This document shows, piece after piece, positions 1-64,000 of a DNA stretch of 64,000 nucleotides (positions are counted from its first letter, which is position 1; each line of letters starts with the position of its first letter). The translations under genes were made by a program, and so were the position numbers. The notes under the pieces are model-generated. The model was given only the letters and a program-made list of their open reading frames with translations. It searched no databases and was not told the origin of the DNA. The stretch spans positions 5,062,217-5,126,216 of the forward strand of contig OX639992.1 in NCBI GenBank assembly GCA_951828515.1. Reading direction: 5' to 3'. Source of the DNA: an uncultured Poribacteria bacterium. Its GTDB lineage: Bacteria > Poribacteria > WGA-4E > WGA-3G.

Positions 1-6
1 GATATC

Positions 7-38
7 TGACGGCTGGAAGCCGACTGCTGATTGCTATG
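7..38. repeat. Dispersed GCTGA-type intergenic repeat
   Basis: This short tract of GCTGA/GACTGCTGATTGCT units lies just beyond the M28 peptidase stop. Related tracts occur near 9451-9472, 11396-11437, 12130-12200 (inside a coding region), 20188-20236 and 32082-32102. It is one member of a dispersed repeat family. No coding or promoter function is visible. Confidence 0.5.
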
Positions 39-45
39 CTTTAAC

Positions 46-1425
46 TTAGAGTGTGAGTTTGAGAGAGATGCGATATCCCTCTAACCCAGGGTCAGTATCA
101 ACAATTTCTTGAACCGCTTCCGACGTTCGGCGTTTGGCGGGAAAATCATCGGCATTCGCGCAGCGGAGGGCGACTCTTGCACCCACTGCACTCGCAGCCC
201 GCAGATTCGCCAATTCCACCTTCTCCAGCGTATCGTAAGCCGTATGACCGAAACCTCTGCCAGCGGGTGCGGACTCCGGATCACCCATGTGACTCGAAGG
301 TACACCCTTGAGGAAAAACGGAAAATGATCAGAGTAGGAATGTACTTTTTGTCCAACCGGCATTTCCGTGTGCATCTGCTGTTGTGCGGTGTTAAAGAAA
401 GGTTCCAATGCGTCCCAATGATGGAGAACAATCCCCTTACGACTTGAGCCGCCTGCGGCATCCATATTCAGCATAAACCGAATGTTATCCAACTCCGACG
501 CGTGTGCATCGATATAACGAAACGCACCGGTAAGCCCGATTTCTTCCGTGCCGAAAGCGATGAAACGGACAGTACACTTGAGCGAATCCGCGGCATAAGC
601 AGATAGGACACGAGACGCTTCTATGACGGATACCATTCCTGAAGCGGGGTCGTGCGCGCCTTGTGAAATATCGTGTCCGTCGTAATGGCAACCCACAACC
701 ACCATCTCATCGGCGTTTTCATTACCCGGCAAATCTGCCACAACGTTCCACGAGGTCCGCGGTTCGTTGATATCCGTTGTTCGGAGTTTTAGTGTTACCT
801 TCCCGTTTTCTCGTGCTATTAACCGCGCCAAGAATTCGCCATCCTCTTTGCAAACGGATATACCGGGCATAGGCGCAGGTCTGTCATTTTGAAGGCTTCC
901 CGTTTCGGGACCGACACCCGGGTGTTCACTGACAAATATGAATCCACTCGCACCCGCAAGCACAGCGCGTTCAAATTTCTCCTTGCGGTGTACCCATCTT
1001 CCGAGATCAGGTGGTGAAGCACTCTTCGCCATAACCAGTTTATCGGTAGCAGTATCACCGAGTGCGGTGTATTCGTCAGGACTTCCACATCCAGCGGAGA
1101 CAAGCTCAGTGGTAATGTCAGCGGCAGGACAGTAGGGGAGCGAGATGCAGTGCAAAGTCCGACGAATCGGTTCAATAACCTCAAGCGTCGCTGTGCCACG
1201 TGTCCAACCCGCGTAGGGATACGTCTCAAGTTTGACATTCTGGAGTCCATAACGTTTGAAGCACGCCGCGATGAAGTTTGCGGCTTCATATTCTTCGGGT
1301 GTCCCCGCGAACCGAGCACCATATTCATCGCATAAGACTGTCAGGTTTTCCATGACTTCTTGCGAAGTGTAGATGTCACCGACCATCTGCTGGTCGAGCT
1401 GCAAATAAGGGTTCTTCTTGCTCAT
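46..1425 (-). CDS. M28-family zinc aminopeptidase-like protein with PA-type insert
   Basis: This 459-residue protein is a probable di-zinc exopeptidase of family M28. The metal and catalytic pattern is visible: CHYDG (about 246-250), AHDPASG (about 257-263), FGTEEIGLTG (about 291-300, general base plus ligand Glu), NMDAAG (about 320-325) and GFGHTAYDTLEKV near 391-403 with the last His ligand. Residues about 100-210 look like the protease-associated insert of many M28 enzymes. There is no clear signal peptide, so a cytoplasmic location is likely. The start is supported by the leader CGCAAGGTAAAATTAAAA immediately upstream, a repeat-derived ribosome-binding sequence seen before other genes here. 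The substrate is unknown. Confidence 0.88.
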   Translation of the reverse strand: MSKKNPYLQLDQQMVGDIYTSQEVMENLTVLCDEYGARFAGTPEEYEAANFIAACFKRYGLQNVKLETYPYAGWTRGTATLEVIEPIRRTLHCISLPYCPAADITTELVSAGCGSPDEYTALGDTATDKLVMAKSASPPDLGRWVHRKEKFERAVLAGASGFIFVSEHPGVGPETGSLQNDRPAPMPGISVCKEDGEFLARLIARENGKVTLKLRTTDINEPRTSWNVVADLPGNENADEMVVVGCHYDGHDISQGAHDPASGMVSVIEASRVLSAYAADSLKCTVRFIAFGTEEIGLTGAFRYIDAHASELDNIRFMLNMDAAGGSSRKGIVLHHWDALEPFFNTAQQQMHTEMPVGQKVHSYSDHFPFFLKGVPSSHMGDPESAPAGRGFGHTAYDTLEKVELANLRAASAVGARVALRCANADDFPAKRRTSEAVQEIVDTDPGLEGYRISLKLTL

Positions 1426-1450
1426 AAATTTTTAATTTTACCTTGCGGAG
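1426..1450 (-). promoter_or_regulatory. Repeat-derived ribosome-binding leader of the M28 gene
   Basis: Read on the minus strand, CTCCGCAAGGTAAAATTAAAA ends a few bases before the M28 start codon. The same leader, with small changes, precedes the starts at 21222, 30665 and 62820 and lies in the signal-peptide region of the TPR gene at 27491-27511. AAGG is the likely Shine-Dalgarno core. Confidence 0.5.
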
Positions 1451-1464
1451 GAATAACGTCCGTT

Positions 1465-2352
1465 TCAACTATCAACGGCGTTCCTTAAATCCGCCTGCGC
1501 CGATGTTGCAGGCTGCGTGTCTGGTAGAAAGTTAGAATCCGACTGAGTTTGAAGAGGGGGTAGCGATTCCATCCTTGCGTTAGCGATCTTTTTTAACTGC
1601 CACAAGTCAAGGATATGAATCCGCCGAAACCGTTTCTTAATTATCTGATGCTGTTTAAACTGATTTAGGAGTGTTTCCATTTTCTCAACGGAGCTGCCGA
1701 TCAATTGTGCCAACCGTCTTGTCGAAAGTTTATGTGGGACCCGCTTTGAAACCTGTCCTATTGTCGTGCCTCCGTGTCCCTGTGCGTCGGCGCAGTTCTG
1801 TAACAAAAGTGCGAGTCGCGATGCCGGACTTCGGAACGCAATGTTCAGGAAAGGATTCGTCATTCCACGACGCGATTTCTGAACTGCAGTTACGATATTA
1901 AAATTCTCTGAATCCGCCGAACACCAGGGTAGATACCTCTTTACAAGACTTCCTAAAGTTCTCTGTGACGGCAACGCTAAATGCGGCTTCCGTTTCAAAA
2001 AATACTGGAAGTTCTGGACAGTGACAATTCCAACAACGGAAACCTCTGTAAGCGTCTCAGCGGTGACGTTCGGGTGTGCGTCTTTATTTTCCCATCTCAC
2101 CGCCCCAAAGAATTCGCCGGGTTCCAACACATCTAACGTAACACTTTCACCTTCAGGGGGTGTCTGATAAATCTTGATGCGACCTTCCTTCAATAGATAC
2201 ACGCCTTCGGCAGAGAGTGTATCTCCGTGTTTTAACTCGATGAAAGTCGTTATCCGTGCGAGCGCGTCGGTATCTGCCTCGGCAAGATCTCGGAAGATGT
2301 CTACTTGTTTAACGCACCAGAACCTTTCTGGGATTTTTTGTTGTGTCACCAT
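1465..2352 (-). CDS. Crp/Fnr-family transcriptional regulator
   Basis: This 295-residue protein has an N-terminal cyclic-nucleotide-binding-like beta-roll (about 15-125; LKHGDTLSAEGVYLLKEGRIKIYQ region and LEPGEFFGAV) and a C-terminal winged helix (about 205-250; KLSTRRLAQLIGSSVEKMETLL). The order is that of Crp/Fnr regulators. It is longer than the usual 220-240 residues because of a linker at about 140-200 and a low-complexity Ser/Thr/Gln tail after residue 265. No N-terminal cysteine cluster is seen, so an Fnr-type iron-sulphur sensor is unlikely. The ligand cannot be predicted. Three TGTGACGT copies upstream are candidate autoregulatory sites, since TGTGA is the half-site core of many Crp-type proteins. 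Confidence 0.8.
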   Translation of the reverse strand: MVTQQKIPERFWCVKQVDIFRDLAEADTDALARITTFIELKHGDTLSAEGVYLLKEGRIKIYQTPPEGESVTLDVLEPGEFFGAVRWENKDAHPNVTAETLTEVSVVGIVTVQNFQYFLKRKPHLALPSQRTLGSLVKRYLPWCSADSENFNIVTAVQKSRRGMTNPFLNIAFRSPASRLALLLQNCADAQGHGGTTIGQVSKRVPHKLSTRRLAQLIGSSVEKMETLLNQFKQHQIIKKRFRRIHILDLWQLKKIANARMESLPPLQTQSDSNFLPDTQPATSAQADLRNAVDS

Positions 2353-2689
2353 GTTACTGCTTGGTCAGGTTTCAACTGATAGGTCTATCTGTTTGTAGTA
2401 GGGCAATTCATTGCCCGTTTGGAACGTGCGATAAATCGTACTACTACGAACCTACCCTCAACTCAAGGTTGACAAAGCACTACGATTTAAATGTGACGTA
2501 TACTCGTCCAAGTGTGACGTGTAGATATCAAGTGAGCCGTGGGAATGTGACGTTATTTCGCTTTTTATTTTCGAGGTTCGTCTGAGGCTCTTGATTTCTG
2601 TCGTTCTTTGCCCTTAATTATACCAGCACGTTGCCGATAAAGCAAGAAAAATAAGGTGCTTTGAAACCGCGCCGCTTCCAAACGCACGC
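2353..2689. other. Intergenic region with palindromic repeats and TGTGACGT boxes
   Basis: No gene is visible in these 337 bases. The part nearest the regulator gene holds GGGCAATTCATTGCCC (2401-2416) and CGTGCGATAAATCGTAC (2425-2441), two palindromic dispersed repeats, followed by ACTACGAACC. The middle holds three TGTGACGT boxes (2492-2553). The rest is A/T-rich without clear structure. Confidence 0.6.
2492..2553. promoter_or_regulatory. Three direct TGTGACGT boxes, candidate Crp/Fnr-type operator
   Basis: Identical octamers TGTGACGT start at 2492, 2513 and 2546. The spacings are 21 and 33 bp, close to two and three helical turns. They lie 140-200 bp upstream of the Crp/Fnr-type gene that starts at 2352. 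TGTGA is the classical half-site core for Crp proteins. The boxes are direct repeats rather than inverted, so binding is an inference. Confidence 0.45.
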
Positions 2690-3295
2690 TCATGCCTTTT
2701 GCGCCACCATACTGGCGAGGATACCAAGAATTTTGTCGCACTGCGCGATTTGGTAGGCTGCCATGTCAAGTTGAAGTTCTTTTCCGTGCAACTTAAGGAA
2801 TATCCAATCTATGCCTGACGTAAGGGCACCATAGATGCAAGAAGTATCATTTTCCGCTTCGGCATTAAAGCGTTGGGCGGCGATCATCTCTGCGACACAC
2901 TGCCCAAGCTCTATTGTCAAATTATCCCTTTTCGCTTCAACCAGAACGATGACGGGTGCCTCCAAATGGAATTGGGCAGGCGACAGACTTACCAGAAAAT
3001 CGCAAACGCCGGTCAAGCCGTTTTCGGCATCAACATTAAAGTCGATCCCCGAAAAAAAACTGATGCCGCGGTCGAAGTGCTCCCAGAGTTCAACGAGAAC
3101 CGCGGAGACGATCAGTTCTGATTTTGCCTTCTCAGTGCCCATCGCAAAGGCTAATGGCACATTTCGTGCCAGGGTCGTCGCAAGATGTGTGCTCGGTTCG
3201 ACCGGTTCTACCTCGGCAAAAATGCCGGCGGCATTCACTTCTTCTAACTGAAACGCTTTTTTTACTGTTTCTAAAGTCCAATCACTATATGCCAT
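2690..3295 (-). CDS. Uncharacterised protein with a PD-(D/E)XK-like nuclease motif
   Basis: I do not recognise a named family for this 201-residue protein. The centre (about 110-155) reads GVCDFLVS, then a beta strand PVIVLVEAK followed by an alpha helix. The spacing of Asp, Glu-Ala-Lys and an upstream acidic residue matches the core of PD-(D/E)XK nucleases. The C-terminal half (IYGALTSGIDWIFLKLHG) resembles the beta strands of type I restriction or Uma2-like folds. It lies next to a PARIS-like pair and a ruined restriction locus, which fits a DNA-targeting role, but activity is inferred only from the motif. No signal peptide or membrane segment is present. Confidence 0.55.
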   Translation of the reverse strand: MAYSDWTLETVKKAFQLEEVNAAGIFAEVEPVEPSTHLATTLARNVPLAFAMGTEKAKSELIVSAVLVELWEHFDRGISFFSGIDFNVDAENGLTGVCDFLVSLSPAQFHLEAPVIVLVEAKRDNLTIELGQCVAEMIAAQRFNAEAENDTSCIYGALTSGIDWIFLKLHGKELQLDMAAYQIAQCDKILGILASMVAQKA

Positions 3296-3468
3296 GAGAG
3301 AACGCCTCCATCCGGTCAGAATATGATAGAATTACACCACAAAATTACCCAAAATGCAAATCTTTTTTCTTACGATTCCGAAAGCTATTCACTTTTCGGT
3401 TTTTGTCATGAAGTTCTTGCACGGGAAGCGGAATATGTCCTACCCGTAAAAGCGAATGAGAAACAGGT

Positions 3469-3589
3469 AGGACTTACGCATGCTGCACTTTTGTAGCATA
3501 GACTGTTAGTCTGTGCCAACAAACCGTCTCTCTTCTTTTGCGGAATCCCATCTCGCAGCGCGTGCTATGGTCAAAACTGCGTAAGTCCT
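3469..3589. mobile_element. MITE-like element with 12-bp inverted ends
   Basis: AGGACTTACGCA (3469-3480) and its exact inverse TGCGTAAGTCCT (3578-3589) bound a 121-bp segment that encodes nothing. The sequence ACAGG occurs at 3463-3467 and 3591-3595, compatible with a short target duplication. The interior holds the hairpin GCATAGACT-GTT-AGTCTGTGC at 3496-3516, related copies of which occur elsewhere in the window. Confidence 0.5.
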
Positions 3590-3745
3590 GACAGGAATGT
3601 TTCAACTGAAAAATGTTACGTTTTCGTAACATTTTGGTGGTGACGAGTATTGGGGTAGAACCCAGTCACCGTGTGGCTTTATCGGTGTTTTTTATGCGAT
3701 TCTCCGTTGGGGAAAAATAATTTGATGGAAAGTGTAACATTTTGT

Positions 3746-3790
3746 TTGTCTGAATCAGGATTTACAGGATTCAAGGATTTGCAGGATTAT
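3746..3790 (+). repeat. Dispersed repeat, TTGTCTGAATCAGG type, copy 1
   Basis: The sequence begins TTGTCTGAATCAGGATTT, continues with an ACAGGATT unit, and ends AAGGATTTGCAGGATTAT. Two more copies occur at 11332-11375 (opposite strand) and 51802-51845. It has internal GGATT(T/G) periodicity and no coding signal. Confidence 0.65.
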
Positions 3791-3965
3791 TGTGTATTTT
3801 GGGTATTATGTTTCACGTCGTTTGACCAAATTTCTAAACTTTATTTTAGTATACATTATTTATGATAACATATTTGATTTGGGAATGCCAATTTGTTTTT
3901 ATACGATTTAGAGGGTATTGATAGAAATGGCGGGACTGGGGTTACTGTCGGAGGTAATGTTTTGA

Positions 3966-3983
3966 CGTGCGATGAATCGCACG
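3966..3983. repeat. Palindromic repeat abutting the TOPRIM gene stop
   Basis: CGTGCGAT-GA-ATCGCACG is a perfect 8-bp inverted repeat, and the adjoining ACTACGAACC is shared with the copy at 2425-2450. On the minus strand the TAG stop codon of the gene at 3985-4860 comes from the GGTTCGTAG end of the repeat unit, so the last codons appear to be repeat-derived. Confidence 0.55.
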
Positions 3984-3984
3984 A

Positions 3985-4860
3985 CTACGAACCAGCATTA
4001 GATTGAGCTTGACCACTACTTGCTTGGCGTATGTGTTCTGCTTCCCGGACTGCCCGACGCAAGCGTCTTTTCAAACTATTATGGTCGCGGGTTTTCACCG
4101 ATCGCCATACTTCTGTCGAGAGGAACACTCTAATATCCTCTTCTAAAATTCTTTGCCTCACATTGACAGTGTAGGTTATCCAACGTTTTATAATGCCAAA
4201 AGCAAAGTGTCCGGGAAGTAAGTCAATGAAACGATGTCCTTTTAAAAAATCTTGTACTAAGGTTCTGGCGTTCTCAATACTTTGTTCATCAATGTCCAAA
4301 GCTGCTTTATCATATTGTTCCTGAATTCTGCTATCTTGGAAATCCGTTGTCTTCGGTCCTGCAAAAAATTGATCTGGTGCCTTGGGAAACACCTGATAGC
4401 CTGTTTTTGCGCGCTGATGCGCCACATCTAAGACTAATAATTCCTTAAAATTGAGTTCTGTATCTTCAACGATTTCCTTAAAACTACTTGGCAATCTTTC
4501 TAAACTATCTTCTAAAGGGGCACGGTAATGGCGGAACTTTTCTATCGGCTTTTCCTCGATAAGATAGTTTTCACAAGAATGTCGATGAAGCCAAACAATT
4601 CGCTGATGTTGACTTCGAGTGCGCTCTAAAACTTCATAATCACCATCAAGAATGACAACGTAGGAATAGTTGCCTTGTTCAAGAAGCATTGCAAATTTCT
4701 CACATTCTGCTTTTCCTTTTTTTGATATTATCCGGCAATTGTAGTTTTGGAGAACTTCATTATAGAAAGGAATGTCAGTGTGTCCTTCAACATAAACAAG
4801 GATTTCTTGGTAAAAGAGATGTTCCGCAGCTAACCCCGAGGGGGTCCGGGAAAGTAACAT
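3985..4860 (-). CDS. ariB: DUF4435/TOPRIM protein, PARIS AriB-like effector
   Basis: This 291-residue protein has TOPRIM hallmarks. A Glu follows a hydrophobic strand (ILVYVEGHTD, E25), and an Asp-x-Asp follows another (VVILDGDYE, D72 and D74), with a further acidic motif SCENYLIEE near 95-103. That layout is the DUF4435 family, the effector AriB of the PARIS antiphage system. In characterised PARIS systems AriB is held by the AriA ATPase, released when a phage anti-restriction protein is sensed, and cleaves host tRNA. The gene begins on the last base of the upstream ATPase stop codon (TAATG), which indicates coupled translation. Assignment rests on motifs and the gene pair. The phage trigger is not predictable. 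Confidence 0.75.
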   Translation of the reverse strand: MLLSRTPSGLAAEHLFYQEILVYVEGHTDIPFYNEVLQNYNCRIISKKGKAECEKFAMLLEQGNYSYVVILDGDYEVLERTRSQHQRIVWLHRHSCENYLIEEKPIEKFRHYRAPLEDSLERLPSSFKEIVEDTELNFKELLVLDVAHQRAKTGYQVFPKAPDQFFAGPKTTDFQDSRIQEQYDKAALDIDEQSIENARTLVQDFLKGHRFIDLLPGHFAFGIIKRWITYTVNVRQRILEEDIRVFLSTEVWRSVKTRDHNSLKRRLRRAVREAEHIRQASSGQAQSNAGS

Positions 4861-6158
4861 TAACTATCTCTCCCCAAATCTATCACTTTATCTTGGAAAC
4901 TTCCAACAATATCGGGAGAGTGTGTTGCGACGATTACTTGCATCTGTCCACCGAGCGTCACTAAAGATTTTAAAAGTTTTTCTTGCCAAGTTACATGAAG
5001 CGACAATTCAGGTTCATCGGCGACATAAACCACAGGTTTTTCAACCCGAAGCAGGACTTCGGTGAGGAAAATTAGAATTTGTTTCTCCCCTGATGAGAGA
5101 AGTCGTGGATGTATGTCCGCCGGCGAAGAAGTTTCGATTTTTAAATGTCCTCTCTCATCGAACTTAATTGCCTTGTTACTCAAAAATGAGTTAACGATTT
5201 CTTCATAACGGCGTAAAGAGGCGAAAATATCTTCTTTATCTTTTTCAAGTTTCTTGGCATATTCCACCATAGCTTTCGTTCGTCCGATAAGTGGAATTAC
5301 AAAGATGTCTTCAAATTCCGCAGGAATATCTTTTCCTTCATGAATCCGGACAAATACTTGTTCTGCAACAGCTAACGCAGCAAAATGATCGTCAATTCTG
5401 TTCTGCATTACTTCGTCTAAAAACCCAGCATCCTCAAAAGCATCCAATAATTGATCTTTTTCTATTTCCGTTGGCAATGAGTGAAAAATTGAATTACGAA
5501 TTGACTTAAGTTGGTCATGTTCTTTGCTATAAAGTATCATCGACAAGACTTGATGTTCAAACTCCCTATAACGTTCAGAGAGTCGGGCGTTTAAGATGGA
5601 ATGATAGCGAGAAATATCTTCTAACAATTCCTCAAGGCGTAAGTCTATTAATTCCAAAGGTTCTTTTCTTGTATACCTTTCTTCCTCATCTTCTCTTACA
5701 GGTAAACGACGGCTTACGGGGAGCCAAACCAGAGGAACCAAAGGAGTTGATTCGCCATCAATTTCGTCTGATAACATCTGACTGATAACGTTTTCTTTTT
5801 CATAAAAATAGGATCGAGGCGGCCGGATGGACCTTCGGCGAGAAAAAATATCTATAGGAGCACTGTATTCTCTCTGTCCTACCTTGAGTATCAAAGATTC
5901 ATCCGTAATATCAACCTTAATCGTTCGGACAGAACTACCTTTAAAGCCTCTCAATCCGATCTTTGCTTGCTCAAAGTTAACGTTTAAGACACTTCGTAGA
6001 TCGCCTGATAAGATAGAATGGAGGAGATTCAAAATAGTGGTTTTGCCAGAACCGTTCGGACCTATCAGTATATTCACATCGTTGTTAAAAGTTAGGTCAA
6101 TATCTCGATAACCCCACAAATTAGTTATCTTCAGAGACTCTATAAAATAGTTGTGCAC
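4860..6158 (-). CDS. ariA: AAA15/ABC-type ATPase, PARIS AriA-like
   Basis: This 432-residue SMC/OLD-like ATPase has a Walker A GPNGSGKTT (33-41), a central helical region (about 150-330), a signature LSSGEKQ (354-360), Walker B VVYVADEPE (376-384) and a switch His in VATHSPDI (about 410-417). It is the upstream partner of the DUF4435 gene, overlapping it by one base. The combination is that of PARIS AriA, which oligomerises and stores AriB. OLD-type nucleases carry the TOPRIM in the same chain, whereas here it is separate, which favours PARIS. A candidate promoter lies at 6232-6260. Alternative: another ATPase/TOPRIM defence pair. Confidence 0.75.
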   Translation of the reverse strand: MHNYFIESLKITNLWGYRDIDLTFNNDVNILIGPNGSGKTTILNLLHSILSGDLRSVLNVNFEQAKIGLRGFKGSSVRTIKVDITDESLILKVGQREYSAPIDIFSRRRSIRPPRSYFYEKENVISQMLSDEIDGESTPLVPLVWLPVSRRLPVREDEEERYTRKEPLELIDLRLEELLEDISRYHSILNARLSERYREFEHQVLSMILYSKEHDQLKSIRNSIFHSLPTEIEKDQLLDAFEDAGFLDEVMQNRIDDHFAALAVAEQVFVRIHEGKDIPAEFEDIFVIPLIGRTKAMVEYAKKLEKDKEDIFASLRRYEEIVNSFLSNKAIKFDERGHLKIETSSPADIHPRLLSSGEKQILIFLTEVLLRVEKPVVYVADEPELSLHVTWQEKLLKSLVTLGGQMQVIVATHSPDIVGSFQDKVIDLGRDS

Positions 6159-6231
6159 GATTGGTACCTTCTGTTGACAAAAAACTTTCAGAGAACCTTT
6201 CTAATCCACACCGTTGCGATCAATTGCTAAG

Positions 6232-6260
6232 ATTGTAGCACATTTGACAAGAAAAGACAA
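6232..6260 (-). promoter_or_regulatory. Candidate promoter of the PARIS-like pair
   Basis: On the minus strand, TTGTCT (6260-6255) and TACAAT (6237-6232) are separated by 17 bp, about 75 bp upstream of the ATPase start. The match to the sigma-70 consensus is moderate. Confidence 0.4.
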
Positions 6261-6318
6261 AAAATTAGATTGTAAAGCGAAATCGTGTATCTTGCTATGC
6301 CTGCATTTCGTAAAAATG

Positions 6319-6612
6319 TCATTCAGCATTCAACCGAGTGGATATTTCCAGAAATCCCTGTTCGCTAAATACCAGTTGGAAGATGCCTTGCCGTTCGGGA
6401 CCGTCACACACCATCATTCTGCCTACAGTGTTGAATGCGCCTTCGAGGGTTTCCAACACTTTCCGCTTATACTCGGTATCAAGGTTACCTGCGAGATGTT
6501 CACCTTTTGTGTCAAAGATTAGGACACGGGTTACGCCTGAGATTTCGCTCGTCATTGCCACAAAGTCTGGATAAATGCGTCCGCGTTTCCAGCCTTGTAA
6601 GTAGTACTCACC
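6319..6612 (-). pseudogene. Type III restriction enzyme Res subunit, C-terminal remnant
   Basis: The minus strand reads GEYYLQGWKRGRIYPDFVAM and continues with VLIFDTKGEHLAGNLDTEYK to a stop at 6319. This resembles the C-terminal region of type III Res subunits. About nine-tenths of the gene is missing. Upstream, the reading frame changes abruptly at about 6612 into a piece of the Mod methylase, so a deletion has fused the two subunit genes. No start codon of its own is plausible. Confidence 0.65.
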
Positions 6613-6796
6613 GCAATGCCTTGTTTAACCTCTGATAGAAATCGTTTTATGCGAGGCACATTATTGCCATCTTCACCAAACCATATCCGATTGTCATTCA
6701 CTAATACATCAAATCCTTCTTTACCTCTCCTCCGCTAAAGCCCCTGCCTTTAGGTAGCGGATGTAAGCGGCGTATGGGTTTGTCTTTAAAAAACAC

Positions 6797-6825
6797 TTGA
6801 CATTTCATCAAAAATATCGTATAAT
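6797..6825 (+). promoter_or_regulatory. Perfect sigma-70 promoter inside the IS-like element
   Basis: TTGACA (6797-6802) and TATAAT (6820-6825) are separated by exactly 17 bp. The predicted start near 6832 is the first base of a stable stem, and no protein gene follows. This suggests transcription of a non-coding RNA. Confidence 0.75.
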
Positions 6826-6830
6826 TAACG

Positions 6831-7018
6831 TAACACTTTGGACACCGCTTTGACCCCCAACACTCGTTGGGGAGGTGTCCGCTTCGGTCAAAGGAAGTCA
6901 AAAAGTGTTAAGTGTGATACCACTGAAAACATATACTGGGCAGCTCACGCGTAATTGAGCGAAAGCTTGGATCGGAGCAGAGGTGAAAGTCTGCACGTTG
7001 TATTGCTGCCCCCTTTTT
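6831..7018 (+). ncRNA. Candidate structured RNA with pseudoknot and terminal U-tract
   Basis: Downstream of the consensus promoter the sequence folds strongly. TAACACTTT (6831-6839) pairs with AAAGTGTTA (6902-6910). GGACACC (6840-6846) pairs with GGTGTCC (6874-6880). CCCCAAC (6855-6861) pairs with GTTGGGG (6866-6872). CTTTGAC (6848-6854), inside the GGACACC stem, pairs with GTCAAAG (6887-6893) outside it, forming a pseudoknot. A second domain closes with GGGCAGC (6938-6944) and GCTGCCC (7005-7011), followed by CCTTTTT, and holds GCAGA-loop-TCTGC (6977-6994). It could be an omega-RNA/HEARO-type guide scaffold or a distinct RNA. No Rfam comparison was possible. Confidence 0.6.
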
Positions 7019-7079
7019 CAACTTTTCTCTCCAAAAGGAGAGAGGCAGGCGGGGATAGCCAAGATTTTTCGCCTTGATG

Positions 7080-7214
7080 TGCCGAAAGGGATTTTTCACC
7101 CTTTGGGTAATCGCCTGCGGGTGGAGACAACGTAAGACGGTTGACTCTTTGAGAAAACCGCAAATGTCTACGAAGCCGAGGTTTCCCCTGCCTTTAGGTA
7201 GTGGGTGCTATCAC
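7080..7214 (+). ncRNA. Candidate TnpB omega-RNA-like right-end scaffold
   Basis: The right end of the IS605-like element is rich in nested stems: CCGAAAGGG (7082-7090) with CCCTTTGGG (7099-7107, one mismatch), AGACA (7125-7129) with TGTCT (7165-7169), and CGGTT (7138-7142) with AACCG (7156-7160). It then reads GAAGCC, the CTGCC-TTTA-GGTAG hairpin, and ends TATCAC. TnpB guide RNAs of IS200/IS605 elements end at the right end, with the flanking DNA as guide, and here the flank would be mod-gene sequence from 7215. TnpB itself is absent, so any function would need a nuclease supplied in trans. Confidence 0.45.
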
Positions 7215-8030
7215 TATATCTCCAACATGCACCTCCGGGCGGGTTTACAACTCGACCTGACGGAGTAGTAATCGGATAGTCATACTCTTTTTGATAGGTT
7301 TTAACATCTAACCCACTTGAACTCCAAGGTCCCCGTGAATCATTGTCCGGATTAGAATATCGTTCGTTGTGTTTTTCGGTCCGCGGTAGAAGAATGGGTC
7401 TCCATATTTCTTTGTTTTTTGCATAACATAGCACAAAATCATGGTTATCAGAAAAATACTTAGCATCATTTTGCGGACTAAATTTTTTCTGCCAGATAAT
7501 ATTAGTTACAAAATTCTTAGCCCCAAAAATCTCGTCTGTTAGCATCCGAAGGTGATGTTGTTCATTGTCATCAATAGAAACAAAAATTACGCCATCGTCG
7601 GCAAGCAATTCTTTGAGCAGGTGCAGTCTCGGCCACATCATGCAGAGCCATTTATCGTGTCGTTCCAAATCTTCGTTATCGATGGGTGCATTCTCGGTGA
7701 GCCATTGCTGCATCAACGGGCTGTTTACATTGTCGTTGTAGACCCAGCCTTCGTTGCCGGTGTTGTATGGAGGGTCAATATAGATGCATTTGATACGGTT
7801 GGCATAGCGCGGGAGTAACGCTTTAAGGGCATGTAGATTGTCGCCGTGGATGATGAGGTTGTCGTCTTCATTGGTTGGATTGCAGGAGCGGGTTTCGTCG
7901 GGTTCGAGAGGTCGGTAGGGAACAGTGAGGTGGTGGGCGTAAATGTTTTGTTTTCCTTTGAATTCGAGTGTGGGCATGGGCGGTTCCTTTCAGGTAATCT
8001 GTGCTATTAAAGTCAACTATCTCGTCCTCG

Positions 8031-8153
8031 TTAATTTTTCCAATCTTCCAAACGCAGTCCCACCTCAGTAATTCTCTGATAATCCGAATCAGACGTAACC
8101 AGAATCGCATCAAGTGTTAGAGTTGTTGCAGCAATCCAGAGATCGCATTCATT
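8031..8153 (-). pseudogene. VapC-type PIN-domain toxin, C-terminal remnant
   Basis: The minus strand reads ECDLWIAATTLTLDAILVTS, continues DSDYQRITEVGLRLEDWKN and stops at 8031. This is the C-terminal third of a PIN toxin (conserved D-LWIAA and LVTSDSDY acidic positions). The N-terminal portion of roughly 90 residues is missing. The frame begins within the stop of the upstream antitoxin-like gene (8149-8640). The toxin has therefore been lost by deletion while its upstream gene is still open. Confidence 0.65.
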
Positions 8154-8640
8154 CTTTCTCGCGTTCATCCGACTCGAAGATCGAATCAAACTTTATAGGT
8201 ATTTCCCCCTCTTTTATTGACTGGTTCAGTGCTTCAATATCTTCATCAGTGAGATGTGGTGGTTTTTCCATCACTTTGATGAGGCGTTGTGCGGCGGCAT
8301 TTTTTCCCTTTTCTGTAATTCCTTTTACTTGTTCATGTCCTTGACGTTTGAAATCTACTTTTATCGGTGCTTGATGTATCACCTTGAGTTGAGAGGCAAG
8401 GAAACTCAAACATTTATACATTTGCCCATTGTCATCACTGAATTCAACCTCGTATACTTCGCCGTTTGAAAGGATTTCAACGACTGTGCCAACTTCTCCA
8501 CGCTTGAGATTATGCTCAGGGACATCCTGTGTGAGCGCGACGACATCCAGAAGCTTGATTTTCCCTGTTTCTGCAGGTTCTTGGTTATGTTTAGGCAAGT
8601 TATCTATGTTCAAAGTGTTATCGGAAGATTTGTTTTTCAT
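8149..8640 (-). CDS. DUF4926-like protein with antitoxin-like C-terminal tail
   Basis: This 163-residue protein has two parts. Residues about 25-80 (LLDVVALTQDVPEHNLKRGE, VGTVVEILSNGEVYEVEF) match the DUF4926 small beta-barrel fold. Residues about 110-160 (AAAQRLIKVMEKPPHLTDED, ALNQSIKEGEIPIKF, DSIFE) look like the toxin-binding tail of a VapB-type antitoxin. It directly precedes a VapC remnant, so the fusion or neighbourhood points to a toxin-antitoxin locus whose toxin has decayed. Initial residues 1-25 are low complexity. It may be co-transcribed with the two upstream antitoxin-like genes. Confidence 0.6.
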   Translation of the reverse strand: MKNKSSDNTLNIDNLPKHNQEPAETGKIKLLDVVALTQDVPEHNLKRGEVGTVVEILSNGEVYEVEFSDDNGQMYKCLSFLASQLKVIHQAPIKVDFKRQGHEQVKGITEKGKNAAAQRLIKVMEKPPHLTDEDIEALNQSIKEGEIPIKFDSIFESDEREKE

Positions 8641-8641
8641 A

Positions 8642-8926
8642 TCATATAGCGATTTTTACCTCTTCAAACCCGCTGTCCGTGCAGTGTGATGCTCCCTGCG
8701 TTCCGAATTCTAAAATGTCGGAGAATTTTACTTTCTCAGTCTCACTTTCAGTTCGGCGATATACTTTCGGGGTTTCATATTCTAATATTTCACGAAGGGT
8801 GATTTTAAGGGTATCCAGCAATTCGTCTCTGGTTCGTTCTTGGCACGTAACACCTCGGACTTCCTGCATCCATCCGATCCACCATCCTTCACTTTGCCGA
8901 ATAAGTGCAGTATAGGGCTGTGACAT
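8642..8926 (-). CDS. HicB-like antitoxin domain protein
   Basis: This 94-residue protein has an N-terminal HicB/UPF0150 fold: YTALIRQSEGWWIGWMQEVR, then GVTCQERTRDELLDTLKITL and REILE, the partially RNase H-like antitoxin domain. No HicA toxin (small double-stranded-RNA-binding-like protein) is present on either side, so this is an orphan. The C-terminal 35 residues have no recognisable DNA-binding domain. It ends one base before the next gene begins and probably shares a transcript with it. Confidence 0.65.
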   Translation of the reverse strand: MSQPYTALIRQSEGWWIGWMQEVRGVTCQERTRDELLDTLKITLREILEYETPKVYRRTESETEKVKFSDILEFGTQGASHCTDSGFEEVKIAI

Positions 8927-9001
8927 TGTTTTTTCTCCTTTATCTCAATGAGTGCTGCGGTTTCACACACCCTGTCTATTAAAAGCGTGCTGTGAAGAAA
9001 T

Positions 9002-9259
9002 CTAAAATTTTCGATCCCATGATTGTCTTTTTGACTCGATATAAGCATCAATTTCTTCGACGGTGTTTCCCCATGTTCCTTTCATCGAGCCACTCATCTT
9101 CTCAATTAAGTCTTCTTTTTCTTCGCGCGGAAGTTTATGAGGTGTTTTTAGGAGAACTTTGAATTCGATTTCAAGTGCTTGTCCTTCGGGAAGGTCGATC
9201 TTATCCAACGGTTCAATCACACCGTTTCTGTATGTTGCTTTTATTTTTTTTCTTTTCAT
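9002..9259 (-). CDS. DUF104/AF2212-like antitoxin
   Basis: This 85-residue protein begins with the typical strand pattern KIKATYRNGVIEPLDKIDLP and EGQALEIEF, the DUF104 fold, often found upstream of PIN-domain toxins. The C-terminal segment GSMKGTWGNTVEEIDAYIES resembles the toxin-contacting tail of related antitoxins. No intact PIN toxin follows. The next intact gene is a HicB-like orphan, and the only PIN sequence is the fragment at 8031-8153. It is probably the first gene of the antitoxin cluster transcribed from the promoter at 9338-9366. Confidence 0.7.
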   Translation of the reverse strand: MKRKKIKATYRNGVIEPLDKIDLPEGQALEIEFKVLLKTPHKLPREEKEDLIEKMSGSMKGTWGNTVEEIDAYIESKRQSWDRKF

Positions 9260-9337
9260 TGTTTTATTTCTCCATAAGCGCTTTCGATAAAAAAGAATAA
9301 GCGATATCAGCTAAATAATATCACAATGAACCCTTCA

Positions 9338-9366
9338 ATTATACGCGCTTATAATTTGATTGTCAA
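9338..9366 (-). promoter_or_regulatory. Perfect sigma-70 promoter of the antitoxin cluster
   Basis: On the minus strand TTGACA (9366-9361) and TATAAT (9343-9338) are separated by exactly 17 bp. The predicted start lies about 70 bp upstream of the DUF104-like gene. It is one of four perfect consensus promoters in the window. Confidence 0.7.
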
Positions 9367-9477
9367 TCCTGAAATTCGTTGGGGGTGTGTAAAGTTTTTG
9401 CATAAAGCAGCTTAAGAGTCGGGAATCGGAATTCCCTCCTACCGAGAATGGTTGTCAGCCATCAGCTGTCATAGGTG

Positions 9478-10200
9478 TTATGCCAAAAAGCGGTGGTAGA
9501 TGAGGGTCGTGAGTATCTTATAACCGGCTTTGAGGGTACCGGTGAAGGTGCCAGTAATTTTAGAGACCCCGATCCGCTTGCGATAGCGAACCGGAATTTC
9601 ACACACAGGGATTCCCTGTTTCGCGGCTTTGAGTTGCATCTCGACCGTCCATCCGAAGGTTTTGTCCTGCATGTTCAACGCGAGGAGTTGCGGATACCGG
9701 ATCGCTCGGAAGGGACCTAAATCTGTATAGCGCACGCCGTAGAAACGCTTTATCAAGAAACAGGCGAGCCAATTACCGAACCGCGCCTGTGGTAACAACG
9801 CATCGCGTGCATCGTCCGCACTTCTCGCACCGATGACAAAATCGGTCTTGCCTTCGAGTATCGGTTGCAGGAGTTGCGGCATGTCTGTCGGATAATCGCT
9901 ATAGTCGCCATCAAGAAAGACGACGATATCCGGTTCGATCGCCGTAAGCGCGGCTATTCCGGCGAGACATGCGTATCCATATCCGCGTCGCGGTTCAGTG
10001 ATAACCCTCGCTCCGTTTCGGCTTGCGATTGCGGCGGTGTTATCCGTGCAGCCGTTGTCAACGACGATGATTTCCTGGACTGTGGCTTCGGTTTTTTCAT
10101 CAAGAATCCGCACGGTCTTTGGAATATCGGCGATGACTTTGGCAATGGCGTTTTCCTCATTGAGGACTGGAATGATAACCGAAATTTTTTCTGATACCAT
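9478..10200 (-). CDS. Family 2 glycosyltransferase (DPM1-like)
   Basis: This 240-residue GT-A transferase starts with ISVIIPVLNEENAIAKVI, has the nucleotide-sugar Asp in VVDNGCTDNT (about 47-55) and the metal-binding DGD in VFLDGDYSDYP (97-99). The overall form is that of dolichyl/polyprenyl-phosphate mannose synthase-like enzymes, which load a sugar onto a lipid carrier at the inner membrane. It lacks the C-terminal membrane helices of larger DPM proteins. It starts directly after the stop of the MoxR ATPase gene (adjacent bases), so the two are probably one operon. The sugar is not predictable. Confidence 0.85.
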   Translation of the reverse strand: MVSEKISVIIPVLNEENAIAKVIADIPKTVRILDEKTEATVQEIIVVDNGCTDNTAAIASRNGARVITEPRRGYGYACLAGIAALTAIEPDIVVFLDGDYSDYPTDMPQLLQPILEGKTDFVIGARSADDARDALLPQARFGNWLACFLIKRFYGVRYTDLGPFRAIRYPQLLALNMQDKTFGWTVEMQLKAAKQGIPVCEIPVRYRKRIGVSKITGTFTGTLKAGYKILTTLIYHRFLA

Positions 10201-11208
10201 CTACAATCTTGCAGCGGGTTCCTGCACTGTGTCGAGTAGACGTTGGATGACGGTATCGGAGTCAACGCCCTCGGCTTCGGCATGGAAATTGGTTAAAACG
10301 CGATGGCGTAAAACCGCAGGTGCGACAGATTTCACATCTTCACAAGAAGCGTTGTAACGACCCCGTAGAATCGCGCGAGCTTTCGCACCTAAAATAAGGT
10401 ACTGTCCAGCCCGGGGTCCCGCACCCCACCGCACCCATTGCTGAATGAAATCAGGCGCGTTCTCCTCTTTTGGACGGGTTGCACGCGCGATTTTCACAGC
10501 GTATTGTACGACGTTGTCGGCGGCAGGTACCCGCCTAACGATTTTATGGAGTGCCACGATTGCGTCCCCAGAGAGTGCTGTTTCGAGTTCAGGCTCCTCT
10601 GCCCCGGTCGTTGCCGAAATAATGTCCATCTCCTCTGTCTCTGTTGGGTAATCTATGACAATTTTGAACATAAACCGGTCTAACTGCGCCTCTGGTAGTG
10701 GATATGTTCCCTCCTGCTCGATCGGGTTTTGCGTCGCGAGCACAAAGAAGGGTTGTTCCAACTGGAATTCAGTGCCACCCGCGGTAACATGATGTTCCTG
10801 CATCGCTTCTAAAAGTGCGGCTTGGGTCTTCGGGGGTGTCCGATTAATCTCATCGGCGAGGAGGATGTTCGCGAAAATGGGTCCCTGAATAAACCGGATT
10901 GTGCGGTGTCCGGTCGTCCGGTCTTCCTCAAGCACATCGGTTCCCGTGATGTCGGCTGGCATGAGATCCGGGGTGAATTGGATCCGCTTGAACTTAAGAT
11001 TCAGAATATCCGCCAAAGTTCTAATCATGAGCGTTTTGGCGAGTCCTGGGACACCCTCTAATAAACAGTGTCCTCCAGCAAAGAGTGCCATCAACATCTG
11101 ATTGATAACGTCCTCTTGCCCAACTATTACCTTTTTGAGTTGTTCCAAAATCAACTCTTGGCTTTTCATTAACTCTTCTATCGCTTGAACTTCTTCTGTT
11201 GCTGGCAT
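10201..11208 (-). CDS. MoxR-family AAA ATPase
   Basis: This 335-residue ATPase has Walker A GVPGLAKT (about 54-61), Walker [10 protein letters not shown] (about 115-123) followed by [15 protein letters not shown], sensor [20 protein letters not shown] and the FMFKI segment typical of MoxR. MoxR proteins are chaperone-like and usually lie next to DUF58/VWA genes, but here the following gene is a glycosyltransferase, which is less common. The upstream sequence GGAGGCAATAATTTAAAAA provides a ribosome site for the ATG at 11208. Confidence 0.92.
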
Positions 11209-11435
11209 TTTTTAAATTATTGCCTCCTGGACTGTTTTTTAATTATGGTCCCCTGGACTGCTCTCCACTTCGTTATGAGCAGGTTCTTGACCAATTCCAA
11301 CTGGATTTAGGAATCTGTCGGGTCTCAAAATAATCCTGCAAATCCTTGAAGATCAAAGAAACCTGATTCAGACAACTTCCAACTTCTCAATCTCTGACCA
11401 CCGACAACTGATCGCTGATTGCTGACTGCTGATAA
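11209..11435. other. Intergenic repeats between MoxR and transglutaminase genes
   Basis: No gene. It contains CTCTCCACTTCGTTATGAGC (11263-11282), also found in the element at 21281-21300, an inverted copy of the TTGTCTGAATCAGG repeat (11332-11375), and a GCTGA-type tract (11396-11437) that abuts the stop of the next gene. Confidence 0.55.
11332..11375 (-). repeat. Dispersed repeat, TTGTCTGAATCAGG type, copy 2
   Basis: Read on the minus strand it begins TTGTCTGAATCAGGTTTC and ends AAGGATTTGCAGGATTA, closely matching 3746-3790. It is in the gap downstream of the caspase-like/transglutaminase gene. Confidence 0.65.
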
Positions 11436-14400
11436 CTAATCTTGCGTCAATATAAATCGTTTCGGTCCTCTATTTGAGGCAATTCTGACAACATCTTTGA
11501 GAGGGTAGATGTTGTCCGGTGTGACCCTCGGCGTTAGGAAACGGATAATCTGATGCATCTCGGCTTTACGCTTGGAGTGCGCGTAGCGAATCTGAATTTC
11601 CGCTACCTCGGTCTCCAGTGTTTGATCCTCAGGAACGGTATTAACCCGAAAAGGCGTTTCCGTGCTGACACTGATTTTGTCTTCAAGCGTTAATGCCTTA
11701 CCAATGACAGCGGGATACATCCGGCGTTCTTCACTCAACAACTCCGCATAGGGATGCTTGACAATCGGCAATTCAAGGACAAATTGACTACCGATAGCGT
11801 ACAGATACTCCTTACAGGTCCACGTGACTTCGACCTTCAATTCGCTGTCCAACTTTGAGAGTCCAGAGATTTTGACATCCGTCACCTTGGCACGCTCATC
11901 CAATTCCAACGCTTTGTGGAAGAACTCCGCTTTCTCCTCAGAAGTCTGCAGGTGTGCGAGTTGACTCCGAAGTTTCATGTTGAAAATACCTGTCACCGTC
12001 AACTCTTGGTGGACGGTGACGCTCATATCCTTTTTCACCTCTACGCGAGTGTGAACCCGTTTCAGATTCGATGGTGCCTCTATAGAAGGACTCTTGCGAA
12101 AGAGGTAAAGCCTATTTTCCATTGAGGGACTATTGGCTGTCAACTGTCGGCTGTCGGTTTCCGAAGACTGACTGCTGATAGCCGATTGCTGACGGCTATT
12201 TGTTAGAAACCGCGGGTTGATGATAAGTGTCCACCTGTCTTGGTCGCTGGCAGGGAAATCGCCAAAAGCGCACGTCTCTGCCGTCGGATCGAGCCAAATG
12301 AATTCATCGTCTTTACCCCCGTCAACAGCAAGGATCATGTGATTGAAGTAGGCAAGTGAAGGGACCGCCTCGACTTCTGAACCGCCATCAGGGAGGTGAG
12401 CGTTGACACCGCGCGTGTCGCCAGCGGAAATGAGAACAGGATAGGAATTAATCCCCGCAGATGAAAGCATCGTGGAAAGGAGCGTCGTTTTGTCCTTACA
12501 ATCCCCTTTCCCTACCTTCAGAACGAAGTCCGCTGGATACGGCTTAATCGCCCAAATACCGAGTTCATAGCCGAGATACTGGATATTCGTCGCGACATAT
12601 TCATAAAGCCTTTTCACTTTCTCTTTTCGGGACCAGGCACCGCGGAGGATTTGCTCCGTCTTTTTTGTAATTTCTGGTGTAATGGTATCCTGTTCCCGAA
12701 TGAGCGTTGCATACCACGCTACCAATTTATCCCAAGAATCAATCGAGGAGATGCTAATGCTATACGCGAGATCCTGCGGAGCGGGCATCAGATATTCTTC
12801 TTTTAACGGCGGTACATCGCTCACTTCAAAGGTATAGGTACGGATGTAGTTATTCTCCGTAATTGTGGGCTCAACATTAAGAAAAGAAGCATTTGATTGT
12901 AAACCTGCTGGAACCTCCGGCATGCCTGAAACCTGATAATTGAGATGCTTTTTCTTCGGAATATGTACGGTGAACCGATAGTGCCGCACGGGTTGCGGAC
13001 CTTGGAAATAGACCTTACGCCAAAACTCGCCACGCATGACGTGACCAAGATTGTTCGTGGAATAGGCATAGTCTATGATGCAGCCATCGGAGATTTCTGG
13101 AAGTGCGAAGTACATCAAGCGCGCATCAACGTATAAACCTGCGTCCACAGCACTCGGCGGTGGAACATCCGTTATCACATCGTTCACATCCAGTTCAACG
13201 ATTCTACCATCGGGAGTCAATGTACGGGCGTGATGGATAGTGACATCATCTTTTCCACGCATATAAGGGATGCTAATCTCGCCGAGATTCGCGCCATCTT
13301 CATTGAAGATTTTGGCGACGCGCCGTGTGGAGTAGATATACCGACTCTTTTCATCAATGTCAACATCAACGCTCTCCCAAAGAACGACAGCACCGTCTTC
13401 TGGATAGTCCTCTTGAGAGGGTGCCGTGTCAATGGCTTCTTGAATGACTGACTCGTCTGCATCGCTGATATAGTCGTAAGGCAGTGCCGATGCACGATTC
13501 TCACGGTTATGAGAGGCAGTCGAAGCCTCTGGATTTCCATGTTCGTGCCCTTCGGAAGGTTCAATCGGCGACACGTCGGCATCGCTAAATACCTCTGACT
13601 CAGGTTCAGGTGTCGGTGGTGTGCTTGGTAAGACGGAACGACGTTTTCCTAAGAAGGTCTTTTCGGCGAGTGCGCCATCGTCTGTGCGTTCTACAGATGG
13701 CACTTCAGGGTCAATCGTTAGGTTTCGAGTGGCATTCCCATCACCGTTATCATCAAGGTGCGGATGTTCAGATTGGATAGTCCCGTTGTTCTCATACCAT
13801 TCCTTTGTCCGCGTCTGCAGCGATAGAAACGCTTCTAACAGTGAGACGGCACCATCGCTGTTTATATCGTTATCTGCGGTAGAGAAGGCACCAATAAAGA
13901 CATCCCCGAATCCTGCCTGTAGCGAATAACCTTCATTTGGCGAGCTTGAAGTGAGAATTATCCGTCCCGGTGTGCTCAGTTGTGGGACAAGCCTCCCACT
14001 ATACGGGAAACCGAAGATTAAAATCTGATTCTCAGCAGGAACATTGTTAATGAGCGTCACATATTCTGCTTCAGTAATATCCCGTCCCCGCAGATTAAAC
14101 TTTGCACTACCTCTACCCGTACGGGAGGCATGCCCAAGCATGAATAGCAGAAACCGATCTGAGGGTTGCACAGTCTTAGCGAGGTGATCGAATGCGGCTA
14201 AAACCTGCTCGCGATTTGATTCCGCATCAACCAGGCCTAACGCTCCTTGTGTACCGCGATCTATATCGCCCATGTCCTCAAAGAGAAAAGTAATCTGGTC
14301 GGGTGTGTAACCGTATTCATCGGTGAGCAACTGATGGAACCGAGAGGTGGCCCCCCAGAACGCGTCGTAAAAGGATTTTTCACCGGCAACACCGCCAATA

Positions 14401-14489
14401 ATTAGGACGTAATCTGTAGCAAAAGCAGTCGTAGAAATTAGACATATCGCAAGGATTATGATGAGCATCTGACGCATTTTTTTCTTCAT
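11436..14489 (-). CDS. Exported caspase-like/DUF3857/transglutaminase-like multidomain protein
   Basis: This 1017-residue protein starts with a clear signal peptide (MKKKMRQMLIIILAICLIST). Residues about 26-250 form a C13/caspase-like domain with the His in FMLGHASRTG (about 120), but the place of the usual CySG motif reads FGFPYSG (about 160-166), so the nucleophilic Cys is absent. A DUF3857 beta domain follows (about 350-570), then a transglutaminase core with an intact triad: KVGKGDCKDKTTLL (Cys about 660), FNHMI (His about 717) and WLDPTAE (Asp about 731). A DUF3858-like C-terminal beta domain ends the protein. It probably acts in the periplasm on peptides or protein cross-links. A repeat-derived Ser/Gln-rich tract interrupts residues about 762-790. 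Confidence 0.8.
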   Translation of the reverse strand: MKKKMRQMLIIILAICLISTTAFATDYVLIIGGVAGEKSFYDAFWGATSRFHQLLTDEYGYTPDQITFLFEDMGDIDRGTQGALGLVDAESNREQVLAAFDHLAKTVQPSDRFLLFMLGHASRTGRGSAKFNLRGRDITEAEYVTLINNVPAENQILIFGFPYSGRLVPQLSTPGRIILTSSSPNEGYSLQAGFGDVFIGAFSTADNDINSDGAVSLLEAFLSLQTRTKEWYENNGTIQSEHPHLDDNGDGNATRNLTIDPEVPSVERTDDGALAEKTFLGKRRSVLPSTPPTPEPESEVFSDADVSPIEPSEGHEHGNPEASTASHNRENRASALPYDYISDADESVIQEAIDTAPSQEDYPEDGAVVLWESVDVDIDEKSRYIYSTRRVAKIFNEDGANLGEISIPYMRGKDDVTIHHARTLTPDGRIVELDVNDVITDVPPPSAVDAGLYVDARLMYFALPEISDGCIIDYAYSTNNLGHVMRGEFWRKVYFQGPQPVRHYRFTVHIPKKKHLNYQVSGMPEVPAGLQSNASFLNVEPTITENNYIRTYTFEVSDVPPLKEEYLMPAPQDLAYSISISSIDSWDKLVAWYATLIREQDTITPEITKKTEQILRGAWSRKEKVKRLYEYVATNIQYLGYELGIWAIKPYPADFVLKVGKGDCKDKTTLLSTMLSSAGINSYPVLISAGDTRGVNAHLPDGGSEVEAVPSLAYFNHMILAVDGGKDDEFIWLDPTAETCAFGDFPASDQDRWTLIINPRFLTNSRQQSAISSQSSETDSRQLTANSPSMENRLYLFRKSPSIEAPSNLKRVHTRVEVKKDMSVTVHQELTVTGIFNMKLRSQLAHLQTSEEKAEFFHKALELDERAKVTDVKISGLSKLDSELKVEVTWTCKEYLYAIGSQFVLELPIVKHPYAELLSEERRMYPAVIGKALTLEDKISVSTETPFRVNTVPEDQTLETEVAEIQIRYAHSKRKAEMHQIIRFLTPRVTPDNIYPLKDVVRIASNRGPKRFILTQD
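12130..12200. repeat. GCTGA-type dispersed repeat translated in frame
   Basis: Within the transglutaminase-like gene, DNA of the intergenic GCTGA family (for example GACTGACTGCTGATAGCCGA) is read in frame as SRQQSAISSQSSETDSRQL. It sits between the transglutaminase core and the DUF3858-like domain, a position that tolerates insertion. Confidence 0.6.
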
Positions 14490-14513
14490 CGTTATACCCC
14501 TTGTCTGAAGCAG

Positions 14514-15014
14514 TTAGGGATTGGAACCCGAAACAACGTCCCTTTTGAAATCACCACTCTTGCCGCCTGTCTTTTTGACAAGCCTGACATCACCAATAAC
14601 CATCTCCCTATCGACCGCCTTACACATGTCATAAACGGTCAAAGCCGCAATTGACACAGCGGTGAGTGCCTCCATTTCTACGCCTGTACGACCTACCGTC
14701 TGGACTTCCGCTTCAATTTCAACCTGTGGCACATCATCTGCGATAACGAGTTCAACGCGAATCGAAGTCAATGCGAGTGGATGACACAACGGGATCAATT
14801 CACCGGTGCGTTTTGCTGCCATGATACCCGCAAGCCGTGCAACCTCTAAAACATCACCCTTCTTCATGCCTTGCTCGGCAATGAGACGGAGTGTTTCAGG
14901 ACGGGCAGTAATATACCCACGAGCGATAGCAATACGGCGCGTCTCGTCTTTGCCACCGACATCCACCATTCGTGTGTTGCCTTTTTCGTCGAAATGTGTT
15001 AGTTGTTCTTTCAT
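14514..15014 (-). CDS. moaC: Cyclic pyranopterin monophosphate synthase MoaC
   Basis: This 166-residue protein catalyses the second step of molybdenum cofactor synthesis, rearranging the MoaA product to cyclic pyranopterin monophosphate. Conserved stretches are visible: [18 protein letters not shown] (about 16-33), [18 protein letters not shown] with the active-site His (about 65-82), [20 protein letters not shown] (about 106-125), YDMCKA and the C-terminal KTGGKSG. Length is normal for the family. No other moa gene is adjacent, so moaC is scattered here. The start ATG at 15014 is supported by family alignment from memory only. Confidence 0.95.
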
Positions 15015-15047
15015 TTTTTGAGTGGACGGCAGAACGGAGTCTGCCTA

Positions 15048-16694
15048 CTACTGTGCAGGATGTGCTGTCATAATCTGCTCGTATTTTTCGCGAAACTGCT
15101 GGAGGTAATTTCCCTCACCATGATAGGCGGCAACGTCTGCAGGATTCGGCGCAATTGACGCACCGCGCTTCAAGACAGAAGCACTAAACGCCTCAACGTC
15201 AAAGGATTCGGCTTCCATACCGGAATCCGCATCGAAAAGTGCCTTGACCCCTGCGACAGCAGCACCGAGTGCGGCACCACCTTTCTCTACTGGGAGCGTT
15301 GGTCTGTTCCAGATTCCCGCGACGCGACGCATGATTTCAGGACTATCTGTCGCACCCCCCGTTACAAACAAGGGGTCCTGCGTCTGCTTTGTGAAAACGG
15401 CGGAGTAAATATAAACCGCGGCGAGGCTCGTTTCAATAATACCGGTATAATCTTCTGCTAAAGTGGATTGGGCAGTAGCACGGATTAACGCAAACGCACC
15501 AGAGACTGGAAAGGATTCAGTCTTCGGTTGCCAGAACGTCATAAACTGTCCGGGGGCAACCGTCTGTAACGCCGCTTCTCCGGGCGCGTATGCCTCTTTC
15601 GCTAAGCCGTAATGACTCCTCACGGAATCCCACACCATTGCACCGTTTGTGCGACATCCGAACATAAACGGACGATTGATGCCATCATACATTGCGTTGG
15701 CAAATCCCTCTGGATCGAGTGTGTCGCCGTCGGTTGACACCATATTGACGAAACTGGTGCCGAGGCTCAGTAAATCTCCCGCAACAGGCACCTTCGACTG
15801 CGGATTGTCACCAGAACCCGCTATCACGGCGCAGCGACCCTCGAAGCCATACTTCTCTATGTAATACGCCGCGAGACTACCGACAATAGAATCTGGACGT
15901 GCAAGCGTGGGCAATTTCGACTCGAGTGCCTCCACACCACCCGGTAAGCCGTCCGAGGTGGCACCCAACAGTGCGGTGTCCCACACCTTGTCCCGGTAGT
16001 TCATGAGCGACATCCCACATCCGTTACCGTAATCAATAGGTACCTCGGCGTTACCCGTCAAGACTGCAGGAATAAAACTGCTAATTAATTGGACTTTTGC
16101 TGTCGCTGCATAGCATTCAGGAAACTGTTCACCAACACGACGCGCGACGGCACCCGTGAATCGGAGCGGCGCGTCCGAACCGGAAAGATCAATCATCTCC
16201 GATTTTCCACCGACCCCGTCTCGGACAGCCTCAGTTTGCGCAGTCGTATTCGCGGTCATCCAGATTGGAGCATTGGGATACGCGAACGCGTCTTTTAGCA
16301 GGATTTGCAGGTCGCGCGTATCTTCGTCGAAGTTCTGGAAACTCGCAAGTTGCGCCAGAAGTGCGTCTGCATCTCGGTTCAGGTAGACATGCCCGTGTTG
16401 TTGCCCCGATGTGTTGATGAGGAGGATGTTCTCAAGTGGCACGCCTGACTCGCGCATGTCAGCAAACAAAGCATCAAGTGAGGCGAGATACATCAGCGGC
16501 GGCTGTTCGGCTTCGCCTTCCTCTCTCGGCGGTAAAATATAGTCTTCTCCGATACCGAATTGGTTGAGTCGTGCATCGGTACGATAATCAAGCGAATGCT
16601 CAAAGCATTTTTCCGTTGTGTCTATATCAATGACGACAGCAGATAAACTTTGCGTGCTTGAATCTAAACCGAGCGCGAGTCTTTCTCTTGGCAC
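15048..16694 (-). CDS. FGGY-family carbohydrate kinase (xylulokinase-like)
   Basis: This 548-residue kinase has the N-terminal FGGY phosphate-binding strand LGLDSSTQSLSAVVIDID (about 7-24), the segment INTSGQQHGHVYL (about 95-107), the sugar-site GNGCGMSLMNYRDKVWD, the second ATPase core AVIAGSGDNPQSKVP and the adenosine motif VTGGATDSPEIMRRVAGIWN near 450-470. It phosphorylates a pentulose or related polyol. The closest family form is xylulokinase, but the substrate is uncertain. No isomerase gene is adjacent. It is separated by 33 bp from moaC downstream. Confidence 0.85.
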   Translation of the reverse strand: MPRERLALGLDSSTQSLSAVVIDIDTTEKCFEHSLDYRTDARLNQFGIGEDYILPPREEGEAEQPPLMYLASLDALFADMRESGVPLENILLINTSGQQHGHVYLNRDADALLAQLASFQNFDEDTRDLQILLKDAFAYPNAPIWMTANTTAQTEAVRDGVGGKSEMIDLSGSDAPLRFTGAVARRVGEQFPECYAATAKVQLISSFIPAVLTGNAEVPIDYGNGCGMSLMNYRDKVWDTALLGATSDGLPGGVEALESKLPTLARPDSIVGSLAAYYIEKYGFEGRCAVIAGSGDNPQSKVPVAGDLLSLGTSFVNMVSTDGDTLDPEGFANAMYDGINRPFMFGCRTNGAMVWDSVRSHYGLAKEAYAPGEAALQTVAPGQFMTFWQPKTESFPVSGAFALIRATAQSTLAEDYTGIIETSLAAVYIYSAVFTKQTQDPLFVTGGATDSPEIMRRVAGIWNRPTLPVEKGGAALGAAVAGVKALFDADSGMEAESFDVEAFSASVLKRGASIAPNPADVAAYHGEGNYLQQFREKYEQIMTAHPAQ

Positions 16695-16768
16695 AAGTTT
16701 CTCCTATATATCCCACAATCAAGGATTGCGTTTGTGTAAAATTCACAATCACTTATACATCACAAGTT

Positions 16769-16789
16769 GGCGAGGATACAATCCTCGCC
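16769..16789. repeat. Palindromic dispersed repeat GGCGAGGAT-ACA-ATCCTCGCC
   Basis: This perfect 9-bp stem with a 3-base loop lies between the kinase gene and trxB, followed by AGCG. Related hairpins of the form GCGAGGTTACAAACCTCGCC occur at 23115-23136 and 24464-24486. It could serve as a transcriptional punctuation signal but lacks a T-run. Confidence 0.55.
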
Positions 16790-16826
16790 AGCGACGGTGA
16801 GTGCATTCCTCAAGCAGGGATTGCGG

Positions 16827-17789
16827 TTAATTCCCCGGATAGGCGCGGTTCTCTAACTCTGCGACGAACTTTTCAGCGGCGATCGCGGCGGCGGCACCGG
16901 CACCGGCAGCGGTAATCGCTTGACGAAAGACATGGTCATGGACATCGCCTGCAGCATAGACACCGTTTATATTCGTGCGTTGCATCTCGTCCACAACGAT
17001 ATATCCTTGCTCATCCATACTTATGACATCTGTGAAGAGCGCTGTGTTCGGAATATGTCCAATAAAGATAAATACACCATCAATCGGGAAGGGTTGCGTC
17101 TCACCGGTTTTAACGTTTTTCAGGGTGGCACCGGTCACTTTTTCTGTATCGCCGTTAATTTCCTCAACAACGGTGTCCCAGATAAACTTAATTTTATCGT
17201 TTTTGAAGGCGCGTTCCTGCATAATCTGGCTTGCACGCAGCTGATCGCGGCGATGGACAATATACACCTCGGAGGCGTACTTGGTTAGGAAGATGCCTTC
17301 CTCTAATGCCGCATCACCACCACCAACGACAACGAGCCGCTGATCTTGGAAGAAGAACCCATCACACGTGGCACAATAGGAGACACCCCGTCCACCGTAT
17401 GCCTCTTCACCCGGAATATTAAGCGTACGCGGCGATGCCCCTGTAGCGATAATCACAGATTTCGCACGGTATTCTTTCTCGTAGGTCGTGACAGCAAACG
17501 GGTGTTGCGAAAAGTCAACATCCGTTACGGTGTCGAATTTCACCTCGGTTCCAAACCGCTCTGCCTGTTCTTGCATGCCCTGTATAAAAACCCCAGCCTC
17601 GTTCCCGAAAAAGCCTGGATAGTTTTCCAAGTCAAGCGTCAAAGAGAGTTGGCCGCCGAGTGCCTCTCCTGTAATCAGGATAGGTTCAAGCATCGCACGA
17701 GACGTGTAGACGCCCGCAGCAAACCCAGCAGTGCCACCACCAATAATCACGATATTACGATCTTCTATGTTGTTTGTATTAGTATCCAT
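16827..17789 (-). CDS. trxB: Thioredoxin reductase
   Basis: This 320-residue flavoenzyme transfers electrons from NADPH to thioredoxin. It shows the FAD-binding IIGGGTAGFAAGVYTSRAML (about 14-33), the redox-active CATC pair in SYCATCDGFFF (about residues 136-139), the NADPH-binding VVVGGGDAALEEGIFLT (about 153-169) and the C-terminal GVYAAGDVHDHVFRQAITAA FAD motif. Length is normal. It starts after an AGCGCAAAATTAAAATT leader similar in kind to the repeat-derived ribosome sites. The neighbouring WD40 gene is probably a separate unit. Confidence 0.95.
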   Translation of the reverse strand: MDTNTNNIEDRNIVIIGGGTAGFAAGVYTSRAMLEPILITGEALGGQLSLTLDLENYPGFFGNEAGVFIQGMQEQAERFGTEVKFDTVTDVDFSQHPFAVTTYEKEYRAKSVIIATGASPRTLNIPGEEAYGGRGVSYCATCDGFFFQDQRLVVVGGGDAALEEGIFLTKYASEVYIVHRRDQLRASQIMQERAFKNDKIKFIWDTVVEEINGDTEKVTGATLKNVKTGETQPFPIDGVFIFIGHIPNTALFTDVISMDEQGYIVVDEMQRTNINGVYAAGDVHDHVFRQAITAAGAGAAAAIAAEKFVAELENRAYPGN

Positions 17790-17846
17790 AATTTTAATTT
17801 TGCGCTAAGCGTTAAACGACAACCTTAGTTTCATAAGAAGTTTTGA

Positions 17847-20027
17847 TTAAGTTCCGCCGCGGGCAGCATCCCAATCCCACAAAAGGATCGTGCCATCACG
17901 TCCAGCACTCACGAGCGTTTTGCCATCTGGTGAAAATAGCAGTGTGTCTATGAATGCTGTATGCCCGTCGAGGGGTGTTAGTTTGTCACCCGTTCCTAAA
18001 TCCCAGAGTTCTATTCTGCTGCCAAATGATGTCACCAGCACTGTCCGATCCGGTGAAAACACTAATCGTCTCGCCCCGCGCGGTATCTCCTTGAGACCGA
18101 TCTGTCTATGCCGTCCGAGCAGACGTGTGCCTTTGTAACTACCGATAGCAAGTAATCCCTTATCCGCAACGTATGCGAGTGCTGTAATAGCATCTCGAAA
18201 CGAGATGCTGTTACCGTCGATCATCGATGCTGGATCGTCTCCTTCAAGGAAGGGTGCCAACGGGACTCCTGTCTCTGCATCCCACATCTGAACCTGTCCA
18301 TTCATTGCCCCACTGATCAGTTTCTTTCCGTCTGGCGTGAATACCACGGCACTGACTTCCGTGGCGAGGTGATGAAGCCCGTGGAACGGTAATCCGAGCG
18401 GTAATTCTCTATTACCGTTTCCATGGACAGGAACATTTTCAGTGAGCGGGATATCCAGAAAAACGTCCTTGTCCGTAATAGTTGTGTTCCACACAAGTAT
18501 GTTCCCGGAACCCCCTAAGGCGATCCTTTTCCCATCTGGAGAAAACGCTAATTTCGTATCCCTCGGTGCATGTCTTTGTCGACTTATGAAAGTCGCGAGT
18601 TGATCTCCTGTTTTGACATCCGTTAGGACCACCTTGTTCTTGCCCATGTGCGTCATTGTAGAATGCGATTCACCCGTACCCGGATCAAAATATATCCTAC
18701 CCGTTGCGGAGACACTTGCGAGTTTTGTGCCGTCCGGTGAAAAGGATGCTCCTGATAACATGTCCCCACGTTCTGGGATCTCGATATCCGTTCTTTCCAA
18801 GGTTGTCAGATTCCAGAGTGTAATTATCCCGTTAAACGCAACACTCGCAAGCCTCGAACTGTCCGCCAAGAATGACACGGCTTTCACCGACTCCGTGTGT
18901 CCTGTAATATGCAGGGGTAAGGCTTCCTGCGTCTCTGTGCTCCAGAACCGGACCGTGCCGTCTACACTGCCACTTGCCAATGTCCGACTGTCCGGTGAAA
19001 ACCTCAAAGCAACGATACCACTGAGATGTCCCTGAAACGTCGTGAGCAAGGCACCGCTTGTCGTGTCCCATACATGGACTGCCGTATCCGTATCACCACT
19101 GGCGAGCATGCTACCATCAGGAGAGAACGCCAACGCATTTATCCAACCTATATGCTCTTGCAGCACAATCGGTGCCTCGGTTACCGCGGTATCCCATAAA
19201 CGTACCGCTGTGTCTTTACTGCCACTGGCGAGCCGCGTGCCGTCCGCGGAAAACGCCAAGGCTAACACATGCCGGCTCCTATCCACTGGCAATGGAAGGT
19301 GTTCATCTCCGAATTTTAAGTCTTGGTCACGCACGAATGGCACGGGGACCGGCATTGGTGCGTTTCCATCTGTAAGGATCTTCCCTTTCTCGCCCGTGGT
19401 GGTATCCCACAACGTGATCGTCCCGTCCCTCCCGCCAACGGCAATTTTATCATCTGTAAGCGCATAACTTTCAGGACCCCGCCGATTGCGTACCTGTTCC
19501 AAGGATCGGTCTTCTATAGCCGTAACACCTCGCTTTCCAGTTTCAACATACAATCTGTTGATCGAGACACCTCGTCTACTTAAACCAATAAGCGTGTTGC
19601 TATCTGAAGAAAAACGTAGATCCCTGCCAGCGTAAAGACCGTCCAAGCGTGAAACCTCCTGGCGTGTCGCTGTGTCCCACACCTTGAGCGAATGTTCACG
19701 AGACCTACCGCCTCCATTGGCAAGATAGCGTCCGTCCGGCGAAAATGCCACCGATTGACACATCCCTGGGAACATAGCGATCTCTTTTCCTGTCGCCATA
19801 TCGTAGAGCCAGACCCCGATGTTACTACCCACCACGAATTGTGTGCCGTCGGGTGAAAACGCGAGCGCATTAATCCCGCCTTTCCCCAAACGCGCTTTCA
19901 CCGCTTTTGGGAGTCCCCATTGTGATACATTCTCTGCACCTACGTCGGCTTCCACATCAGCATCACTAACGCCACCTAATATGAGCAACACAATTAAAAT
20001 GCCAGCAGTACCGACGATCATCCGCAT
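17847..20027 (-). CDS. Exported WD40-repeat protein
   Basis: This 726-residue protein begins with a signal peptide (MRMIVGTAGILIVLLILGG). It then carries about a dozen WD40-type blades with the recurring pattern LAFSPDGTxLASG...VxLWD, for example HIGWINALAFSPDGSMLASG and HTAFIDTLLFSPDGKTLVSA at the C-terminus. It probably forms two seven-bladed propellers in the periplasm or at the surface and would act as a protein-binding scaffold. No catalytic domain is attached. The ribosome site AGAGGAATATT precedes the ATG at 20027. Several blades are unusually similar at the DNA level, consistent with internal duplication. Confidence 0.9.
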   Translation of the reverse strand: MRMIVGTAGILIVLLILGGVSDADVEADVGAENVSQWGLPKAVKARLGKGGINALAFSPDGTQFVVGSNIGVWLYDMATGKEIAMFPGMCQSVAFSPDGRYLANGGGRSREHSLKVWDTATRQEVSRLDGLYAGRDLRFSSDSNTLIGLSRRGVSINRLYVETGKRGVTAIEDRSLEQVRNRRGPESYALTDDKIAVGGRDGTITLWDTTTGEKGKILTDGNAPMPVPVPFVRDQDLKFGDEHLPLPVDRSRHVLALAFSADGTRLASGSKDTAVRLWDTAVTEAPIVLQEHIGWINALAFSPDGSMLASGDTDTAVHVWDTTSGALLTTFQGHLSGIVALRFSPDSRTLASGSVDGTVRFWSTETQEALPLHITGHTESVKAVSFLADSSRLASVAFNGIITLWNLTTLERTDIEIPERGDMLSGASFSPDGTKLASVSATGRIYFDPGTGESHSTMTHMGKNKVVLTDVKTGDQLATFISRQRHAPRDTKLAFSPDGKRIALGGSGNILVWNTTITDKDVFLDIPLTENVPVHGNGNRELPLGLPFHGLHHLATEVSAVVFTPDGKKLISGAMNGQVQMWDAETGVPLAPFLEGDDPASMIDGNSISFRDAITALAYVADKGLLAIGSYKGTRLLGRHRQIGLKEIPRGARRLVFSPDRTVLVTSFGSRIELWDLGTGDKLTPLDGHTAFIDTLLFSPDGKTLVSAGRDGTILLWDWDAARGGT

Positions 20028-20202
20028 AATATTCCTCTAATCTACCCGTCTCTTTTTGAGGAGGTTCTCTTCGTGGGAGGGGTTTTCAACCTCGACGCAT
20101 TCCGTGCTTGCAAGCGAGCTGTTAATCCGAAGAAATCTCCTAAGATAGCTATCAGCAAGAGGAACCTTCGTTAAACGATATCCGCTTAACTGACTGCTGA
20201 AA

Positions 20203-20221
20203 GGATTTTTGAAAAAAATCC
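20203..20221. repeat. Hairpin GGATTTTT/AAAAATCC within a GCTGA repeat
   Basis: Flanked by CTGACTGCTGA on both sides (20189-20240), GGATTTTT-GAA-AAAAATCC forms a tight hairpin. It lies in the 217-bp gap between the WD40 and Ldh-like genes, downstream of the latter on the minus strand, and could terminate transcription. The rest of the gap shows no gene. Confidence 0.45.
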
Positions 20222-20244
20222 GACCTGACTGCTAACTACTTTAT

Positions 20245-21222
20245 TTAAAATGGATGCGGAATGCCAACGCGTTCAGCAACTGTTTTCAACTGTTCCTGAT
20301 GTGCTTCGCCAATCGGGATGCCGATTTCAGACCATTCCTGCTCGCGTTCCCATTCTAAACCGCCGGGCAGATCCGATCGGTCATACCCAGGTGCCGATTG
20401 CATCTGTCGCGCATCGTGGATATGTTGGTCGATCTCCGCTTTATACGCGTCAATCGGTCGGAATCGGGAAATGTCAATCGCTGCAATGAAAGCACCTTGA
20501 TTGGCACCCTCCCAGATTGTTGGTGGATCCGGTGGTTTATCGAATAGCCAGATACCTGCCATAAACCCACCGAGCGCGTGGCTCACATGGCTTAAACCCA
20601 ACATCTTGAAGAACGCCGCCGGACTCTGTTCAAACGCCTGTTCCAGTGGCAACTTGGCATCAATACCTGTTGCCATATCGACGACGATGGGAGGTTGGTC
20701 ACCCGCCGGAATCGCAAAACTCATCGGCGAGGCGCCTGTTGCAGTGGCAATTGCAGCGTCCGGACTGTGTCGAAAACGGTGGCAAGAGACCGCAAACCCA
20801 GCGCAATCCGCTTCAAGTGCGAGCCGTGTATACTTACCGGCACTCCCAAAGTGGAAGTGGTTCCGACTCGTTGCGGCACCGAGTCCCATCTCTTTAGCTT
20901 TTTTGACCGCTGCCTGTGCGGCATGATACGAGGCAAAATGCCCCATACCGCCATCGCCGTCGTAGACCGCCGTCGTCGGCGATTCATCGATGCAACGGAC
21001 GTTTGGACGTGGATTTACTTTACCGTCAAGCATCATCCCGACATATCCCGGCGTTTGCCACGTGCCATGACTGAATACCCCACGCAGATCCGTGAGAACC
21101 AGTAGACGCGCTATATGCGCAGCGTCCGCCTCCGAAGTGCCTGCCTTCTGGAAAGCGTTACTGACGAAACTCCGCAGTGCCTCTGGCATCACGCGGATAA
21201 ATTCTTTCGGTACTACATTCAT
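20245..21222 (-). CDS. Ldh2/malate-lactate dehydrogenase-family oxidoreductase
   Basis: This 325-residue protein belongs to the NAD(P)-dependent YlbC/YjmC/Ldh2 family, which reduces 2-oxoacids. The N-terminal helix and RLLVLTDLRGVFSHGTWQTP (about 43-62) contain the family's catalytic His. AATSRNHFHFGSAGKYTRLA (about 134-153) is the family signature, and the GASPMSFAIPAGDQPPIVVD strand follows. The C-terminal EQEWSEIGIPI region is normal. The exact substrate (malate, lactate, ureidoglycolate, sulfolactate) is not predictable. Its ATG lies two bases from the left inverted end of a repeat element that provides GCAAGGAAAATTAAAA as ribosome site. Confidence 0.85.
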   Translation of the reverse strand: MNVVPKEFIRVMPEALRSFVSNAFQKAGTSEADAAHIARLLVLTDLRGVFSHGTWQTPGYVGMMLDGKVNPRPNVRCIDESPTTAVYDGDGGMGHFASYHAAQAAVKKAKEMGLGAATSRNHFHFGSAGKYTRLALEADCAGFAVSCHRFRHSPDAAIATATGASPMSFAIPAGDQPPIVVDMATGIDAKLPLEQAFEQSPAAFFKMLGLSHVSHALGGFMAGIWLFDKPPDPPTIWEGANQGAFIAAIDISRFRPIDAYKAEIDQHIHDARQMQSAPGYDRSDLPGGLEWEREQEWSEIGIPIGEAHQEQLKTVAERVGIPHPF

Positions 21223-21223
21223 A

Positions 21224-21437
21224 TTTTTAATTTTCCTTGCGGAGACATGGCGTGCATTTGGAACTTTGACGTGCTTTCCTTAAATCCGCTCTCCACTTCG
21301 TTACGAGCTACGGTATTTGGTTTCATCTGCAACCGCCGTAACCAAGGATCGTAGCCTGCAACAACGGCGCAGGCGGATATGAGGACAGACGAAATAGACA
21401 CAACGAACGTGCTTTCTCCGCAAGGTATAATTAAAAA
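21224..21437. mobile_element. MITE-like element with about 21-bp inverted ends
   Basis: The left end (21224-21244, TTTTTAATTTTCCTTGCGG...) and right end (21416-21437, CTCCGCAAGGTATAATTAAA...) are imperfect inverse copies. The 214-bp unit has no gene. The interior holds CTCTCCACTTCGTTACGAGC (21281-21300) and CCTGCAACAACGGCGCAGGC (21355-21374), sequences seen elsewhere in the window. The left end is the ribosome leader of the Ldh-like gene. The right end contains the stop codon of the methyltransferase gene. Confidence 0.6.
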
Positions 21438-22252
21438 GTGAAACGCGGAATTCCATCAACAATCCGATAGGACTGTTCACACATTTTGCAGTGAAGACTG
21501 TGTTCTTCCCATGTAATGTCCCCTTTACACTGCGGACACACAAGAATTTCTTGCAATGTTTTCGTCGGGCGACGTTGGTTTCCTTTTGTCAAAAGCGATT
21601 TTACACGGGAAACGATGCTTCGCGGCACTGCGCTTTTAAGAAACAGGAACCACTCATTATGTCTCGGACTATTACTATCTGATGCGACAAGCCTGTCAAG
21701 CGTATCGTGGCATTCCAAATCCAGTGCTGACTCATGTTCGAGAAGTATTTTATAGTCTATTTCATCTTCCCATTCGTACTGGACCAAGAAGAGGTTATGG
21801 TGTGTAATATGAAACTGCTTCCAATGCTTATCTGTTACCGCCAACCTGTGAAAAAGTTGCCCAAATTGGGATTTTTTTTCATTCTTCCGTAGCATCAAAC
21901 AGCCATCAACCAAGTTGACGACCCAGTGGTGATAGTGCCATCCATAGATTCGCTCACCTATTTCAGATGGCGTTTCAATGTAGCCTCGGCATGCGACACG
22001 CATGAGTTCGGAGATGAATCGCCTCGGATCTTCAACGTGTTCCAACACATGCGAGCAGATGACATAGTCAAACGCCCGATCTGTGAACGGCAGGAACTGT
22101 CCATCCGCTTCCACCATCGGACGGTCGGTAACGATTGCACCGCCGCGTTGTTCGTCATCCCCTATAAATTTATCACATAGGACATCCGCGCGGGCTTTCG
22201 GATTATGACCGCTCCCTATTTCTAAGACAAAATCGTCTCGACGAATGTTCAT
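21431..22252 (-). CDS. SAM methyltransferase with C-terminal Trm112-like zinc ribbon
   Basis: This 273-residue protein has a class I methyltransferase core at 1-120: FVLEIGSGHNPKARADVL (motif I, about 8-25) and FDYVICSHVLEHVEDPRRFI (motif IV/post-IV region, about 60-80). The C-terminus (about 235-270) is ILVCPQCKGDITWEEHSLHC and KMCEQSYRIVDGIPRF, a four-cysteine ribbon like Trm112/UPF0434, normally a separate activator of methyltransferases. Its start overlaps the upstream methyltransferase stop by four bases (ATGA), so they are coupled. The stop codon lies in a repeat. The substrate is unknown; a surface glycan or small molecule is possible. Confidence 0.8.
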   Translation of the reverse strand: MNIRRDDFVLEIGSGHNPKARADVLCDKFIGDDEQRGGAIVTDRPMVEADGQFLPFTDRAFDYVICSHVLEHVEDPRRFISELMRVACRGYIETPSEIGERIYGWHYHHWVVNLVDGCLMLRKNEKKSQFGQLFHRLAVTDKHWKQFHITHHNLFLVQYEWEDEIDYKILLEHESALDLECHDTLDRLVASDSNSPRHNEWFLFLKSAVPRSIVSRVKSLLTKGNQRRPTKTLQEILVCPQCKGDITWEEHSLHCKMCEQSYRIVDGIPRFTF

Positions 22253-23106
22253 TTTTCGACGACCATGGTGATATAAGGACTCAGGTACGGAAACGCGCCT
22301 GCGATAATTCTGCCCTTTATGCCGAACCCAACGGCTTTCTTGACAATTGTGAACCCGTGCGACCGGAAAAATTGAGCCAGATCAATAGGGCTTGCATAAT
22401 AAGCACTATCCGCATCACCACCGATTGCATCCGCCTGTAAGTCGGGTTCACGGTAAATGAAGTTCGGTGATTTTGACGAGAACCGTTTCTTTACATAAAG
22501 TCCACAGTTACGCATAAACTGTTGCAACGCTTGCTGCTTCGTTTCACCCCAGACGGGTCTGCCGGGTTTGCCAGACATCAGGTTCAGCCAATCAAAGAAC
22601 GGGATTAAGGGTGAGCAGAGATTTGGTCCAGAGAGCACAATTCTTCCGCCCTTGCACACAACCCGCATCATCTCGGTTAACGCCGTTTCTACATCCGGCA
22701 GATGTTCAATTAATTCGTTTGAACAGACGACATCGAAGGACTCGCTTTCAAAGGGGAGTTCCATCACGTCGCAAACCTGATAGCGGAGACTCGGATTTTC
22801 CCATGCTTGCGCGTCTTCAAGAAAGAGTGGAGAGATGTCGGTTCCGACAACATCAAAATCCGCCTGATTCAGCAGCCGTGCTGAGATACCGTTCCCGCAT
22901 CCGAGGTCAAGCACCTTGGCACGAGGCGGTGCGTAGCGGATCACCAATTCTACGTAGTGTCGGAGATAAACTTCATCGTGTGCCGCGAGAAGTCCTTTGT
23001 AGGTTTCCGATGTCTCGTAGAACTCACGCATCCGCTCTCGAATTGACAACGATGTTTCAGATGCTGACGTTCCAAGCATAGTCATCCAAGGCTCTCCGTG
23101 TGCCAT
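22249..23106 (-). CDS. Class I SAM-dependent methyltransferase
   Basis: This 285-residue protein has motif I KVLDLGCGNGISARLL (about 64-79), the acidic VVGTDIS loop (about 86-92), motif IV FDVVCSNELIEHLPDVETAL (about 123-142) and the GGRIVLSGPNL strand. The form is Methyltransf_11. The C-terminal third is specific and carries no named domain. It overlaps the next methyltransferase gene by four bases, so the pair is co-translated and may work on consecutive or shared substrates. The ATG at 23106 could be replaced by internal Met codons at residues 7 and 10. Confidence 0.85.
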   Translation of the reverse strand: MAHGEPWMTMLGTSASETSLSIRERMREFYETSETYKGLLAAHDEVYLRHYVELVIRYAPPRAKVLDLGCGNGISARLLNQADFDVVGTDISPLFLEDAQAWENPSLRYQVCDVMELPFESESFDVVCSNELIEHLPDVETALTEMMRVVCKGGRIVLSGPNLCSPLIPFFDWLNLMSGKPGRPVWGETKQQALQQFMRNCGLYVKKRFSSKSPNFIYREPDLQADAIGGDADSAYYASPIDLAQFFRSHGFTIVKKAVGFGIKGRIIAGAFPYLSPYITMVVEK

Positions 23107-23178
23107 TGAAAGAGGACGAGGTTACAAACCTCGCCAGCGGAGGAAGGTGTTTGTTAAACCTCGAATAAGGCTGACTGG

Positions 23179-23580
23179 TTACGAGCGGAGCGTATTCCAC
23201 GGTGCCTGATCGTAAACATCAATAAGCTGATACCCCTCTGCACCTTTGCTGGGGCTGAGGGTAACAAACAACTTTGCTGACGCAGAGGAAACGTTAAAAG
23301 AGGCGTGGACCATGTCTGCGGGAATGAATACAGAGTCCCCCGCGTTGAGCGTCTGCTTTTTATCTTCAAGCCACTGCTCTACACTACCCTCTATAACGTA
23401 AATTACCTCTTCTTGGTCGGGATGTTTATGGAAATCGTGTCCATATCCGGGGGAGAGGCTGACTTCCATGGCAACGATGTCTTTCCCACCTGTACTTTCT
23501 GGGCGACTGAGCCAACCGATTGTTCCCCAGTCGAGTTCGTCTCGTTCTACGTCTGCTGACGCAATAAATTTTCCGTTCAT
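23179..23580 (-). CDS. Small cupin-domain protein
   Basis: This single-cupin protein has the metal motif SPGYGHDFHKHPDQEEVIYV with the His/His/Glu cluster, followed by EGSVEQWLEDKKQTLNAGDS and VFIPADMVHASFNVS with the second-motif His. The function is open; isomerase, dioxygenase or sensor roles all occur in the family. I chose the ATG at 23580 (133 residues) because the upstream in-frame start at 23646 would lie inside a strong hairpin at 23615-23648, and because AAGGAG lies 13 bases upstream. Confidence 0.75.
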   Translation of the reverse strand: MNGKFIASADVERDELDWGTIGWLSRPESTGGKDIVAMEVSLSPGYGHDFHKHPDQEEVIYVIEGSVEQWLEDKKQTLNAGDSVFIPADMVHASFNVSSASAKLFVTLSPSKGAEGYQLIDVYDQAPWNTLRS

Positions 23581-23614
23581 AACGCTATGCATTCTCCTTT
23601 TGTTGTTATAAAGG

Positions 23615-23648
23615 GAGTGCGCGCTGAGAGATTCAAAAGCGCGCACTC
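23615..23648 (-). terminator. Terminator-like hairpin downstream of the LamG gene
   Basis: GAGTGCGCGCT (23615-23625) and AGCGCGCACTC (23638-23648) form a perfect 11-bp stem with a 12-base loop. Read on the minus strand it follows the LamG stop (23658) and precedes CCCTTTATAAC, a weak T-run. It separates the LamG gene from the cupin gene. Confidence 0.6.
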
Positions 23649-23657
23649 GGACGGATT

Positions 23658-24431
23658 TTATCGCTGTGATTTCTTTAAAAATCCCCAGGTTGTAGCAAGT
23701 TTCTGGCGCGGATCAACGGCGAAAAGCTCGAAATAGCCGCTCTCCATCTGGTCAATAACCTCGTCCTCATCAAGGGCGCGGTTCCAAATACGGACCTCGT
23801 CGATGAGTCCAAGGAATTCGCGGTTGCCTTCGTGGGTTTTCCCAACAAGCACATCCGCTGTATCGCCTTTACCGGGTGGATTGTTTTTGCCACCAAATTC
23901 GCCAGCGGATTCACCGTTCACCCAATACTTGTGAGTCGAGCCGCCGTCTACCTGCGCCACGACGTGTACCCATTCGTCTAACGGGACTTTTTTGTTACAA
24001 ACACTTCCGCCACCGACACTAAGGTGCAAACATTCACTCGGAAATTCGGTGTAGAAACTGTAGGAACGTGGGTTGTTACTTTTCGCAACGATGCCTTGCC
24101 ACCTTTGACCATTCGGACCTTGATGGCGCTCGGTATTAATCCAAGCCATGACAGTGACGCTCTCATCAACGGTGAGAATCTCATCGTGTGGGACGACAAC
24201 CCAGTCGGTTTTGCCGTTAAGTTCTAAAGCGTTACCGAATTTGCCTTCAGCGAGCTTTGCATCGCCGACGAGTTCACCGTGGTTCTCATAGAGTGAATGG
24301 TCAATGGCATTTTTCCCATCGACCTCATCGAATGAGAAATAAAGGATCATTGAATCCTCTGGTTCGTTCAACGCGTAGGCAAAAGATGCCGTAAACGCGA
24401 CAAGTGTTAGCATTATAAATAGGGTTTTCAT
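23658..24431 (-). CDS. Exported LamG-domain protein with conserved C-terminal TWG tail
   Basis: This 257-residue protein has a signal peptide (MKTLFIMLTLVAFTASFAYA) and one concanavalin-like LamG domain (about 28-228). LamG landmarks are ILYFSFDEVDGKNAIDHSLY, NHGELVGDAKLAEGKFGNAL and the closing GLIDEVRIWNRALDEDEV. Such domains usually bind carbohydrate or protein ligands. The last residues, AVDPRQKLATTWGFLK plus KSQR, match a tail on five other exported proteins in the window. No catalytic domain is present. A hairpin at 23615-23648 probably ends its transcript. Confidence 0.85.
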   Translation of the reverse strand: MKTLFIMLTLVAFTASFAYALNEPEDSMILYFSFDEVDGKNAIDHSLYENHGELVGDAKLAEGKFGNALELNGKTDWVVVPHDEILTVDESVTVMAWINTERHQGPNGQRWQGIVAKSNNPRSYSFYTEFPSECLHLSVGGGSVCNKKVPLDEWVHVVAQVDGGSTHKYWVNGESAGEFGGKNNPPGKGDTADVLVGKTHEGNREFLGLIDEVRIWNRALDEDEVIDQMESGYFELFAVDPRQKLATTWGFLKKSQR

Positions 24432-24528
24432 TTTTCCTCCATAAAAGTCTCCTCCAGATAGGGTGAGGTTACAAACCGCGCCAGCGAAGAGGAGTATCTT
24501 ACTTTATTATTAACGTAATTAACGTAGG

Positions 24529-26226
24529 CTAACGCATCGGAACAATCGCATTCCCTTCAACTGCGATAAACCTGCGGTTGACGAGGAGGTGTGTCCCTCG
24601 GTCAATGTGTCCGTTGAGCCAACGAATTTCAAGGAGATCGATCTGTTCCGCTTTACCAACGCCAAAATGGGCACGCGAGTCATGAAAAGAGAGATAACTT
24701 CCACCACTCTGCACCTCCCAATATTGGACGTGTGCTCCTGTAACAACCTTAATCTTTGCCCCAATTCCAGAGCGGTTGCTGTTTTGTCCGACGACCTGGA
24801 CCTGTATCCAATTGTTCCGATTCCCGATTGCGTTTTGGAGCAGGTCTGGGCGTTGATTGCAATTGGTGACAAGGATATCAAGGTCGCCATCGTTGTCGTA
24901 ATCGCCGATAGCCGCACCGCGACTCACTTTTTCCAGTGCCAAACCGTCTGTCTCTGACACGACAGTGGCGAACCTGCCATCGCCTAAATTCCTGAACAAC
25001 AGATTCCTTTGCGGATAGGCTATATGTTCCTCAAGTGAGGTGATGTTATCCATCAAGTGCCCGTTCGCGACAAAGATGTCTTGGTGTCCATCGTTGTCGT
25101 AATCAAAAAACTTGATGCCCCATCCAAGATAACCGTGTGTTACTTCTGCGATACCTGACGTAATCGTATTGTCGGTAAAAAAGGTGCCGTCATGATTATG
25201 ATAAACGGTATTGGTTTCGGTCTGGTAGTTACTGACGGTGAGATCGAGCCACCCATCGTTGTCATAGTCCCCGAAATCGGTACCCATGCCGGCTTCCTCT
25301 TTACCCATATCATTATAGCACACACCTGAAATTAATGCAACTTCCGAAAAATTGGGCAAAAAATTGCCGCTTCCGCCGTTCTGAAACAGAAAATTCGGAT
25401 CTTGATCGTTCGCGACGTAGAGATCGGTATCTCCATCGGCATCGTAATCGCCAAACGTTACGCCTAACCCGTGCTGTGGAATCAGGTCGGGGGGACGGAA
25501 CGAAGCCGATATATCAGTGAAGGTGCCGTCTCCGTTATTCTTGTAAAAGGTGTCGTGAACCGCTCGATACGCGTGGGGACCACAATAGACATGAACACCG
25601 CGCTCCTCACACCGAGTGTCATCCTTCAGGGCGTACGCGGCATAGTTTGCCACATAGAGATCCAAGTGTCCATCATTATCTACATCGGCAAACGCACAAC
25701 TGGTGCCCCAGTTCGGGTTGTTAACTTGGGCGTGTGCTGTCACGTCTGTGAAGGTCCCGTTGCCATTATTGCGATAGAGCTGATCTTCACCGAAGTTGGT
25801 GATGTAGATATCTATATCGCCGTCGTTATTGTAATCGCCAACAGCGGCACCGACACCGTAGGCAGTACTTCCGACGCCTGCCTCTTTGGTAACATCGGTG
25901 AAGGTGGTATCACCGTTGTTTCGGTAGAGGACGTTATGCGGTGTTTGCTCCTGTTCATCTCCCGTCTGAATCGCACCGTTGATGAGGTAGATATCGAGGT
26001 CGCCGTCGCCATCGTAATCGAAAAAACCACCACCGGATCCGAGGAATTCATTGAAAAGCCTTAAACCGCTTCTGCCATCGGTATGTACAAACGTTATCCC
26101 CGCAGACTCCGTAACATCGACGAAAATTGGTTCTGTGACCGCTATTGTACAATATTGGAGACTTATAAGTGCGAATACCAAAGAGCGATAGAGGGGCGGG
26201 ATCCGATTAAGGGTAGTTTTTGGCAT
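24529..26226 (-). CDS. FG-GAP/VCBS-repeat protein with ASPIC/UnbV C-terminus (CRTAC1-like)
   Basis: This 565-residue protein has a probable N-terminal signal anchor (about 12-32). Seven or so VCBS/FG-GAP blades follow, with calcium-binding DYDNDGDLDIY-type loops (for example FDYDGDGDLDIYLIN near 70 and GDYNNDGDIDIYITN near 130). The C-terminal ASPIC/UnbV domain (about 470-560) shows GIGAKIKVVTG, EVQSGGSYLSFHDSRAHFGV and LLEIRWLNGHID. The family is an integrin-alpha-like propeller found in exported proteins of environmental bacteria. It probably forms an operon with the upstream TPR gene, ten bases away. No Shine-Dalgarno is visible before the ATG. Confidence 0.88.
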   Translation of the reverse strand: MPKTTLNRIPPLYRSLVFALISLQYCTIAVTEPIFVDVTESAGITFVHTDGRSGLRLFNEFLGSGGGFFDYDGDGDLDIYLINGAIQTGDEQEQTPHNVLYRNNGDTTFTDVTKEAGVGSTAYGVGAAVGDYNNDGDIDIYITNFGEDQLYRNNGNGTFTDVTAHAQVNNPNWGTSCAFADVDNDGHLDLYVANYAAYALKDDTRCEERGVHVYCGPHAYRAVHDTFYKNNGDGTFTDISASFRPPDLIPQHGLGVTFGDYDADGDTDLYVANDQDPNFLFQNGGSGNFLPNFSEVALISGVCYNDMGKEEAGMGTDFGDYDNDGWLDLTVSNYQTETNTVYHNHDGTFFTDNTITSGIAEVTHGYLGWGIKFFDYDNDGHQDIFVANGHLMDNITSLEEHIAYPQRNLLFRNLGDGRFATVVSETDGLALEKVSRGAAIGDYDNDGDLDILVTNCNQRPDLLQNAIGNRNNWIQVQVVGQNSNRSGIGAKIKVVTGAHVQYWEVQSGGSYLSFHDSRAHFGVGKAEQIDLLEIRWLNGHIDRGTHLLVNRRFIAVEGNAIVPMR

Positions 26227-26236
26227 AAGGAGAAAT

Positions 26237-27529
26237 TTATTGGGGCGTTTGTGAACGCTTCTTCAAACGCTCTAAGTTTTGTAATGCCTTCCAAGCGTCG
26301 TTATCGTCGGGTGCGATTTCTGTGATACGTCGATAGACATCTATCGCCTTCTGAAGATGCCCCTGTTTCGTGTAAACTTCGGCTAATCCGTGGTATGCCA
26401 AGGTAAGTCCAGGCATCTTTTCTATAGCTGATTGTAAGTGTGATTCTGCCTTGTCAAACGCCTTTAATGTCGTATAGAGCCAACCCAATCGGATGTGCGC
26501 TTCCACGGTGTTTGGATTTAGTTCAAGGACTTTCCGGAAGAACGGAATGGCGCGCTGTGACATGTTGAGATCCATGTAGAGTCGCCCCAGTTTATCATAT
26601 CCAGTCGCGAACTCTGGATTCAGTCGAATCAAACTTTGATACGTGGTAATTGCTGCGGAGATGTGTTTGTGCGCCAGATGGACCTCTGCCAATTCGAGCC
26701 GAAGCGTCGTGTTTATTGGATCTTCTGCCAAAGCACCTTCAATCGCGTAGGTCCGATCATAATAAGCTTTCATGTGCTGGAACAACTTAAGTTGCTCCGT
26801 TGCCGCTGCTGTATCACCCAGAAGTCGGTAAGCCTTTGCCAGATTGTAATAGGCACTCTGAACATAAGGTTTTCTCTCGATTGCCTTCTGATAGTACGCT
26901 ACCGCTTGCTGTGGTTTTTGCTGCATCACGGCGATCAAACCGAGCCATTCGTAAACTTCGGCAAAATCGGGATTGTGTGTGAGGGTGTGCCTGAAGGAAG
27001 TGAGCGCGGCATCAAATTTCGCTTGATGTGTGTAGATATAACCGAGTCGGTAATGTGTATCCGCATCCGTCGGACACCTCTGAACAGCTTCTTTGGCGTG
27101 CTGCTCTGCGATGTCCAATTTGCTCTGCTTGCAATAAATCTCTGATAGCGCGAGGTGTGTTAACCCGTGAATGCGCTCCGCTGTCAGGGTTTTTTCTGAA
27201 TCTGTAATTGTGGAGTTTTGGAAACTTCTAAACTGCGTCAAGAGGGTATTAAACGTCTGAATTGCTAACGCCAACTCATCTTGCAATTTATAGACATTTG
27301 CCAGTTGGAAAAGCGCGTTCACATCTGTCGGATCGCGTGATAAGATCGATTTAAAGGTATCCACTGCTTGTGGATGGAGCCGAAGTTTGACGTATTCAAC
27401 GCCCTGCTGAAACGTTGCTGTCGTTTCGGTTCTGCTAACAGATGGAATGAGGTATAAGAGGATAGCAGTGAGAATTAAAACCCGATAGGCTTTTAATTTT
27501 ACCTCGCGGAGCAATAACGCAGGTTTCAT
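26237..27529 (-). CDS. Exported TPR-repeat protein
   Basis: This protein of 430 residues from the chosen ATG has a signal-anchor-like start (MKPALLLREVKLKAYRVLIL followed by TAILLYLIPSVS) and about ten tetratricopeptide repeats, such as HYRLGYIYTHQAKFDAALTS and AYYNLAKAYRLLGDTAAATE. TPR proteins scaffold protein complexes, here probably periplasmic or membrane-bound. It precedes the FG-GAP/UnbV gene by ten bases. The frame stays open to 27598, but that extension lies in repeat DNA. Even the first 13 residues here come from the repeat unit with CTCCGCGAGGTAAAATTAAAA, so the true start is uncertain. Confidence 0.8.
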   Translation of the reverse strand: MKPALLLREVKLKAYRVLILTAILLYLIPSVSRTETTATFQQGVEYVKLRLHPQAVDTFKSILSRDPTDVNALFQLANVYKLQDELALAIQTFNTLLTQFRSFQNSTITDSEKTLTAERIHGLTHLALSEIYCKQSKLDIAEQHAKEAVQRCPTDADTHYRLGYIYTHQAKFDAALTSFRHTLTHNPDFAEVYEWLGLIAVMQQKPQQAVAYYQKAIERKPYVQSAYYNLAKAYRLLGDTAAATEQLKLFQHMKAYYDRTYAIEGALAEDPINTTLRLELAEVHLAHKHISAAITTYQSLIRLNPEFATGYDKLGRLYMDLNMSQRAIPFFRKVLELNPNTVEAHIRLGWLYTTLKAFDKAESHLQSAIEKMPGLTLAYHGLAEVYTKQGHLQKAIDVYRRITEIAPDDNDAWKALQNLERLKKRSQTPQ

Positions 27530-27637
27530 ACTTAAGGGTCTTCCACCTATTCGCCTGCACCGTTGTTGCAGACTTACGGTTCGTATTAGGAAAAACAATA
27601 GCGTAAGCAGAACGGTATTGGGTTCATAATTAAAAAA
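27491..27637. mobile_element. Diverged copy of the TTTTAATTTTACC element
   Basis: The left end (27491-27511) matches the left end of the 21224-21437 element. The right end (27627-27637, ATAATTAAAAA) is a partial inverse. The interior shares the GCCTGCA...TTGCAG core. It overlaps the 5' end of the TPR gene. Confidence 0.4.
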
Positions 27638-27645
27638 CCTTTAAA

Positions 27646-27969
27646 TCACGATTGTTTGTCCACGACATCTTGAATCCAAGACAATGCCGCCATACTCGAA
27701 GACCAGCCGATAGAAGTCACAGCGAGCAGTGCTACCTGTTGTAGCTCCTCCGGTGTAATGCCTTCTCGGAGGGCACGCCGCGTGTGCGAGTGTACCGCAC
27801 CCTCAGACTTCGCGCCGATAGCCAACGCGAGTTTTACAAGCCTCACGGTTTTCTGTTCAAGGGGACCTGCGGTACCACACGCTTCACCCAATGCCTGATA
27901 CGCTTGCCAAACATCGGGGTATTCTTCAATCATGTTCTGAAGAAAATCGGGTAATTTATCTTGCATCAA
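27646..27969 (-). CDS. Carboxymuconolactone decarboxylase-family protein
   Basis: This 107-residue all-helical protein of the CMD/AhpD superfamily has VRLVKLALAIGAKSEGAVHS followed by HTRRALREGITPEELQQVAL. In AhpD-type peroxidases the helix contains a CxxC-x-x-H motif. Here the position reads EGAVHSH, so the redox cysteines are missing while the His is kept. That argues against peroxidase activity and for a decarboxylase-like or structural role. The gene is a single unit upstream of tatA on the minus strand. Confidence 0.8.
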   Translation of the reverse strand: MMQDKLPDFLQNMIEEYPDVWQAYQALGEACGTAGPLEQKTVRLVKLALAIGAKSEGAVHSHTRRALREGITPEELQQVALLAVTSIGWSSSMAALSWIQDVVDKQS

Positions 27970-28046
27970 AAAATCTCCTATCTCTCTACCGGATCGGTCT
28001 CCGAATTTCGGGGTCTACAAATTCAGAGGACGCTCCTATCGTCTGG

Positions 28047-28253
28047 TTACCCGGTCTTTTCATTTTCTGGTGTTTCTTTCTCCTGCTGTGCCGATGCGTC
28101 TGTCTGTTCTGTCTGTTCCTCATTGAGTCCTGCTTTAAAGTTGGTGACGCTCTTACCCAACCCGCGCGCCAACTCGGGGAGACGTTTCCCGCCAAATATG
28201 AGTAACACAACAGCCAACACAATCAATAATTCCCACGGACCAAGGCCTAACAT
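28047..28253 (-). CDS. tatA: Sec-independent translocase subunit TatA
   Basis: This 68-residue protein has one N-terminal transmembrane helix (PWELLIVLAVVLLIFGG, about 5-21), the conserved FGGKRLPELARGLGKSVTNF hinge and amphipathic helix, and an acidic/Gln-rich tail. That is the TatA/TatE layout, pore-forming in the twin-arginine export system. I chose the ATG at 28253 because GGAGG lies seven bases upstream. The ATG at 28259 would be only one base from it, and the longer frame to 28457 is not TatA-like. tatC is not in the window. Confidence 0.9.
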   Translation of the reverse strand: MLGLGPWELLIVLAVVLLIFGGKRLPELARGLGKSVTNFKAGLNEEQTEQTDASAQQEKETPENEKTG

Positions 28254-28937
28254 ATTCATGCCTCCATGTTTTTCGTAGTTCGTGCCCTGTGAGGATACAC
28301 GATGGATATTAGCGTATATATTAACACAGAAGAAAAAATATGTCCAATAGTATTGAGCAGAGGCATTCAATTCTCCCATAATTTCGATTTTCTGCTTGAG
28401 GGCCTCTTCGCTGTAGGAGCGAGCTCCCGCTCGCGATGCCTTCGCGTGACTACTCAAAAAACCGAGGATTGAATGGCTCTGGTCAGGGACATAGGGCTAT
28501 TTAGTTTTCAATTTTTCGCGCCAGTATCGTCCGCCTAGACCCGGTAGGTTCGGTTTCCGAACGGCACTGGATTTTACACAAAAACCTTCAAGACTCCAAA
28601 AACCTCTTGAATCCTGTGGGGATGGTATCTCTGTAGAAAAATGCTACCTCACAGAACTAAGCCCCGTAGGGGGTTTTTGATAGGGTGTTTCTTCAGCATC
28701 TGTAGAGATCCGCCGCGAAAAATTAACGGAAAAATCCCTACATTGACGGCTATGGTTCGGTTTCCTAACCGCACTGGATCCACCCAAAGTCGATAATTGC
28801 TTAAAACGAAATGACCCCAATTGAAAAATAAAATGTTGTTGACAGGGAACTTCGGACATGCTATAATTAGGGATACCCTATGAGTGGAATAGGCAAGCGG
28901 TCATTTTAACGCGATGCAGGTGGAGGATTTTTGACGT
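28254..28937. other. Intergenic region with REP-like hairpins and the serA promoter
   Basis: About 680 bases lack a convincing gene. Repeat-like features include GAGCGAGCTCCCGCTCGC near 28417-28434 and two copies of GGTTCGGTTTCC(G/T)AAC (about 28547-28563 and 28751-28767). The final 100 bp hold a consensus promoter for serA and a possible short leader frame. A 71-codon minus-strand frame at 28644-28859 has no support and overlaps the promoter. Confidence 0.6.
28839..28867 (+). promoter_or_regulatory. Perfect sigma-70 promoter of serA
   Basis: TTGACA (28839-28844) and TATAAT (28862-28867) are separated by exactly 17 bp. Transcription should begin near 28874, giving a 5' leader of about 64 bases before serA, with GGTGGAGG as ribosome site. 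Confidence 0.8.
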
Positions 28938-30524
28938 ATGAACAAGGTGCTGGTCAGCGACCTGCTGTCGCAGCAAGGTTTAGATGTTTTAGCAGAGAGT
29001 GGTGATTTTGAGGTGGATGTTAATCTTAACCTCTCTCATGAAGAACTGCTGGACAGGATTGCTGACTACCATGCCCTACTTATCAGAAGCGCGACGAAGG
29101 TAACTGCGGATGTTATTAACAATGCGAAGCAACTCAAGGTCATCGGGCGCGCCGGAGTCGGCGTGGATAATATTGATGTGCAAGCCGCAACACGAAACGG
29201 CATCTTAGTTGTCAACACGCCAACAGGAAATACGATCGCGGCGGCGGAACATACGATCGCGATGCTGTTGGCACTGGCGCGCAACATTGTGCCTGCCGGG
29301 ATCTCACTCCGCAACAGAACATGGCAACGCAACGACTTCATCGGGGTTGAGTTATACGGGAAAGTTTTTGGCACCATTGGACTCGGACGGATCGGACGGG
29401 AGGTCGCTCGACGCGCACAAGCTTTCGGGATGAAAATCATCGCTTACGATCCCTATATTTCATCGAGTGCGACGGAGAAGATTGGCATCAGACTTGTCGA
29501 TCGGGATACACTCTTTCAGGAATCCGATTATATCTCCGTCCACACACATCTCAACGCCGAAACGTATCACAGTGTAGGTGAGTCAGAGTTTACGTTAATG
29601 AAGCGCAGCTGTCGCTTGATTAACTGCGCCCGCGGCGGTATTATTGATGAAGATGCCCTCTATCACGCCTTGAAAGCCGGACAATTCGCCGGGGCTGCCC
29701 TTGACGTTTTTGAAAGCGAACCCGCAACAGAGACACCACTGCTGGACTTAGAGAACGTGCTGGCATTACCACATCTCGGCGCATCTACATCGGAAGCACA
29801 GGAGCATGTCGCTGTTGAGGTAGCACAGCAGGTCACGAACGCGCTCCGCGGACAACCCGTCGCGAATGCCGTAAATCAACCTAAAATTGATCCGAGGACC
29901 CTCGATATTTTGGGTCCCTATCTGGAGCTTGCTGAAAAGATAGGCAGTTTTCACGCGCAAATTGTCGAAGGACAAATCTCCGCGATTAAAATCCACTACA
30001 ACGGCACGCTCTTTCAGCAAGAAGACGTTACACCGATAACTGTGGCTCTACAGAAAGGGCTTTTGACACCTGTGCTAACAAACGTGAATTATGTAAACGC
30101 GCCTTTTCTGATTAAGCAACGCGGGATCGCTGTTACAGAGACCAAAAGCGAATCAGAAGCAGATTTTGCCAACTCCATCGCAATTACAATCACAACCGAT
30201 AAAGGCGAAGTGGTCATAGAAGGTACTGCTTTCGGTAAAAATGACATCCGTATCGTCCGAATAGACCAACTTCACATAAACGTAAGACCGACCGGCTATA
30301 TCCTCCTCATCTACAATAGCGACCAACCCGGTATGATAGGATTAATGGGAACGATTCTCGGGGAACACGGTATCAACATCGCCGATATGACTGTCGGGCG
30401 TTCACGTTTATCGGAACTTGCTGTAACACTCATCAACGTGGATACGCCTGTGCCTCGGCACGTCTTGCAAACCATTGCTGAACAAAAGAAGATTGATTTC
30501 GTTAAGCAGGTTTTCTTGGCGTAA
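28938..30524 (+). CDS. serA: D-3-phosphoglycerate dehydrogenase
   Basis: This 528-residue enzyme opens serine synthesis by oxidising 3-phosphoglycerate with NAD. The N-terminal substrate domain has LIRSATKVTADVINNAKQLK (about 50-69) and VIGRAGVGVDNIDVQAATRN. The nucleotide domain has GTIGLGRIGREVARRAQAFG (about 145-164). Catalytic elements INCARGGIIDEDALYHAL and LPHLGASTSEAQEHVAVEVA (His) are intact. A long C-terminus holds the intervening ASB domain and a C-terminal ACT domain (about 455-528), as in the type I long form with serine feedback. A consensus promoter and GGTGGAGG ribosome site precede it. Confidence 0.96.
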   Translation: MNKVLVSDLLSQQGLDVLAESGDFEVDVNLNLSHEELLDRIADYHALLIRSATKVTADVINNAKQLKVIGRAGVGVDNIDVQAATRNGILVVNTPTGNTIAAAEHTIAMLLALARNIVPAGISLRNRTWQRNDFIGVELYGKVFGTIGLGRIGREVARRAQAFGMKIIAYDPYISSSATEKIGIRLVDRDTLFQESDYISVHTHLNAETYHSVGESEFTLMKRSCRLINCARGGIIDEDALYHALKAGQFAGAALDVFESEPATETPLLDLENVLALPHLGASTSEAQEHVAVEVAQQVTNALRGQPVANAVNQPKIDPRTLDILGPYLELAEKIGSFHAQIVEGQISAIKIHYNGTLFQQEDVTPITVALQKGLLTPVLTNVNYVNAPFLIKQRGIAVTETKSESEADFANSIAITITTDKGEVVIEGTAFGKNDIRIVRIDQLHINVRPTGYILLIYNSDQPGMIGLMGTILGEHGINIADMTVGRSRLSELAVTLINVDTPVPRHVLQTIAEQKKIDFVKQVFLA

Positions 30525-30664
30525 CCAAACGGCAAGGAATAGTTAAAGATTCTTTGTAGCATCGAAAACCAAGCCCGTAATGTAATGGAGGGCGGATTTA
30601 AGGAACGTACTTGATACTTCAGACGCACGTTGTTTAACCGCAAGGAATAATTAAAAAATTAAAA
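30525..30664. repeat. Repeat-rich leader between serA and the ATP-grasp-like gene
   Basis: The gap carries GGCAAGGAATAGTTAAAG (30530-30547), GGGCGGATTTAAGGAACG (30592-30609) and CCGCAAGGAATAATTAAAAA (30641-30660), all related to the element family at 1426-1510 and 21224-21437. The last of these is the probable ribosome leader of the next gene. Confidence 0.45.
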
Positions 30665-32071
30665 TTGGATGCTAAACAGAAATGTCTATTTATTAATGAC
30701 GAAATCCCGAAGGCGAAACTATTTGAAGCGGAAAAACGGGATGTCCATCCAGACTGCAACACCTCTTGGCGTATCTCGCCAGAGCCGTTCTGGATTCCTG
30801 AATCGGATTTGAGATGGTTTGAGGAACTCGGAACACATCTTTTAAACTTCTATCGCGCCTGTAATCTACTCTATTCCCAAAGCGTGCGGGGTATTCAGCC
30901 CGGTTGGGTGGCTGAGTACTTGGAACTCGGCAAACCCGAACCCGTTATCCAATATGGACGGATGAACCGCTTTAAGAGCCAACTCCCCGGCGTGCTACGT
31001 CCCGACATTCTCCCTACTGCCAACGGCATGGCGATTACCGAACTCGACTCGATTCCCGGATTTATTGGGGGGACAGGGTGCTTAGCACGGCTCTATGCAC
31101 AACTCGGCTATCGCATCATCGGGGGCAGCGATGGGATGGTCAACGGATATGCCGAAATGATCCGGGCTCTGGCGAAGAAGGATGATCCGACACTCGCAAT
31201 CGTCGTTTCAGACGAATCGGAAGATTATTGGGCGGAGATGGTATGGCTCGCCGCTGCACTTTGTGAAGTCGGAGTGGAAACCCACACTGTTAAACCGCAC
31301 GAGGTCGTTTTCACTGAAGATGGGCTACTCGTTGAAACGCCAGAAGGAAACCAAATGACAGCCGATGTGCTATATCGGTTCTATGAACTGTTTGATCTGC
31401 CCAACATTCCGAAAGCGGAGTTAATGTTTTATAGTGCCAAGAAACGGACCGTTGTGATGACACCCCCGCCGAAATCCTATCTGGAAGAAAAATTGTGTCT
31501 CGCGCTTTTCCATCACCCGACGCTCCAACCGTTTTGGAAGCGACATCTCGGCAAAAGGACCTACCCGTTCCTTCAACAAGCAATTCCAGAGACTTGGATC
31601 ATCGATGCCCGTCCCGTACCGCCACATGCTGTGATTCCAAACTTGGAGGTGGAAGGAAACGCTGTAACGGACTGGCGGCAACTCGGTTCTGTGACACAAC
31701 GGCAACGGGAATTGGTTATTAAACCGTCGGGCTTTTCCGAACTCGCATGGGGGAGTCGTGGTGTAGCGATCGGACACGATCTCCCTACGGAGGAATGGGA
31801 AGCCGTCATCGAAAACAGTCTTGAGAATTTCGAGAAAAACCCGCACGTCCTACAGAAGTTTCACACTGCCGAACGGGTCCGAATGCAGTATTACGATTTC
31901 GACGCTGGTGATGTTCAAGAGATGGCGTGCCGCCCACTTCTCCGTCCATACTATTTCGTCGTCGGTGACACCGTTAAACTCGGGGGCATGCAAGCCGCAG
32001 TCTGCCCAGCCGATAAGAAAATTCTACACGGCATGGTGGATTCTATCATCGTGCCGTGTGCGCAAAGGTAA
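30665..32071 (+). CDS. ATP-grasp-like protein of unknown substrate
   Basis: I do not recognise a named family for this 468-residue protein. Several stretches look like a circularly variant ATP-grasp ligase: GMAITELDSIPGFIGGTGC (about 120-138), where the acidic residue and glycine-rich turn resemble a carboxylate site, and ELVIKPSGFSELAWGSRGVA (about 345-364), the VIKP...G pattern of the ATP-grasp lysine strand. The N-terminus (RISPEPFWIPESDLRWFEEL) is conserved-looking but unknown. No ATG is available for about 95 codons, so the TTG at 30665, six bases after a repeat-derived CGCAAGG leader, is the likely start. It may share a transcript with the PhyH-like gene downstream. Confidence 0.5.
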   Translation: MDAKQKCLFINDEIPKAKLFEAEKRDVHPDCNTSWRISPEPFWIPESDLRWFEELGTHLLNFYRACNLLYSQSVRGIQPGWVAEYLELGKPEPVIQYGRMNRFKSQLPGVLRPDILPTANGMAITELDSIPGFIGGTGCLARLYAQLGYRIIGGSDGMVNGYAEMIRALAKKDDPTLAIVVSDESEDYWAEMVWLAAALCEVGVETHTVKPHEVVFTEDGLLVETPEGNQMTADVLYRFYELFDLPNIPKAELMFYSAKKRTVVMTPPPKSYLEEKLCLALFHHPTLQPFWKRHLGKRTYPFLQQAIPETWIIDARPVPPHAVIPNLEVEGNAVTDWRQLGSVTQRQRELVIKPSGFSELAWGSRGVAIGHDLPTEEWEAVIENSLENFEKNPHVLQKFHTAERVRMQYYDFDAGDVQEMACRPLLRPYYFVVGDTVKLGGMQAAVCPADKKILHGMVDSIIVPCAQR

Positions 32072-32122
32072 TAAGAATAGCAATCAGCGGTCAGCAGTCA
32101 GTAAAGAAAGGTGGTTTTAATC

Positions 32123-32950
32123 ATGCAATTAAGTGAGAAGCAGATCGCGCACTTCCGAAACAGTGGGTACCTTGCTATTGAAGGATTTTTCGATCCTGTT
32201 GAAGCAAATGCACTCCGACTGGAATTAGGGCGAATTTACGACACTGAACTCAAAAACGGAACGGGTATCAATTGCGCGGTGCAAACAGACGGAACCAAGC
32301 GCAACAATGCGGGTGAACGGCAGAACCTTCAGGTAATTCCGCTCAACAACCGTAGTGATTTGCACAAAGCGTTGCCCTTTCATCCGAAAGTCATCTCTGC
32401 TGTTCAACAACTTATCGGAGATGAATTCATGTTAGAACTGGATCAGGCGTTCTGGAAACCGCCGAAAGTCGGTATCGGCACGAGTTGGCACCAAGATAAC
32501 GCCTATTTCAAAATTGCGGACCCGTTACGAGGCACTGCGATGTGGATCGCCATCCACGATGCAAACGTTGAGAACGGGTGCATGCACGTCATACCCGGCA
32601 GCCATCGGGAGAGTTATGAACACTATCGCGATCCGCTGAGCGACCACCATATTCGGTGCGACCCGCCCGAAGAACGTGCTGTCCCGATTGAACTGAAAGC
32701 CGGGGGTGTTCTGTTCTTCTGCTACGGCGTGGCACACTGCACCAAGTCGAACCTCACTGATAAGGAGCGCGCCGGCGTTGCACTCCATTTCCTCCACAAC
32801 GACTTCGGCGGCAAGAAACTTTGGGAAAATAATAATAAAACCAAACCGATGCTACGCGGTCCCCTTGCAACCGGTGGAGAAACCGAGTTTGGCGAGAAAT
32901 TTGAGGGCAAATGGGAAGAACTCATGAATGCCGTGCTTACCTCTAATTAG
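32123..32950 (+). CDS. Phytanoyl-CoA dioxygenase (PhyH)-family oxygenase
   Basis: This 275-residue Fe(II)/2-oxoglutarate oxygenase begins QIAHFRNSGYLAIEGFFD, the family opening. Iron ligands appear in IGTSWHQDNAYFKIADPLRG (His-x-Asp, about 118-122) and GGVLFFCYGVAHCTKSNLTD (distal His), followed by an Arg. The helix PGSHRESYEHYRDPL is typical. PhyH-like proteins hydroxylate many small molecules and are numerous in poribacterial genomes (from general knowledge). I prefer the ATG at 32123 over the GTG at 32111, because AGAAAGGTGG lies eight bases upstream of the ATG. Confidence 0.88.
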   Translation: MQLSEKQIAHFRNSGYLAIEGFFDPVEANALRLELGRIYDTELKNGTGINCAVQTDGTKRNNAGERQNLQVIPLNNRSDLHKALPFHPKVISAVQQLIGDEFMLELDQAFWKPPKVGIGTSWHQDNAYFKIADPLRGTAMWIAIHDANVENGCMHVIPGSHRESYEHYRDPLSDHHIRCDPPEERAVPIELKAGGVLFFCYGVAHCTKSNLTDKERAGVALHFLHNDFGGKKLWENNNKTKPMLRGPLATGGETEFGEKFEGKWEELMNAVLTSN

Positions 32951-32996
32951 TCCACTCGTTGCACCTCTCGTTTGGATAATCCAATAGGAGAAAAAA

Positions 32997-33806
32997 ATGA
33001 GACGTTTATTTCACCACCCTTTATTAGTTGTTCTGATGTTTGTGTCAGTAGGATATGCTACAGCAGATCTCGCTGATGACCTCGTTGTTTACTTTACGTT
33101 CGACAACGTCAGAGGCAAGCGGATCCTTGATGAATCTGGGAACGGTCTGGATGCCAAGGTTATCAAGAACACTGAATTTGTCAATGGCAAATACGGAAAG
33201 GCAATCCGCATGACTAAGGAGACCGAAGATTGTGTGAATATTCCGTCCGCAGATGCTTTGGAAATCAGTGGAGAGATCACGATGATGGCATGGGTGTACC
33301 ACGAAAACTGGATGGAAAGCACTGCTCAATGGTTTGATAAAGGTTGTTATAGCGGAGCCTCCAATAGTTCATACGGCATGGCGGCCTTCAATAGGAAGGA
33401 CGTTCATAGTTCGGGAATCGGGATTATTTTAGGCGGCGAACACCAGGTGCGCTTCATCATTCAGAACAGTATGCAGAATAAAACGTGGCATCATATTGTA
33501 GCAACCAGCGACAGTGCAAGTGTAAAACTCTATCTCGACGGGGAAGGCGTTAACCTGCCTGGACACCTCCCACCTGCCTTTCAGTTTCACTTTAATGGCA
33601 TAAATGACGAGGATTTGCGGATCGGCTGTGCGAAGAATAAACCGCAGTACGCATTTAAAGACGGTTCTATTGACGAAGTTGCGATATGGTCTCGTGCCCT
33701 CAGTGAAGATGAAATCAGAAGTGCTATGCGACGTTCCTTACTCGCGGTTTCACCGAAGGATAAGATCGCTACAACGTGGGGCAATATTAAGCGGAAAACC
33801 TTTTAA
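32997..33806 (+). CDS. Exported LamG-domain protein with C-terminal TWG tail
   Basis: This 269-residue protein has a signal peptide (MRRLFHHPLLVVLMFVSVGYATA). The LamG domain spans about 25-245, with LVVYFTFDNVRGKRILDESG, NGLDAKVIKNTEFVNGKYGK and GSIDEVAIWSRALSEDEIRS. The end is AVSPKDKIATTWGNIK plus RKTF, the shared tail motif. The neighbouring gene downstream is a close paralogue, so the pair arose by duplication. A GGAGAAAAA ribosome site precedes the ATG. Ligand unknown; extracellular glycan binding is the usual role of the fold. Confidence 0.85.
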   Translation: MRRLFHHPLLVVLMFVSVGYATADLADDLVVYFTFDNVRGKRILDESGNGLDAKVIKNTEFVNGKYGKAIRMTKETEDCVNIPSADALEISGEITMMAWVYHENWMESTAQWFDKGCYSGASNSSYGMAAFNRKDVHSSGIGIILGGEHQVRFIIQNSMQNKTWHHIVATSDSASVKLYLDGEGVNLPGHLPPAFQFHFNGINDEDLRIGCAKNKPQYAFKDGSIDEVAIWSRALSEDEIRSAMRRSLLAVSPKDKIATTWGNIKRKTF

Positions 33807-33853
33807 GCGTAGCGTGAATACAGAATCTATCCGTATTACGAAAGAAAAACATA

Positions 33854-33882
33854 TTGTATTCCTCCGAGTTTTATGATACACT
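33854..33882 (+). promoter_or_regulatory. Candidate promoter of the second LamG gene
   Basis: TTGTAT (33854-33859) and TACACT (33877-33882) are separated by 17 bp, about 70 bp upstream of the ATG at 33950. Match to consensus is moderate. Confidence 0.45.
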
Positions 33883-33949
33883 CTAATTAATTCCAAACAA
33901 GCAAATTTACATCTTTGATGTAAGAGGATTCCACAGGAGGAGAGGTAGA

Positions 33950-34741
33950 ATGAAAAAGCTATTTGGTTACGGCGTGCTATTCAGCGCGTTGATGTTTATA
34001 GTGGTAGGATATGCCACGGCAGATCTCGCGGAAGGACTCGTCGTTTATTTCACATTTGATAATGTTAAAGGGAAAGTGATTGTTGATGATTCCGGCAACG
34101 GACTGGATGCCGATATCATTGCCAACACCGATATTGTCAAGGGAAAATACGGGGATGCGATTCGCATTACAGGCATAGGCGCGGATTGTGTGAATGTGCC
34201 AGCCGCTGATGATCTGAAAATCACGGGTGAAATCACGATGGCGGCTTGGATTAATCAGGACTCTTGGGGAACTGATGCGCAGTGGTTCGACAAAAATTGC
34301 CATAACGGGGGTGAGCATTCTTCCTACGGCATCGGTGCTTTCAACGGCGGTGCGAATTTTAATATGTTCTTGGGAACCGGCAACGCTAGACCGACCCTGA
34401 GTCAACCGCATGGATTGGATGAGAAGACATGGTATCACGTCGTTGGAACTTATGACGGGACAACCATGAAAGTCTACGTTGATGGCGAAGTCGCCGCGGA
34501 GAAAGACGAAAAGTTTGATTTCAAAGGCACCAATGATCAGGACTTGCGGATCGGCTGCTCTAAAGACCGTCCGAATTATACCTTTGAAAACGGGTCTATT
34601 GACGAAGCAGCGGTATGGCGGCGTGCACTCAGTGAGGACGAAATCAACGAAATCATGAACGAAGGGTTCCTCGCAGTTTTGCCTCACGATAAAGCCACAA
34701 CGACATGGGGTGGCATTAAGTCAAGAACGAGTACATACTAA
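33950..34741 (+). CDS. Exported LamG-domain protein, paralogue, with C-terminal TWG tail
   Basis: This 263-residue protein has a signal peptide (MKKLFGYGVLFSALMFIVVG then YATA) and a LamG domain closely similar to the preceding gene: VVYFTFDNVKGKVIVDDSGN, EITMAAWINQDSWGTDAQWF and GSIDEAAVWRRALSEDEINE. It ends AVLPHDKATTTWGGIK plus SRTSTY. The GGAGGAGAGGTAGA ribosome site is strong. An independent promoter lies at 33854-33882. The gene is followed by a long hairpin (34768-34805) before the oxidoreductase gene. Confidence 0.85.
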   Translation: MKKLFGYGVLFSALMFIVVGYATADLAEGLVVYFTFDNVKGKVIVDDSGNGLDADIIANTDIVKGKYGDAIRITGIGADCVNVPAADDLKITGEITMAAWINQDSWGTDAQWFDKNCHNGGEHSSYGIGAFNGGANFNMFLGTGNARPTLSQPHGLDEKTWYHVVGTYDGTTMKVYVDGEVAAEKDEKFDFKGTNDQDLRIGCSKDRPNYTFENGSIDEAAVWRRALSEDEINEIMNEGFLAVLPHDKATTTWGGIKSRTSTY

Positions 34742-34767
34742 ACGCGGCCTCACAGAAAAACGCAACG

Positions 34768-34809
34768 GCACAGGCATCCCCCTTAAAAGGGAACGGTACC
34801 TGTGCTTTC
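34768..34809 (+). terminator. Possible terminator hairpin after the LamG pair
   Basis: GCACAGG (34768-34774) pairs with CCTGTGC (34799-34805), enclosing CCCCTTAAAAGGG, and is followed by TTTCT. It could end the LamG transcript or be a REP-like unit. Confidence 0.4.
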
Positions 34810-34833
34810 TGCTATGAAATAGGGGTAGAGAAA

Positions 34834-35913
34834 ATGACAAAAATCGGAATTGTCGGTATCGGATTTATGGGAATGATTCATTACTACGCCATTCAACGCA
34901 TTACCGGTGCGGAAGTCGTTGCTATCTGCACACGAGACCCAAAAAAACTCGCTGGTGATTGGACGGGCATTCAAGGGAATTTCGGACCCCGAGGTGGCAT
35001 GGAAGATCTCTCAAACGTCCGAACATATAGCGAGATTGACGAACTCCTCGCCGATGAAGAGGTCGAACTGGTCGATATTTGCCTGCCGACACATCTGCAC
35101 AAACCCGTGAGTATGGCATCCCTCGAAGCCAGAAAACATACCCTCGTCGAAAAACCGATTTCTATCTCTATTGACGATGCCAATGAACTCGTTGAACTCG
35201 CAGACAAGATAGGTGTAGAACGGACGTCTGCCAATGAAAGCCCGTGTTTCCTGATGGTCGCACATGTGCTACCTTTTTTTGCTGAATACGCCTATGCAAA
35301 ACGGGTCGTGGAAGAGGGGAAATACGGGAAACTCCTCGGTGCCCATTTCAAGCGAATTATCTCTAAACCGAGTTGGTCACGAGATGTCGCCGATATCGAA
35401 AAGAGCGGCGGTCCCGGTATTGATCTGCACATCCACGACACCCATTTCATTCAACTGCTCTGCGGTGTCCCCGATGCGGTCTTCTCGCAAGGTAAAATCG
35501 CCAGTGGCAATTATGTCGATTATCTAACAACACAATACATCTACAACGACAAGGATATCTCCGTCAGTTGTGCGTCGGGAGCGATTTCGCAACGCGGACG
35601 CGCTTTCTCGCATGGGTTTGAAATCTACCTTGAAAACGCCACACTACTTTATGACTTCTCAACATTAGCAGGTGAAGCCTCTACCGCAGTGCCACTGACA
35701 CTTCTGAACGATGAAGGTGAAGTTGAACAGGTCGATTTAGGAGAGGTAGACCCGATTGATGCCTTTACCGGTGAACTTCAATACGCCGTTGACGCGATCG
35801 ACTGGGAAGACGAACCGGCAGCACTGTCGGGTGTCGGTGCGAGAGACGCGCTCCTGCTCTGCTATAAGGAAGCTGAATCGGTCAAAACCGGTGAGGTTGT
35901 CCCGATTTCTTAG
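34834..35913 (+). CDS. Gfo/Idh/MocA-family oxidoreductase
   Basis: This 359-residue NAD(P)-dependent oxidoreductase has the Rossmann start KIGIVGIGFMGMIHYYAIQR (about 3-22) and the family pattern VDICLPTHLHKPVSMASLEA followed by HTLVEKPISISIDDANELVE with the conserved EKP (about 106-108). The C-terminal domain has KSGGPGIDLHIHDTHFIQLL (His/Asp near 190-205), typical of inositol or sugar dehydrogenases. Substrate unknown; this family and the nearby isomerases suggest use of host or algal sugars. The next gene's ATG lies about 30 bases downstream, so they may be one unit. Confidence 0.92.
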   Translation: MTKIGIVGIGFMGMIHYYAIQRITGAEVVAICTRDPKKLAGDWTGIQGNFGPRGGMEDLSNVRTYSEIDELLADEEVELVDICLPTHLHKPVSMASLEARKHTLVEKPISISIDDANELVELADKIGVERTSANESPCFLMVAHVLPFFAEYAYAKRVVEEGKYGKLLGAHFKRIISKPSWSRDVADIEKSGGPGIDLHIHDTHFIQLLCGVPDAVFSQGKIASGNYVDYLTTQYIYNDKDISVSCASGAISQRGRAFSHGFEIYLENATLLYDFSTLAGEASTAVPLTLLNDEGEVEQVDLGEVDPIDAFTGELQYAVDAIDWEDEPAALSGVGARDALLLCYKEAESVKTGEVVPIS

Positions 35914-35945
35914 CCGCATAACGCTTGCCGATCTCCCTAAAAAAA

Positions 35946-37079
35946 ATGACTTCCTTCTATTCCGTTAGCAACATCGGTGAACTCTATGTTCCCGCTGAAT
36001 GCCGCGATGCGGTTTTCGCGCGTGCCCGCGCGAAACTGTTCGCGCATCAAGAATTAGGACACCTCAATCGGATCTTCACACACATCCGACGCGGAGGTGT
36101 TGCTATTGTGGAGGGACAGTGGGAACAGATTACGGCACTGATGGATTACATCCAACGCCACAAACAGGATTTGATCCAACAACCACAGCGTGCCACTAAA
36201 CTACGAGATCGGAGAGATTCACGCGGCAAATCAGTAAATAATGCATTGAAAGAAGCTTTAGCGCGACTGATGTGTTGGGCAGATGCCGATGGAATGTTAC
36301 AGGCTGAATCCGCGCCTGTTCTTCCTTATCTGTTGGAACTTGCTGGTGAACCAGCAGCAGCCAACCAAGGAAAACCCTTCCTTCTATCGCTCACAAAGAT
36401 CCAACACATTCAACACGCTTTGACGGATACTTACCCGATCCGTGCCCTCAATGCCTCCCTTGTCGCTTCCGAAAACGTCTTGGCACCGCGATCGCAAGAG
36501 ACAATCGAATGCTTTCAGGAGGCTCTCCAGCATGTCCGTCGATCCAGTCCTTCTACCGTTACCGTTGCTGACATCGGGTGTGGAAGTGGATGCTTGACCC
36601 TGCTGGCATGGCAGGAATTAGGTGAACGGGCTGAACTATACGCGTCCGATCTGCTCCCTGAAGCGGTCGCGACAACGAAGTTAAACCTTCAACGCCTTCT
36701 CCCAGATTCGGATGCCGTCCACGTCATGCCCGCCGGTGACTTGTTTGATCCATTTCCGTCACATCAATTTGACGTGATTATTTTCAACGCGCCGTGGGTC
36801 GTTGCTCGCGTGCGTAACCGTGCGGAACTCGCTATCCACGACGAAAAGCAGGAAACAGTGAAACGTTTTTTTGCGGAGGTCTCAAATTTCCTGAAACCTG
36901 ATGGGACTATTTTGTTAGGGTATGCGGATGCTTCAGGACCTAAGGCGATCGAGAATTTGGAAACAACCATCGCTGAAACTGGATTTAAAGAGGAAGCACT
37001 CTTTAAAAGACGGGTCGCAACGCATCGGTCAAAACGGAAGTGGGAACAGATTCGGGTGTCCGTGTTAGGTAGAACCTGA
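35946..37079 (+). CDS. Class I methyltransferase with helical N-terminal domain (HemK-like core)
   Basis: This protein has an N-terminal helical domain (about 1-185) followed by a methyltransferase core. Motif I is TVADIGCGSGCLTLLAWQE (about 205-223). The next acidic loop is ELYASDLLPEAVATTKLNL. Motif IV reads VIIFNAPWVVARVRNRAEL, an NPPY-like variant (Asn-Ala-Pro-Trp), which suggests an N-methyltransferase related to PrmC/HemK or RsmC types. The target is unknown. The ATG at 35946 (377 residues) is preferred over 35925 because the seven extra residues overlap the gap after the oxidoreductase gene. Confidence 0.72.
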   Translation: MTSFYSVSNIGELYVPAECRDAVFARARAKLFAHQELGHLNRIFTHIRRGGVAIVEGQWEQITALMDYIQRHKQDLIQQPQRATKLRDRRDSRGKSVNNALKEALARLMCWADADGMLQAESAPVLPYLLELAGEPAAANQGKPFLLSLTKIQHIQHALTDTYPIRALNASLVASENVLAPRSQETIECFQEALQHVRRSSPSTVTVADIGCGSGCLTLLAWQELGERAELYASDLLPEAVATTKLNLQRLLPDSDAVHVMPAGDLFDPFPSHQFDVIIFNAPWVVARVRNRAELAIHDEKQETVKRFFAEVSNFLKPDGTILLGYADASGPKAIENLETTIAETGFKEEALFKRRVATHRSKRKWEQIRVSVLGRT

Positions 37080-37513
37080 TTCCGCGTTTTCCATTCAATT
37101 GTAGCATAGGAGGCCGTTAGCCTGTGCCCGAATGTAGGATCAATCTCCTTGTCGCGCCTCTCTAATTCTAACTGAAAACGGATATTGACCGTCTCGAAAT
37201 TTTCATAGCAGTTTTCATAGCAGTTTCATAGTAATCTTTGACGAAAACCCTCTAAAACCCAATCCCTGTCAGGGTTTATCGCCTCTCACAAAACTTATTG
37301 ATTTTTCGGTTTGCTATGAAAACTGTGAAATTGCAGTCAGATTTTCTCATCTGTAGACCTTTCAGGAAACACAGGATTTCTCCTTTTTCGCTAGCACGGT
37401 TAGAAATAGCACCAACCAACACTGTATAACCGATTGCATGCTTCGCATTCTGATTGACAAGCAAGTAAAAAAATGATATGTTAATAAAAATATTTACATA
37501 AAGGTTTTCAGAA
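37080..37513. other. Intergenic region upstream of the HEPN gene
   Basis: No gene is visible in 434 bases. There is a REP-like hairpin GCATAGGAGGC...GCCTGTGC (37104-37127), near-tandem TTTCATAGCAG units (about 37199-37232), and an A/T-rich end with a promoter. Confidence 0.6.
37454..37482 (+). promoter_or_regulatory. Promoter of the HEPN composite gene
   Basis: TTGACA (37454-37459) and TATGTT (37477-37482) are 17 bp apart, about 32 bp before the ATG at 37514. The -35 is perfect and the -10 has two mismatches. Confidence 0.55.
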
Positions 37514-39793
37514 ATGGACTCATGGCTAAACCAAGAAGCACTGAATAAAGCACTGAATATATACCGCGCTGCCATGCGTTCGTTTATTATCTTTCATTTA
37601 AAGAGGATTCCGGGGACAAACGTTGAAGACGTAGTTATCGATTCCGTGGGCGATTGGCGGGCTGACGAAATTGATCGTATCCTAAGCGAATCTGACCGCG
37701 ATATTGAATCTGTAATTGACATTAATGATTTTCCACATCTCGTTCACAAAAACTGGGGGGACGCTTTTGAAAGAACACTCAACGATGACAAAACCTTTCG
37801 GAACCAACTTTGGTTGATAGTGGAATGTCGAAATGCAGATTGGGCACACCCACCTGAAGGCGATGCTGAATGCGAGAGTACTCGGGCACACCTATTCCTC
37901 ATTGCTGATGTACTTGGCAAAATCAACAAATCGGATGCTAAAGATAGGGTTGAGGTTATTCGGGATGGACTTGATGATACTGCGGAGCGTCTCGCCGACA
38001 CCGAAGAACGCTTAAAGGAGATGGAAGCAGAAAATGTTGAATACAAAAAATCTATCGCAGAAGTAGCGGGACACTTAGAAACTGAAAAATCAGAAAAATT
38101 TAAATACGAAAAAGACAATGCGACGCTGTCAAAGCAGATAGATGAGAAGGAGAAACGCCTTAAGAAATTATCAAAGCAACTGAAGAACGCGAAAGCAGCA
38201 ACTGACAAATATAAAAAGAACCTTGCGGGCACAAAACAACGTTTAGAAAAATCCGAAACAGAGAAAAATGACCATAAGAAACACCTCAAAACCATATCGA
38301 AAGAATTAGAGACAGCGAAAGTTGAACGGAGCACCTCCGAAGAACGACTCACTGCTACATCAAATGAACTCGCATCGGTGCAAGTTGATAAGAATGCTTC
38401 TGAGAAACACCTCACAGTCACACGGAATCTACTAACCACAGTAGCAATCGGCGATCAAGCAGTATTTCCGTCTCTCGGTACTGACTCCACTGTCCGAATA
38501 CTTGATCGACGAAACATAGACAAAAAGAATTACATTTTGAATCTGTTGGAACAAAAGCAACCCGTCATAATTTATGTCCAAAGTGAAGAGAAAATTGGTG
38601 AGTTATTGGCGCTTGTTGGACCGGAGAAAGCAGCGGTTATTGGAAGGCATGATGAACGAACCTCTGAAGCAGAAGAAGCGGAGATTTTGGAAAAGCTTGA
38701 AAAGGGGGAATTAATTGCTATTGTTTCCAATACTACGCTTTCCACATTGGCACCATCCAACTGCGTTGAGCACTTTGTTTTTTGTCACCTTGTTCCCGAT
38801 TTAGATACATTCTTCAAGCGGTGCCAACCCGCTTTCACGCCAGAAAACAATAATTATCTGCATCTCATCTATAACAACGAAGAAGACATTGCGGGATTGA
38901 ACCAATGGTTAACCCAAAAGTATCCAGACAAGGAAGCGTTGAGAGAATCCTACAGAGAATTGAAAGAACTCGCAACAGCAAACGGTGGTTATGTTAAGCT
39001 CGAAGAGGTCTATAATGCTCTGAATATGGTGGAACTGGAGGTTGCAACAGGTCTTGTTATCTTTGAGGAGTTAGGCTTCCTTGAGCGAGATGGAAAAGGT
39101 ACTGTAACACTCTTTTTATCGCCTATACCAAGGGGGTTAGAGGAATCAGACACTTACCGCAGAGGAGAGGAATTGAAAAAGGAAACAGCAGAGTTTCGAG
39201 CCTTTCAACTTGAGTATTCTATTGAACAAATTTGGGAAGAAATACTGGAAAGACTAAATATAGAGAGCGAACAAATACTACGCGAAAACAGCATTCATGA
39301 GATACCCTTCAGAATTTCTGAAACAGAAGGAGACTATCTCAAGGATTCCCAGATGCCGGTGGAACAATCCACAGAGATGGTTGAAAAGGACAGCGGAGTA
39401 AGTGACGAAATTGCAGAGACAGATCACGCCATTAAGCCCCGACGTGCCAATGCGAAAGTAACTGACAAGACCAAGTATAGGAAAAAGAAGCACTCGATCG
39501 CGGAGAGGTATGTTGCGGAAACGACGGTGGAAGACCGCGATGGCATCGCCGCGAAGGTGGTTGAACTCAGGATCAACGCCACAGGCTCCAAGCCGCTGGC
39601 GTGGAAAAAGATCCGGGAGAAACTCGGATTGCAGAACGCCCAATTCCATGAAGTCATTCGTCACTCCGAGGGATACCGCAAGGCGGTCATCCAACGGATC
39701 AAGTCCCTCAAAGCCCAAGAGGGCGGTTGGGAATACAGCGGCAAGCTCGAGGTCCTCACGGGCATTGAGTTGACCGAGAAAGAGTTAGAGTAA
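37514..39793 (+). CDS. Composite HEPN, coiled-coil, helicase-lobe-like protein
   Basis: This 759-residue protein has no single named family. Residues 1-140 resemble the Swt1-type HEPN domain: YRAAMRSFIIFHLK at the start and ECRNADWAHPP (R106, N107, H112) matching the R-N-x4-H HEPN RNase motif. A long charged coiled coil spans about 150-310 (many Glu/Lys heptads). About 320-480 looks like a RecA-type C-lobe as in helicases or Firmicute RecJ C-termini (VIIYVQSEEKIGELLALVG, IAIVSNTTLSTLAPSNCVEH). A winged-helix-like segment follows (about 490-545). The last 110 residues are encoded by visibly more G/C-rich DNA than the rest, as if acquired. A defence or RNA-cutting role is an inference. Confidence 0.6.
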   Translation: MDSWLNQEALNKALNIYRAAMRSFIIFHLKRIPGTNVEDVVIDSVGDWRADEIDRILSESDRDIESVIDINDFPHLVHKNWGDAFERTLNDDKTFRNQLWLIVECRNADWAHPPEGDAECESTRAHLFLIADVLGKINKSDAKDRVEVIRDGLDDTAERLADTEERLKEMEAENVEYKKSIAEVAGHLETEKSEKFKYEKDNATLSKQIDEKEKRLKKLSKQLKNAKAATDKYKKNLAGTKQRLEKSETEKNDHKKHLKTISKELETAKVERSTSEERLTATSNELASVQVDKNASEKHLTVTRNLLTTVAIGDQAVFPSLGTDSTVRILDRRNIDKKNYILNLLEQKQPVIIYVQSEEKIGELLALVGPEKAAVIGRHDERTSEAEEAEILEKLEKGELIAIVSNTTLSTLAPSNCVEHFVFCHLVPDLDTFFKRCQPAFTPENNNYLHLIYNNEEDIAGLNQWLTQKYPDKEALRESYRELKELATANGGYVKLEEVYNALNMVELEVATGLVIFEELGFLERDGKGTVTLFLSPIPRGLEESDTYRRGEELKKETAEFRAFQLEYSIEQIWEEILERLNIESEQILRENSIHEIPFRISETEGDYLKDSQMPVEQSTEMVEKDSGVSDEIAETDHAIKPRRANAKVTDKTKYRKKKHSIAERYVAETTVEDRDGIAAKVVELRINATGSKPLAWKKIREKLGLQNAQFHEVIRHSEGYRKAVIQRIKSLKAQEGGWEYSGKLEVLTGIELTEKELE

Positions 39794-39953
39794 TTCAACG
39801 GAGTTTGGACTGACGCCTGCCGGTATCCGGAATATCGTACTGCGAAACACATGGAAGCATGTTGAATAACCCAGAAAGGAAGGGTAAGCACAGGACCTAC
39901 CCCTACAAAGGATACGATTTTCTGTTAAGTGCCGACTTAGGATCATTACACGC

Positions 39954-41591
39954 CTAATCCCGAAGAATAGACACCGGCGTTCCTTCCTGTAATTGGTGTT
40001 GTTCACCAACGACCACCAATGTTCCGTTCAGAAGTCTTGCGGTAACCTCTATCTCACCACCGTAAACAGTCCCAATGCTTACCTGTTCCCGACGTGCCAT
40101 ATTTCCTTTAACAGTAAAGATAGTTCCGCTCCCATTTTGAATGTGCAAGACTGAGTGCAATGGGAGGAGTTGAACATTTTTCCGTTCACCTGTTTTTATA
40201 GAAACTGTGATTGTGCCACCCGGTCTTAGACCCCCATTGTGAGAAAGCGTCCCCACAGAATTCGGTACGTTGGCATGAATCAGCACCGTGTTGTTTTCAC
40301 GGTTGACCTCCGGACTAATGAAATCAATCGTGCCGACAATATTTCGGATACCAGAATCCGTAGAAATCAGGACAAGTTCGCCGCTGTGGATGCGACGTGC
40401 GTCCGCGACAGGCATGCTCCAAATAGCTTTAAGAACCTTAACACCGATGATTGTAAATACTGGCTTCCCTGTAGGTGACGAGGCGGATCCTGCATAATCT
40501 CCGACACTCAAGTGGCGCGTAGCAATAACGCCATCAATCGCGGATGTAAGAGTCGCATCACTCACCTGTTTCTGGGCGATTTTGAGTTGTTCTTCGGCTT
40601 GACTCACTGCCGATCTGGCAATCTCAATTTCTTGTTCCCAAGATTTAGCTTCCACCAGTTTCTGCGCCGCGTTAAGGTCGGTTTGTGCTTGGGTAACCTT
40701 TGATTCTGCTAAAGCGATCTCGCGTTCCCAGCTCCGGATTTCCACCAGTTTCCGAGCAACAGCTAATTCTGCCTTCGCCTTCTCCACGGACGGATGTGTT
40801 GAGTTTTCCTCGAACTGTCTTGCTGTAACTTGGGCTTCCTCTAAACGGGTTTCTGCTAACCTCCAACGCTTTTCTACTGACTCAAAATTGCTATCACTGA
40901 TGAGTTGTTTCTCGTGAAGTGTCTTGTTTCGATCATAGTCCGCTTTAGCGTCATCGCGCTCTACCCTCGCGCGTTCTAAACCTTGCTCTGCATTTGTTTT
41001 CGATTTTTCAATTGTTTCCTTAGCGGCTTGGTATGCCACTTCTGCCTGCACCAGTTGACTACGGACACGCATTTCAGCGAGCGATTGCGTCTCTACAAGG
41101 TTCGACTGTGCTGTCATTAACGTCTCCTGTGCAACTGCCAACTGAGATTCGACACGTGCCTGAGCGTTTGCTTCCGTCAACGTGAGCCTGGATTGCGCGC
41201 TGCTGAATGCCGATTCTGCACGTATCACGGCAAGTGTGGTTTCTCTTGAGTTCGTCTCTGCAAGCACATCATCTTTCGCCACACTTTGCCCAACGGTCGC
41301 GTTCAGGGCAACAATCTTTCCCGGAACATTGGCAAATACCTTCACCTCAGCGTGCGGTTCTAAATGCCCAGTGTACCGTTTTGTGGAAACAATTGTCCCG
41401 CGTCTCGCTGTCGCAACTGGCACAGCGACCGGCGATGCTGCCTCTTGGGAAACCACACTCCCAGCACTGAAACAGAAGATAATAGCGAGCACGCTGAGCA
41501 GAAGCGGTTGTCGCAGGTTGTTTGTAGACTTCAACTTTGGTGCCCTCGCATAGATTGCAGTGTACGCTTTTAAAATATGTCTATTAATCAT
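39954..41591 (-). CDS. Membrane fusion protein (HlyD/RND adaptor) with long coiled coil
   Basis: This 545-residue protein has an N-terminal signal or anchor segment (about 28-48, LLLSVLAIIFCFSAGSVVS). The lipoyl half-motif GHLEPHAEVKVFANVPGKIV (about 75-94) is followed by an unusually long Glu/Ala/Gln-rich hairpin coiled coil (about 115-330). The second lipoyl half and beta-barrel (about 335-470) show ATLTSAIDGVIATRHLSVGD. Such adaptors link inner-membrane pumps to an outer-membrane channel, but no pump or TolC gene is next to it. The start overlaps the msrA stop by four bases (ATGA), so msrA and this gene are coupled. Confidence 0.85.
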   Translation of the reverse strand: MINRHILKAYTAIYARAPKLKSTNNLRQPLLLSVLAIIFCFSAGSVVSQEAASPVAVPVATARRGTIVSTKRYTGHLEPHAEVKVFANVPGKIVALNATVGQSVAKDDVLAETNSRETTLAVIRAESAFSSAQSRLTLTEANAQARVESQLAVAQETLMTAQSNLVETQSLAEMRVRSQLVQAEVAYQAAKETIEKSKTNAEQGLERARVERDDAKADYDRNKTLHEKQLISDSNFESVEKRWRLAETRLEEAQVTARQFEENSTHPSVEKAKAELAVARKLVEIRSWEREIALAESKVTQAQTDLNAAQKLVEAKSWEQEIEIARSAVSQAEEQLKIAQKQVSDATLTSAIDGVIATRHLSVGDYAGSASSPTGKPVFTIIGVKVLKAIWSMPVADARRIHSGELVLISTDSGIRNIVGTIDFISPEVNRENNTVLIHANVPNSVGTLSHNGGLRPGGTITVSIKTGERKNVQLLPLHSVLHIQNGSGTIFTVKGNMARREQVSIGTVYGGEIEVTARLLNGTLVVVGEQHQLQEGTPVSILRD

Positions 41592-42124
41592 AATTTAAGT
41601 TTGTCCTTAAAATCCTTTGTGAATTTTTTCATCTTTGGGTGAATCACAAAATGGCAGTAAGGCTGGTTTGGATTCAGTTGAAGATAGTTTTGATGGTAAT
41701 CTTCAGCAGGATAAAAGACATCAATAGCGGTGATCTCTGTCACAATCGGAGCGTCCCACATATTGGACGCGTCCATATCGCTTTTAGATTTTTCGGCGAT
41801 CTGTTGTTGTGCTTCCGTGTGATAGAAAACCGCTGAACGGTATTGCGTACCGACATCAGCACCCTGCCGATTTAAGGTTGTTGCGTCATGTGTGCGCCAA
41901 AAAACTTCCAATAACTCTTCGTAAGAAATAACGTCCGGATCGAACTGAATCTGAGCCACTTCGGCGTGTCCCGTCATTCCCATACACACCGCTTCATAGG
42001 TTGGATTGACGGTAGTGCCACCGGTGTACCCTGAGACGACCTTGTGAACACCTTCCAATTGCAAAAAGACTGCCTCAACACACCAAAAACAACCTGCTCC
42101 AAATGTCGCTGTCTCTAATTTCAT
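41588..42124 (-). CDS. msrA: Peptide methionine sulfoxide reductase MsrA
   Basis: This 178-residue enzyme repairs methionine-S-sulfoxide in proteins. The active-site GAGCFWCVEAVF (catalytic Cys about 12) and YTGGTTVNPTYEAVC, GHAEVAQIQFDP and YRSAVFYHTEAQQQIAE segments are all standard. The C-terminus (YLQLNPNQPYCHFVIHPKMK) is family-typical. It overlaps the downstream adaptor gene by four bases, an unusual partner that may hint at envelope oxidative stress. No MsrB domain is fused. Confidence 0.96.
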   Translation of the reverse strand: MKLETATFGAGCFWCVEAVFLQLEGVHKVVSGYTGGTTVNPTYEAVCMGMTGHAEVAQIQFDPDVISYEELLEVFWRTHDATTLNRQGADVGTQYRSAVFYHTEAQQQIAEKSKSDMDASNMWDAPIVTEITAIDVFYPAEDYHQNYLQLNPNQPYCHFVIHPKMKKFTKDFKDKLKL

Positions 42125-42253
42125 TTTTTTAGTGACGGTTTTCGCGATGGGGCGAACCCCGTGACTCTCCTTTTATAGCGGAACTTGTAATAACGTAACT
42201 TGAATTCGCTGGTGAGGTTTCAAATTTTGTCTATAGTTTCCAAGAACGGCAAC

Positions 42254-42282
42254 TTGCAAAAAGCCGAAAACTATGCTATACT
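42254..42282 (+). promoter_or_regulatory. Promoter of the HEAT lipoprotein gene, implying a leaderless transcript
   Basis: TTGCAA (42254-42259) and TATACT (42277-42282) are 17 bp apart. The best ATG (42291) starts only nine bases after the -10 box, so the predicted mRNA would begin at or within a base or two of the start codon. Confidence 0.5.
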
Positions 42283-42290
42283 CATACCCC

Positions 42291-42962
42291 ATGAAACGTT
42301 TCTTTATATTTCCCATTTTCCTGTGTCTGATAGCGTGTCAGTCCCAGGAACAACAGATAAAAAAACTTGTCAACCAACTTGGTGACAGAGCCGCTCTACG
42401 TCGCACCGAAGCCGCCGATGCCTTAGTCGAAATAGGACCTGAGGCGGTAGATGCGCTCATCCATGGGTTATCCGATGAAAATTCGCAGATTCGTGAGATG
42501 TCGGCGTGGACACTCAGCGAGATCAAAACTCCCGCTACCCGCATTGTGCCTGCCCTTATATCTGTGCTCACAGATCCTGATGAAAACATCCGCGTTGTCG
42601 GCTCAGTTGCCCTACAAAATGTAGGGGTACCTGCAGTGCCGTACCTTATCGATGCGCTAACAGCAGACGCAGCGGAGATTCGGTTGAATGCCGCTTACGC
42701 ATTAGGTGAAATCGGCGCACCGCTTGACACAATTTTGCCTGCGCTCATCAACACACTTACAGACCCGGAATGGAACGTCCGTCGTCTTGTTGTGCGCGCC
42801 TTGGCTACAATCGGTACTCCTGCAGTTGATTCGCTCATTGTGGCACTGAATTCGCCTAACTCTGATCTCCGCCGTATGGCAGAACGCGCCTTGAACGATG
42901 TCGGTACCCCAGAAGCCCGAAAGGCAATTGCGGACGCAAAGAAAGGAGTGGCAGATCGCTGA
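42291..42962 (+). CDS. HEAT/PBS-repeat lipoprotein
   Basis: From the ATG at 42291 the protein has 223 residues and starts MKRFFIFPIFLCLIAC, a lipoprotein signal with lipobox LIAC (Cys about 16). The mature part is a row of HEAT/PBS-lyase-like repeats of about 38 residues, each with an E/D-A-x-x-A-L-x-x-I-G pattern (AADALVEIGPEAVDALIHGL, NAAYALGEIGAPLDTILPAL, RALATIGTPAVDSLIVAL). It is probably an envelope scaffold. The upstream in-frame ATG (42273) overlaps the -10 box of the promoter and is unlikely to be used. Confidence 0.85.
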   Translation: MKRFFIFPIFLCLIACQSQEQQIKKLVNQLGDRAALRRTEAADALVEIGPEAVDALIHGLSDENSQIREMSAWTLSEIKTPATRIVPALISVLTDPDENIRVVGSVALQNVGVPAVPYLIDALTADAAEIRLNAAYALGEIGAPLDTILPALINTLTDPEWNVRRLVVRALATIGTPAVDSLIVALNSPNSDLRRMAERALNDVGTPEARKAIADAKKGVADR

Positions 42963-42964
42963 GA

Positions 42965-43927
42965 TTACTCAGTGGCAACTTTCTTGCCTTCCATTCGGAG
43001 ACAATCATCCCAATACGAGATAGCATACGCCTTCACAGGTTCAGGTTGGTGTGCCTGTTCAAGATACTCTTCTATCCAATCAAGTAACTGTTGCCGGAGT
43101 GTCTGCCGAATCTCACCATCTACATAAGCCAACTTGTAGAAATCCTGCCGTGTGTCGGCATCTAACTGAAAATCGACTTGCCGATAGAGTACCAGATTGA
43201 CTATCAATCCGAGTGTGAGGTGTTCAAGAGGATTGGGGAAAATACTGAGTGGTGGATCCAATGCGAACAGATTATCCAGTGGTAAGGCTTTTACGTAGTG
43301 GCAGCGATTCTCGATGCATGCCAATTGCTGGTCGAGCATATTGAGTTCTGCCAAATGGATAAGTGCTCTTGGAACGTCCACATCTCTGATAGTTATTTGA
43401 AGGGAGCGAATAGTGGTTCTGTAAGTCAGCAACGCCTTTAAGAATTCAAGTTCCGCTTGCGTATAAATCTGGATGCCTTCTGTTTCGAGGTCAGTATAGG
43501 TGGTACCGAGAGCACGTTCTTCATCCCTATCAGGAGGCAAAATCACACCGTGTTCTAAAAGATGGCGCGTTCTGTCTAACAATTTTTCCGTCAGCGTGTT
43601 CCCGACTTGGAAAAATTTGACGACTCGGTTTTTACAGAGGAGTCGAACCGCTTTGTCAAAATCGCCCTGACTACCATACTCCAATCCAAGACTGGTGAGC
43701 GTGAACGCAGTTTGAATCTGCGTCCGTAGCGCGGATTGATCGGAGAGGTCTGTCGTCTTCATTGTAATGAGTTTGTGTGCAATAGCGGCTATATTCTGAT
43801 AGAGTGTATCCGCCCGCTCACGAGGGATACCACCGAAGGTGTCTCCATGTGCTAAGGCTTGTGCGAGGAAGAGCCGCCCATCAAGTTGCGCCTCAGCAAC
43901 GAGAGAAAACCTATTTGTTTTCGTCAT
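42965..43927 (-). CDS. Uncharacterised helical protein, second of a coupled pair (DUF6178-like?)
   Basis: This protein of about 320 residues is mostly helical, with repeated leucine-rich helices and no signal peptide. I recognise no catalytic motif. Together with the upstream gene (43911-44717) it resembles the two halves of the DUF6178 family, long helical proteins known in deltaproteobacteria; this is a memory-level match, not a search. Four consecutive ATG codons start the open frame at 43948, but the ATG at 43927, six bases after an AGG, is a better start and overlaps the upstream gene by 17 bases. The pair may be a split version of one protein. Confidence 0.5.
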   Translation of the reverse strand: MTKTNRFSLVAEAQLDGRLFLAQALAHGDTFGGIPRERADTLYQNIAAIAHKLITMKTTDLSDQSALRTQIQTAFTLTSLGLEYGSQGDFDKAVRLLCKNRVVKFFQVGNTLTEKLLDRTRHLLEHGVILPPDRDEERALGTTYTDLETEGIQIYTQAELEFLKALLTYRTTIRSLQITIRDVDVPRALIHLAELNMLDQQLACIENRCHYVKALPLDNLFALDPPLSIFPNPLEHLTLGLIVNLVLYRQVDFQLDADTRQDFYKLAYVDGEIRQTLRQQLLDWIEEYLEQAHQPEPVKAYAISYWDDCLRMEGKKVATE

Positions 43928-44717
43928 TGTTGTCCTCATCATCATCAAATGTAAGCGACTCTAAGTCAACTTTCTCTATGAGGTCCGCCTCAGTAATGTC
44001 AATGCCGGCTTCTTTATCACGCGCTATGACGCGCTCAGCTCTATCAGCCTGTACAGCATCGAAAGCGGCGGCGAGCTCAGCTTTAACATCGCCTTCTGTA
44101 TCAATTGCGAAGAGTTCTCTGATGAACGTTCTAAATACCTCATCATCTGCTTCCCACATAGCATTACAAATCGCCCGAGCGCGTTCGTCTGCGTAATCAA
44201 TCGCTGGTGAACTTGGATCAAGATACCCAGCTTCAAGAAGCATCCCACTATGGAGATCTTGAAGTGTGACGCGACCGTGGAGGAGTGCCGCCAGTAAACG
44301 GATGTCAAGTTCCCTAAGCAACCGTCCAAGATCGTCCCGTTCACATTCAGAAAGCTCAAATAGCCAGAGGTCCAATGACTCTTCATCGAGTTTTCCATCC
44401 CGCCAGACGGCAATGTCCAGCAGTTCCTCAAATTGCTCATTTGAAAGACATGGCAATAGGACAGAAGCAAGTCCTGTGCCGAGCATCGTATCCAAGACTT
44501 GGAGTACATCTTCGGTAGGGCTTTCTTGGATGAGTTCGGTGCAATCCGGCACGAGATAATAGAGTTTCTCTCGAGATTTCGGGTTACGAGTTGCACTCAG
44601 AATTTCCAGTTGTTGTTGCTTCTCGTAACTTTGAAAGAGTTGCTCCGCTTCGCGCGCGGGTAGCAACAGTAGTTTCTTACTTTCGGAGCGTGGAGCTATC
44701 GTTTTTGGGCTGTTCAT
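43911..44717 (-). CDS. Uncharacterised helical protein, first of a coupled pair (DUF6178-like?)
   Basis: This 268-residue acidic helical protein has repeats of the kind found in DUF6178 N-termini (LLLLPAREAEQLFQSYEKQQ, LYYLVPDCTELIQESPTEDV, LDTMLGTGLASVLLPCLSNE). A MgtE N-domain-like arrangement of short helical repeats is an alternative. The C-terminus is a run of Asp/Glu/Asn. The ATG at 44717 has GGAGGAG five bases upstream. An open frame continues to 44804 but lacks such a site. It overlaps the following gene, so the two are co-translated. Confidence 0.55.
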   Translation of the reverse strand: MNSPKTIAPRSESKKLLLLPAREAEQLFQSYEKQQQLEILSATRNPKSREKLYYLVPDCTELIQESPTEDVLQVLDTMLGTGLASVLLPCLSNEQFEELLDIAVWRDGKLDEESLDLWLFELSECERDDLGRLLRELDIRLLAALLHGRVTLQDLHSGMLLEAGYLDPSSPAIDYADERARAICNAMWEADDEVFRTFIRELFAIDTEGDVKAELAAAFDAVQADRAERVIARDKEAGIDITEADLIEKVDLESLTFDDDEDNNDENK

Positions 44718-44800
44718 GCTAACTCCTCCATCATGAGACGGGTTCCAATATTTATTGAAGTGCATAAATTTCTGATAACGAATGTCACCCTGTCCCTGCC

Positions 44801-45565
44801 TCAAAAACTCTTTCTCACAAAATCGAGGTTTTTTGCGGCTGACGCAACCGGATCATCTTTACCGGGTGTTTCCAGTACAAACCAACTGTCGTATCCAACG
44901 GCATGGACAGCATCAAAGACTGCAGGGAAGTCAACATCGCCTTCACCCGCGTGATTGCCGTCGGTATCCTTGATGTGCATCTGCGTGATTGCCCCGCCTA
45001 AACTCCGAATTTCAGACGGTGAATCGTAGCCGAATCCTGTGGCGTTCCCCATATCGTAATAAACCCCAACGGCTGATGAACCCACGTTATCAATGATCTG
45101 TTGATGTTGCTCCGCACTTAAAGTTGACTCAATAGCAAGGAACACACCATGTTTCTCAGCGGTTTCAGCGGCTGCTTTCAACCCATCAATAAACCGTGAT
45201 GCACTGATGTGCGTATCCTCGATCTTACCATTCCCGAAAAACGGCACCAGAATCACGTTCGCGCCGAGTTGTGGACACGTCTCTGCCAGATATTGCAATT
45301 TTGCAATTCCTTCGGTCCGAGTGCTATCGGTCGGATGCATAAACGAATACGCAGTGAAGCCACCCGGCGACAGCGAAGACACCTCAATACCAGCGGCTTC
45401 TGACAAATTGTTCACCTTATCAATCCCACCATCCTGCCACAGTAGATGTTCACGGTAGTCGACTCCCATGCAAATCTCGACACCATCAAACCCGATTTCT
45501 TTCGCCTTCTGAAACGATTCTTCAAAAGGAACGGGTAACATCCCGTCCCGAATACCTACCTTCAT
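44801..45565 (-). CDS. Sugar-phosphate isomerase/epimerase-like TIM-barrel protein
   Basis: This 254-residue AP_endonuc_2/xylose isomerase-like barrel has MKVGIRDGMLPVPFEESFQK at the start, then KEIGFDGVEICMG, the metal and acid/base positions in VFLAIESTLSAEQH (Glu), VGVYYDMGNATG (Asp), ITQMHIKDTDG (His/Asp) and WFVLETPG (Glu). It probably isomerises or epimerises a keto-sugar or inosose. GGGAGG lies six bases before the ATG at 45565. Seven further residues upstream are open but unsupported. A second family member is at 57628-58401. Confidence 0.88.
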   Translation of the reverse strand: MKVGIRDGMLPVPFEESFQKAKEIGFDGVEICMGVDYREHLLWQDGGIDKVNNLSEAAGIEVSSLSPGGFTAYSFMHPTDSTRTEGIAKLQYLAETCPQLGANVILVPFFGNGKIEDTHISASRFIDGLKAAAETAEKHGVFLAIESTLSAEQHQQIIDNVGSSAVGVYYDMGNATGFGYDSPSEIRSLGGAITQMHIKDTDGNHAGEGDVDFPAVFDAVHAVGYDSWFVLETPGKDDPVASAAKNLDFVRKSF

Positions 45566-45848
45566 AAACAACCTCCCAAAGGACATAACTTGTAATTTAG
45601 AGTGCTTTTTGCATTAATTCTGCAATTTTAACATAGTCTTAGCACGAATTGCAAGGAGATCTGCTTTTTTTACATTACAGCGTTAGTTACGAAGCCACAC
45701 GAAAAAAGTTGATTTTTTTCCAATCAGTATGTTAATATATTTTAGACTAATCATCTGTACAGACGAACCAAGCGTCATCTGAGGTCAAATGAACCTCATT
45801 GGATACCGAAGAATATCGTCTTGTACAAAAAAATAGAAGAAAGGATAT
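45566..45848. promoter_or_regulatory. Upstream region of the duplicated exported-protein gene
   Basis: No gene in 283 bases. TTGATT (45709-45714) and TAATAT (45733-45738), 18 bp apart, are a promoter candidate. The segment from about 45690 to 45848 is repeated with small changes upstream of the next gene copy (about 46719-46878), so it belongs to the duplicated unit. Confidence 0.5.
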
Positions 45849-46628
45849 GTGATGAAAAAGTTTACTTGTATAGTTACAATTTTGTTTCTGTCTGTATGTC
45901 TCATCCCCGGTGTTTTCGCACAAACCTTGCTGAGCGATGAATTCGGTGGGACCGGTCAAAACCTTCAATCCTTCTGGCAGGTCAAGGATGGCGATAAAAG
46001 TCCTTGGGAACTAAAGGATGGACTGCTCGTCGCCGAGGCTGGGTTCGACCAGAATTTATGGGGTGATGATACCTCCACACGTTTCTATCAGGTCACGGAT
46101 CAGGACCAATTCGACATCGAGACATCAATGGTTGTTGACTATGCCGATGCTTGCACTGTCGCTGGTATTGTCGTGTATTCCGCAACGACAAAGGATCACC
46201 AAGACCGAGATGGACAGTGGGTGACCTTGAAGTTGTGGGGTCGCGGTGCGGCACAAGATAACAACGCTGTCCTCCAGTACCAGCGTCGTCAAAATGATGC
46301 AGCACCGTATGTCGGCACGCAACCTGACTACATGCCAGATCAAGGTGTGATCCCAATTGAACTGCGTATCAAACGCGATGGCGATGAATACGAGTCATGG
46401 TTCAAGCCGAATGCAGAAGGCGACTGGGTCTCGGTAAGTCAAGTGACCAACGAACTCGAAGAACCGCTTGAGGTTGGCATCTACGTCGGTATCTGCGAAG
46501 GTGAAAGTGCTGCTGGTAAAATGACTGTCACTTTTGACTACTTCCGAGAAGCGTCAAGTCCGGCAACGCCGGTTGACCCGCGCGACCGACTCGCTGTTAC
46601 GTGGGGTGAACTCAAAGGACAGCAATAG
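45849..46628 (+). CDS. Exported beta-sandwich protein with TWG tail, copy 1
   Basis: This 259-residue protein has a signal peptide (about 1-24, ending GVFAQ). The body is a beta-rich concanavalin-like sandwich (WELKDGLLVAEAGFDQNLWG, TSMVVDYADACTVAGIVVYS, ELRIKRDGDEYESWFKPNAE), similar in kind to DUF1349 or GH43-C domains, though I cannot fix the family. It ends PVDPRDRLAVTWGELK plus GQQ, the shared tail. A terminator follows. The gene lies in a tandem duplication with a period of 1,030 bp. Binding of a glycan or protein ligand outside the cell is the likely role. Confidence 0.75.
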   Translation: MMKKFTCIVTILFLSVCLIPGVFAQTLLSDEFGGTGQNLQSFWQVKDGDKSPWELKDGLLVAEAGFDQNLWGDDTSTRFYQVTDQDQFDIETSMVVDYADACTVAGIVVYSATTKDHQDRDGQWVTLKLWGRGAAQDNNAVLQYQRRQNDAAPYVGTQPDYMPDQGVIPIELRIKRDGDEYESWFKPNAEGDWVSVSQVTNELEEPLEVGIYVGICEGESAAGKMTVTFDYFREASSPATPVDPRDRLAVTWGELKGQQ

Positions 46629-46660
46629 CAGTAAACGCTATTCACAACTTCTACAAATTG

Positions 46661-46689
46661 CTGGCGGCTACAATGCCGCCAGTTCTTTT
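46661..46689 (+). terminator. Rho-independent terminator, copy 1
   Basis: CTGGCGGC (46661-46668), loop TACAAT, GCCGCCAG (46675-46682), then TTCTTTT. It is a perfect 8-bp G/C-rich stem with a T-run right after the exported-protein gene. The same structure recurs at 47694-47722. Confidence 0.85.
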
Positions 46690-46878
46690 ATAAAAACAAA
46701 ATATGAAGTTAGAAGTTAATTACGAGGCTACATGAAAAAAGTTGATTTTCTTCCAATCAATGTGTTACTATATTTTAGATGAATCACCTGTACGGACGAA
46801 CCAAAAGTCATCTGAGGGGTAAAAGAATTCCATTGGTACCAACAAATATCGTCCCGTACGCAAAAAATTAGAAAGGAT

Positions 46879-47661
46879 ATGTTAATGAAACAGATTATTT
46901 GTATAACTACAATTTTGTTTTTTTCTGTATGTCTCATCCCCAGCGTTTTCTCGCAAACCTTGCTGAGCGATGAATTCAATGGGACCGGTCAAAACCTTCA
47001 ATCCTTCTGGCAGGTCAAGGATGGCGATAAGAGTCCTTGGGAGCTGAAGGATGGACTTCTCGTTGCCGAGGCAGGCTTCAACCAGGACTTATGGGGTGCC
47101 GATACCACCACACGTTTCTATCAGGTCACGGATCAGGACCAATTCGACATCGAGACATCAATGGTTGTTGACTACGCCGATGCTTGCACTGTCGCTGGCA
47201 TTGTCGTGTATTCTGCAACAACACAGGATCACCAGGGCAGAGATGGCCAGTGGGTGACCTTGAAGTTGTGGGGGCGTGGCGCGGACGACAACAACGCAGT
47301 CCTTCAATACCAGCGCCGTGAAAACGATGATGAGGGTTTGGGATATATCGGTGAACTCGCTGGCTATAGACCAGATCAAGGTGTTATCCCGATTGAACTG
47401 CGCATTAAACGCGATGGCGACGATTATGAGTCATGGTTCAAGCCGAATGCAGAAGGCGACTGGGTCTCAGTGAGTCAAGCGACCAACGAACTCGCAGAAC
47501 CGCTTGAGGTTGGCATCTACGTCGGCATTTGCGACGGCGAAGGTCCGGGTAAAATGACTGTCACTTTTGACTACTTCCGAGAAGCGTCAAGTCCAGCAAC
47601 GCCAGTTGACCCACGCGACCGACTCGCTGTTACGTGGGGTGAACTCAAAGGACAACAATAG
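46879..47661 (+). CDS. Exported beta-sandwich protein with TWG tail, copy 2
   Basis: This 260-residue paralogue of the preceding gene is highly similar over its whole length. The signal peptide is MLMKQIICITTILFFSVCLI followed by PSVFS. Differences concentrate in the signal peptide, around residues 150-165 (NDDEGLGYIGELAGYRPDQG versus a shorter loop in copy 1) and at single positions. It ends with the identical PVDPRDRLAVTWGELK plus GQQ. The upstream region with TTGATT...TACTAT and the downstream terminator are duplicated too, so it carries its own transcription signals. Confidence 0.75.
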   Translation: MLMKQIICITTILFFSVCLIPSVFSQTLLSDEFNGTGQNLQSFWQVKDGDKSPWELKDGLLVAEAGFNQDLWGADTTTRFYQVTDQDQFDIETSMVVDYADACTVAGIVVYSATTQDHQGRDGQWVTLKLWGRGADDNNAVLQYQRRENDDEGLGYIGELAGYRPDQGVIPIELRIKRDGDDYESWFKPNAEGDWVSVSQATNELAEPLEVGIYVGICDGEGPGKMTVTFDYFREASSPATPVDPRDRLAVTWGELKGQQ

Positions 47662-47693
47662 TCGCAAACCCTATTCACAACTTCTACGAATCG

Positions 47694-47722
47694 CTGGCGG
47701 CTACAATGCCGCCAGTTCTTTT
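47694..47722 (+). terminator. Rho-independent terminator, copy 2
   Basis: CTGGCGGC (47694-47701), loop TACAAT, GCCGCCAG (47708-47715) and TTCTTTT follow the second exported-protein gene, exactly as in copy 1. Confidence 0.85.
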
Positions 47723-47995
47723 ATGGAGACGCATTTTAAACAAACGATGTTAGTGTTTTCCCAAACTCAGAATTAAACTATTACAAACTTTTGACAGGTC
47801 GTAGGTTGGATTGAACGCAGTGAAACCCAACGTGTTCAGTAACTTCGTTTACTATTTGTCCCGTTCGGATGTTTTGACAGCTTACAATTTGATATTCTCT
47901 CGCGTTAATATTATAATATTACTTATTAGGTATTTCCTCTTATTTCCGGTGATTTTGAAAAAAAGTATTTTGCCTCTTTTATAGGAGGAACTATA
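47723..47995. other. Intergenic region with a GTTGGATTGAACG repeat
   Basis: About 270 bases show no gene. GGTTGGATTGAACGCAGTG followed by AAACCCAACG (about 47803-47833) is an imperfect palindrome of a kind repeated in many genomes. The end is A/T-rich and finishes with AGGAGGAACTATA, the ribosome site of the next gene. Confidence 0.5.
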
Positions 47996-48589
47996 ATGAG
48001 TATGTATGAAATTCGTAGTGTTGACCTGAAAAAGGTGCCAGGCAATGACTTCATCGAGTTCCTTAGGATAGAAATACCTGAGAGAAAGGGTTATGGCCCT
48101 GTTCGCTTCGCTAGGGTTAGGTACGCTTTAAATGGGGACCACAATGAACAAGAGAACGGTTTGCCTATGGACTTAGGCAAAGGGATTTTCACCGCAACGC
48201 TTGAAGATGAAGAACTCGACGGAATTTCTCGGGAAGAATTGCAAAAAACTTTGCGGAGGGCCGCAGTAGAGATCGTTAAGATTGTCAGGGAAAAACTAGA
48301 TCCGCCCAGTATCCTTAAGAGCATACTGAAAGATTACCCTCATCTGAAATATGATGAACGCTACTCTAAACCTCCAGATGTTTTGAAATGCCGTGTTACC
48401 GATCCGAAAAGTCCACGGCAAGCAGAAGATATTTTTGAGATAGCCGGTAGGTTAAATGTTGCCACCCATGAGAACTATCAGGTACTCTATGGTGGTAACT
48501 CCAGTAATGACGATAATTTTGATAAAGTCTGGACATGGTTTTCTTTAAGGAAACTCAATTTCCAAAAAGTCAACTCTAACAAGAAATAG
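47996..48589 (+). CDS. Uncharacterised protein
   Basis: I do not recognise this 197-residue protein. It starts MSMYEIRSVDLKKVPGNDFI and has mixed alpha/beta character with no signal peptide, no membrane segment and no metal or nucleotide motif that I can see. The middle (LDGISREELQKTLRRAAVEI, VREKLDPPSI) is helical, and the end is basic (KKLNFQKVN-type). GGAGG eight bases before the ATG makes it a credible gene. It stands alone between the duplicated exported-protein genes and pheT, with no conserved neighbours that hint at function. Confidence 0.6.
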   Translation: MSMYEIRSVDLKKVPGNDFIEFLRIEIPERKGYGPVRFARVRYALNGDHNEQENGLPMDLGKGIFTATLEDEELDGISREELQKTLRRAAVEIVKIVREKLDPPSILKSILKDYPHLKYDERYSKPPDVLKCRVTDPKSPRQAEDIFEIAGRLNVATHENYQVLYGGNSSNDDNFDKVWTWFSLRKLNFQKVNSNKK

Positions 48590-48651
48590 TGAATTTCCCC
48601 TTGAGATAAAACTATTATACACTTTGTGTGAAGAAAAAAGAGGACGGTTTT

Positions 48652-48673
48652 CCTCCGTTATCAAAATCGGAGG
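48652..48673 (+). promoter_or_regulatory. Hairpin sequestering CGGAGG upstream of pheT
   Basis: CCTCCG (48652-48657) pairs with CGGAGG (48668-48673). An alternative stem pairs GGACGG (48642-48647) with parts of the same CCTCCG. CGGAGG lies about 20 bases upstream of the pheT start, farther than an ideal ribosome site. A translational or transcriptional switch is possible but unproven, and no Phe-rich leader peptide is seen. Confidence 0.3.
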
Positions 48674-48694
48674 TTTCCAGACCGAAAAACTTTG

Positions 48695-51091
48695 ATGAAC
48701 GTGACCCTAAATTGGCTTAAAACCTACATTGATTTTGAATTTTCTCCAAGTGAACTCGCTGATCGGTTGACGATGTTAGGTGTTGAGGTTGAATCTATCA
48801 AGCGGCTCGGCGCGGAACTCGAAGGTGTAATTGTCGGCAGTGTTACCTCAATCCGACCACATCCAAACGCAGATAAACTCGTTCTTTGTCAGGTAGATAC
48901 CGGTGGGGCTGAGGAACTTCAGATTGTCTGCGGTGCTCCGAACGTCCGAGAAGGAATGTTCGCACCTGTCGCTACAATCGGGGCAATACTACCCGCGGGT
49001 TTTACAATCAAACGCGCGAAATTGCGCGGCGAGACTTCGCAAGGGATGCTCTGCTCTGAAAAGGAGTTAGGGCTCTCTGACGATGCCGACGGTTTGATGG
49101 AACTCCCAACGGATACACCCCTTGGGGCACCCCTTTCAGAGGCTCTCGGATTGGATGACATCGTGTTTGAACTGGAGATTACACCGAACCGTCCGGATTG
49201 TCTCAGCCTGATCGGTGTTGCTCGCGAAATCCGAGCGGAAACCGGAAATCCTTTAAAACTACCCACTGTTGACGTGAAAGAAAGTGGCATCAACGTCCGA
49301 GACTTAACGTCCGTTACAATTGATGCGTCAGATCTTTGCCCGCGTTACGCCGCACGCGTCATTCAAGGCGTTAAGGTGACAGAATCCCCAGCATGGTTGC
49401 AACAGCGACTTGAGTCTGTTGGTATAGGTGTGATCAACAACATTGTCGATGTCACTAACTTCGTTTTAATGGAATATGGTCAACCGCTCCATGCCTTTGA
49501 TTATGACAAGCTGACAGAGAACCGTATTGTTGTTCGTCGCGCGACGGATGATGAACAAATAACAACTCTCGACGAAGTGGAACGTGAACTCACACCTGAT
49601 ATGCTCGTCGTTGCCGATGCTGAGAAACCTGTCGCACTCGCTGGAATTATGGGCAGCTACGATTCAGAAATTACGGAAACGACCTGCGATGTCCTACTGG
49701 AGAGTGCCTATTTCAATCCATCGAGTATTCGTGCTACCGCAAAGGCGTTGGGAATCAGCACGGAAGCCTCCTACAGATTTGAACGTGGTGCCGATCCCGG
49801 GGTTGTCCTCGTTGCTCTCGACCGCGCAGCACAACTCATTGCCGAATTGACAGGTGGCACAATTTGTGCAGGCACCGTTGATGTCTATCCGGGACAGCAA
49901 CCCTTGACCCAAGTTCAACTCCGTCCTGAACGTGTCAATTTCGTATTAGGGACAACAATCGAAGCAGCGGAGATGGCGCAGATTTTGAACCGTCTCGATT
50001 TCGATGTGGATGCTACCGGAGAGGTCTATCAAGTCGCTGTACCGACATTCAGGTCTGATGTTACCCGAGAAATCGACCTTATCGAGGAAATCGCACGGGT
50101 CTACGGCTACGATAATATTCCGACAACATTGCCCAAAGGCGATATTCCTGTACCAGCACCGAATCCAAAAACAGAAGTCCACAAGCGAATTAAACATTTT
50201 CTCCTCTCGGCTGGAATGATAGAAGCGGTGAATTATAGTTTCTGCGACCCCACTTGTTTTGATAGGATCCGGTTGAATCCAGACGATCTGCTCCGTAACA
50301 CCTTGCAACTCCGTAACCCATTGAGTCCAGAGATGTCCGTGCTACGCACAACACTCACGCCGGGGCTACTCGCAAACGCGCAGCATAACCGTAATCATCA
50401 GATAGACACCATTGCACTCTTTGAAATCGGGAGCGTATTCGTCCATGATGGCGAAGAGAAAGAACCCGAACGCGTTGCGGGTGTTCTGGCTGGACAGATT
50501 GGGGAAGGTGTCTATAGCAATCCGCACCGATCTCCAGATTTTTTTGACATTAAAGGACTTGTGGAGGGTATGCTTGAGGTATGCGGTATTGTTGATTCGA
50601 CGTTACAGAAGACGGATATTCCTACCTTCCATCCAGGTAGAAACGCGGAAGTGTTGTTGGGTGATAGACGGATCGGTGTTTTCGGAGAGGTACACCCAGA
50701 AGTGATCGAAAATTACGATTTACCGTATAAGGCATATCTCTTTGACTTCGACCTTGAAGGCTTAGCGGATGCCGCTACATTTGCCAAACGCTTTGAACCA
50801 ATCTCTATCTATCCGAAGGTGGCGCGCGACCTTGCGATCGTCGTAGATAAGACGATACTGTCAGATATGCCGACAGAGCTTATCTATACGACGGGTGGAG
50901 GCTCAGTAGACTCGGTGCGTCTGTTTGATGTCTATGAAGGTGAACAGGTTCCAGAAGGTAAGAAGAGCCTTGCCTATACTATCACCTATCATTCTGCGAC
51001 TGAAACGTTGACAGATAAAGCGGTCAATGCTCTCCACGATGAGGTCGTCAAATGCCTGAATCGGGAGTTAGGTGCAGAATTGCGAATGTAA
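48695..51091 (+). CDS. pheT: Phenylalanine-tRNA ligase beta subunit
   Basis: This 798-residue subunit supplies tRNA binding and editing in the alpha2-beta2 enzyme. In order: N-terminal B1 with MNVTLNWLKTYIDFE; the EMAP/tRNA-binding-like domain (about 40-150, RPHPNADKLVLCQVDTGG); the B3/B4 editing domain (about 210-380, NNIVDVTNFVLMEYGQPLHA); B5 (about 400-470); the catalytic-like core (EIDLIEEIARVYGYDNIPTT) and the C-terminal ferredoxin-fold anticodon-binding domain (ISIYPKVARDLAIVVD). Length is normal. pheS is not adjacent, which is unusual because pheST is normally an operon. The ATG at 48695 is preferred over the TTG one codon earlier. Confidence 0.96.
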   Translation: MNVTLNWLKTYIDFEFSPSELADRLTMLGVEVESIKRLGAELEGVIVGSVTSIRPHPNADKLVLCQVDTGGAEELQIVCGAPNVREGMFAPVATIGAILPAGFTIKRAKLRGETSQGMLCSEKELGLSDDADGLMELPTDTPLGAPLSEALGLDDIVFELEITPNRPDCLSLIGVAREIRAETGNPLKLPTVDVKESGINVRDLTSVTIDASDLCPRYAARVIQGVKVTESPAWLQQRLESVGIGVINNIVDVTNFVLMEYGQPLHAFDYDKLTENRIVVRRATDDEQITTLDEVERELTPDMLVVADAEKPVALAGIMGSYDSEITETTCDVLLESAYFNPSSIRATAKALGISTEASYRFERGADPGVVLVALDRAAQLIAELTGGTICAGTVDVYPGQQPLTQVQLRPERVNFVLGTTIEAAEMAQILNRLDFDVDATGEVYQVAVPTFRSDVTREIDLIEEIARVYGYDNIPTTLPKGDIPVPAPNPKTEVHKRIKHFLLSAGMIEAVNYSFCDPTCFDRIRLNPDDLLRNTLQLRNPLSPEMSVLRTTLTPGLLANAQHNRNHQIDTIALFEIGSVFVHDGEEKEPERVAGVLAGQIGEGVYSNPHRSPDFFDIKGLVEGMLEVCGIVDSTLQKTDIPTFHPGRNAEVLLGDRRIGVFGEVHPEVIENYDLPYKAYLFDFDLEGLADAATFAKRFEPISIYPKVARDLAIVVDKTILSDMPTELIYTTGGGSVDSVRLFDVYEGEQVPEGKKSLAYTITYHSATETLTDKAVNALHDEVVKCLNRELGAELRM

Positions 51092-51093
51092 CT

Positions 51094-51813
51094 ATGCATG
51101 CCCATCGGATCAAGAATCTGTTCTCAGCGATCGCTCGCCACTACGATCTCCTCAATGCACTATTAAGTCTCAAACGCGACGGGGCTTGGCGGCGCGAAAC
51201 AGTCAAGGCGAGCGGTGTTGACTTAGGAAGCAAGGTGCTGGATGTCTGCACCGGTACCGGTGAACTTGCCCTCGCGTATGCTGATAAAATTGGGACAGAA
51301 GGTTTTGTCATTGCCTCAGACTTCTGTTTTGAGATGCTGGTCATCGGCGATGAGAAGGTGGAACGGAAGAACCGAAAGACAGGCACCGACTTTCTGGCAG
51401 CAGACACACTCACTCTTCCCTTTTCAGACAATATTTTTGATGTTGTCTCTGTCGGTTTTGGTATCCGAAATGTTTCAGATTTGGAGAGGGGGATATGCGA
51501 AATGACGCGCGTAGCGGCACCGGGAGGTAGAGTCGTTATTTTGGAGTTTACGCAGCCCGTGAATCCACTATTTCGGAGCCTCTACTATTTCTACTTTACC
51601 AAGATTCTACCGTTTGTTGGCAACCTTATTTCCCGAAACGAGGACGACGCTTATGGGTATCTTCCGCGTTCCGTCATGAAGTTCCCGAATTGCGATGCGC
51701 TGAAAATCGTTATGGAGCAGTGTGGATTGACAGATGTCCAATTCTATCGAAAAACATTCGGCATCGTCTCGATTCACGTTGGAAAGAAACCTGATAAGAT
51801 ATTGTCTGAATAA
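51094..51813 (+). CDS. ubiE: UbiE/MenG-type quinone C-methyltransferase
   Basis: This 239-residue protein methylates demethylmenaquinone and/or the ubiquinone precursor. Family marks are visible: FSAIARHYDLLNALLSLKRD (about 9-28), motif I KVLDVCTGTGELALAYADKI (about 48-67), VVSVGFGIRNVSDLERGI (about 130-147) and GRVVILEFTQPVNP. The ATG at 51094 starts two bases after the pheT stop, so they share a transcript. The frame is also open 42 bases into pheT. The last codons and the TAA stop lie in a dispersed repeat (51802-51845), so the natural C-terminus may have been altered. Confidence 0.88.
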   Translation: MHAHRIKNLFSAIARHYDLLNALLSLKRDGAWRRETVKASGVDLGSKVLDVCTGTGELALAYADKIGTEGFVIASDFCFEMLVIGDEKVERKNRKTGTDFLAADTLTLPFSDNIFDVVSVGFGIRNVSDLERGICEMTRVAAPGGRVVILEFTQPVNPLFRSLYYFYFTKILPFVGNLISRNEDDAYGYLPRSVMKFPNCDALKIVMEQCGLTDVQFYRKTFGIVSIHVGKKPDKILSE

Positions 51814-51845
51814 GGATTTACAGGATTATGAGATTTTCAGGATTG
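51802..51845 (+). repeat. Dispersed repeat, TTGTCTGAATAAGG type, copy 3
   Basis: It starts TTGTCTGAATAAGGATTT and ends with a GATTTTCAGGATTG unit. It differs from copy 1 by the change C to A that creates the TAA stop of ubiE. Confidence 0.65.
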
Positions 51846-51885
51846 TGGAAGCAGTGGATATGCGTTTATGGTGTCTATGCTTTTT

Positions 51886-52827
51886 TTACCACTTCACCAA
51901 ACGTTCCACATGCGCTACAACCGATTCAGATACCCCTTCTAAGCTATAACCGCCCTCCAATGCTGAAATAACACGCCCCGATGCGGTTTCCTCAGCAAAT
52001 TCAAGAATTAGATCCGTCAGTGCAGAAAATCCGTCTGCCGTGAGTTCAGTCCCAGCGAGCGGGTCAAGGTAGTGCGCATCAAATCCCGCTGAAATTAAGA
52101 TGACTTCAGGCGCGAACTCTTTTAAAGTGGGGATGAGAATATCCGTAAAGGCCTCGGCGTATTCGTCATCACCGCTTTCCGCTGGCATCGGCATGTTTAG
52201 CGTTGTGCCGCGTGCTTTTCCGCTCCCACGCTCATAACTTGAACCCGTACCGGGATATAGCGGCGACTGGTGGATAGAGAAAAAGAAGACCGTTTCATCT
52301 TCATAGAAAATATCTTGTGTGCCGTTCCCGTGATGGACATCCCAATCTACAATCGCGACCTTTCCGATGCCGTGTTCCCGTTGAAGATAACGAGCGACAA
52401 TCGCGATATTGTTGAATAGGCAAAACCCCATGCTCTGGTTTTGCGTGGCATGGTGTCCGGGTGGACGCACCATAGCGAAGCCGTTTTTCACTGTTCCTGT
52501 TACGACGGCATCTGCGATACGTAACACACCACCCGTAGAAAGTTTTGCTATATCAAACGAAGCCTTCACAACGGGAGTGTCGTAGGTGAGCAGCAATTCT
52601 CGTTCGCAGTAGTGCTGGATGTGTTCAGGGTAAGTTGGTTCGTGTGCGTAGCAAAGTTGCGCGGCACTTGCGGGTGTCGGTTCAATGGGATGTAACTGTT
52701 CCCAGACTTCGCTTTCCTGAAGGGCAGCCAAACTCGCGTGTAGCCGATCTGGCCGTTCCGGGTGGTTCGGACCGGTGTCGTGATTAAGATAATCTGGATG
52801 ATAGGCGAACCCTGTCTTTTGTGTCAT
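51886..52827 (-). CDS. Histone deacetylase-family (acetoin utilisation/APAH-like) deacetylase
   Basis: This 313-residue zinc deacetylase has GFAYHPDYLNHDTGPNHPER at the start, the catalytic His pair in MVRPPGHHATQNQSMGFCLF (about 115-135), the metal residues in VAIVDWDVHHGNGTQDIFYE (Asp, His; about 150-170), the ISAGFDAHYLDPLAG second Asp site (about 245-260) and ALEGGYSLEGV near the end. Family members remove acetyl groups from polyamines or small molecules in bacteria, or from proteins. All expected metal ligands are present. It lies nine bases downstream of an orphan methylase gene. Confidence 0.93.
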   Translation of the reverse strand: MTQKTGFAYHPDYLNHDTGPNHPERPDRLHASLAALQESEVWEQLHPIEPTPASAAQLCYAHEPTYPEHIQHYCERELLLTYDTPVVKASFDIAKLSTGGVLRIADAVVTGTVKNGFAMVRPPGHHATQNQSMGFCLFNNIAIVARYLQREHGIGKVAIVDWDVHHGNGTQDIFYEDETVFFFSIHQSPLYPGTGSSYERGSGKARGTTLNMPMPAESGDDEYAEAFTDILIPTLKEFAPEVILISAGFDAHYLDPLAGTELTADGFSALTDLILEFAEETASGRVISALEGGYSLEGVSESVVAHVERLVKW

Positions 52828-52835
52828 GTATATGC

Positions 52836-54332
52836 CTAATCCTTTTGAGCGTCATGTGATTCTTTAAATGAAAGAATTTTTTTAATTTTTCCCGGTTGTG
52901 CCCAATTGCATTTTCCAGCACCATTGAGCTGCCGTAAGAGCATCGGAATTTTGGGATTCTCAAGCGCATTCTTAATCCTGTACGCCGCATCTTCAGACCA
53001 GCACGGGATGAACGCATGCATCGATTGGTTGCCTTGCCAAACTTGCCCATCTATAGAACTCAGCACAACTGGGTTAAACTGATTCTTTCCATACGCCTCC
53101 CACATCACTTTGAACGGTGCAAACGAATAGGTGCCAACACCGAGCAATCCCCACCAGTATCCTCTATCAATCGCTGTTCGGAGCAGCGTGCCCTTTCGGG
53201 ATCGTAGCGTTTCTTCGGCACTGTGGAGGTATTCTTTTAAATGGACGTGCTGTTCAATCTGGTGCTGCGTGAACGGTTTTCCGGTTTCCCGATGATACGG
53301 TAGAAGTATCCATTTATGAGGGGATACTGCGTCCTGTCGCCATACCTCCTTTGTCGCGAGCGGATACAAAAATGCTTCAGGGAGATGCGACGGTTTGTCC
53401 TCAAAGATAAAAACGCTGTTGGCACCGCATGTATTCACACCCTGTCTTGGTGTTTGTGTCGGTGACAGGTTAATGTCAACAGTCGTGCCAGTATTCAGTT
53501 CGTTGAGGTTTTGCACGATCCGCCACGGATCTGTAGAATCTTTAAAGGGTACTGCCTTATGCTCAGTCCATTCTCCGTCCGATTCCCTGAAATACGTAAC
53601 CGGGAAAGTCTGCCGCGTATCGCACCGAAATTTAGCACAACAGTATGACGTATTAACCCCTCCATATACTTTAGTCGATGTGAATTCATAGACCGTATCT
53701 ACGGCAAAATCACGCTGATTTGCGCGATAATTTCTAAAACCGTTATGCGCGCCATCACCGAAAAAGAGGGAAAGCGGGAGATAGAAATACCCAACCCCAT
53801 CCTTTTTTAGCAATTTACCAAGAACGATCTTTAAAATGAGTGCCGCGATGTCAATACGAGAGGAACCTAAAAGTAACTGCTGTCTGTCTGGCACCAGGCC
53901 TTCTGCCAGAAAAAAAGGTTTTACACGCGTTTTGTAATCCGAGGGTAGAGCCGCGAAATTTGACCACGGTGGGTTCCCGATAAGAATGTCATACTGTTCG
54001 GTGTGCGACTCCATAATCACATCTTGGCAGAAGAGTTGAGTTGTCGGGAAATCAATCCCGAATTCTTGCTTAACGTTCTTTCTAAACCACGCCAGATGGG
54101 AAGCGTTTATCTCGATGAGCGTTAAGCGTGACAAGCGTTCGGGGGGGACAGAGACCCCTCGACGATGTGCGATGTCCAGAAGTGCGAGGACGAATGCGCC
54201 TTTCCCTGCTGTGGGATCGCAGATGTGCGCGCCATCAATCCACGCGTCAAAGATACCCCATTTGTTGATAAGCCACTTTGCCCATTCCAGCGGGGTAAAA
54301 ACTTCTCCAATTCCAGTTGATTTATCCGGCAT
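52836..54332 (-). CDS. Orphan N6-adenine DNA methyltransferase
   Basis: From the ATG at 54332 this is a protein of about 498 residues. It begins GIGEVFTPLEWAKWLINKWG (the VFTP motif of type I/II N6 methylases), with motif I ICDPTAGKGAFVLALLDIA (about 37-55) and the catalytic NPPW in DILIGNPPWSNFAALPS (about 115-131). The C-terminal half (about 260-498) resembles a target-recognition domain. No restriction partner is visible, so it may be solitary or part of a type IIG/BREX-like relic. The ATG at 54395 would add 21 residues without support. Confidence 0.8.
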   Translation of the reverse strand: MPDKSTGIGEVFTPLEWAKWLINKWGIFDAWIDGAHICDPTAGKGAFVLALLDIAHRRGVSVPPERLSRLTLIEINASHLAWFRKNVKQEFGIDFPTTQLFCQDVIMESHTEQYDILIGNPPWSNFAALPSDYKTRVKPFFLAEGLVPDRQQLLLGSSRIDIAALILKIVLGKLLKKDGVGYFYLPLSLFFGDGAHNGFRNYRANQRDFAVDTVYEFTSTKVYGGVNTSYCCAKFRCDTRQTFPVTYFRESDGEWTEHKAVPFKDSTDPWRIVQNLNELNTGTTVDINLSPTQTPRQGVNTCGANSVFIFEDKPSHLPEAFLYPLATKEVWRQDAVSPHKWILLPYHRETGKPFTQHQIEQHVHLKEYLHSAEETLRSRKGTLLRTAIDRGYWWGLLGVGTYSFAPFKVMWEAYGKNQFNPVVLSSIDGQVWQGNQSMHAFIPCWSEDAAYRIKNALENPKIPMLLRQLNGAGKCNWAQPGKIKKILSFKESHDAQKD

Positions 54333-54411
54333 AGTTACAAATCTGGGCTGTAGGAGCACCCATAGGTAGGGCACTAACAAAGGGGTACCCGACAACGCCG
54401 CGCCCTTCCGC

Positions 54412-55182
54412 TTATTGGGTTGCTTTCACTCTTGCCCACGTCGTTGCCAGTTTCCCTTCCGGTTCAACGGCAAAGGCTTCGTCCCATCCATTCAGCAACT
54501 GCTGGATCTCATCCGCCTCAAGCGCACGGCTGAGAAGGACAATCTCGTCTATGCCACCGGTAAACGACTCTGGACCGAATTTGAGTTGTAAAATCTCACC
54601 TACGGCGACTTTGCCACCCCATTCCGGTTTCCAATCTGCTTTGTTAGATGCCAACGCGCCTTTTTTGCTTTCGGGTTCGCCATCAACGTACATCTCAACA
54701 TTCTTTCCATCGTACGTTCCGGCGACATGATACCACGTCCCTTGTTCTAATTCTGTTTTGCCGTAAAATCCGGGTGTGATACCGTTGGCTGTCCAGACTC
54801 TGAATGAGAAACCATCAGGTATCGGTTCGCCAGCAGACTGGTCTTCTAACAAATACGCACCGTTTTTTCTCACACCGGTATCTGAATCGGCATCTACGCG
54901 GAACCACGCAGCTACGGTCAATTCTTCGCTGATGCTCTGGAGGCTTTTTGAATCCCCTACATCTATGCTACCAGCACCACCCGCAACAACTGCTTTACCA
55001 AATTTACCGTCTTCAAACTTAAAATTTCCGGCTATCTTTCCATCGTTACCGTTGTCTGTTGCATCTTTAACATCGCCTTCAAAGAGCCAAACGCCAACGA
55101 TTGCTGGATCGTCTTCTTCCAATGCCCATGAGGCGGTGCAAAAACATAAAAGCAATGCCAAACCTATACATAGCGATTTCAT
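54412..55182 (-). CDS. Exported LamG-domain protein with C-terminal TWG tail
   Basis: This 256-residue protein has a signal peptide (about 1-20, LCIGLALLLCFCTASWA). The LamG domain spans about 25-225, with AIVGVWLFEGDVKDATDNGN, FKFEDGKFGKAVVAGGAGSI, EQGTWYHVAGTYDGKNVEMY and TGGIDEIVLLSRALEADEIQ. It ends AVEPEGKLATTWARVK plus ATQ. Here the usual glycine after TW is alanine. It is the most distant of the tail-bearing proteins in sequence, yet the tail is still aligned without gaps. Confidence 0.85.
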   Translation of the reverse strand: MKSLCIGLALLLCFCTASWALEEDDPAIVGVWLFEGDVKDATDNGNDGKIAGNFKFEDGKFGKAVVAGGAGSIDVGDSKSLQSISEELTVAAWFRVDADSDTGVRKNGAYLLEDQSAGEPIPDGFSFRVWTANGITPGFYGKTELEQGTWYHVAGTYDGKNVEMYVDGEPESKKGALASNKADWKPEWGGKVAVGEILQLKFGPESFTGGIDEIVLLSRALEADEIQQLLNGWDEAFAVEPEGKLATTWARVKATQ

Positions 55183-55378
55183 TTGAATGTCTCCATGAAA
55201 TGTTAAATGCCCAAAACATTGTCGGGCATAAAGCCTTAATTTGATAATGTCAGGTTAACAGGTTTTCCTGCATCTCTTCTGTATAAGGTATTATATCACA
55301 TTTCCATCCTTTTAGCAGATGCTTTTCCTCCGAGAAAAAAGATAGCAACATACCTGAAGTTGAACATGACAAATTTAC

Positions 55379-55407
55379 TTGCAGGTTCACGTAAAATATG
55401 CTACACT
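55379..55407 (+). promoter_or_regulatory. Promoter of the radical SAM maturase gene
   Basis: TTGCAG (55379-55384) and TACACT (55402-55407) are 17 bp apart, about 45 bp before the preferred ATG at 55452. Confidence 0.5.
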
Positions 55408-55451
55408 TTAAGACATCAAGGTAAATTAAAAAAGTGAAAAGAGGGGATCAG

Positions 55452-56741
55452 ATGGTTCAACATAACGCACCGCGCGCATTTCATGTAATGACAAAGCCGA
55501 TCGGGCCGATATGCAATTTGGATTGCGAGTACTGCTTCTATCTCGATAAAGAGAAACTCTATCCCGAAACGCGCTCCTTCCGGATGAACGACGCGATTTT
55601 GGAAAATTATGTTAAGCAATACATAGACGCTCAGGACGTCAACGAAGTCACGTTCGCATGGCAAGGCGGTGAGCCTACTTTGATGGGTGTGGACTTCTTC
55701 CGACAAGCAATTAGATACCAACAGAAATATAGACGTCCGGGTATGCAGATCCAGAATTCGTTTCAAACGAACGCCACACTCCTTGACGATGAATGGGGAG
55801 AGTTTTTCAAGCGGAACAAATTCCTAATCGGGGTGAGCATCGATGGACCGCCGGAAACTCACGATAAATATCGCTACGACAAACGCGGCAGACCGTCCTC
55901 TGAACAGGTAATTCGTGGGTTGCGTGTCTTGCAGAAGCATAAGGTCGATTACAATATACTTTGCGTTGTCAACAAACATAACGCTGAGTATCCGCTGGAG
56001 GTCTACAACTACTTCAAAGAACTTGGCGCAGAGTTTATGCAATTTATTCCCGCGGTTGAGCAATTTGATGGAAAAAATGTGTCCCCGCGTTCCGTTACAG
56101 CGCGACAGTACGGTAAATTTCTCTGTGCCATTTTTGATGAATGGGTCGTGAACGACATCGGAAAGATTTTCGTCCAAATTTTCGACGTGGCGTTAGAAGC
56201 GTGGTTGGGTTACAATCCGAGTCTCTGTGTTTTTAATGAAACCTGCGGGGATGCCCTCGCAATTGAGCATAATGGGGACCTCTACTCCTGTGACCATTTC
56301 GTTACGTCTGACTATCACGTCGGAAACATTGCGGAAAACACTATTGCTGAGATGGTGGATTCAACGTTCCAACGCAAATTCGGGACCGATAAACGGGATA
56401 CGCTACCCGAATACTGCCGGAGTTGCGAAGTGAAGTTCGTCTGCAATGGCGGCTGTCCAAAGAACCGGTTTATCAAAACGCCTACCGGTGAAGATGGCTT
56501 GAACTACCTCTGCGCTGGCTATAAGCAGTTTTTCAATCATATCGACGAACCGATGAAGATGATGGCTTCTGCACTTCAGGCGGGACGACCTGCGAATAGT
56601 ATCATACCGATACTACGCCAGCGTCAGCAGGAACAAACACGCGCCGATACATCAATAGGTTCACAGAAAGTCGGACGGAACTCGCCGTGTCCGTGCGGTA
56701 GCGGACGGAAATATAAGCAGTGCTGCCTAAACAAAAAGTAA
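55452..56741 (+). CDS. Anaerobic sulfatase-maturase-like radical SAM/SPASM protein with SEC-C tail
   Basis: This 429-residue protein has the radical SAM cluster motif GPICNLDCEYCFYLDKEKLY (CxxxCxxC, about 19-30), TFAWQGGEPTLMGVDFFRQA (about 62-81) and a SPASM domain with Cys clusters in CRSCEVKFVCNGGCPKNRF. The family activates sulfatases by oxidising Cys or Ser to formylglycine. The extreme C-terminus is RNSPCPCGSGRKYKQCC, a SEC-C zinc motif not usual for this family. No sulfatase gene is nearby. The ATG at 55452 with GAGGGG upstream is preferred over the GTG at 55434. Confidence 0.9.
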   Translation: MVQHNAPRAFHVMTKPIGPICNLDCEYCFYLDKEKLYPETRSFRMNDAILENYVKQYIDAQDVNEVTFAWQGGEPTLMGVDFFRQAIRYQQKYRRPGMQIQNSFQTNATLLDDEWGEFFKRNKFLIGVSIDGPPETHDKYRYDKRGRPSSEQVIRGLRVLQKHKVDYNILCVVNKHNAEYPLEVYNYFKELGAEFMQFIPAVEQFDGKNVSPRSVTARQYGKFLCAIFDEWVVNDIGKIFVQIFDVALEAWLGYNPSLCVFNETCGDALAIEHNGDLYSCDHFVTSDYHVGNIAENTIAEMVDSTFQRKFGTDKRDTLPEYCRSCEVKFVCNGGCPKNRFIKTPTGEDGLNYLCAGYKQFFNHIDEPMKMMASALQAGRPANSIIPILRQRQQEQTRADTSIGSQKVGRNSPCPCGSGRKYKQCCLNKK

Positions 56742-56819
56742 TCCAGCCTGCGGTAGGCGCGGTTTCCTAAGGGGAAACACCCAAGCAAAAACACCGCACC
56801 GAAGTTAGAAAGGTAAACT

Positions 56820-57407
56820 TTGTCGAAAAATGTGATAGTCGTGGCAGGTCCAAACGGGTCCGGCAAAACGACATTCGCTCGTGAATATCTTCGGGATTCA
56901 GAGATTTCTGAATATATCAGTGCCGATGCAATCGCCGAAAGACTGGTATCCGATCCAGCGGATTTGGACAGCGTCAAAATTCAAGCGGGTCGGCTCTTTA
57001 TAAAAGAAATTCGTGGTCTCATTGAAGCGGAGAAAGATTTCGTCGTAGAGGTGACACTTTCGGGTAAAGGCTTTGCGAGAATCATCTCCCGATTGAAACG
57101 TGCTGGATACACAGTCTCGATCGTCTTCATTTTTCTGAAATCCGCTGAGACGTGTGTTGCACGAGTCCGAAATAGAGTGAGTGCGGGTGGGCACCATGTG
57201 CCAACGGAAGATGTTGTGCGCCGGTTTTATCGGAGCAAGCACAATTTTTGGTACACCTATAGAGATCTGGTGGATCGATGGAATCTTTTCTACAACTCTG
57301 TGGAACACTTTCAAGAGGTCGCTTCTGGTGAAGGGAACAGTGTTATAGTAACAAACGAGACTTTCTTTGAGTTGTTTATGCGAGACATTCGCAATGGAGG
57401 CACATAA
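56820..57407 (+). CDS. Zeta-toxin-like P-loop kinase
   Basis: This 195-residue protein starts with SKNVIVVAGPNGSGKTTFAR (Walker A about 10-18), followed by EYISADAIAERLVSDPADLD, an acidic site as in zeta toxins, and RLFIKEIRGLIEAEKDFVVE and SRLKRAGYTVSIVFIFLKS. The layout fits the zeta-toxin/UDP-N-acetylglucosamine kinase-like family. The start is TTG at 56820 with AAAGG upstream. It overlaps the downstream small gene by one base (TAATG). Alternatively it is a housekeeping P-loop kinase; toxicity is not shown. Confidence 0.7.
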   Translation: MSKNVIVVAGPNGSGKTTFAREYLRDSEISEYISADAIAERLVSDPADLDSVKIQAGRLFIKEIRGLIEAEKDFVVEVTLSGKGFARIISRLKRAGYTVSIVFIFLKSAETCVARVRNRVSAGGHHVPTEDVVRRFYRSKHNFWYTYRDLVDRWNLFYNSVEHFQEVASGEGNSVIVTNETFFELFMRDIRNGGT

Positions 57408-57634
57408 TGTGTCAAGATGAACTAAGCCTTGAAACCCATAAATGGTCACGTGAGATGCTGCGAATCGGCAATCGCGCTGTTAAAAGAGCGCAAGAAGAGA
57501 ACCGCAAGAAAGGGATTCCGAATGTGTATGATTTCAACGGTCATCTCTACTATGAACTCCCGAACGGCGAACTGACGAAGGAAGATCCATATCCCTTAGT
57601 AAAAGAAAGGGATGCAAAAGAGGAAAAATGTTAA
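57407..57634 (+). CDS. Small partner of the zeta-toxin-like kinase, candidate antitoxin
   Basis: This 75-residue protein begins CQDELSLETHKWSREMLRIG and contains GIPNVYDFNGHLYYELPNGE. It is basic and helical at the start and beta-like at the end. I know similar small proteins next to zeta-like kinases, but no assigned function. The start codon overlaps the kinase stop (TAATG) and the stop overlaps the next gene by seven bases, so the three are translated together. An antitoxin role is inferred from position only. Confidence 0.6.
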   Translation: MCQDELSLETHKWSREMLRIGNRAVKRAQEENRKKGIPNVYDFNGHLYYELPNGELTKEDPYPLVKERDAKEEKC

Positions 57635-58401
57635 CTATCTGTTACGACCCGTACTCTGGCACATTGGGCAAATTCACACGTGCCGAGATTTTTGATCTCG
57701 TCGCCGACGCAGGCTACGAAGGTATCAACATTCCCGTGAATTCCGGTTTTCTCGGTGAACTCTCGACTGCGGAGATAGATAACGCAATAAGTCTCGCTGA
57801 AAAACATAATCTCGTTGCCCCAACGATCGGCTTCGGCAATCACATTCTGACAACCCCCGCTCGAAAAGAAGAGGCACTGCAGCACTTTGAGATCGTCCTC
57901 GAAGTCGCCCGTCGATTCGACGCTGAAGTTATCGGTGTGTGGGTGAACCCATCTGAAAGTGTATCACGACAAGAATCTCTGGATGCGCTTGCCGATAGTC
58001 TGTCTCAGATGATACCCGCCTGCAATGAAAACGGAATGAAGATCGCGCTTGAGTTTGAGAAAGGATGTCCGCTTGATAACTATCGCGAAGGTGTAGAATT
58101 CGTTGAGGGGACAGGTTTGCAGGTCTATCTGACGTGTGATACGTATCATCTTTTCAACGATGGAGCTGAGCCACACACGGCAGTGCACGCGATGAAGGCG
58201 TGCCTCGGTGATGTGCATGTATCGGGGAGTAACCGCGGTGAACCGGGCGGTGGCGTTTTCGATTTTGAGACGTTTGCGCAAGGCTTGAAAGAGATCGGTT
58301 TCTCGGGTCCGCTTGTTGTCCAGTACAAGATGGAAGATGTAGCGAGTATTGCGCGCAGTTGCGAGTTTACCAAAAAGTTTCGATCGATGATACAAGCATA
58401 G
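57628..58401 (+). CDS. Sugar-phosphate isomerase/epimerase-like TIM-barrel protein
   Basis: This 257-residue AP_endonuc_2-type barrel has MLTICYDPYSGTLGKFTRAE at the start, VADAGYEGINIPV, metal ligands in MKIALEFEKGCPLD (Glu), LQVYLTCDTYHLFNDG (Asp, His), LGDVHVSGSNRGEPGGGVFD (His) and GPLVVQYKM near the end (Gln where Glu is common). The Glu to Gln change at the last ligand is a caution on activity. It belongs to the zeta-like operon by overlap (seven bases). A related gene is at 44801-45565. Confidence 0.85.
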   Translation: MLTICYDPYSGTLGKFTRAEIFDLVADAGYEGINIPVNSGFLGELSTAEIDNAISLAEKHNLVAPTIGFGNHILTTPARKEEALQHFEIVLEVARRFDAEVIGVWVNPSESVSRQESLDALADSLSQMIPACNENGMKIALEFEKGCPLDNYREGVEFVEGTGLQVYLTCDTYHLFNDGAEPHTAVHAMKACLGDVHVSGSNRGEPGGGVFDFETFAQGLKEIGFSGPLVVQYKMEDVASIARSCEFTKKFRSMIQA

Positions 58402-58415
58402 AGAGGAGATTTCGG

Positions 58416-59525
58416 ATGAGACGGATTGCCTTTTTAATTTTCGCTGTTACCTTTATAACAATCGGATCTATTTATGCGCATGTAACAGAACACCCTCCAA
58501 CAGAGACAGGAGATTTCCAGTTTGTTGCGCATCATGAAGCCTCTGACATGAAACTTACGAGTGGACAGGGCGCGCTTAAGTTCAAAGTCCTCTATACGCG
58601 CGACCATTTTCCGCCAGAAGTCGTCGCAGCGATTGACAAGGCGCACGGTGGGTTTGACGTAGACAGAAGGGAAGGAAAGGGTGAAACCTATTTCGCACTC
58701 CCCGGTGTCGGCATCATCCAAATTAGTGCAGACCTGAAGACCACGCGATTCATTGAGACACCTCCCGCGCTGAAAAAAGCCAATGCACACTACACAACCG
58801 TCTGGACGACATCTGCTGGGACACCTTACCTCTCTTTCCCCGCGAATGATGTTGGCAAGATTTTCACAACAACGATGGATGGGAAACTCGTTCATACACT
58901 GGAAGCTCCGGACGCAATGACAGATTTCGAGCATCAGGCAGTGAACACCTATTTCAGTGAAGGTGGGAAATTTGTGCCTACCGGCATAACGCATGTTGAT
59001 GGAATGCTTTACGTTACGACCGGTTACTCTGATTTAGATTACATTTTGGGGGCGAAACTCACGAGTCTTGACCCGCTTGAGGCGAGTTGGTACCCATTGG
59101 CATTCGGCGGTAAGGGGGATGAACCGGGACAATTCGGTACAGGACATCACATTACAGTGCCTTACGGCACAAATCGATTAGATGCTTCCGATCGGGCAAA
59201 TGCAGAAATTGAGCGTTATTCTCCAGATGGCACCTACTTGGAAACACTTCCACTTATTAAAGGGTCATTCCCGTGTAGCATTGACTATGAGGTAGGATAC
59301 GCTGTCGTTGCGTCTCTCTTTGGACCCAATAAAGAGAAAGGCGCGCCGCTCTACATCTTGGAGGGCAACAATCTCGTCTCAACCGTTATGTTAAAAGAGG
59401 AGTTGGGTGTGGAAACCTTCCAGCATCTGCATGGCGCAGTGATCCGTAAGATTGACGGCAAACTTTACATCATTGCCCAATCGTGGAATCCCGGAGATAT
59501 TGTAATTCTGGAACAGGTAATGTAG
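58416..59525 (+). CDS. Exported six-bladed beta-propeller-like protein
   Basis: From the ATG at 58416 the protein has 369 residues and a signal peptide (MRRIAFLIFAVTFITIGSIY). The body shows repeated strands of the NHL/SMP-30 type (GVGIIQISADLKTTRF, SAGTPYLSFPANDVGKIFTT, GITHVDGMLYVTTGYSDLDY, ERYSPDGTYLETLPLIKG). I cannot name a family with confidence; a lactonase- or sugar-binding propeller is plausible. GAGAGGAGAT lies five bases upstream of the ATG. An in-frame upstream start at 58359 lies inside the preceding gene. Confidence 0.65.
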   Translation: MRRIAFLIFAVTFITIGSIYAHVTEHPPTETGDFQFVAHHEASDMKLTSGQGALKFKVLYTRDHFPPEVVAAIDKAHGGFDVDRREGKGETYFALPGVGIIQISADLKTTRFIETPPALKKANAHYTTVWTTSAGTPYLSFPANDVGKIFTTTMDGKLVHTLEAPDAMTDFEHQAVNTYFSEGGKFVPTGITHVDGMLYVTTGYSDLDYILGAKLTSLDPLEASWYPLAFGGKGDEPGQFGTGHHITVPYGTNRLDASDRANAEIERYSPDGTYLETLPLIKGSFPCSIDYEVGYAVVASLFGPNKEKGAPLYILEGNNLVSTVMLKEELGVETFQHLHGAVIRKIDGKLYIIAQSWNPGDIVILEQVM

Positions 59526-59570
59526 CATATAGAAAGTGAGATGATGGAAAGTTTATTCCCATAAACGAAT

Positions 59571-60797
59571 TTACGGTGCTTTTTCTGCTTCTCTGGTAAC
59601 CCCGATGAACTTCTTAATTCGCGGGTGGCCTTTGTGAAAACCAAAGATTCCAAGGTTGTTTTCGGTGATGCTATCAAGTTCGCGAATTTTCCATCCATCC
59701 TTTTCATCTTTCACTAAATAGAGGTGCGTTTCCCCTGGGAACGCACCTTTGTAGCAGTTGTAACCTATGGCAGCAGCTTCCAATTTGCTCCCTTTATAGC
59801 GAAAAATCCAAAAATCTGTCAATTTATCGTTCTGTCCCCATTTAGTACCCTTTGTGCCGATCCCGACCCACAGACCTTCGATACTACCCAAACCCGGCGT
59901 TAAGGGCACGGGTGGTTTTCCAGGAAACACTGTTCCAAATACGATGGAACTGGTATCAAAGGTATCCTGAATACCTTTGATATCTTCGTTGTTAAAGGCT
60001 TTATAGAAGGCGCTATAGACCGCTTGGATTGCTGCTTTTTCTGCTGCGAAGTCAATTGGGGATCCTGTTGAAGTAACAGTGATTTTTCCAGGATTAACAG
60101 GGATAATCCCACTTCCAGGTTTTACTTTATTGTCACCAATAGCATCAAGGTGTTGCGAAACCAACACGAGATCCAAAATATTAACAATTCCATCTTCGTT
60201 GACATCCACATTTGGGTTTGCTGGAGTAACTACGCTGAGGTTACTTGCCACCAATGTTAGATCCAAGATGTTTACCTTTCCATTTCCATCGATGTCACCG
60301 ATTGAAGGCAACTGGGTTGCCATAATTTGTCCATTTCTCGTTGTAACTGCTAAGGGCAACCCTCCACTATCGGAGAGTATTACATCCATTAATTTAATGG
60401 TAGAATCCGTGGACTCAATTACCTCAAACGTTAATGTAGCAAGCGTGCCTTTGTTGACAGAAGCAGCCCCAAATATGGATGTTGCTGCCATATAAACAGT
60501 TTTGTTAGAGACTATGGGAGATGCAGCAAGAGGCCCCGCAGGAAGATAATCTGCGTTTGCTCCTTCAATATAACGGAGGGCTGTTGGATCGAAACTAACG
60601 ATTAGTTCGTAGCCTGCAACACCTTGGCCATTCACTATTTGAATGTTTACGTTCATCTGTTCACCGACTGCCAAGGGAGCAGTCGGTTCAAATGCCACAT
60701 GGACCAAGACTTGCCCGTATGCCATTGCTGTAAACCCTTGATATATCATACTCACCAACCACAAAAAAAGTACGATATTCTTAGAAGATTTTTTCAT
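59571..60797 (-). CDS. Exported cohesin-like/dockerin/SnoaL-like protein
   Basis: This 408-residue protein has a signal peptide (about 1-28, IVLFLWLVSMIYQGFTAMA). Residues about 30-160 are cohesin-type (LAVGEQMNVNIQIVNGQGVA, GYELIVSFDPTALRYIEG, GTLATLTFEVI). About 165-225 hold two dockerin type I calcium loops (GDIDGNGKVNILDLTLVASN and VDVNEDGIVNILDLVLVSQH). About 250-400 is an NTF2/SnoaL-like domain (EKAAIQAVYSAFYKAFNNED). Cohesin and dockerin in one chain could allow self-association, like a miniature cellulosome adaptor. No enzyme domain is clear. Confidence 0.8.
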   Translation of the reverse strand: MKKSSKNIVLFLWLVSMIYQGFTAMAYGQVLVHVAFEPTAPLAVGEQMNVNIQIVNGQGVAGYELIVSFDPTALRYIEGANADYLPAGPLAASPIVSNKTVYMAATSIFGAASVNKGTLATLTFEVIESTDSTIKLMDVILSDSGGLPLAVTTRNGQIMATQLPSIGDIDGNGKVNILDLTLVASNLSVVTPANPNVDVNEDGIVNILDLVLVSQHLDAIGDNKVKPGSGIIPVNPGKITVTSTGSPIDFAAEKAAIQAVYSAFYKAFNNEDIKGIQDTFDTSSIVFGTVFPGKPPVPLTPGLGSIEGLWVGIGTKGTKWGQNDKLTDFWIFRYKGSKLEAAAIGYNCYKGAFPGETHLYLVKDEKDGWKIRELDSITENNLGIFGFHKGHPRIKKFIGVTREAEKAP

Positions 60798-60816
60798 AAA
60801 TTACCTTCTTATAAGC

Positions 60817-62460
60817 TTATTCGTTTTTCGTGAGCAATGGTGTCAGGCTGTTCTCACGCGGTACATACAGGTAGGCGTTCCTGCCAGTGAAGTATTGGGC
60901 GTAGACGTTCTGCCAATCGCTATTTGTCAGTTTCCACCGTGGTGCGGGACCGATTTTAAAATAGACAATATCCGCTTCTTGGAGGTTCTGAAAAGGATAA
61001 TCGCCGATCGGCGCACCTCGGTGTTGAGACACGAAAATAACGGCGTTGTGGATGCCTTGCTCTGCTACCATCGGCGGTAGTTTCTGATAGACAGGACTCC
61101 AATTCTGGTACACTTTCCCAATACGGACATAACTCCACACGATGTTGACACTGAGCAACAGAAAACATATCCCGACACCAATCGCAAGTTCTCGTCTTTG
61201 GAATGGTCTGAACCGCTCATAGAGGATAAATATCCCCCGTGCCGCCAATGGGATGAACCCAAGAAATGTTGACTCGGTGTAATAACGGGCGTTTACAGGC
61301 GTGAATCCCCACGTCGAACCCTCAAAGTAGAAGAAGGCATAAAGCAGTAAATTGCCCACAAGTAAGGCGAGACAGAACACATCGTATCTGTTGTGTGAGC
61401 GGTGGAAGAAGGGTATAAACACCAGGCACCACGGCAGAATTAGCGGTACAAAGGCGATGAACCACGTTACCGATAATTCTATCTCCTTCAATAAATTGTG
61501 GTGATAACTCCCCCAACCGAGCGCGTTAAAACTGATGCTTGGAAGGATATGTCGCCAGGTTCTTTCGATCGCCCATGCCGGTGTAAAAATAAATGCCTGT
61601 TCAAGATCAGGTTCATAACCTTCTGTGCGAACGCCGAAACCAATTTTGTCGTAGGGCTGCGCGACCGTATGCGTGAACATGTATGGACTTTCCGTGAAGT
61701 GTGTGTTCCACGCCATACATACGCCAAGCATCACAATGAATGGAATAAAGAAGAATCCTAACCGTTTCATTGTGGAAGGCAACGCTTGCACCATTTCGTG
61801 TCGTTGTTGCCATTGGGTGAACAGATGGTAAATTGTTAACCCCGCGCCGACAACGCCAAAAACGACCGCCGAGAGTGGGCGTGTATTGAACGCATATCCG
61901 AGCGCAAACCCTGAGAGAAGCGGGTAACCGATCCGCGCGAGAAGAGAGGCTTCGCTTTTACAATTCAGGGTTTTGAGAAGTGTGAGGAGATAGAGCGAAA
62001 GGTAGAAACGACTCACAGGCTCGCTGAACCATGTTGAACCCATCCCAAGTGTTGCTGGCGAAATGAGCGCGAGTACCGCAGCGATGAGGGCGATACCGTT
62101 ATGGATGTCTCCATATATCTCTTTCACAAAAAGGTAGAGAAGCAGCAATGCACCCCCCGTTGCAAGGGCTGGAATCAGCCACGGTGCGCTAATAAATACG
62201 CCGAACATCAGCATCAAGGCATTTCCGAATGGATATTTTGAATACCATTTACCGTTTAGAACGTTGATATGCGGTGAAGAGGAGAACCCGTGTTCCGGTG
62301 GTGCAGGCACCGAAAGTTTACCCTCTGAAAACAGTTTAGCTTGGAATAGATACGAAACAGTGTCTGGCTCAAAGTAGGAGAACTGGAAGTATATACCACA
62401 TAGGAGTACCGATAGCAGTAAACCGAGTATAGAGATGATATAAATAGGTTTAATCTTCAT
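60817..62460 (-). CDS. Multi-spanning membrane protein, GT-C glycosyltransferase-like
   Basis: This 547-residue protein has about ten to twelve transmembrane helices. The first is followed by the loop FEPDTVSYLFQAKLFSEGKL (about 30-50), whose Glu-x-Asp is the acidic motif of GT-C enzymes (ArnT/PMT/GT39-like). GLRMGST-type extracytoplasmic helices (TLGMGSTWFSEPVSRFYLSL) and a soluble C-terminal tail (about 450-547) follow. It would transfer a sugar from a polyprenyl-phosphate donor to an envelope acceptor, which matches the lipid-linked sugar made by the GT2 at 9478-10200, though they are far apart. It could also be an uncharacterised DUF2029-like protein. Confidence 0.65.
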   Translation of the reverse strand: MKIKPIYIISILGLLLSVLLCGIYFQFSYFEPDTVSYLFQAKLFSEGKLSVPAPPEHGFSSSPHINVLNGKWYSKYPFGNALMLMFGVFISAPWLIPALATGGALLLLYLFVKEIYGDIHNGIALIAAVLALISPATLGMGSTWFSEPVSRFYLSLYLLTLLKTLNCKSEASLLARIGYPLLSGFALGYAFNTRPLSAVVFGVVGAGLTIYHLFTQWQQRHEMVQALPSTMKRLGFFFIPFIVMLGVCMAWNTHFTESPYMFTHTVAQPYDKIGFGVRTEGYEPDLEQAFIFTPAWAIERTWRHILPSISFNALGWGSYHHNLLKEIELSVTWFIAFVPLILPWCLVFIPFFHRSHNRYDVFCLALLVGNLLLYAFFYFEGSTWGFTPVNARYYTESTFLGFIPLAARGIFILYERFRPFQRRELAIGVGICFLLLSVNIVWSYVRIGKVYQNWSPVYQKLPPMVAEQGIHNAVIFVSQHRGAPIGDYPFQNLQEADIVYFKIGPAPRWKLTNSDWQNVYAQYFTGRNAYLYVPRENSLTPLLTKNE

Positions 62461-62488
62461 TGCGTTGTTCGGCGGTCTCCAAAAAAAT

Positions 62489-62517
62489 TTGACATTCGTT
62501 TCTCAATGCGGTATAAT
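62489..62517 (+). promoter_or_regulatory. Perfect sigma-70 promoter of the histidine leader
   Basis: TTGACA (62489-62494) and TATAAT (62512-62517) are exactly 17 bp apart. The start would be near 62524, giving a transcript leader of about 296 bases before the HisZ-like gene. Confidence 0.8.
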
Positions 62518-62584
62518 ATCATTAAATTCAATTAAAATCACTGGTTTTTTATAGCAAGTTCCAACTTGCAAGCGATGCGAAAAA

Positions 62585-62638
62585 ATGTGTAACGTTATTG
62601 CATTTAACATTCATCACCATCATTCGGTCCACTTCTGA
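62585..62638 (+). CDS. hisL: Histidine-rich leader peptide (HisL-like)
   Basis: ATG at 62585 to TGA at 62636-62638 encodes MCNVIAFNIHHHHSVHF, with four consecutive His codons (62612-62623) and a fifth at 62630-62632. Five His in 17 residues is far above chance and resembles the his-operon leader peptides of enterobacteria in kind, not in sequence. The stop codon overlaps the 5' side of the antiterminator. The ribosome site is weak (AAGCGATGCGAAAAA). It is a sensor peptide: stalling at the His codons would report low charged tRNA-His. Confidence 0.72.
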   Translation: MCNVIAFNIHHHHSVHF

Positions 62639-62701
62639 GTAGAGCGGATGAGGGGAATATAAATAAATATTTTTGATACGAAGCAAGTCTAACTTGTTTG
62701 G

Positions 62702-62786
62702 ACCCTGGTAAACGAGCCGCTCTCCTCCGTGCCGCATTGTCGGCGCGCGTGAGAAAAAGAGCAAATTGTTTACTGGGTTTTTTTTT
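62702..62786 (+). terminator. Attenuator terminator with nine T's
   Basis: ACCC (62702-62705) pairs with GGGT (62775-62778), GTAAAC (62708-62713) with GTTTAC (62768-62773) and GCTCT (62719-62723) with AGAGC (62758-62762), with an inner GCCG/CGGC stem (62731-62744). Nine T's follow (62778-62786). CCGCTCT (62717-62723) can instead pair with AGAGCGG (62641-62647), and the two pairings exclude each other. Confidence 0.65.
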
Positions 62787-62819
62787 GACTTTCGACCGAA
62801 CCGCAAGGAAAATTAAAAT

Positions 62820-64000
62820 ATGGAAAAGTTTGATAAACCCACCGGGACGAACGATTTTTTACCTGGGCAGATGGCTCAGCGAAATTTTGTTGAAAATATC
62901 GTTCGTGAAACCTTTGAAACCTATGGATACGCACAGGTTCAGACCCCGTTGTTTGAATCCTTTGCACTATTATCCGCACAATCCGGCGAAGAGATCCGTC
63001 ACAAGATGTTCACGTTCGTCGGTTCGGATAGAATAGATTATGCCCTAAGACCTGAGTTGACCGCACCCGTCTGCAGACTCATTGCGAATGGGGACCTAAA
63101 ACACCTCCCCTATCCATATAAACTCTACTACATCGGGCAATGTGTCCGACAAGAACCGATTTCCGATGGTGCGGAAGTAAAGCGGGAATTCCGACAGGCA
63201 GGCGTTGAACTCATTGGACCGGCTTCCGCCCACGCAGACGCTGAAATTATTACGATTCCGATCCGAATCCTTGAGAAACTCGACATCTCACAGACAAAAT
63301 TAAGAATTGGCAACACAGGGGTCTTCCGTGAGATTTTCAAGCAAGGTGCACTTGATCCGAAAGACCAAGCAGAAATGATTTGGGACATTGACCACCTTGT
63401 AAGCCTCCGTAACGAAAGCGAACTTTGGGATCTGGAAACACTGCGGGATGCGCTTAATATGTTGCGTCGTTTACAAGGATTTGACTACCAAGGTACTTAC
63501 AAGATTGGGACCGCCTCGATTCAGGAATTAACCGAAAGCACTGCCCCCGCTTTTGCGGAGAAGTTACCGACAATTGCTGAGGAAACCTATAAGGCGAGAT
63601 GGCACCGTTATTTCAATGTTTCTGAAGAGATCGCACAGTGTTGCATAGATGTTTCAAAGATTTGTGGCGATAAGAACACTGTGATGACAGCATGGGAAAC
63701 GCGTCTTGGGGATGCCGCACAAGCCGCACGTCAAGAACTTCTCGCCCTCTGCGACTGTTTGGAAAACTATGGTATTACAGATTTTGAAATCAATTTGGGT
63801 ATCACGCGCGGATTCGATTTCTATACTGGTACGGTTTTTCAGATCGAGTTATCCGAGAAACGTTTACCGCTTTGTGGCGGTGGAAGGTATGATAACTTAA
63901 TCGCCTCTTTCGGCGGTCCGTCGATGCCTGGTGCTGGGTTCGCGTTTCAATTTGACGCGCTTGTAGAAGCCTTTACTGACACGAACAAGGCAACTGTCAA
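62820..64000 (+). CDS. hisZ: HisZ-like (HisRS-paralogous) protein, cut by the window end
   Basis: About 393 codons are present and the gene runs off the window. It is a class II HisRS-type fold: FDKPTGTNDFLPGQMAQRNF, YALRPELTAPVCRLIA (motif 1/2 region), EFRQAGVELIGPASAHADAE (motif 2), ITRGFDFYTGTVFQIELSE and LCGGGRYDNLIASFGGPSMP. In HisRS motif 2 would read GRYREF and motif 3 GLER. Here these positions are EVKREF and FQFDAL, so I favour HisZ, the regulatory subunit of ATP phosphoribosyltransferase, over HisS. The histidine leader upstream supports a biosynthetic role. The start ATG is preceded by CCGCAAGGAAAATTAAAAT. Confidence 0.65.
   Translation, partial: MEKFDKPTGTNDFLPGQMAQRNFVENIVRETFETYGYAQVQTPLFESFALLSAQSGEEIRHKMFTFVGSDRIDYALRPELTAPVCRLIANGDLKHLPYPYKLYYIGQCVRQEPISDGAEVKREFRQAGVELIGPASAHADAEIITIPIRILEKLDISQTKLRIGNTGVFREIFKQGALDPKDQAEMIWDIDHLVSLRNESELWDLETLRDALNMLRRLQGFDYQGTYKIGTASIQELTESTAPAFAEKLPTIAEETYKARWHRYFNVSEEIAQCCIDVSKICGDKNTVMTAWETRLGDAAQAARQELLALCDCLENYGITDFEINLGITRGFDFYTGTVFQIELSEKRLPLCGGGRYDNLIASFGGPSMPGAGFAFQFDALVEAFTDTNKATV

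Follow-up and report, generated by a model that had tools for sequence, protein, structure and literature searches.

The guide RNAs of TnpB are generally regarded as by-products of the tnpB mRNA. Work by Meers in 2023 and by Zedaveinyte in 2024 is said to be relevant to guide RNAs from IS elements that lack tnpB, and the use of such RNAs in trans may well be in print already. The reRNA of ISDra2 comes from the tnpB 3' end together with the right end of the element and extends some 16 nt into the flank; the target of the element serves as its TAM (PMC8612924). A second report states that purified TnpB trims extra 5' sequence of its own mRNA (PMC10278001). Gene-less elements with IS605-type ends (palindrome-associated transposable elements, PATEs) have also been published, and two papers present them as remnants that consist of ends only or have lost their core (PMC3119063, PMC7290912). 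The element described here likewise lacks a transposase gene and has IS605-type palindromic ends; unlike those remnants, it carries a promoter and a covarying RNA core.

The window, a stretch of 64,000 nucleotides, belongs to a sponge-symbiont bacterium of the Poribacteria whose genome is a single contig of 5.85 Mb. At positions 6725-7214 it contains a 490-bp ORF-less element of the IS200/IS605 type; this element and all features described below lie on the + strand unless stated otherwise. When the genome was searched by blastn with 6730-7230, 26 matches were obtained, among them the window itself and two more copies of nearly full length (85% and 82%). Many of the other matches comprise only the left end (query 2-112) or only the right end (377-486), and in several cases a left-only and a right-only match on the same strand are separated by about 1.3 kb. 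Between two such ends we found a 385-aa TnpB with OrfB_IS605 and Cas12f1-like_TNB domains (Pfam). Since its ends are common to TnpB elements, the window element is an ORF-less relative of these. The same genome has 48 matches to PF07282 (TnpB-type) and 6 to Y1 transposase, 5 of the latter above the cut-off.

The boundaries of the element were set by comparison of near-identical copies and by the gene that it splits. One relative has five near-identical copies (L063-L066, L068) that share a block of 483-484 bp between different flanks; the block starts at TTAC or one base earlier and ends at CTATCAC or one base later. In the window, TTAC occupies 6721-6724, directly left of the element, and is the target and presumed TAM; a left-end hairpin (6732-6770, CCGCT...AGCGG with inner CTGCC/GGTAG) was found by direct reading. 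The split gene is a type III methylase (Mod) at 6557-7977 on the minus strand. When 6724 is joined to 7215, a single open methylase frame of 315 codons results, with the junction ...GGACWRYS-KEGFDVLV..., and the piece at 7168-7977 matches MTase_III in PADLOC and N6_N4_Mtase in Pfam. The element is mobile, and it left no target duplication at the methylase site. Its classification as a PATE rests on three features: palindromes near termini related to an autonomous element of its own genome (blastn for the ends, direct reading for the hairpins), a fixed short target without duplication at the joined site (TTAC on the left, CTATCAC on the right), and no transposase gene, as no frame longer than 72 aa lies wholly inside 6725-7214. 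The missing duplication at the joined site and a presumed mobilisation in trans are further features that it has in common with published PATEs.

The methylase frame also stops early after the junction, so the type III locus seems to have decayed independently of the insertion. A fragment at 6319-6561 on the minus strand matches the C-terminal part of a type III restriction enzyme (E 1.2e-05). Adjoining this broken restriction-modification locus is a PARIS-type pair of adjacent minus-strand genes, at 4860-6158 and 3985-4860, which match AriA (AAA_15) and AriB (DUF4435) in PADLOC and Pfam. No tRNA or tmRNA was found in the window.

Within the phylum, the segment 6826-7060 has matches at 49 places, spread over 20 of the 84 genomes searched, and a scan of the genome collection with a pattern for the middle domain described below returned 22 stretches, all from Poribacteria: 20 were copies from the phylum search, one was a further full element and one lacked the right end. 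Neither phages and plasmids (blastn) nor viral contigs (middle-domain pattern) gave a match.

The preliminary description, made from the sequence of the window, had drawn attention to a consensus promoter followed by a structured 188-base segment. The promoter is as described: TTGACA-17-TATAAT at 6797-6825 (-35 box 6797-6802, -10 box 6820-6825) agrees with the consensus at 12 of 12 positions and is the sole such site within 6000-8000. A score of at least 9 of 12 is reached by 37 of 38 PATEs and by all 25 tnpB leaders scored, and in most elements the 5' strand of the leader starts 6-7 nt past the -10 box. The stems of the segment also stand; its extent as a unit does not, as the element spans 6725-7214. 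Likewise, the segment contains no long protein frame, as had been stated, but it is overlapped by short, mechanically called ORFs (32-72 aa).

The 5' leader extends from 6832 to 6915. Its nested stems are P1 (6832-6838/6903-6909, part of the perfect stem AACACTTT/AAAGTGTT at 6832-6839/6902-6909), P2 GGACACC/GGTGTCC (6840-6846/6874-6880), P3 CCCCAAC/GTTGGGG (6855-6861/6866-6872) and P4, a conserved hairpin of five pairs (6881-6885/6894-6898) whose loop contains the 3' strand of the pseudoknot CTTTGAC/GTCAAAG (6848-6854/6887-6893). Folding of the single sequence gives modest support (z -2.46; 2 of 200 shuffles fold as well). When 38 PATEs are aligned, 98.2% of 2005 cells at 53 pairs are paired, 35 of the 53 pairs have changes on both sides, and none of 500 shuffles is as good; slid versions are 36-49% paired, a control over which the nested fold is favoured because it was derived from the same alignment. 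The pseudoknot pairing was assigned manually on the sequence of the window. All 266 of its cells are paired in the 38 PATEs, and 4 of its 7 pairs show compensatory changes. Thus, covariation proves the pseudoknot, and the stems and H-type pseudoknot of the preliminary description are confirmed by covariation among homologues, which it had proposed as a check. An HDV-like nested double pseudoknot was considered and dropped, since the roughly 6 nt between P2 and the pseudoknot 3' strand leave no room for the P4 and catalytic joint of the HDV layout.

The same leader architecture, largely different in sequence, stands at the same distance behind the promoter of tnpB genes of the genus. Across 28 tnpB leaders, 97.3% of the cells of this fold are paired and the pseudoknot has compensatory changes at 5 of its 7 pairs; one of five measures, further pair types, did not rise above the shuffles (469 of 500). 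When 63 leaders are aligned jointly, changes on both sides occur at 27 of 32 pairs and the pseudoknot is 99.8% paired. PATEs and TnpB elements have their left end and promoter in common by blastn and their pseudoknot fold in common by structure. A covariance model of the leader, searched against the 84 genomes of the phylum, has matches in 55 of them, including 38 of 38 of the genus. The genome of the window holds 41 matches. Of these, 34 are followed within 1.5 kb by a PF07282 match in the same orientation, and 3 are the PATEs; the remaining 4 are weak and by eye precede apparently broken tnpB frames or, at L163, another ORF-less element. Conversely, 14 of the 48 PF07282 places have no leader match. 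By eye, the L163 locus (1423500-1424900) combines a fold resembling the leader with a 3' part that is ORF-less but of another type, and it may represent a second kind of PATE. L101, outside the counts, is a divergent tnpB leader with the same pseudoknot layout by eye. The pseudoknot is not a guide scaffold; it belongs to a 5' leader that is also present on the tnpB mRNAs of this transposon group. The leader probably acts on tnpB translation and 5' stability. Our literature search, which left most subscription papers outside its scope, turned up neither a pseudoknotted tnpB leader nor the window element in the titles and abstracts listed.

The leader ends in tandem heptamers, S'1 and S'2 (6903-6915), both of which are complementary to its 5' strand, S. 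Over the 63 leaders, 92.1% of S:S'1 cells and 93.7% of S:S'2 cells are paired, with slid S:S'2 controls at 26.8-42.2%; on the 28 tnpB leaders, S:S'2 reaches 99.0%. As S'1 and S'2 are near copies of each other, their covariation is not independent. S'2 ends 4 nt ahead of the start codon in 27 of 28 tnpB mRNAs and 5 nt ahead of it in the other, and none of the 28 leaders has an SD-like core within 20 nt of the tnpB start. We give about even weight to the model in which the leader is a switch: S would pair with S'1 in an open state and with S'2, which sits at the ribosome-binding position, in a closed state, and these mutually exclusive pairings would expose or hide the ribosome site. In published TnpB cis-regulation, part of the tnpB mRNA likewise regulates the system; there a coding region inhibits the RNP (PMC10278001), whereas here the candidate is a pseudoknot in the 5' leader, for which two strands compete.

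Downstream of the leader in PATEs lies a middle domain, from about 6916 to 7012, which is supported by covariation (changes on both sides at 11 of 24 pairs), has no Rfam family match, and occurs at 52 places in 21 of the 84 phylum genomes. It comprises a closing stem, P5 GGGCAG/CTGCCC (6938-6943/7006-7011), P6 (about 6956-6968, in some copies only) and P7 (6977-6980/6991-6994). Support is weak for a small hairpin on the 5' side of P5, in which 3 pairs were counted (81.5% paired). In 43 distinct aligned elements, truncated copies excepted, the domain sits between leader and right end. Judged by these 43 elements, as against the 52 places, it appears to take the place of tnpB, and it is confidently seen only in ORF-less elements. 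As a conjecture, it may aid RNA stability or the presentation of the guide RNA. A CTCTCC/GGAGAG hairpin (7027-7042; 4 of 5 pairs changed on both sides) lies ahead of the right end.

The right end itself, 7044-7214, is an omegaRNA-like scaffold that ends in CTATCAC and is up to 85% identical to the right ends of TnpB elements in the same genome. A common fold of the last 170 nt is 96.6% paired in 38 PATEs and 95.7% in 25 TnpB elements, a count made without a shuffle control, and in the gene-less elements 17 of 38 pairs have changed on both sides. By direct reading, the scaffold starts inside the coding region in TnpB elements. Its homology to the 3' end of tnpB and the right end together, and its conserved fold, are as in an omegaRNA. 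The presumed guide lies in flanking host DNA at 7215-7230, its position taken by analogy with the ISDra2 reRNA and its length assumed to be about 16 nt. An omega-type guide RNA in a mobile element had been among the candidates of the preliminary description. A conserved pseudoknotted non-coding RNA is indeed present and its omega link can be inferred, but the 188-base segment is not the guide scaffold, which lies downstream at 7044-7214 with the presumed guide beyond 7214.

We are highly confident of the anatomy of the element, that is, its ends, promoter placement, leader, middle domain and right end. We consider it fairly probable that the 188-base segment is the 5' part of a non-coding transcript of a non-autonomous IS200/IS605-type element. 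Equally probable, by analogy with the ISDra2 reRNA and with 5' trimming by TnpB, is that this transcript serves as the precursor of an omegaRNA with which TnpB could be programmed in trans. RNA polymerase would start at about 6832 and produce, in order, a leader cap, the PATE-specific domain, the omegaRNA-like right end and, from the flank, the guide. TnpB from autonomous copies would trim the 5' part and keep the rest, and TnpB with the PATE guide would cut the empty site (TTAC plus guide), so that the gene-less element would be retained. The arrangement resembles the omegaRNA or reRNA of TnpB in ISDra2 and AmaTnpB in that the scaffold overlaps the tnpB 3' end in autonomous relatives, the flank is the presumed guide and the target motif lies directly left of the element. 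It differs from them in that the source is a gene-less element with about 210 nt of structured 5' RNA ahead of the scaffold.

The strongest competitor, which we nevertheless hold to be improbable, is a regulatory RNA complete in itself, with its 3' end at the T run near 7018 and a right end that serves in transposition only. P5 followed by a pyrimidine tract fits such an end, and the two together could end part of the transcripts. TTTTT follows P5 in 12 of 38 copies, and at least 5 T within 8 bases in 16 of 38; the T run therefore varies among copies and there is no conserved terminator at 7010-7018, so that of the closing stem and CCTTTTT noted in the preliminary description the stem is kept and the T run is not. 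The right-end fold, moreover, is kept in gene-less elements, and no target is known. At L166 and L167, loci in relatives, nine consecutive T follow the middle-domain copies, unlike in the other copies, and could form a terminator in that lineage.

IS200/IS605 elements transpose in single-stranded form and have hairpins at their ends, and the present element is mobile, so its folds might work as single-stranded DNA recognised by the transposase. This is very unlikely: the leader lies more than 100 nt inward of the left end, a strong promoter is coupled to it at fixed spacing, and the excess of G.U over A.C cells (133 versus 13) fits an RNA from the + strand. Slightly less probable still is that leader and middle domain are passive, functionless remnants of tnpB elements. 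Gene-less deletion derivatives are known (PMC3119063, PMC7290912), but the middle domain covaries on its own and is not confidently seen outside gene-less elements.

Rfam offers no other identity. The region has no match at gathering thresholds and none that convinces at E<=10, where 7 sub-threshold, chance-like matches to unrelated families appear, and 11 homologous loci have none at E<=1. A degenerate group II intron or IStron is accordingly highly implausible. The GGTGAAA...ACGT motif, which we take to resemble group II domain V and which the preliminary description had remarked upon, finds no Rfam intron hit to back it; its GAAA loop, in 'GGTGAAAGTC', varies in 3 of 37 rows of alignment A5 (GGTCAAA in L034 and L067, GGTAAAA in L061), and by direct reading the GTGYG 5' end is not kept. 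Rfam gave neither a domain V covariance match nor a group I intron core, and both introns were rejected. A HEARO/IscB guide RNA, which the preliminary description had suggested and which is also a structured RNA in an IS element, has a negligible chance of being right, as there is no Rfam match, no IscB and another architecture, the relatives encode TnpB, and the presumed guide side is 3'.

A covarying RNA architecture is kept in gene-less elements, and selection must therefore see the RNA alone. It is possible, although we put it forward with some doubt, that the gene-less transposons of Poribacteria are RNA-only parasites of TnpB, in which a new RNA domain replaces the nuclease gene, a dedicated precursor reprogrammes TnpB in trans, and the leader is a two-state switch that sets TnpB translation across the family. 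If the leader is a switch, it would be an example of a transposon limiting its self-targeting nuclease. As TnpB and the ancestor of Cas12 are related, a natural arrangement with the nuclease in one place and the guide in another would be of evolutionary interest.

Follow-up and report, generated by a model that had tools for sequence, protein, structure and literature searches.

The histidine operon of Escherichia coli and Salmonella is headed by a leader peptide with seven tandem His codons. This his leader (RF00514) combines the codon run with alternative RNA stems and an intrinsic terminator (PMC9413887). Predicted His leader peptides also precede hisZ and hisS* in Bacilli (PMC2965389; for the B. 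cereus group also PMC9413887) and his operons of three Firmicutes lineages (PMC9413887); amino-acid attenuation as such was surveyed in 2010, to go by the citation in PMC4833913. A second strategy is the His T-box of Firmicutes and Actinobacteria, which controls his and hisS genes by the charging of tRNA-His through a terminator/antiterminator pair. The locus described here lies at the end of a window (the whole stretch of DNA analysed, 64,000 nucleotides) from Candidatus Poribacteria, to which all named hisZ homologues belong as well. It shares with the enterobacterial leader the tandem His codons, the alternative stems and the intrinsic terminator, but has four or, in diverged relatives, three His codons in tandem; it would govern hisZ-hisG-hisS, with hisD located elsewhere in the genome and devoid of a leader. 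The Bacilli elements likewise place a His-codon leader ORF and a terminator before hisZ or his operons, but they belong to another phylum and the operon here is hisZ-hisG-hisS; the likeness is one of layout. From the His T-box it differs in having a leader ORF and no T-box match. No match to RF00514 was obtained in the window up to E = 10 or in five relatives at gathering score.

It is very likely, judging from the sequence and its comparison among relatives, that this element is a ribosome-mediated transcription attenuator which sets hisZ-hisG-hisS expression by the supply of charged tRNA-His. It joins a known class as a well-supported member. Attenuation of this type is classical, leaders of Bacilli hisZ had already been predicted, and what appears to be new is its occurrence in Poribacteria. 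The preliminary description of this DNA, which knew such attenuation mainly from enterobacteria, therefore understated the prior work in Bacilli and other Firmicutes. Its remark of not having seen the like described for such an organism agrees with our search of the openly readable literature on Poribacteria with attenuation or histidine biosynthesis, which gave no report of the element.

The first gene of the operon (62820..63998 and past the window end, + strand) was assigned by Pfam and gene context. Its product, 478 aa at full length in the genome, is HisS-like (Pfam tRNA-synt_His) and shows no anticodon-binding domain in Pfam. The protein runs into the window edge, and on 393 of its 478 aa NCBIfam TIGR00443 scores 226 bits, below its cut-off of 271.65; TIGR00442 (hisS) is likewise under its cut-off on the same 393 residues. 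Because both models stay under their cut-offs, the name hisZ (ATP phosphoribosyltransferase regulatory subunit-like) rests on the gene context and the absent anticodon-binding domain. The next gene encodes a HisG of 259 aa without HisG_C, i.e. the short type (Pfam), and the third a complete HisS with HGTP_anticodon, which is the true HisS of the genome and distinct from HisZ. A HisS-like protein thus adjoins a short HisG and is separate from the true HisS, in line with the HisZ-like gene proposed earlier, and the products of the three genes together make and charge histidine. The neighbour on the other side (60817-62460) is transcribed in the opposite direction, so the terminator described below cannot serve it.

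A sigma-70-type promoter (62489..62517, + strand) precedes the leader, with TTGACA at 62489-62494 and TATAAT at 62512-62517 separated by 17 bp; it matches the consensus at 12 of 12 positions and was rightly called perfect in the preliminary description. Transcription would start near 62524. Nearly all relatives with complete upstream sequence have TTGAC[A/T] and TATAAT at a distance of 17 or 18 bp before the leader. The leader ORF (MCNVIAFNIHHHHSVHF; 62585..62638, + strand), read directly from the ATG at 62585 to the TGA at 62636-62638, consists of 17 codons and has, exactly as first noted, four consecutive His codons and a fifth close by (starts at 62612, 62615, 62618, 62621 and 62630). The run of four, CAT CAC CAT CAT (62612..62623, + strand), is the regulatory one and at the same time the 5' arm of a protector hairpin. 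No Shine-Dalgarno-like sequence was found before the leader ATG, which is not rare here, since a Shine-Dalgarno-like 4-mer stands before 22 of the 38 long ORFs of the window. A perfect palindrome, GCAAGTT-CC-AACTTGC, lies at 62554-62569 ahead of the ATG and is related to a CAAG...CTTG hairpin further downstream.

Homologues of hisZ were found in 32 other genomes of the genus and in 48 named records, two sets that share most of their members; 52 loci were aligned (32 close homologues and 20 diverged). The tandem His codons, four in 32/32 close relatives and three in 20/20 diverged ones, were never lost in these loci, in which HisZ identity falls to about 60%. All four are His in every close homologue, with one synonymous change among them. 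The close group keeps HHHHSVHF, the Val codon being lost in frame in two genomes; among the diverged loci, quite different N-termini lead into HHHS(V/I)H or HHHP(V/F)H. Codons 2-9 are highly variable in the close group, yet no indel there breaks the frame. Besides an in-frame codon loss, the 32 close homologues show one indel, a frameshift at the stop. In one locus with the leader at the contig start (L098) the stop TGA is changed to TGG and the predicted peptide continues through segment 2 (HHHHSVHFWVERMRVNK), with all stems kept, and in another (L113) the stop codon is shifted. The role that the preliminary description gave to the His codons is supported for the tandem run. A regulatory part for the fifth codon is unlikely: stalling at it would place the ribosome over segment 2, and the position is replaced in three genomes, by Asp in two and by Tyr in one.

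Segment 2, the 5' arm of the antiterminator (62637..62654, + strand), reads GAG-T-AGAGCGG, followed by GGGG that pairs with ACCC. Segment 3, CCGCTCTCCTC (62717..62727, + strand), is both the 3' arm of the antiterminator and the inner 5' part of the terminator. The pairing proposed earlier between 62637-62647 and 62717-62727 was recovered in full: AGAGCGG (62641-62647) with CCGCTCT (62717-62723), and GAG (62637-62639), which overlaps the leader stop codon, with CTC (62725-62727). Its extent had been given incompletely, as the ACCC at the terminator foot is drawn into the antiterminator too. The core, 62642-62647 with 62717-62722, is paired in 311/312 cells of the 52-locus alignment; GCGGAT of segment 2 is invariant, and positions 62717-62722 of segment 3 have a mean identity of 99.7%. 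Segment 3 pairs with its inner terminator partner in just 206/260 cells, so the near-invariance of its CCGCTC follows the antiterminator. Covariation in the antiterminator is confined to one changed pair, probably a single event and thus no well-supported compensatory change, because the arms hardly vary. Its loop contains the small conserved CAAG...CTTG hairpin (62684..62697, + strand), which RNAalifold recovered independently from the 20 diverged loci.

The intrinsic terminator (62702..62786, + strand), identified by folding and conservation, consists of an ACCC.GGTAAACGA / TTGTTTACTGGGT stem with a branched loop and nine T at 62778-62786. All pairs listed for it before were found again, namely ACCC (62702-62705) with GGGT (62775-62778), GTAAAC (62708-62713) with GTTTAC (62768-62773) and GCTCT (62719-62723) with AGAGC (62758-62762), and 62700-62786 folds at -35.8 kcal/mol. 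The outer stem is paired in 463/468 cells over the 52 loci and has two pairs changed on both sides, which 13/500 shuffles reach; six to nine T follow the 3:4 stem in every locus. Stem and T run thus lie between the promoter and the first gene, with the stem conserved. A simple terminator scan did not list 62702-62786, owing to its long, branched loop. An extra pairing of GGTCCA at the leader end with TGGACC at the terminator foot was considered and discarded, being broken in several relatives.

The earlier list of stems, correct in antiterminator and terminator, had overlooked a third one, the protector (1:2) hairpin at 62614..62656 (+ strand), in which the His codons are paired with segment 2 and which is present in the minimum free energy (MFE) structure of all 52 homologues. 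It would sequester segment 2 unless a ribosome were stalled on the His codons. The diverged group forms this stem as CATCATTC(A)ATCC / GGAT(TA)GAATGATG; there, 97.9% of the cells are paired over 20 loci, two pairs are changed on both sides, and the covariation score is reached by 1/500 shuffles. One of the compensatory pairs is a synonymous CAT-to-CAC change of a His codon, matched in the partner.

The whole leader RNA folds at -78 kcal/mol, compared with -59.9 +/- 4.6 for shuffled sequences (z -3.9; 0/200 shuffles as stable). Unperturbed folds of the 52 homologues contain the protector in 52, the terminator in 50 and the antiterminator in none. For truncated forms a ribosome footprint of 13 nt past the first A-site base was assumed. 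If only the RNA beyond the front edge of a ribosome at His1, 2, 3 or 4 can pair, the antiterminator, including its contact with the ACCC at the terminator foot, is the MFE structure until the 3' arm of the terminator has been made. A ribosome at His5 or the stop codon covers segment 2 in part or completely; the antiterminator is then no longer the MFE structure and the terminator forms. Across the relatives, the stalled state has the antiterminator in the MFE structure of 43/52 loci (missing in 9/52), and the stop-codon state, with segment 2 covered, has the terminator in 52/52. Folding of full and truncated forms, recommended in the preliminary description, thus gave the expected switch, and the geometry outlined there, with a ribosome at His1-4 freeing the antiterminator and one at the stop covering segment 2, is reproduced. 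In the full-length leader the terminator mostly equals or exceeds the antiterminator in stability (median difference 1.5 kcal/mol); given such close energies the switch must be kinetic, with the order of synthesis deciding, as it does in known attenuators.

All parts of the switch, their conservation and their mutually exclusive folds are apparent from sequence and comparison; protector, antiterminator and terminator are so placed that the ribosome position selects one of them. We infer from this arrangement that the leader is translated, that ribosomes stall in it, and that termination occurs and responds to histidine. It is proposed that RNA polymerase starts near 62524 and that a ribosome translates the 17-codon leader behind the moving polymerase. 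When charged tRNA-His is scarce, the ribosome would stall on His1-His4 with its front edge upstream of segment 2 (62641) and melt the protector, allowing segment 2 to pair with segment 3 and the terminator foot, and the operon would be transcribed. When His-tRNA is ample, the ribosome would reach the stop and cover segment 2, or depart and let the protector hairpin form; with segment 2 blocked, segment 3 would join the terminator and transcription would stop near 62786.

The peptide HHHHSVHF is strikingly constant in close relatives, as might be expected if the leader ORF made a small His-rich product, for example for metal binding, and the terminator were separate and constitutive or controlled by a protein. 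It is, however, the nucleotides that are constant, at precisely the positions that pair with segment 2; changes within the His run are matched by changes in the pairing RNA strand, and diverged peptides (MLFFSNHHHSIHSE, MKRILYIHHHSVHS and MQTLFFTPHHHPVHA) vary freely outside that run, which makes a peptide product very improbable. We give slightly less credence still to an RNA that senses tRNA or a ligand independently of translation (T-box or riboswitch), with the ORF incidental. Firmicutes His T-boxes do have the same layout of an antiterminator/terminator pair before his genes (PMC9413887), but an Rfam scan found no leader, T-box or riboswitch match in the window up to E = 10 or in five relatives at gathering score. 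Moreover, nearly all relatives keep the tandem His codons in frame, with the stop just ahead of segment 2, and the stretch 5' of these codons, short and variable as it is, could not accommodate a T-box stem I.

Some attenuators target the ribosome-binding site of the first gene (PMC9413887), and leader translation might accordingly control the translation of hisZ, by coupling or by masking of that site, in place of its transcription. The T run after the 3:4 stem in all 52 loci, the distance of this stem from the hisZ start (22-540 nt) and the position of the hisZ ribosome-binding site, AAGGA, outside the structure speak against it, and we rate this as no more probable than the sensing RNA. The interval between terminator and hisZ start (62787-62819 here) differs between species in its repeat-like fill as well as in length, with the attenuator upstream constant.

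The transcription attenuator favoured here, with leader, stems and terminator, precedes every poribacterial hisZ with readable upstream sequence. The preliminary description had named, as evidence against its reading, relatives with the gene but without the His codons or the stems; no such loss was encountered in the 52 aligned loci. A covariance model of the leader matches 56/59 genomes of the family and 0/26 genomes from nine other Poribacteria families. The three unmatched genomes of the family are explained by a broken contig or a missing locus: in G023 the contig starts 170 nt before hisG, and G022 and G032 have no match to hisZ, hisG or hisS. A second copy of the attenuator in G024 (C200:11926-12092; L156) occupies the end of a contig; the bin is 6% contaminated, and this contig probably comes from another species. 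Runs of four His codons elsewhere in the genome total 38; the 30 examined as loci are chance His runs with no comparable leader, and no leader was seen before hisD, trpE or leuA.

A search of 24 genomes from other Poribacteria families gave no hisZ. Two other families have a long HisG (HisG with HisG_C in Pfam), and three more have ORFs of 292-339 aa with the same C-terminal ending, judged to be long HisG by length and C-terminus. Since hisZ, short HisG and attenuator co-occur in one family, and hisZ and attenuator are absent from the others tested, the three go together, and a change in regulation thus accompanies one in biochemistry. Ring-shaped FISH signals, together with electron microscopy, had once led to the proposal of a nucleus-like compartment in Poribacteria; genome work of later date gave no sign of large compartments (PMC3909097). 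Because in attenuation the ribosome must follow the polymerase on the same RNA, an attenuator conserved throughout the family provides independent evidence, at the genome level, that the two processes are coupled. We consider it likely that one poribacterial family switched from a long, self-regulated HisG to a short HisG with HisZ, that the attenuator was gained together with this switch or arose alongside it, and that the strict conservation of the attenuator reflects ribosomes on nascent transcripts, against nucleus-like separation. Classical ribosome-mediated attenuation of histidine genes is hereby placed in Poribacteria, and the existing metatranscriptomes (PMC5087111) would allow a search for leader ends without culturing.

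The hisZ start is also associated with a dispersed sequence. The 16-mer ACCGAACCGCAAGGAA with an ATG within 5-14 nt occurs 42 times in the genome (reversed control 0), and the 16-mer is present in 34/35 other genomes of the genus and in 0/24 genomes from other families. The 30 copies that were read usually end a dispersed element of about 100 nt that stops exactly at the start codon and includes the ribosome-binding site, and 28 of them precede ORFs of at least 150 aa; the element looks like a mobile 5'-UTR plus ribosome-binding site. It is found before trpE too, and hisZ in the window carries only its last part (62793-62819).
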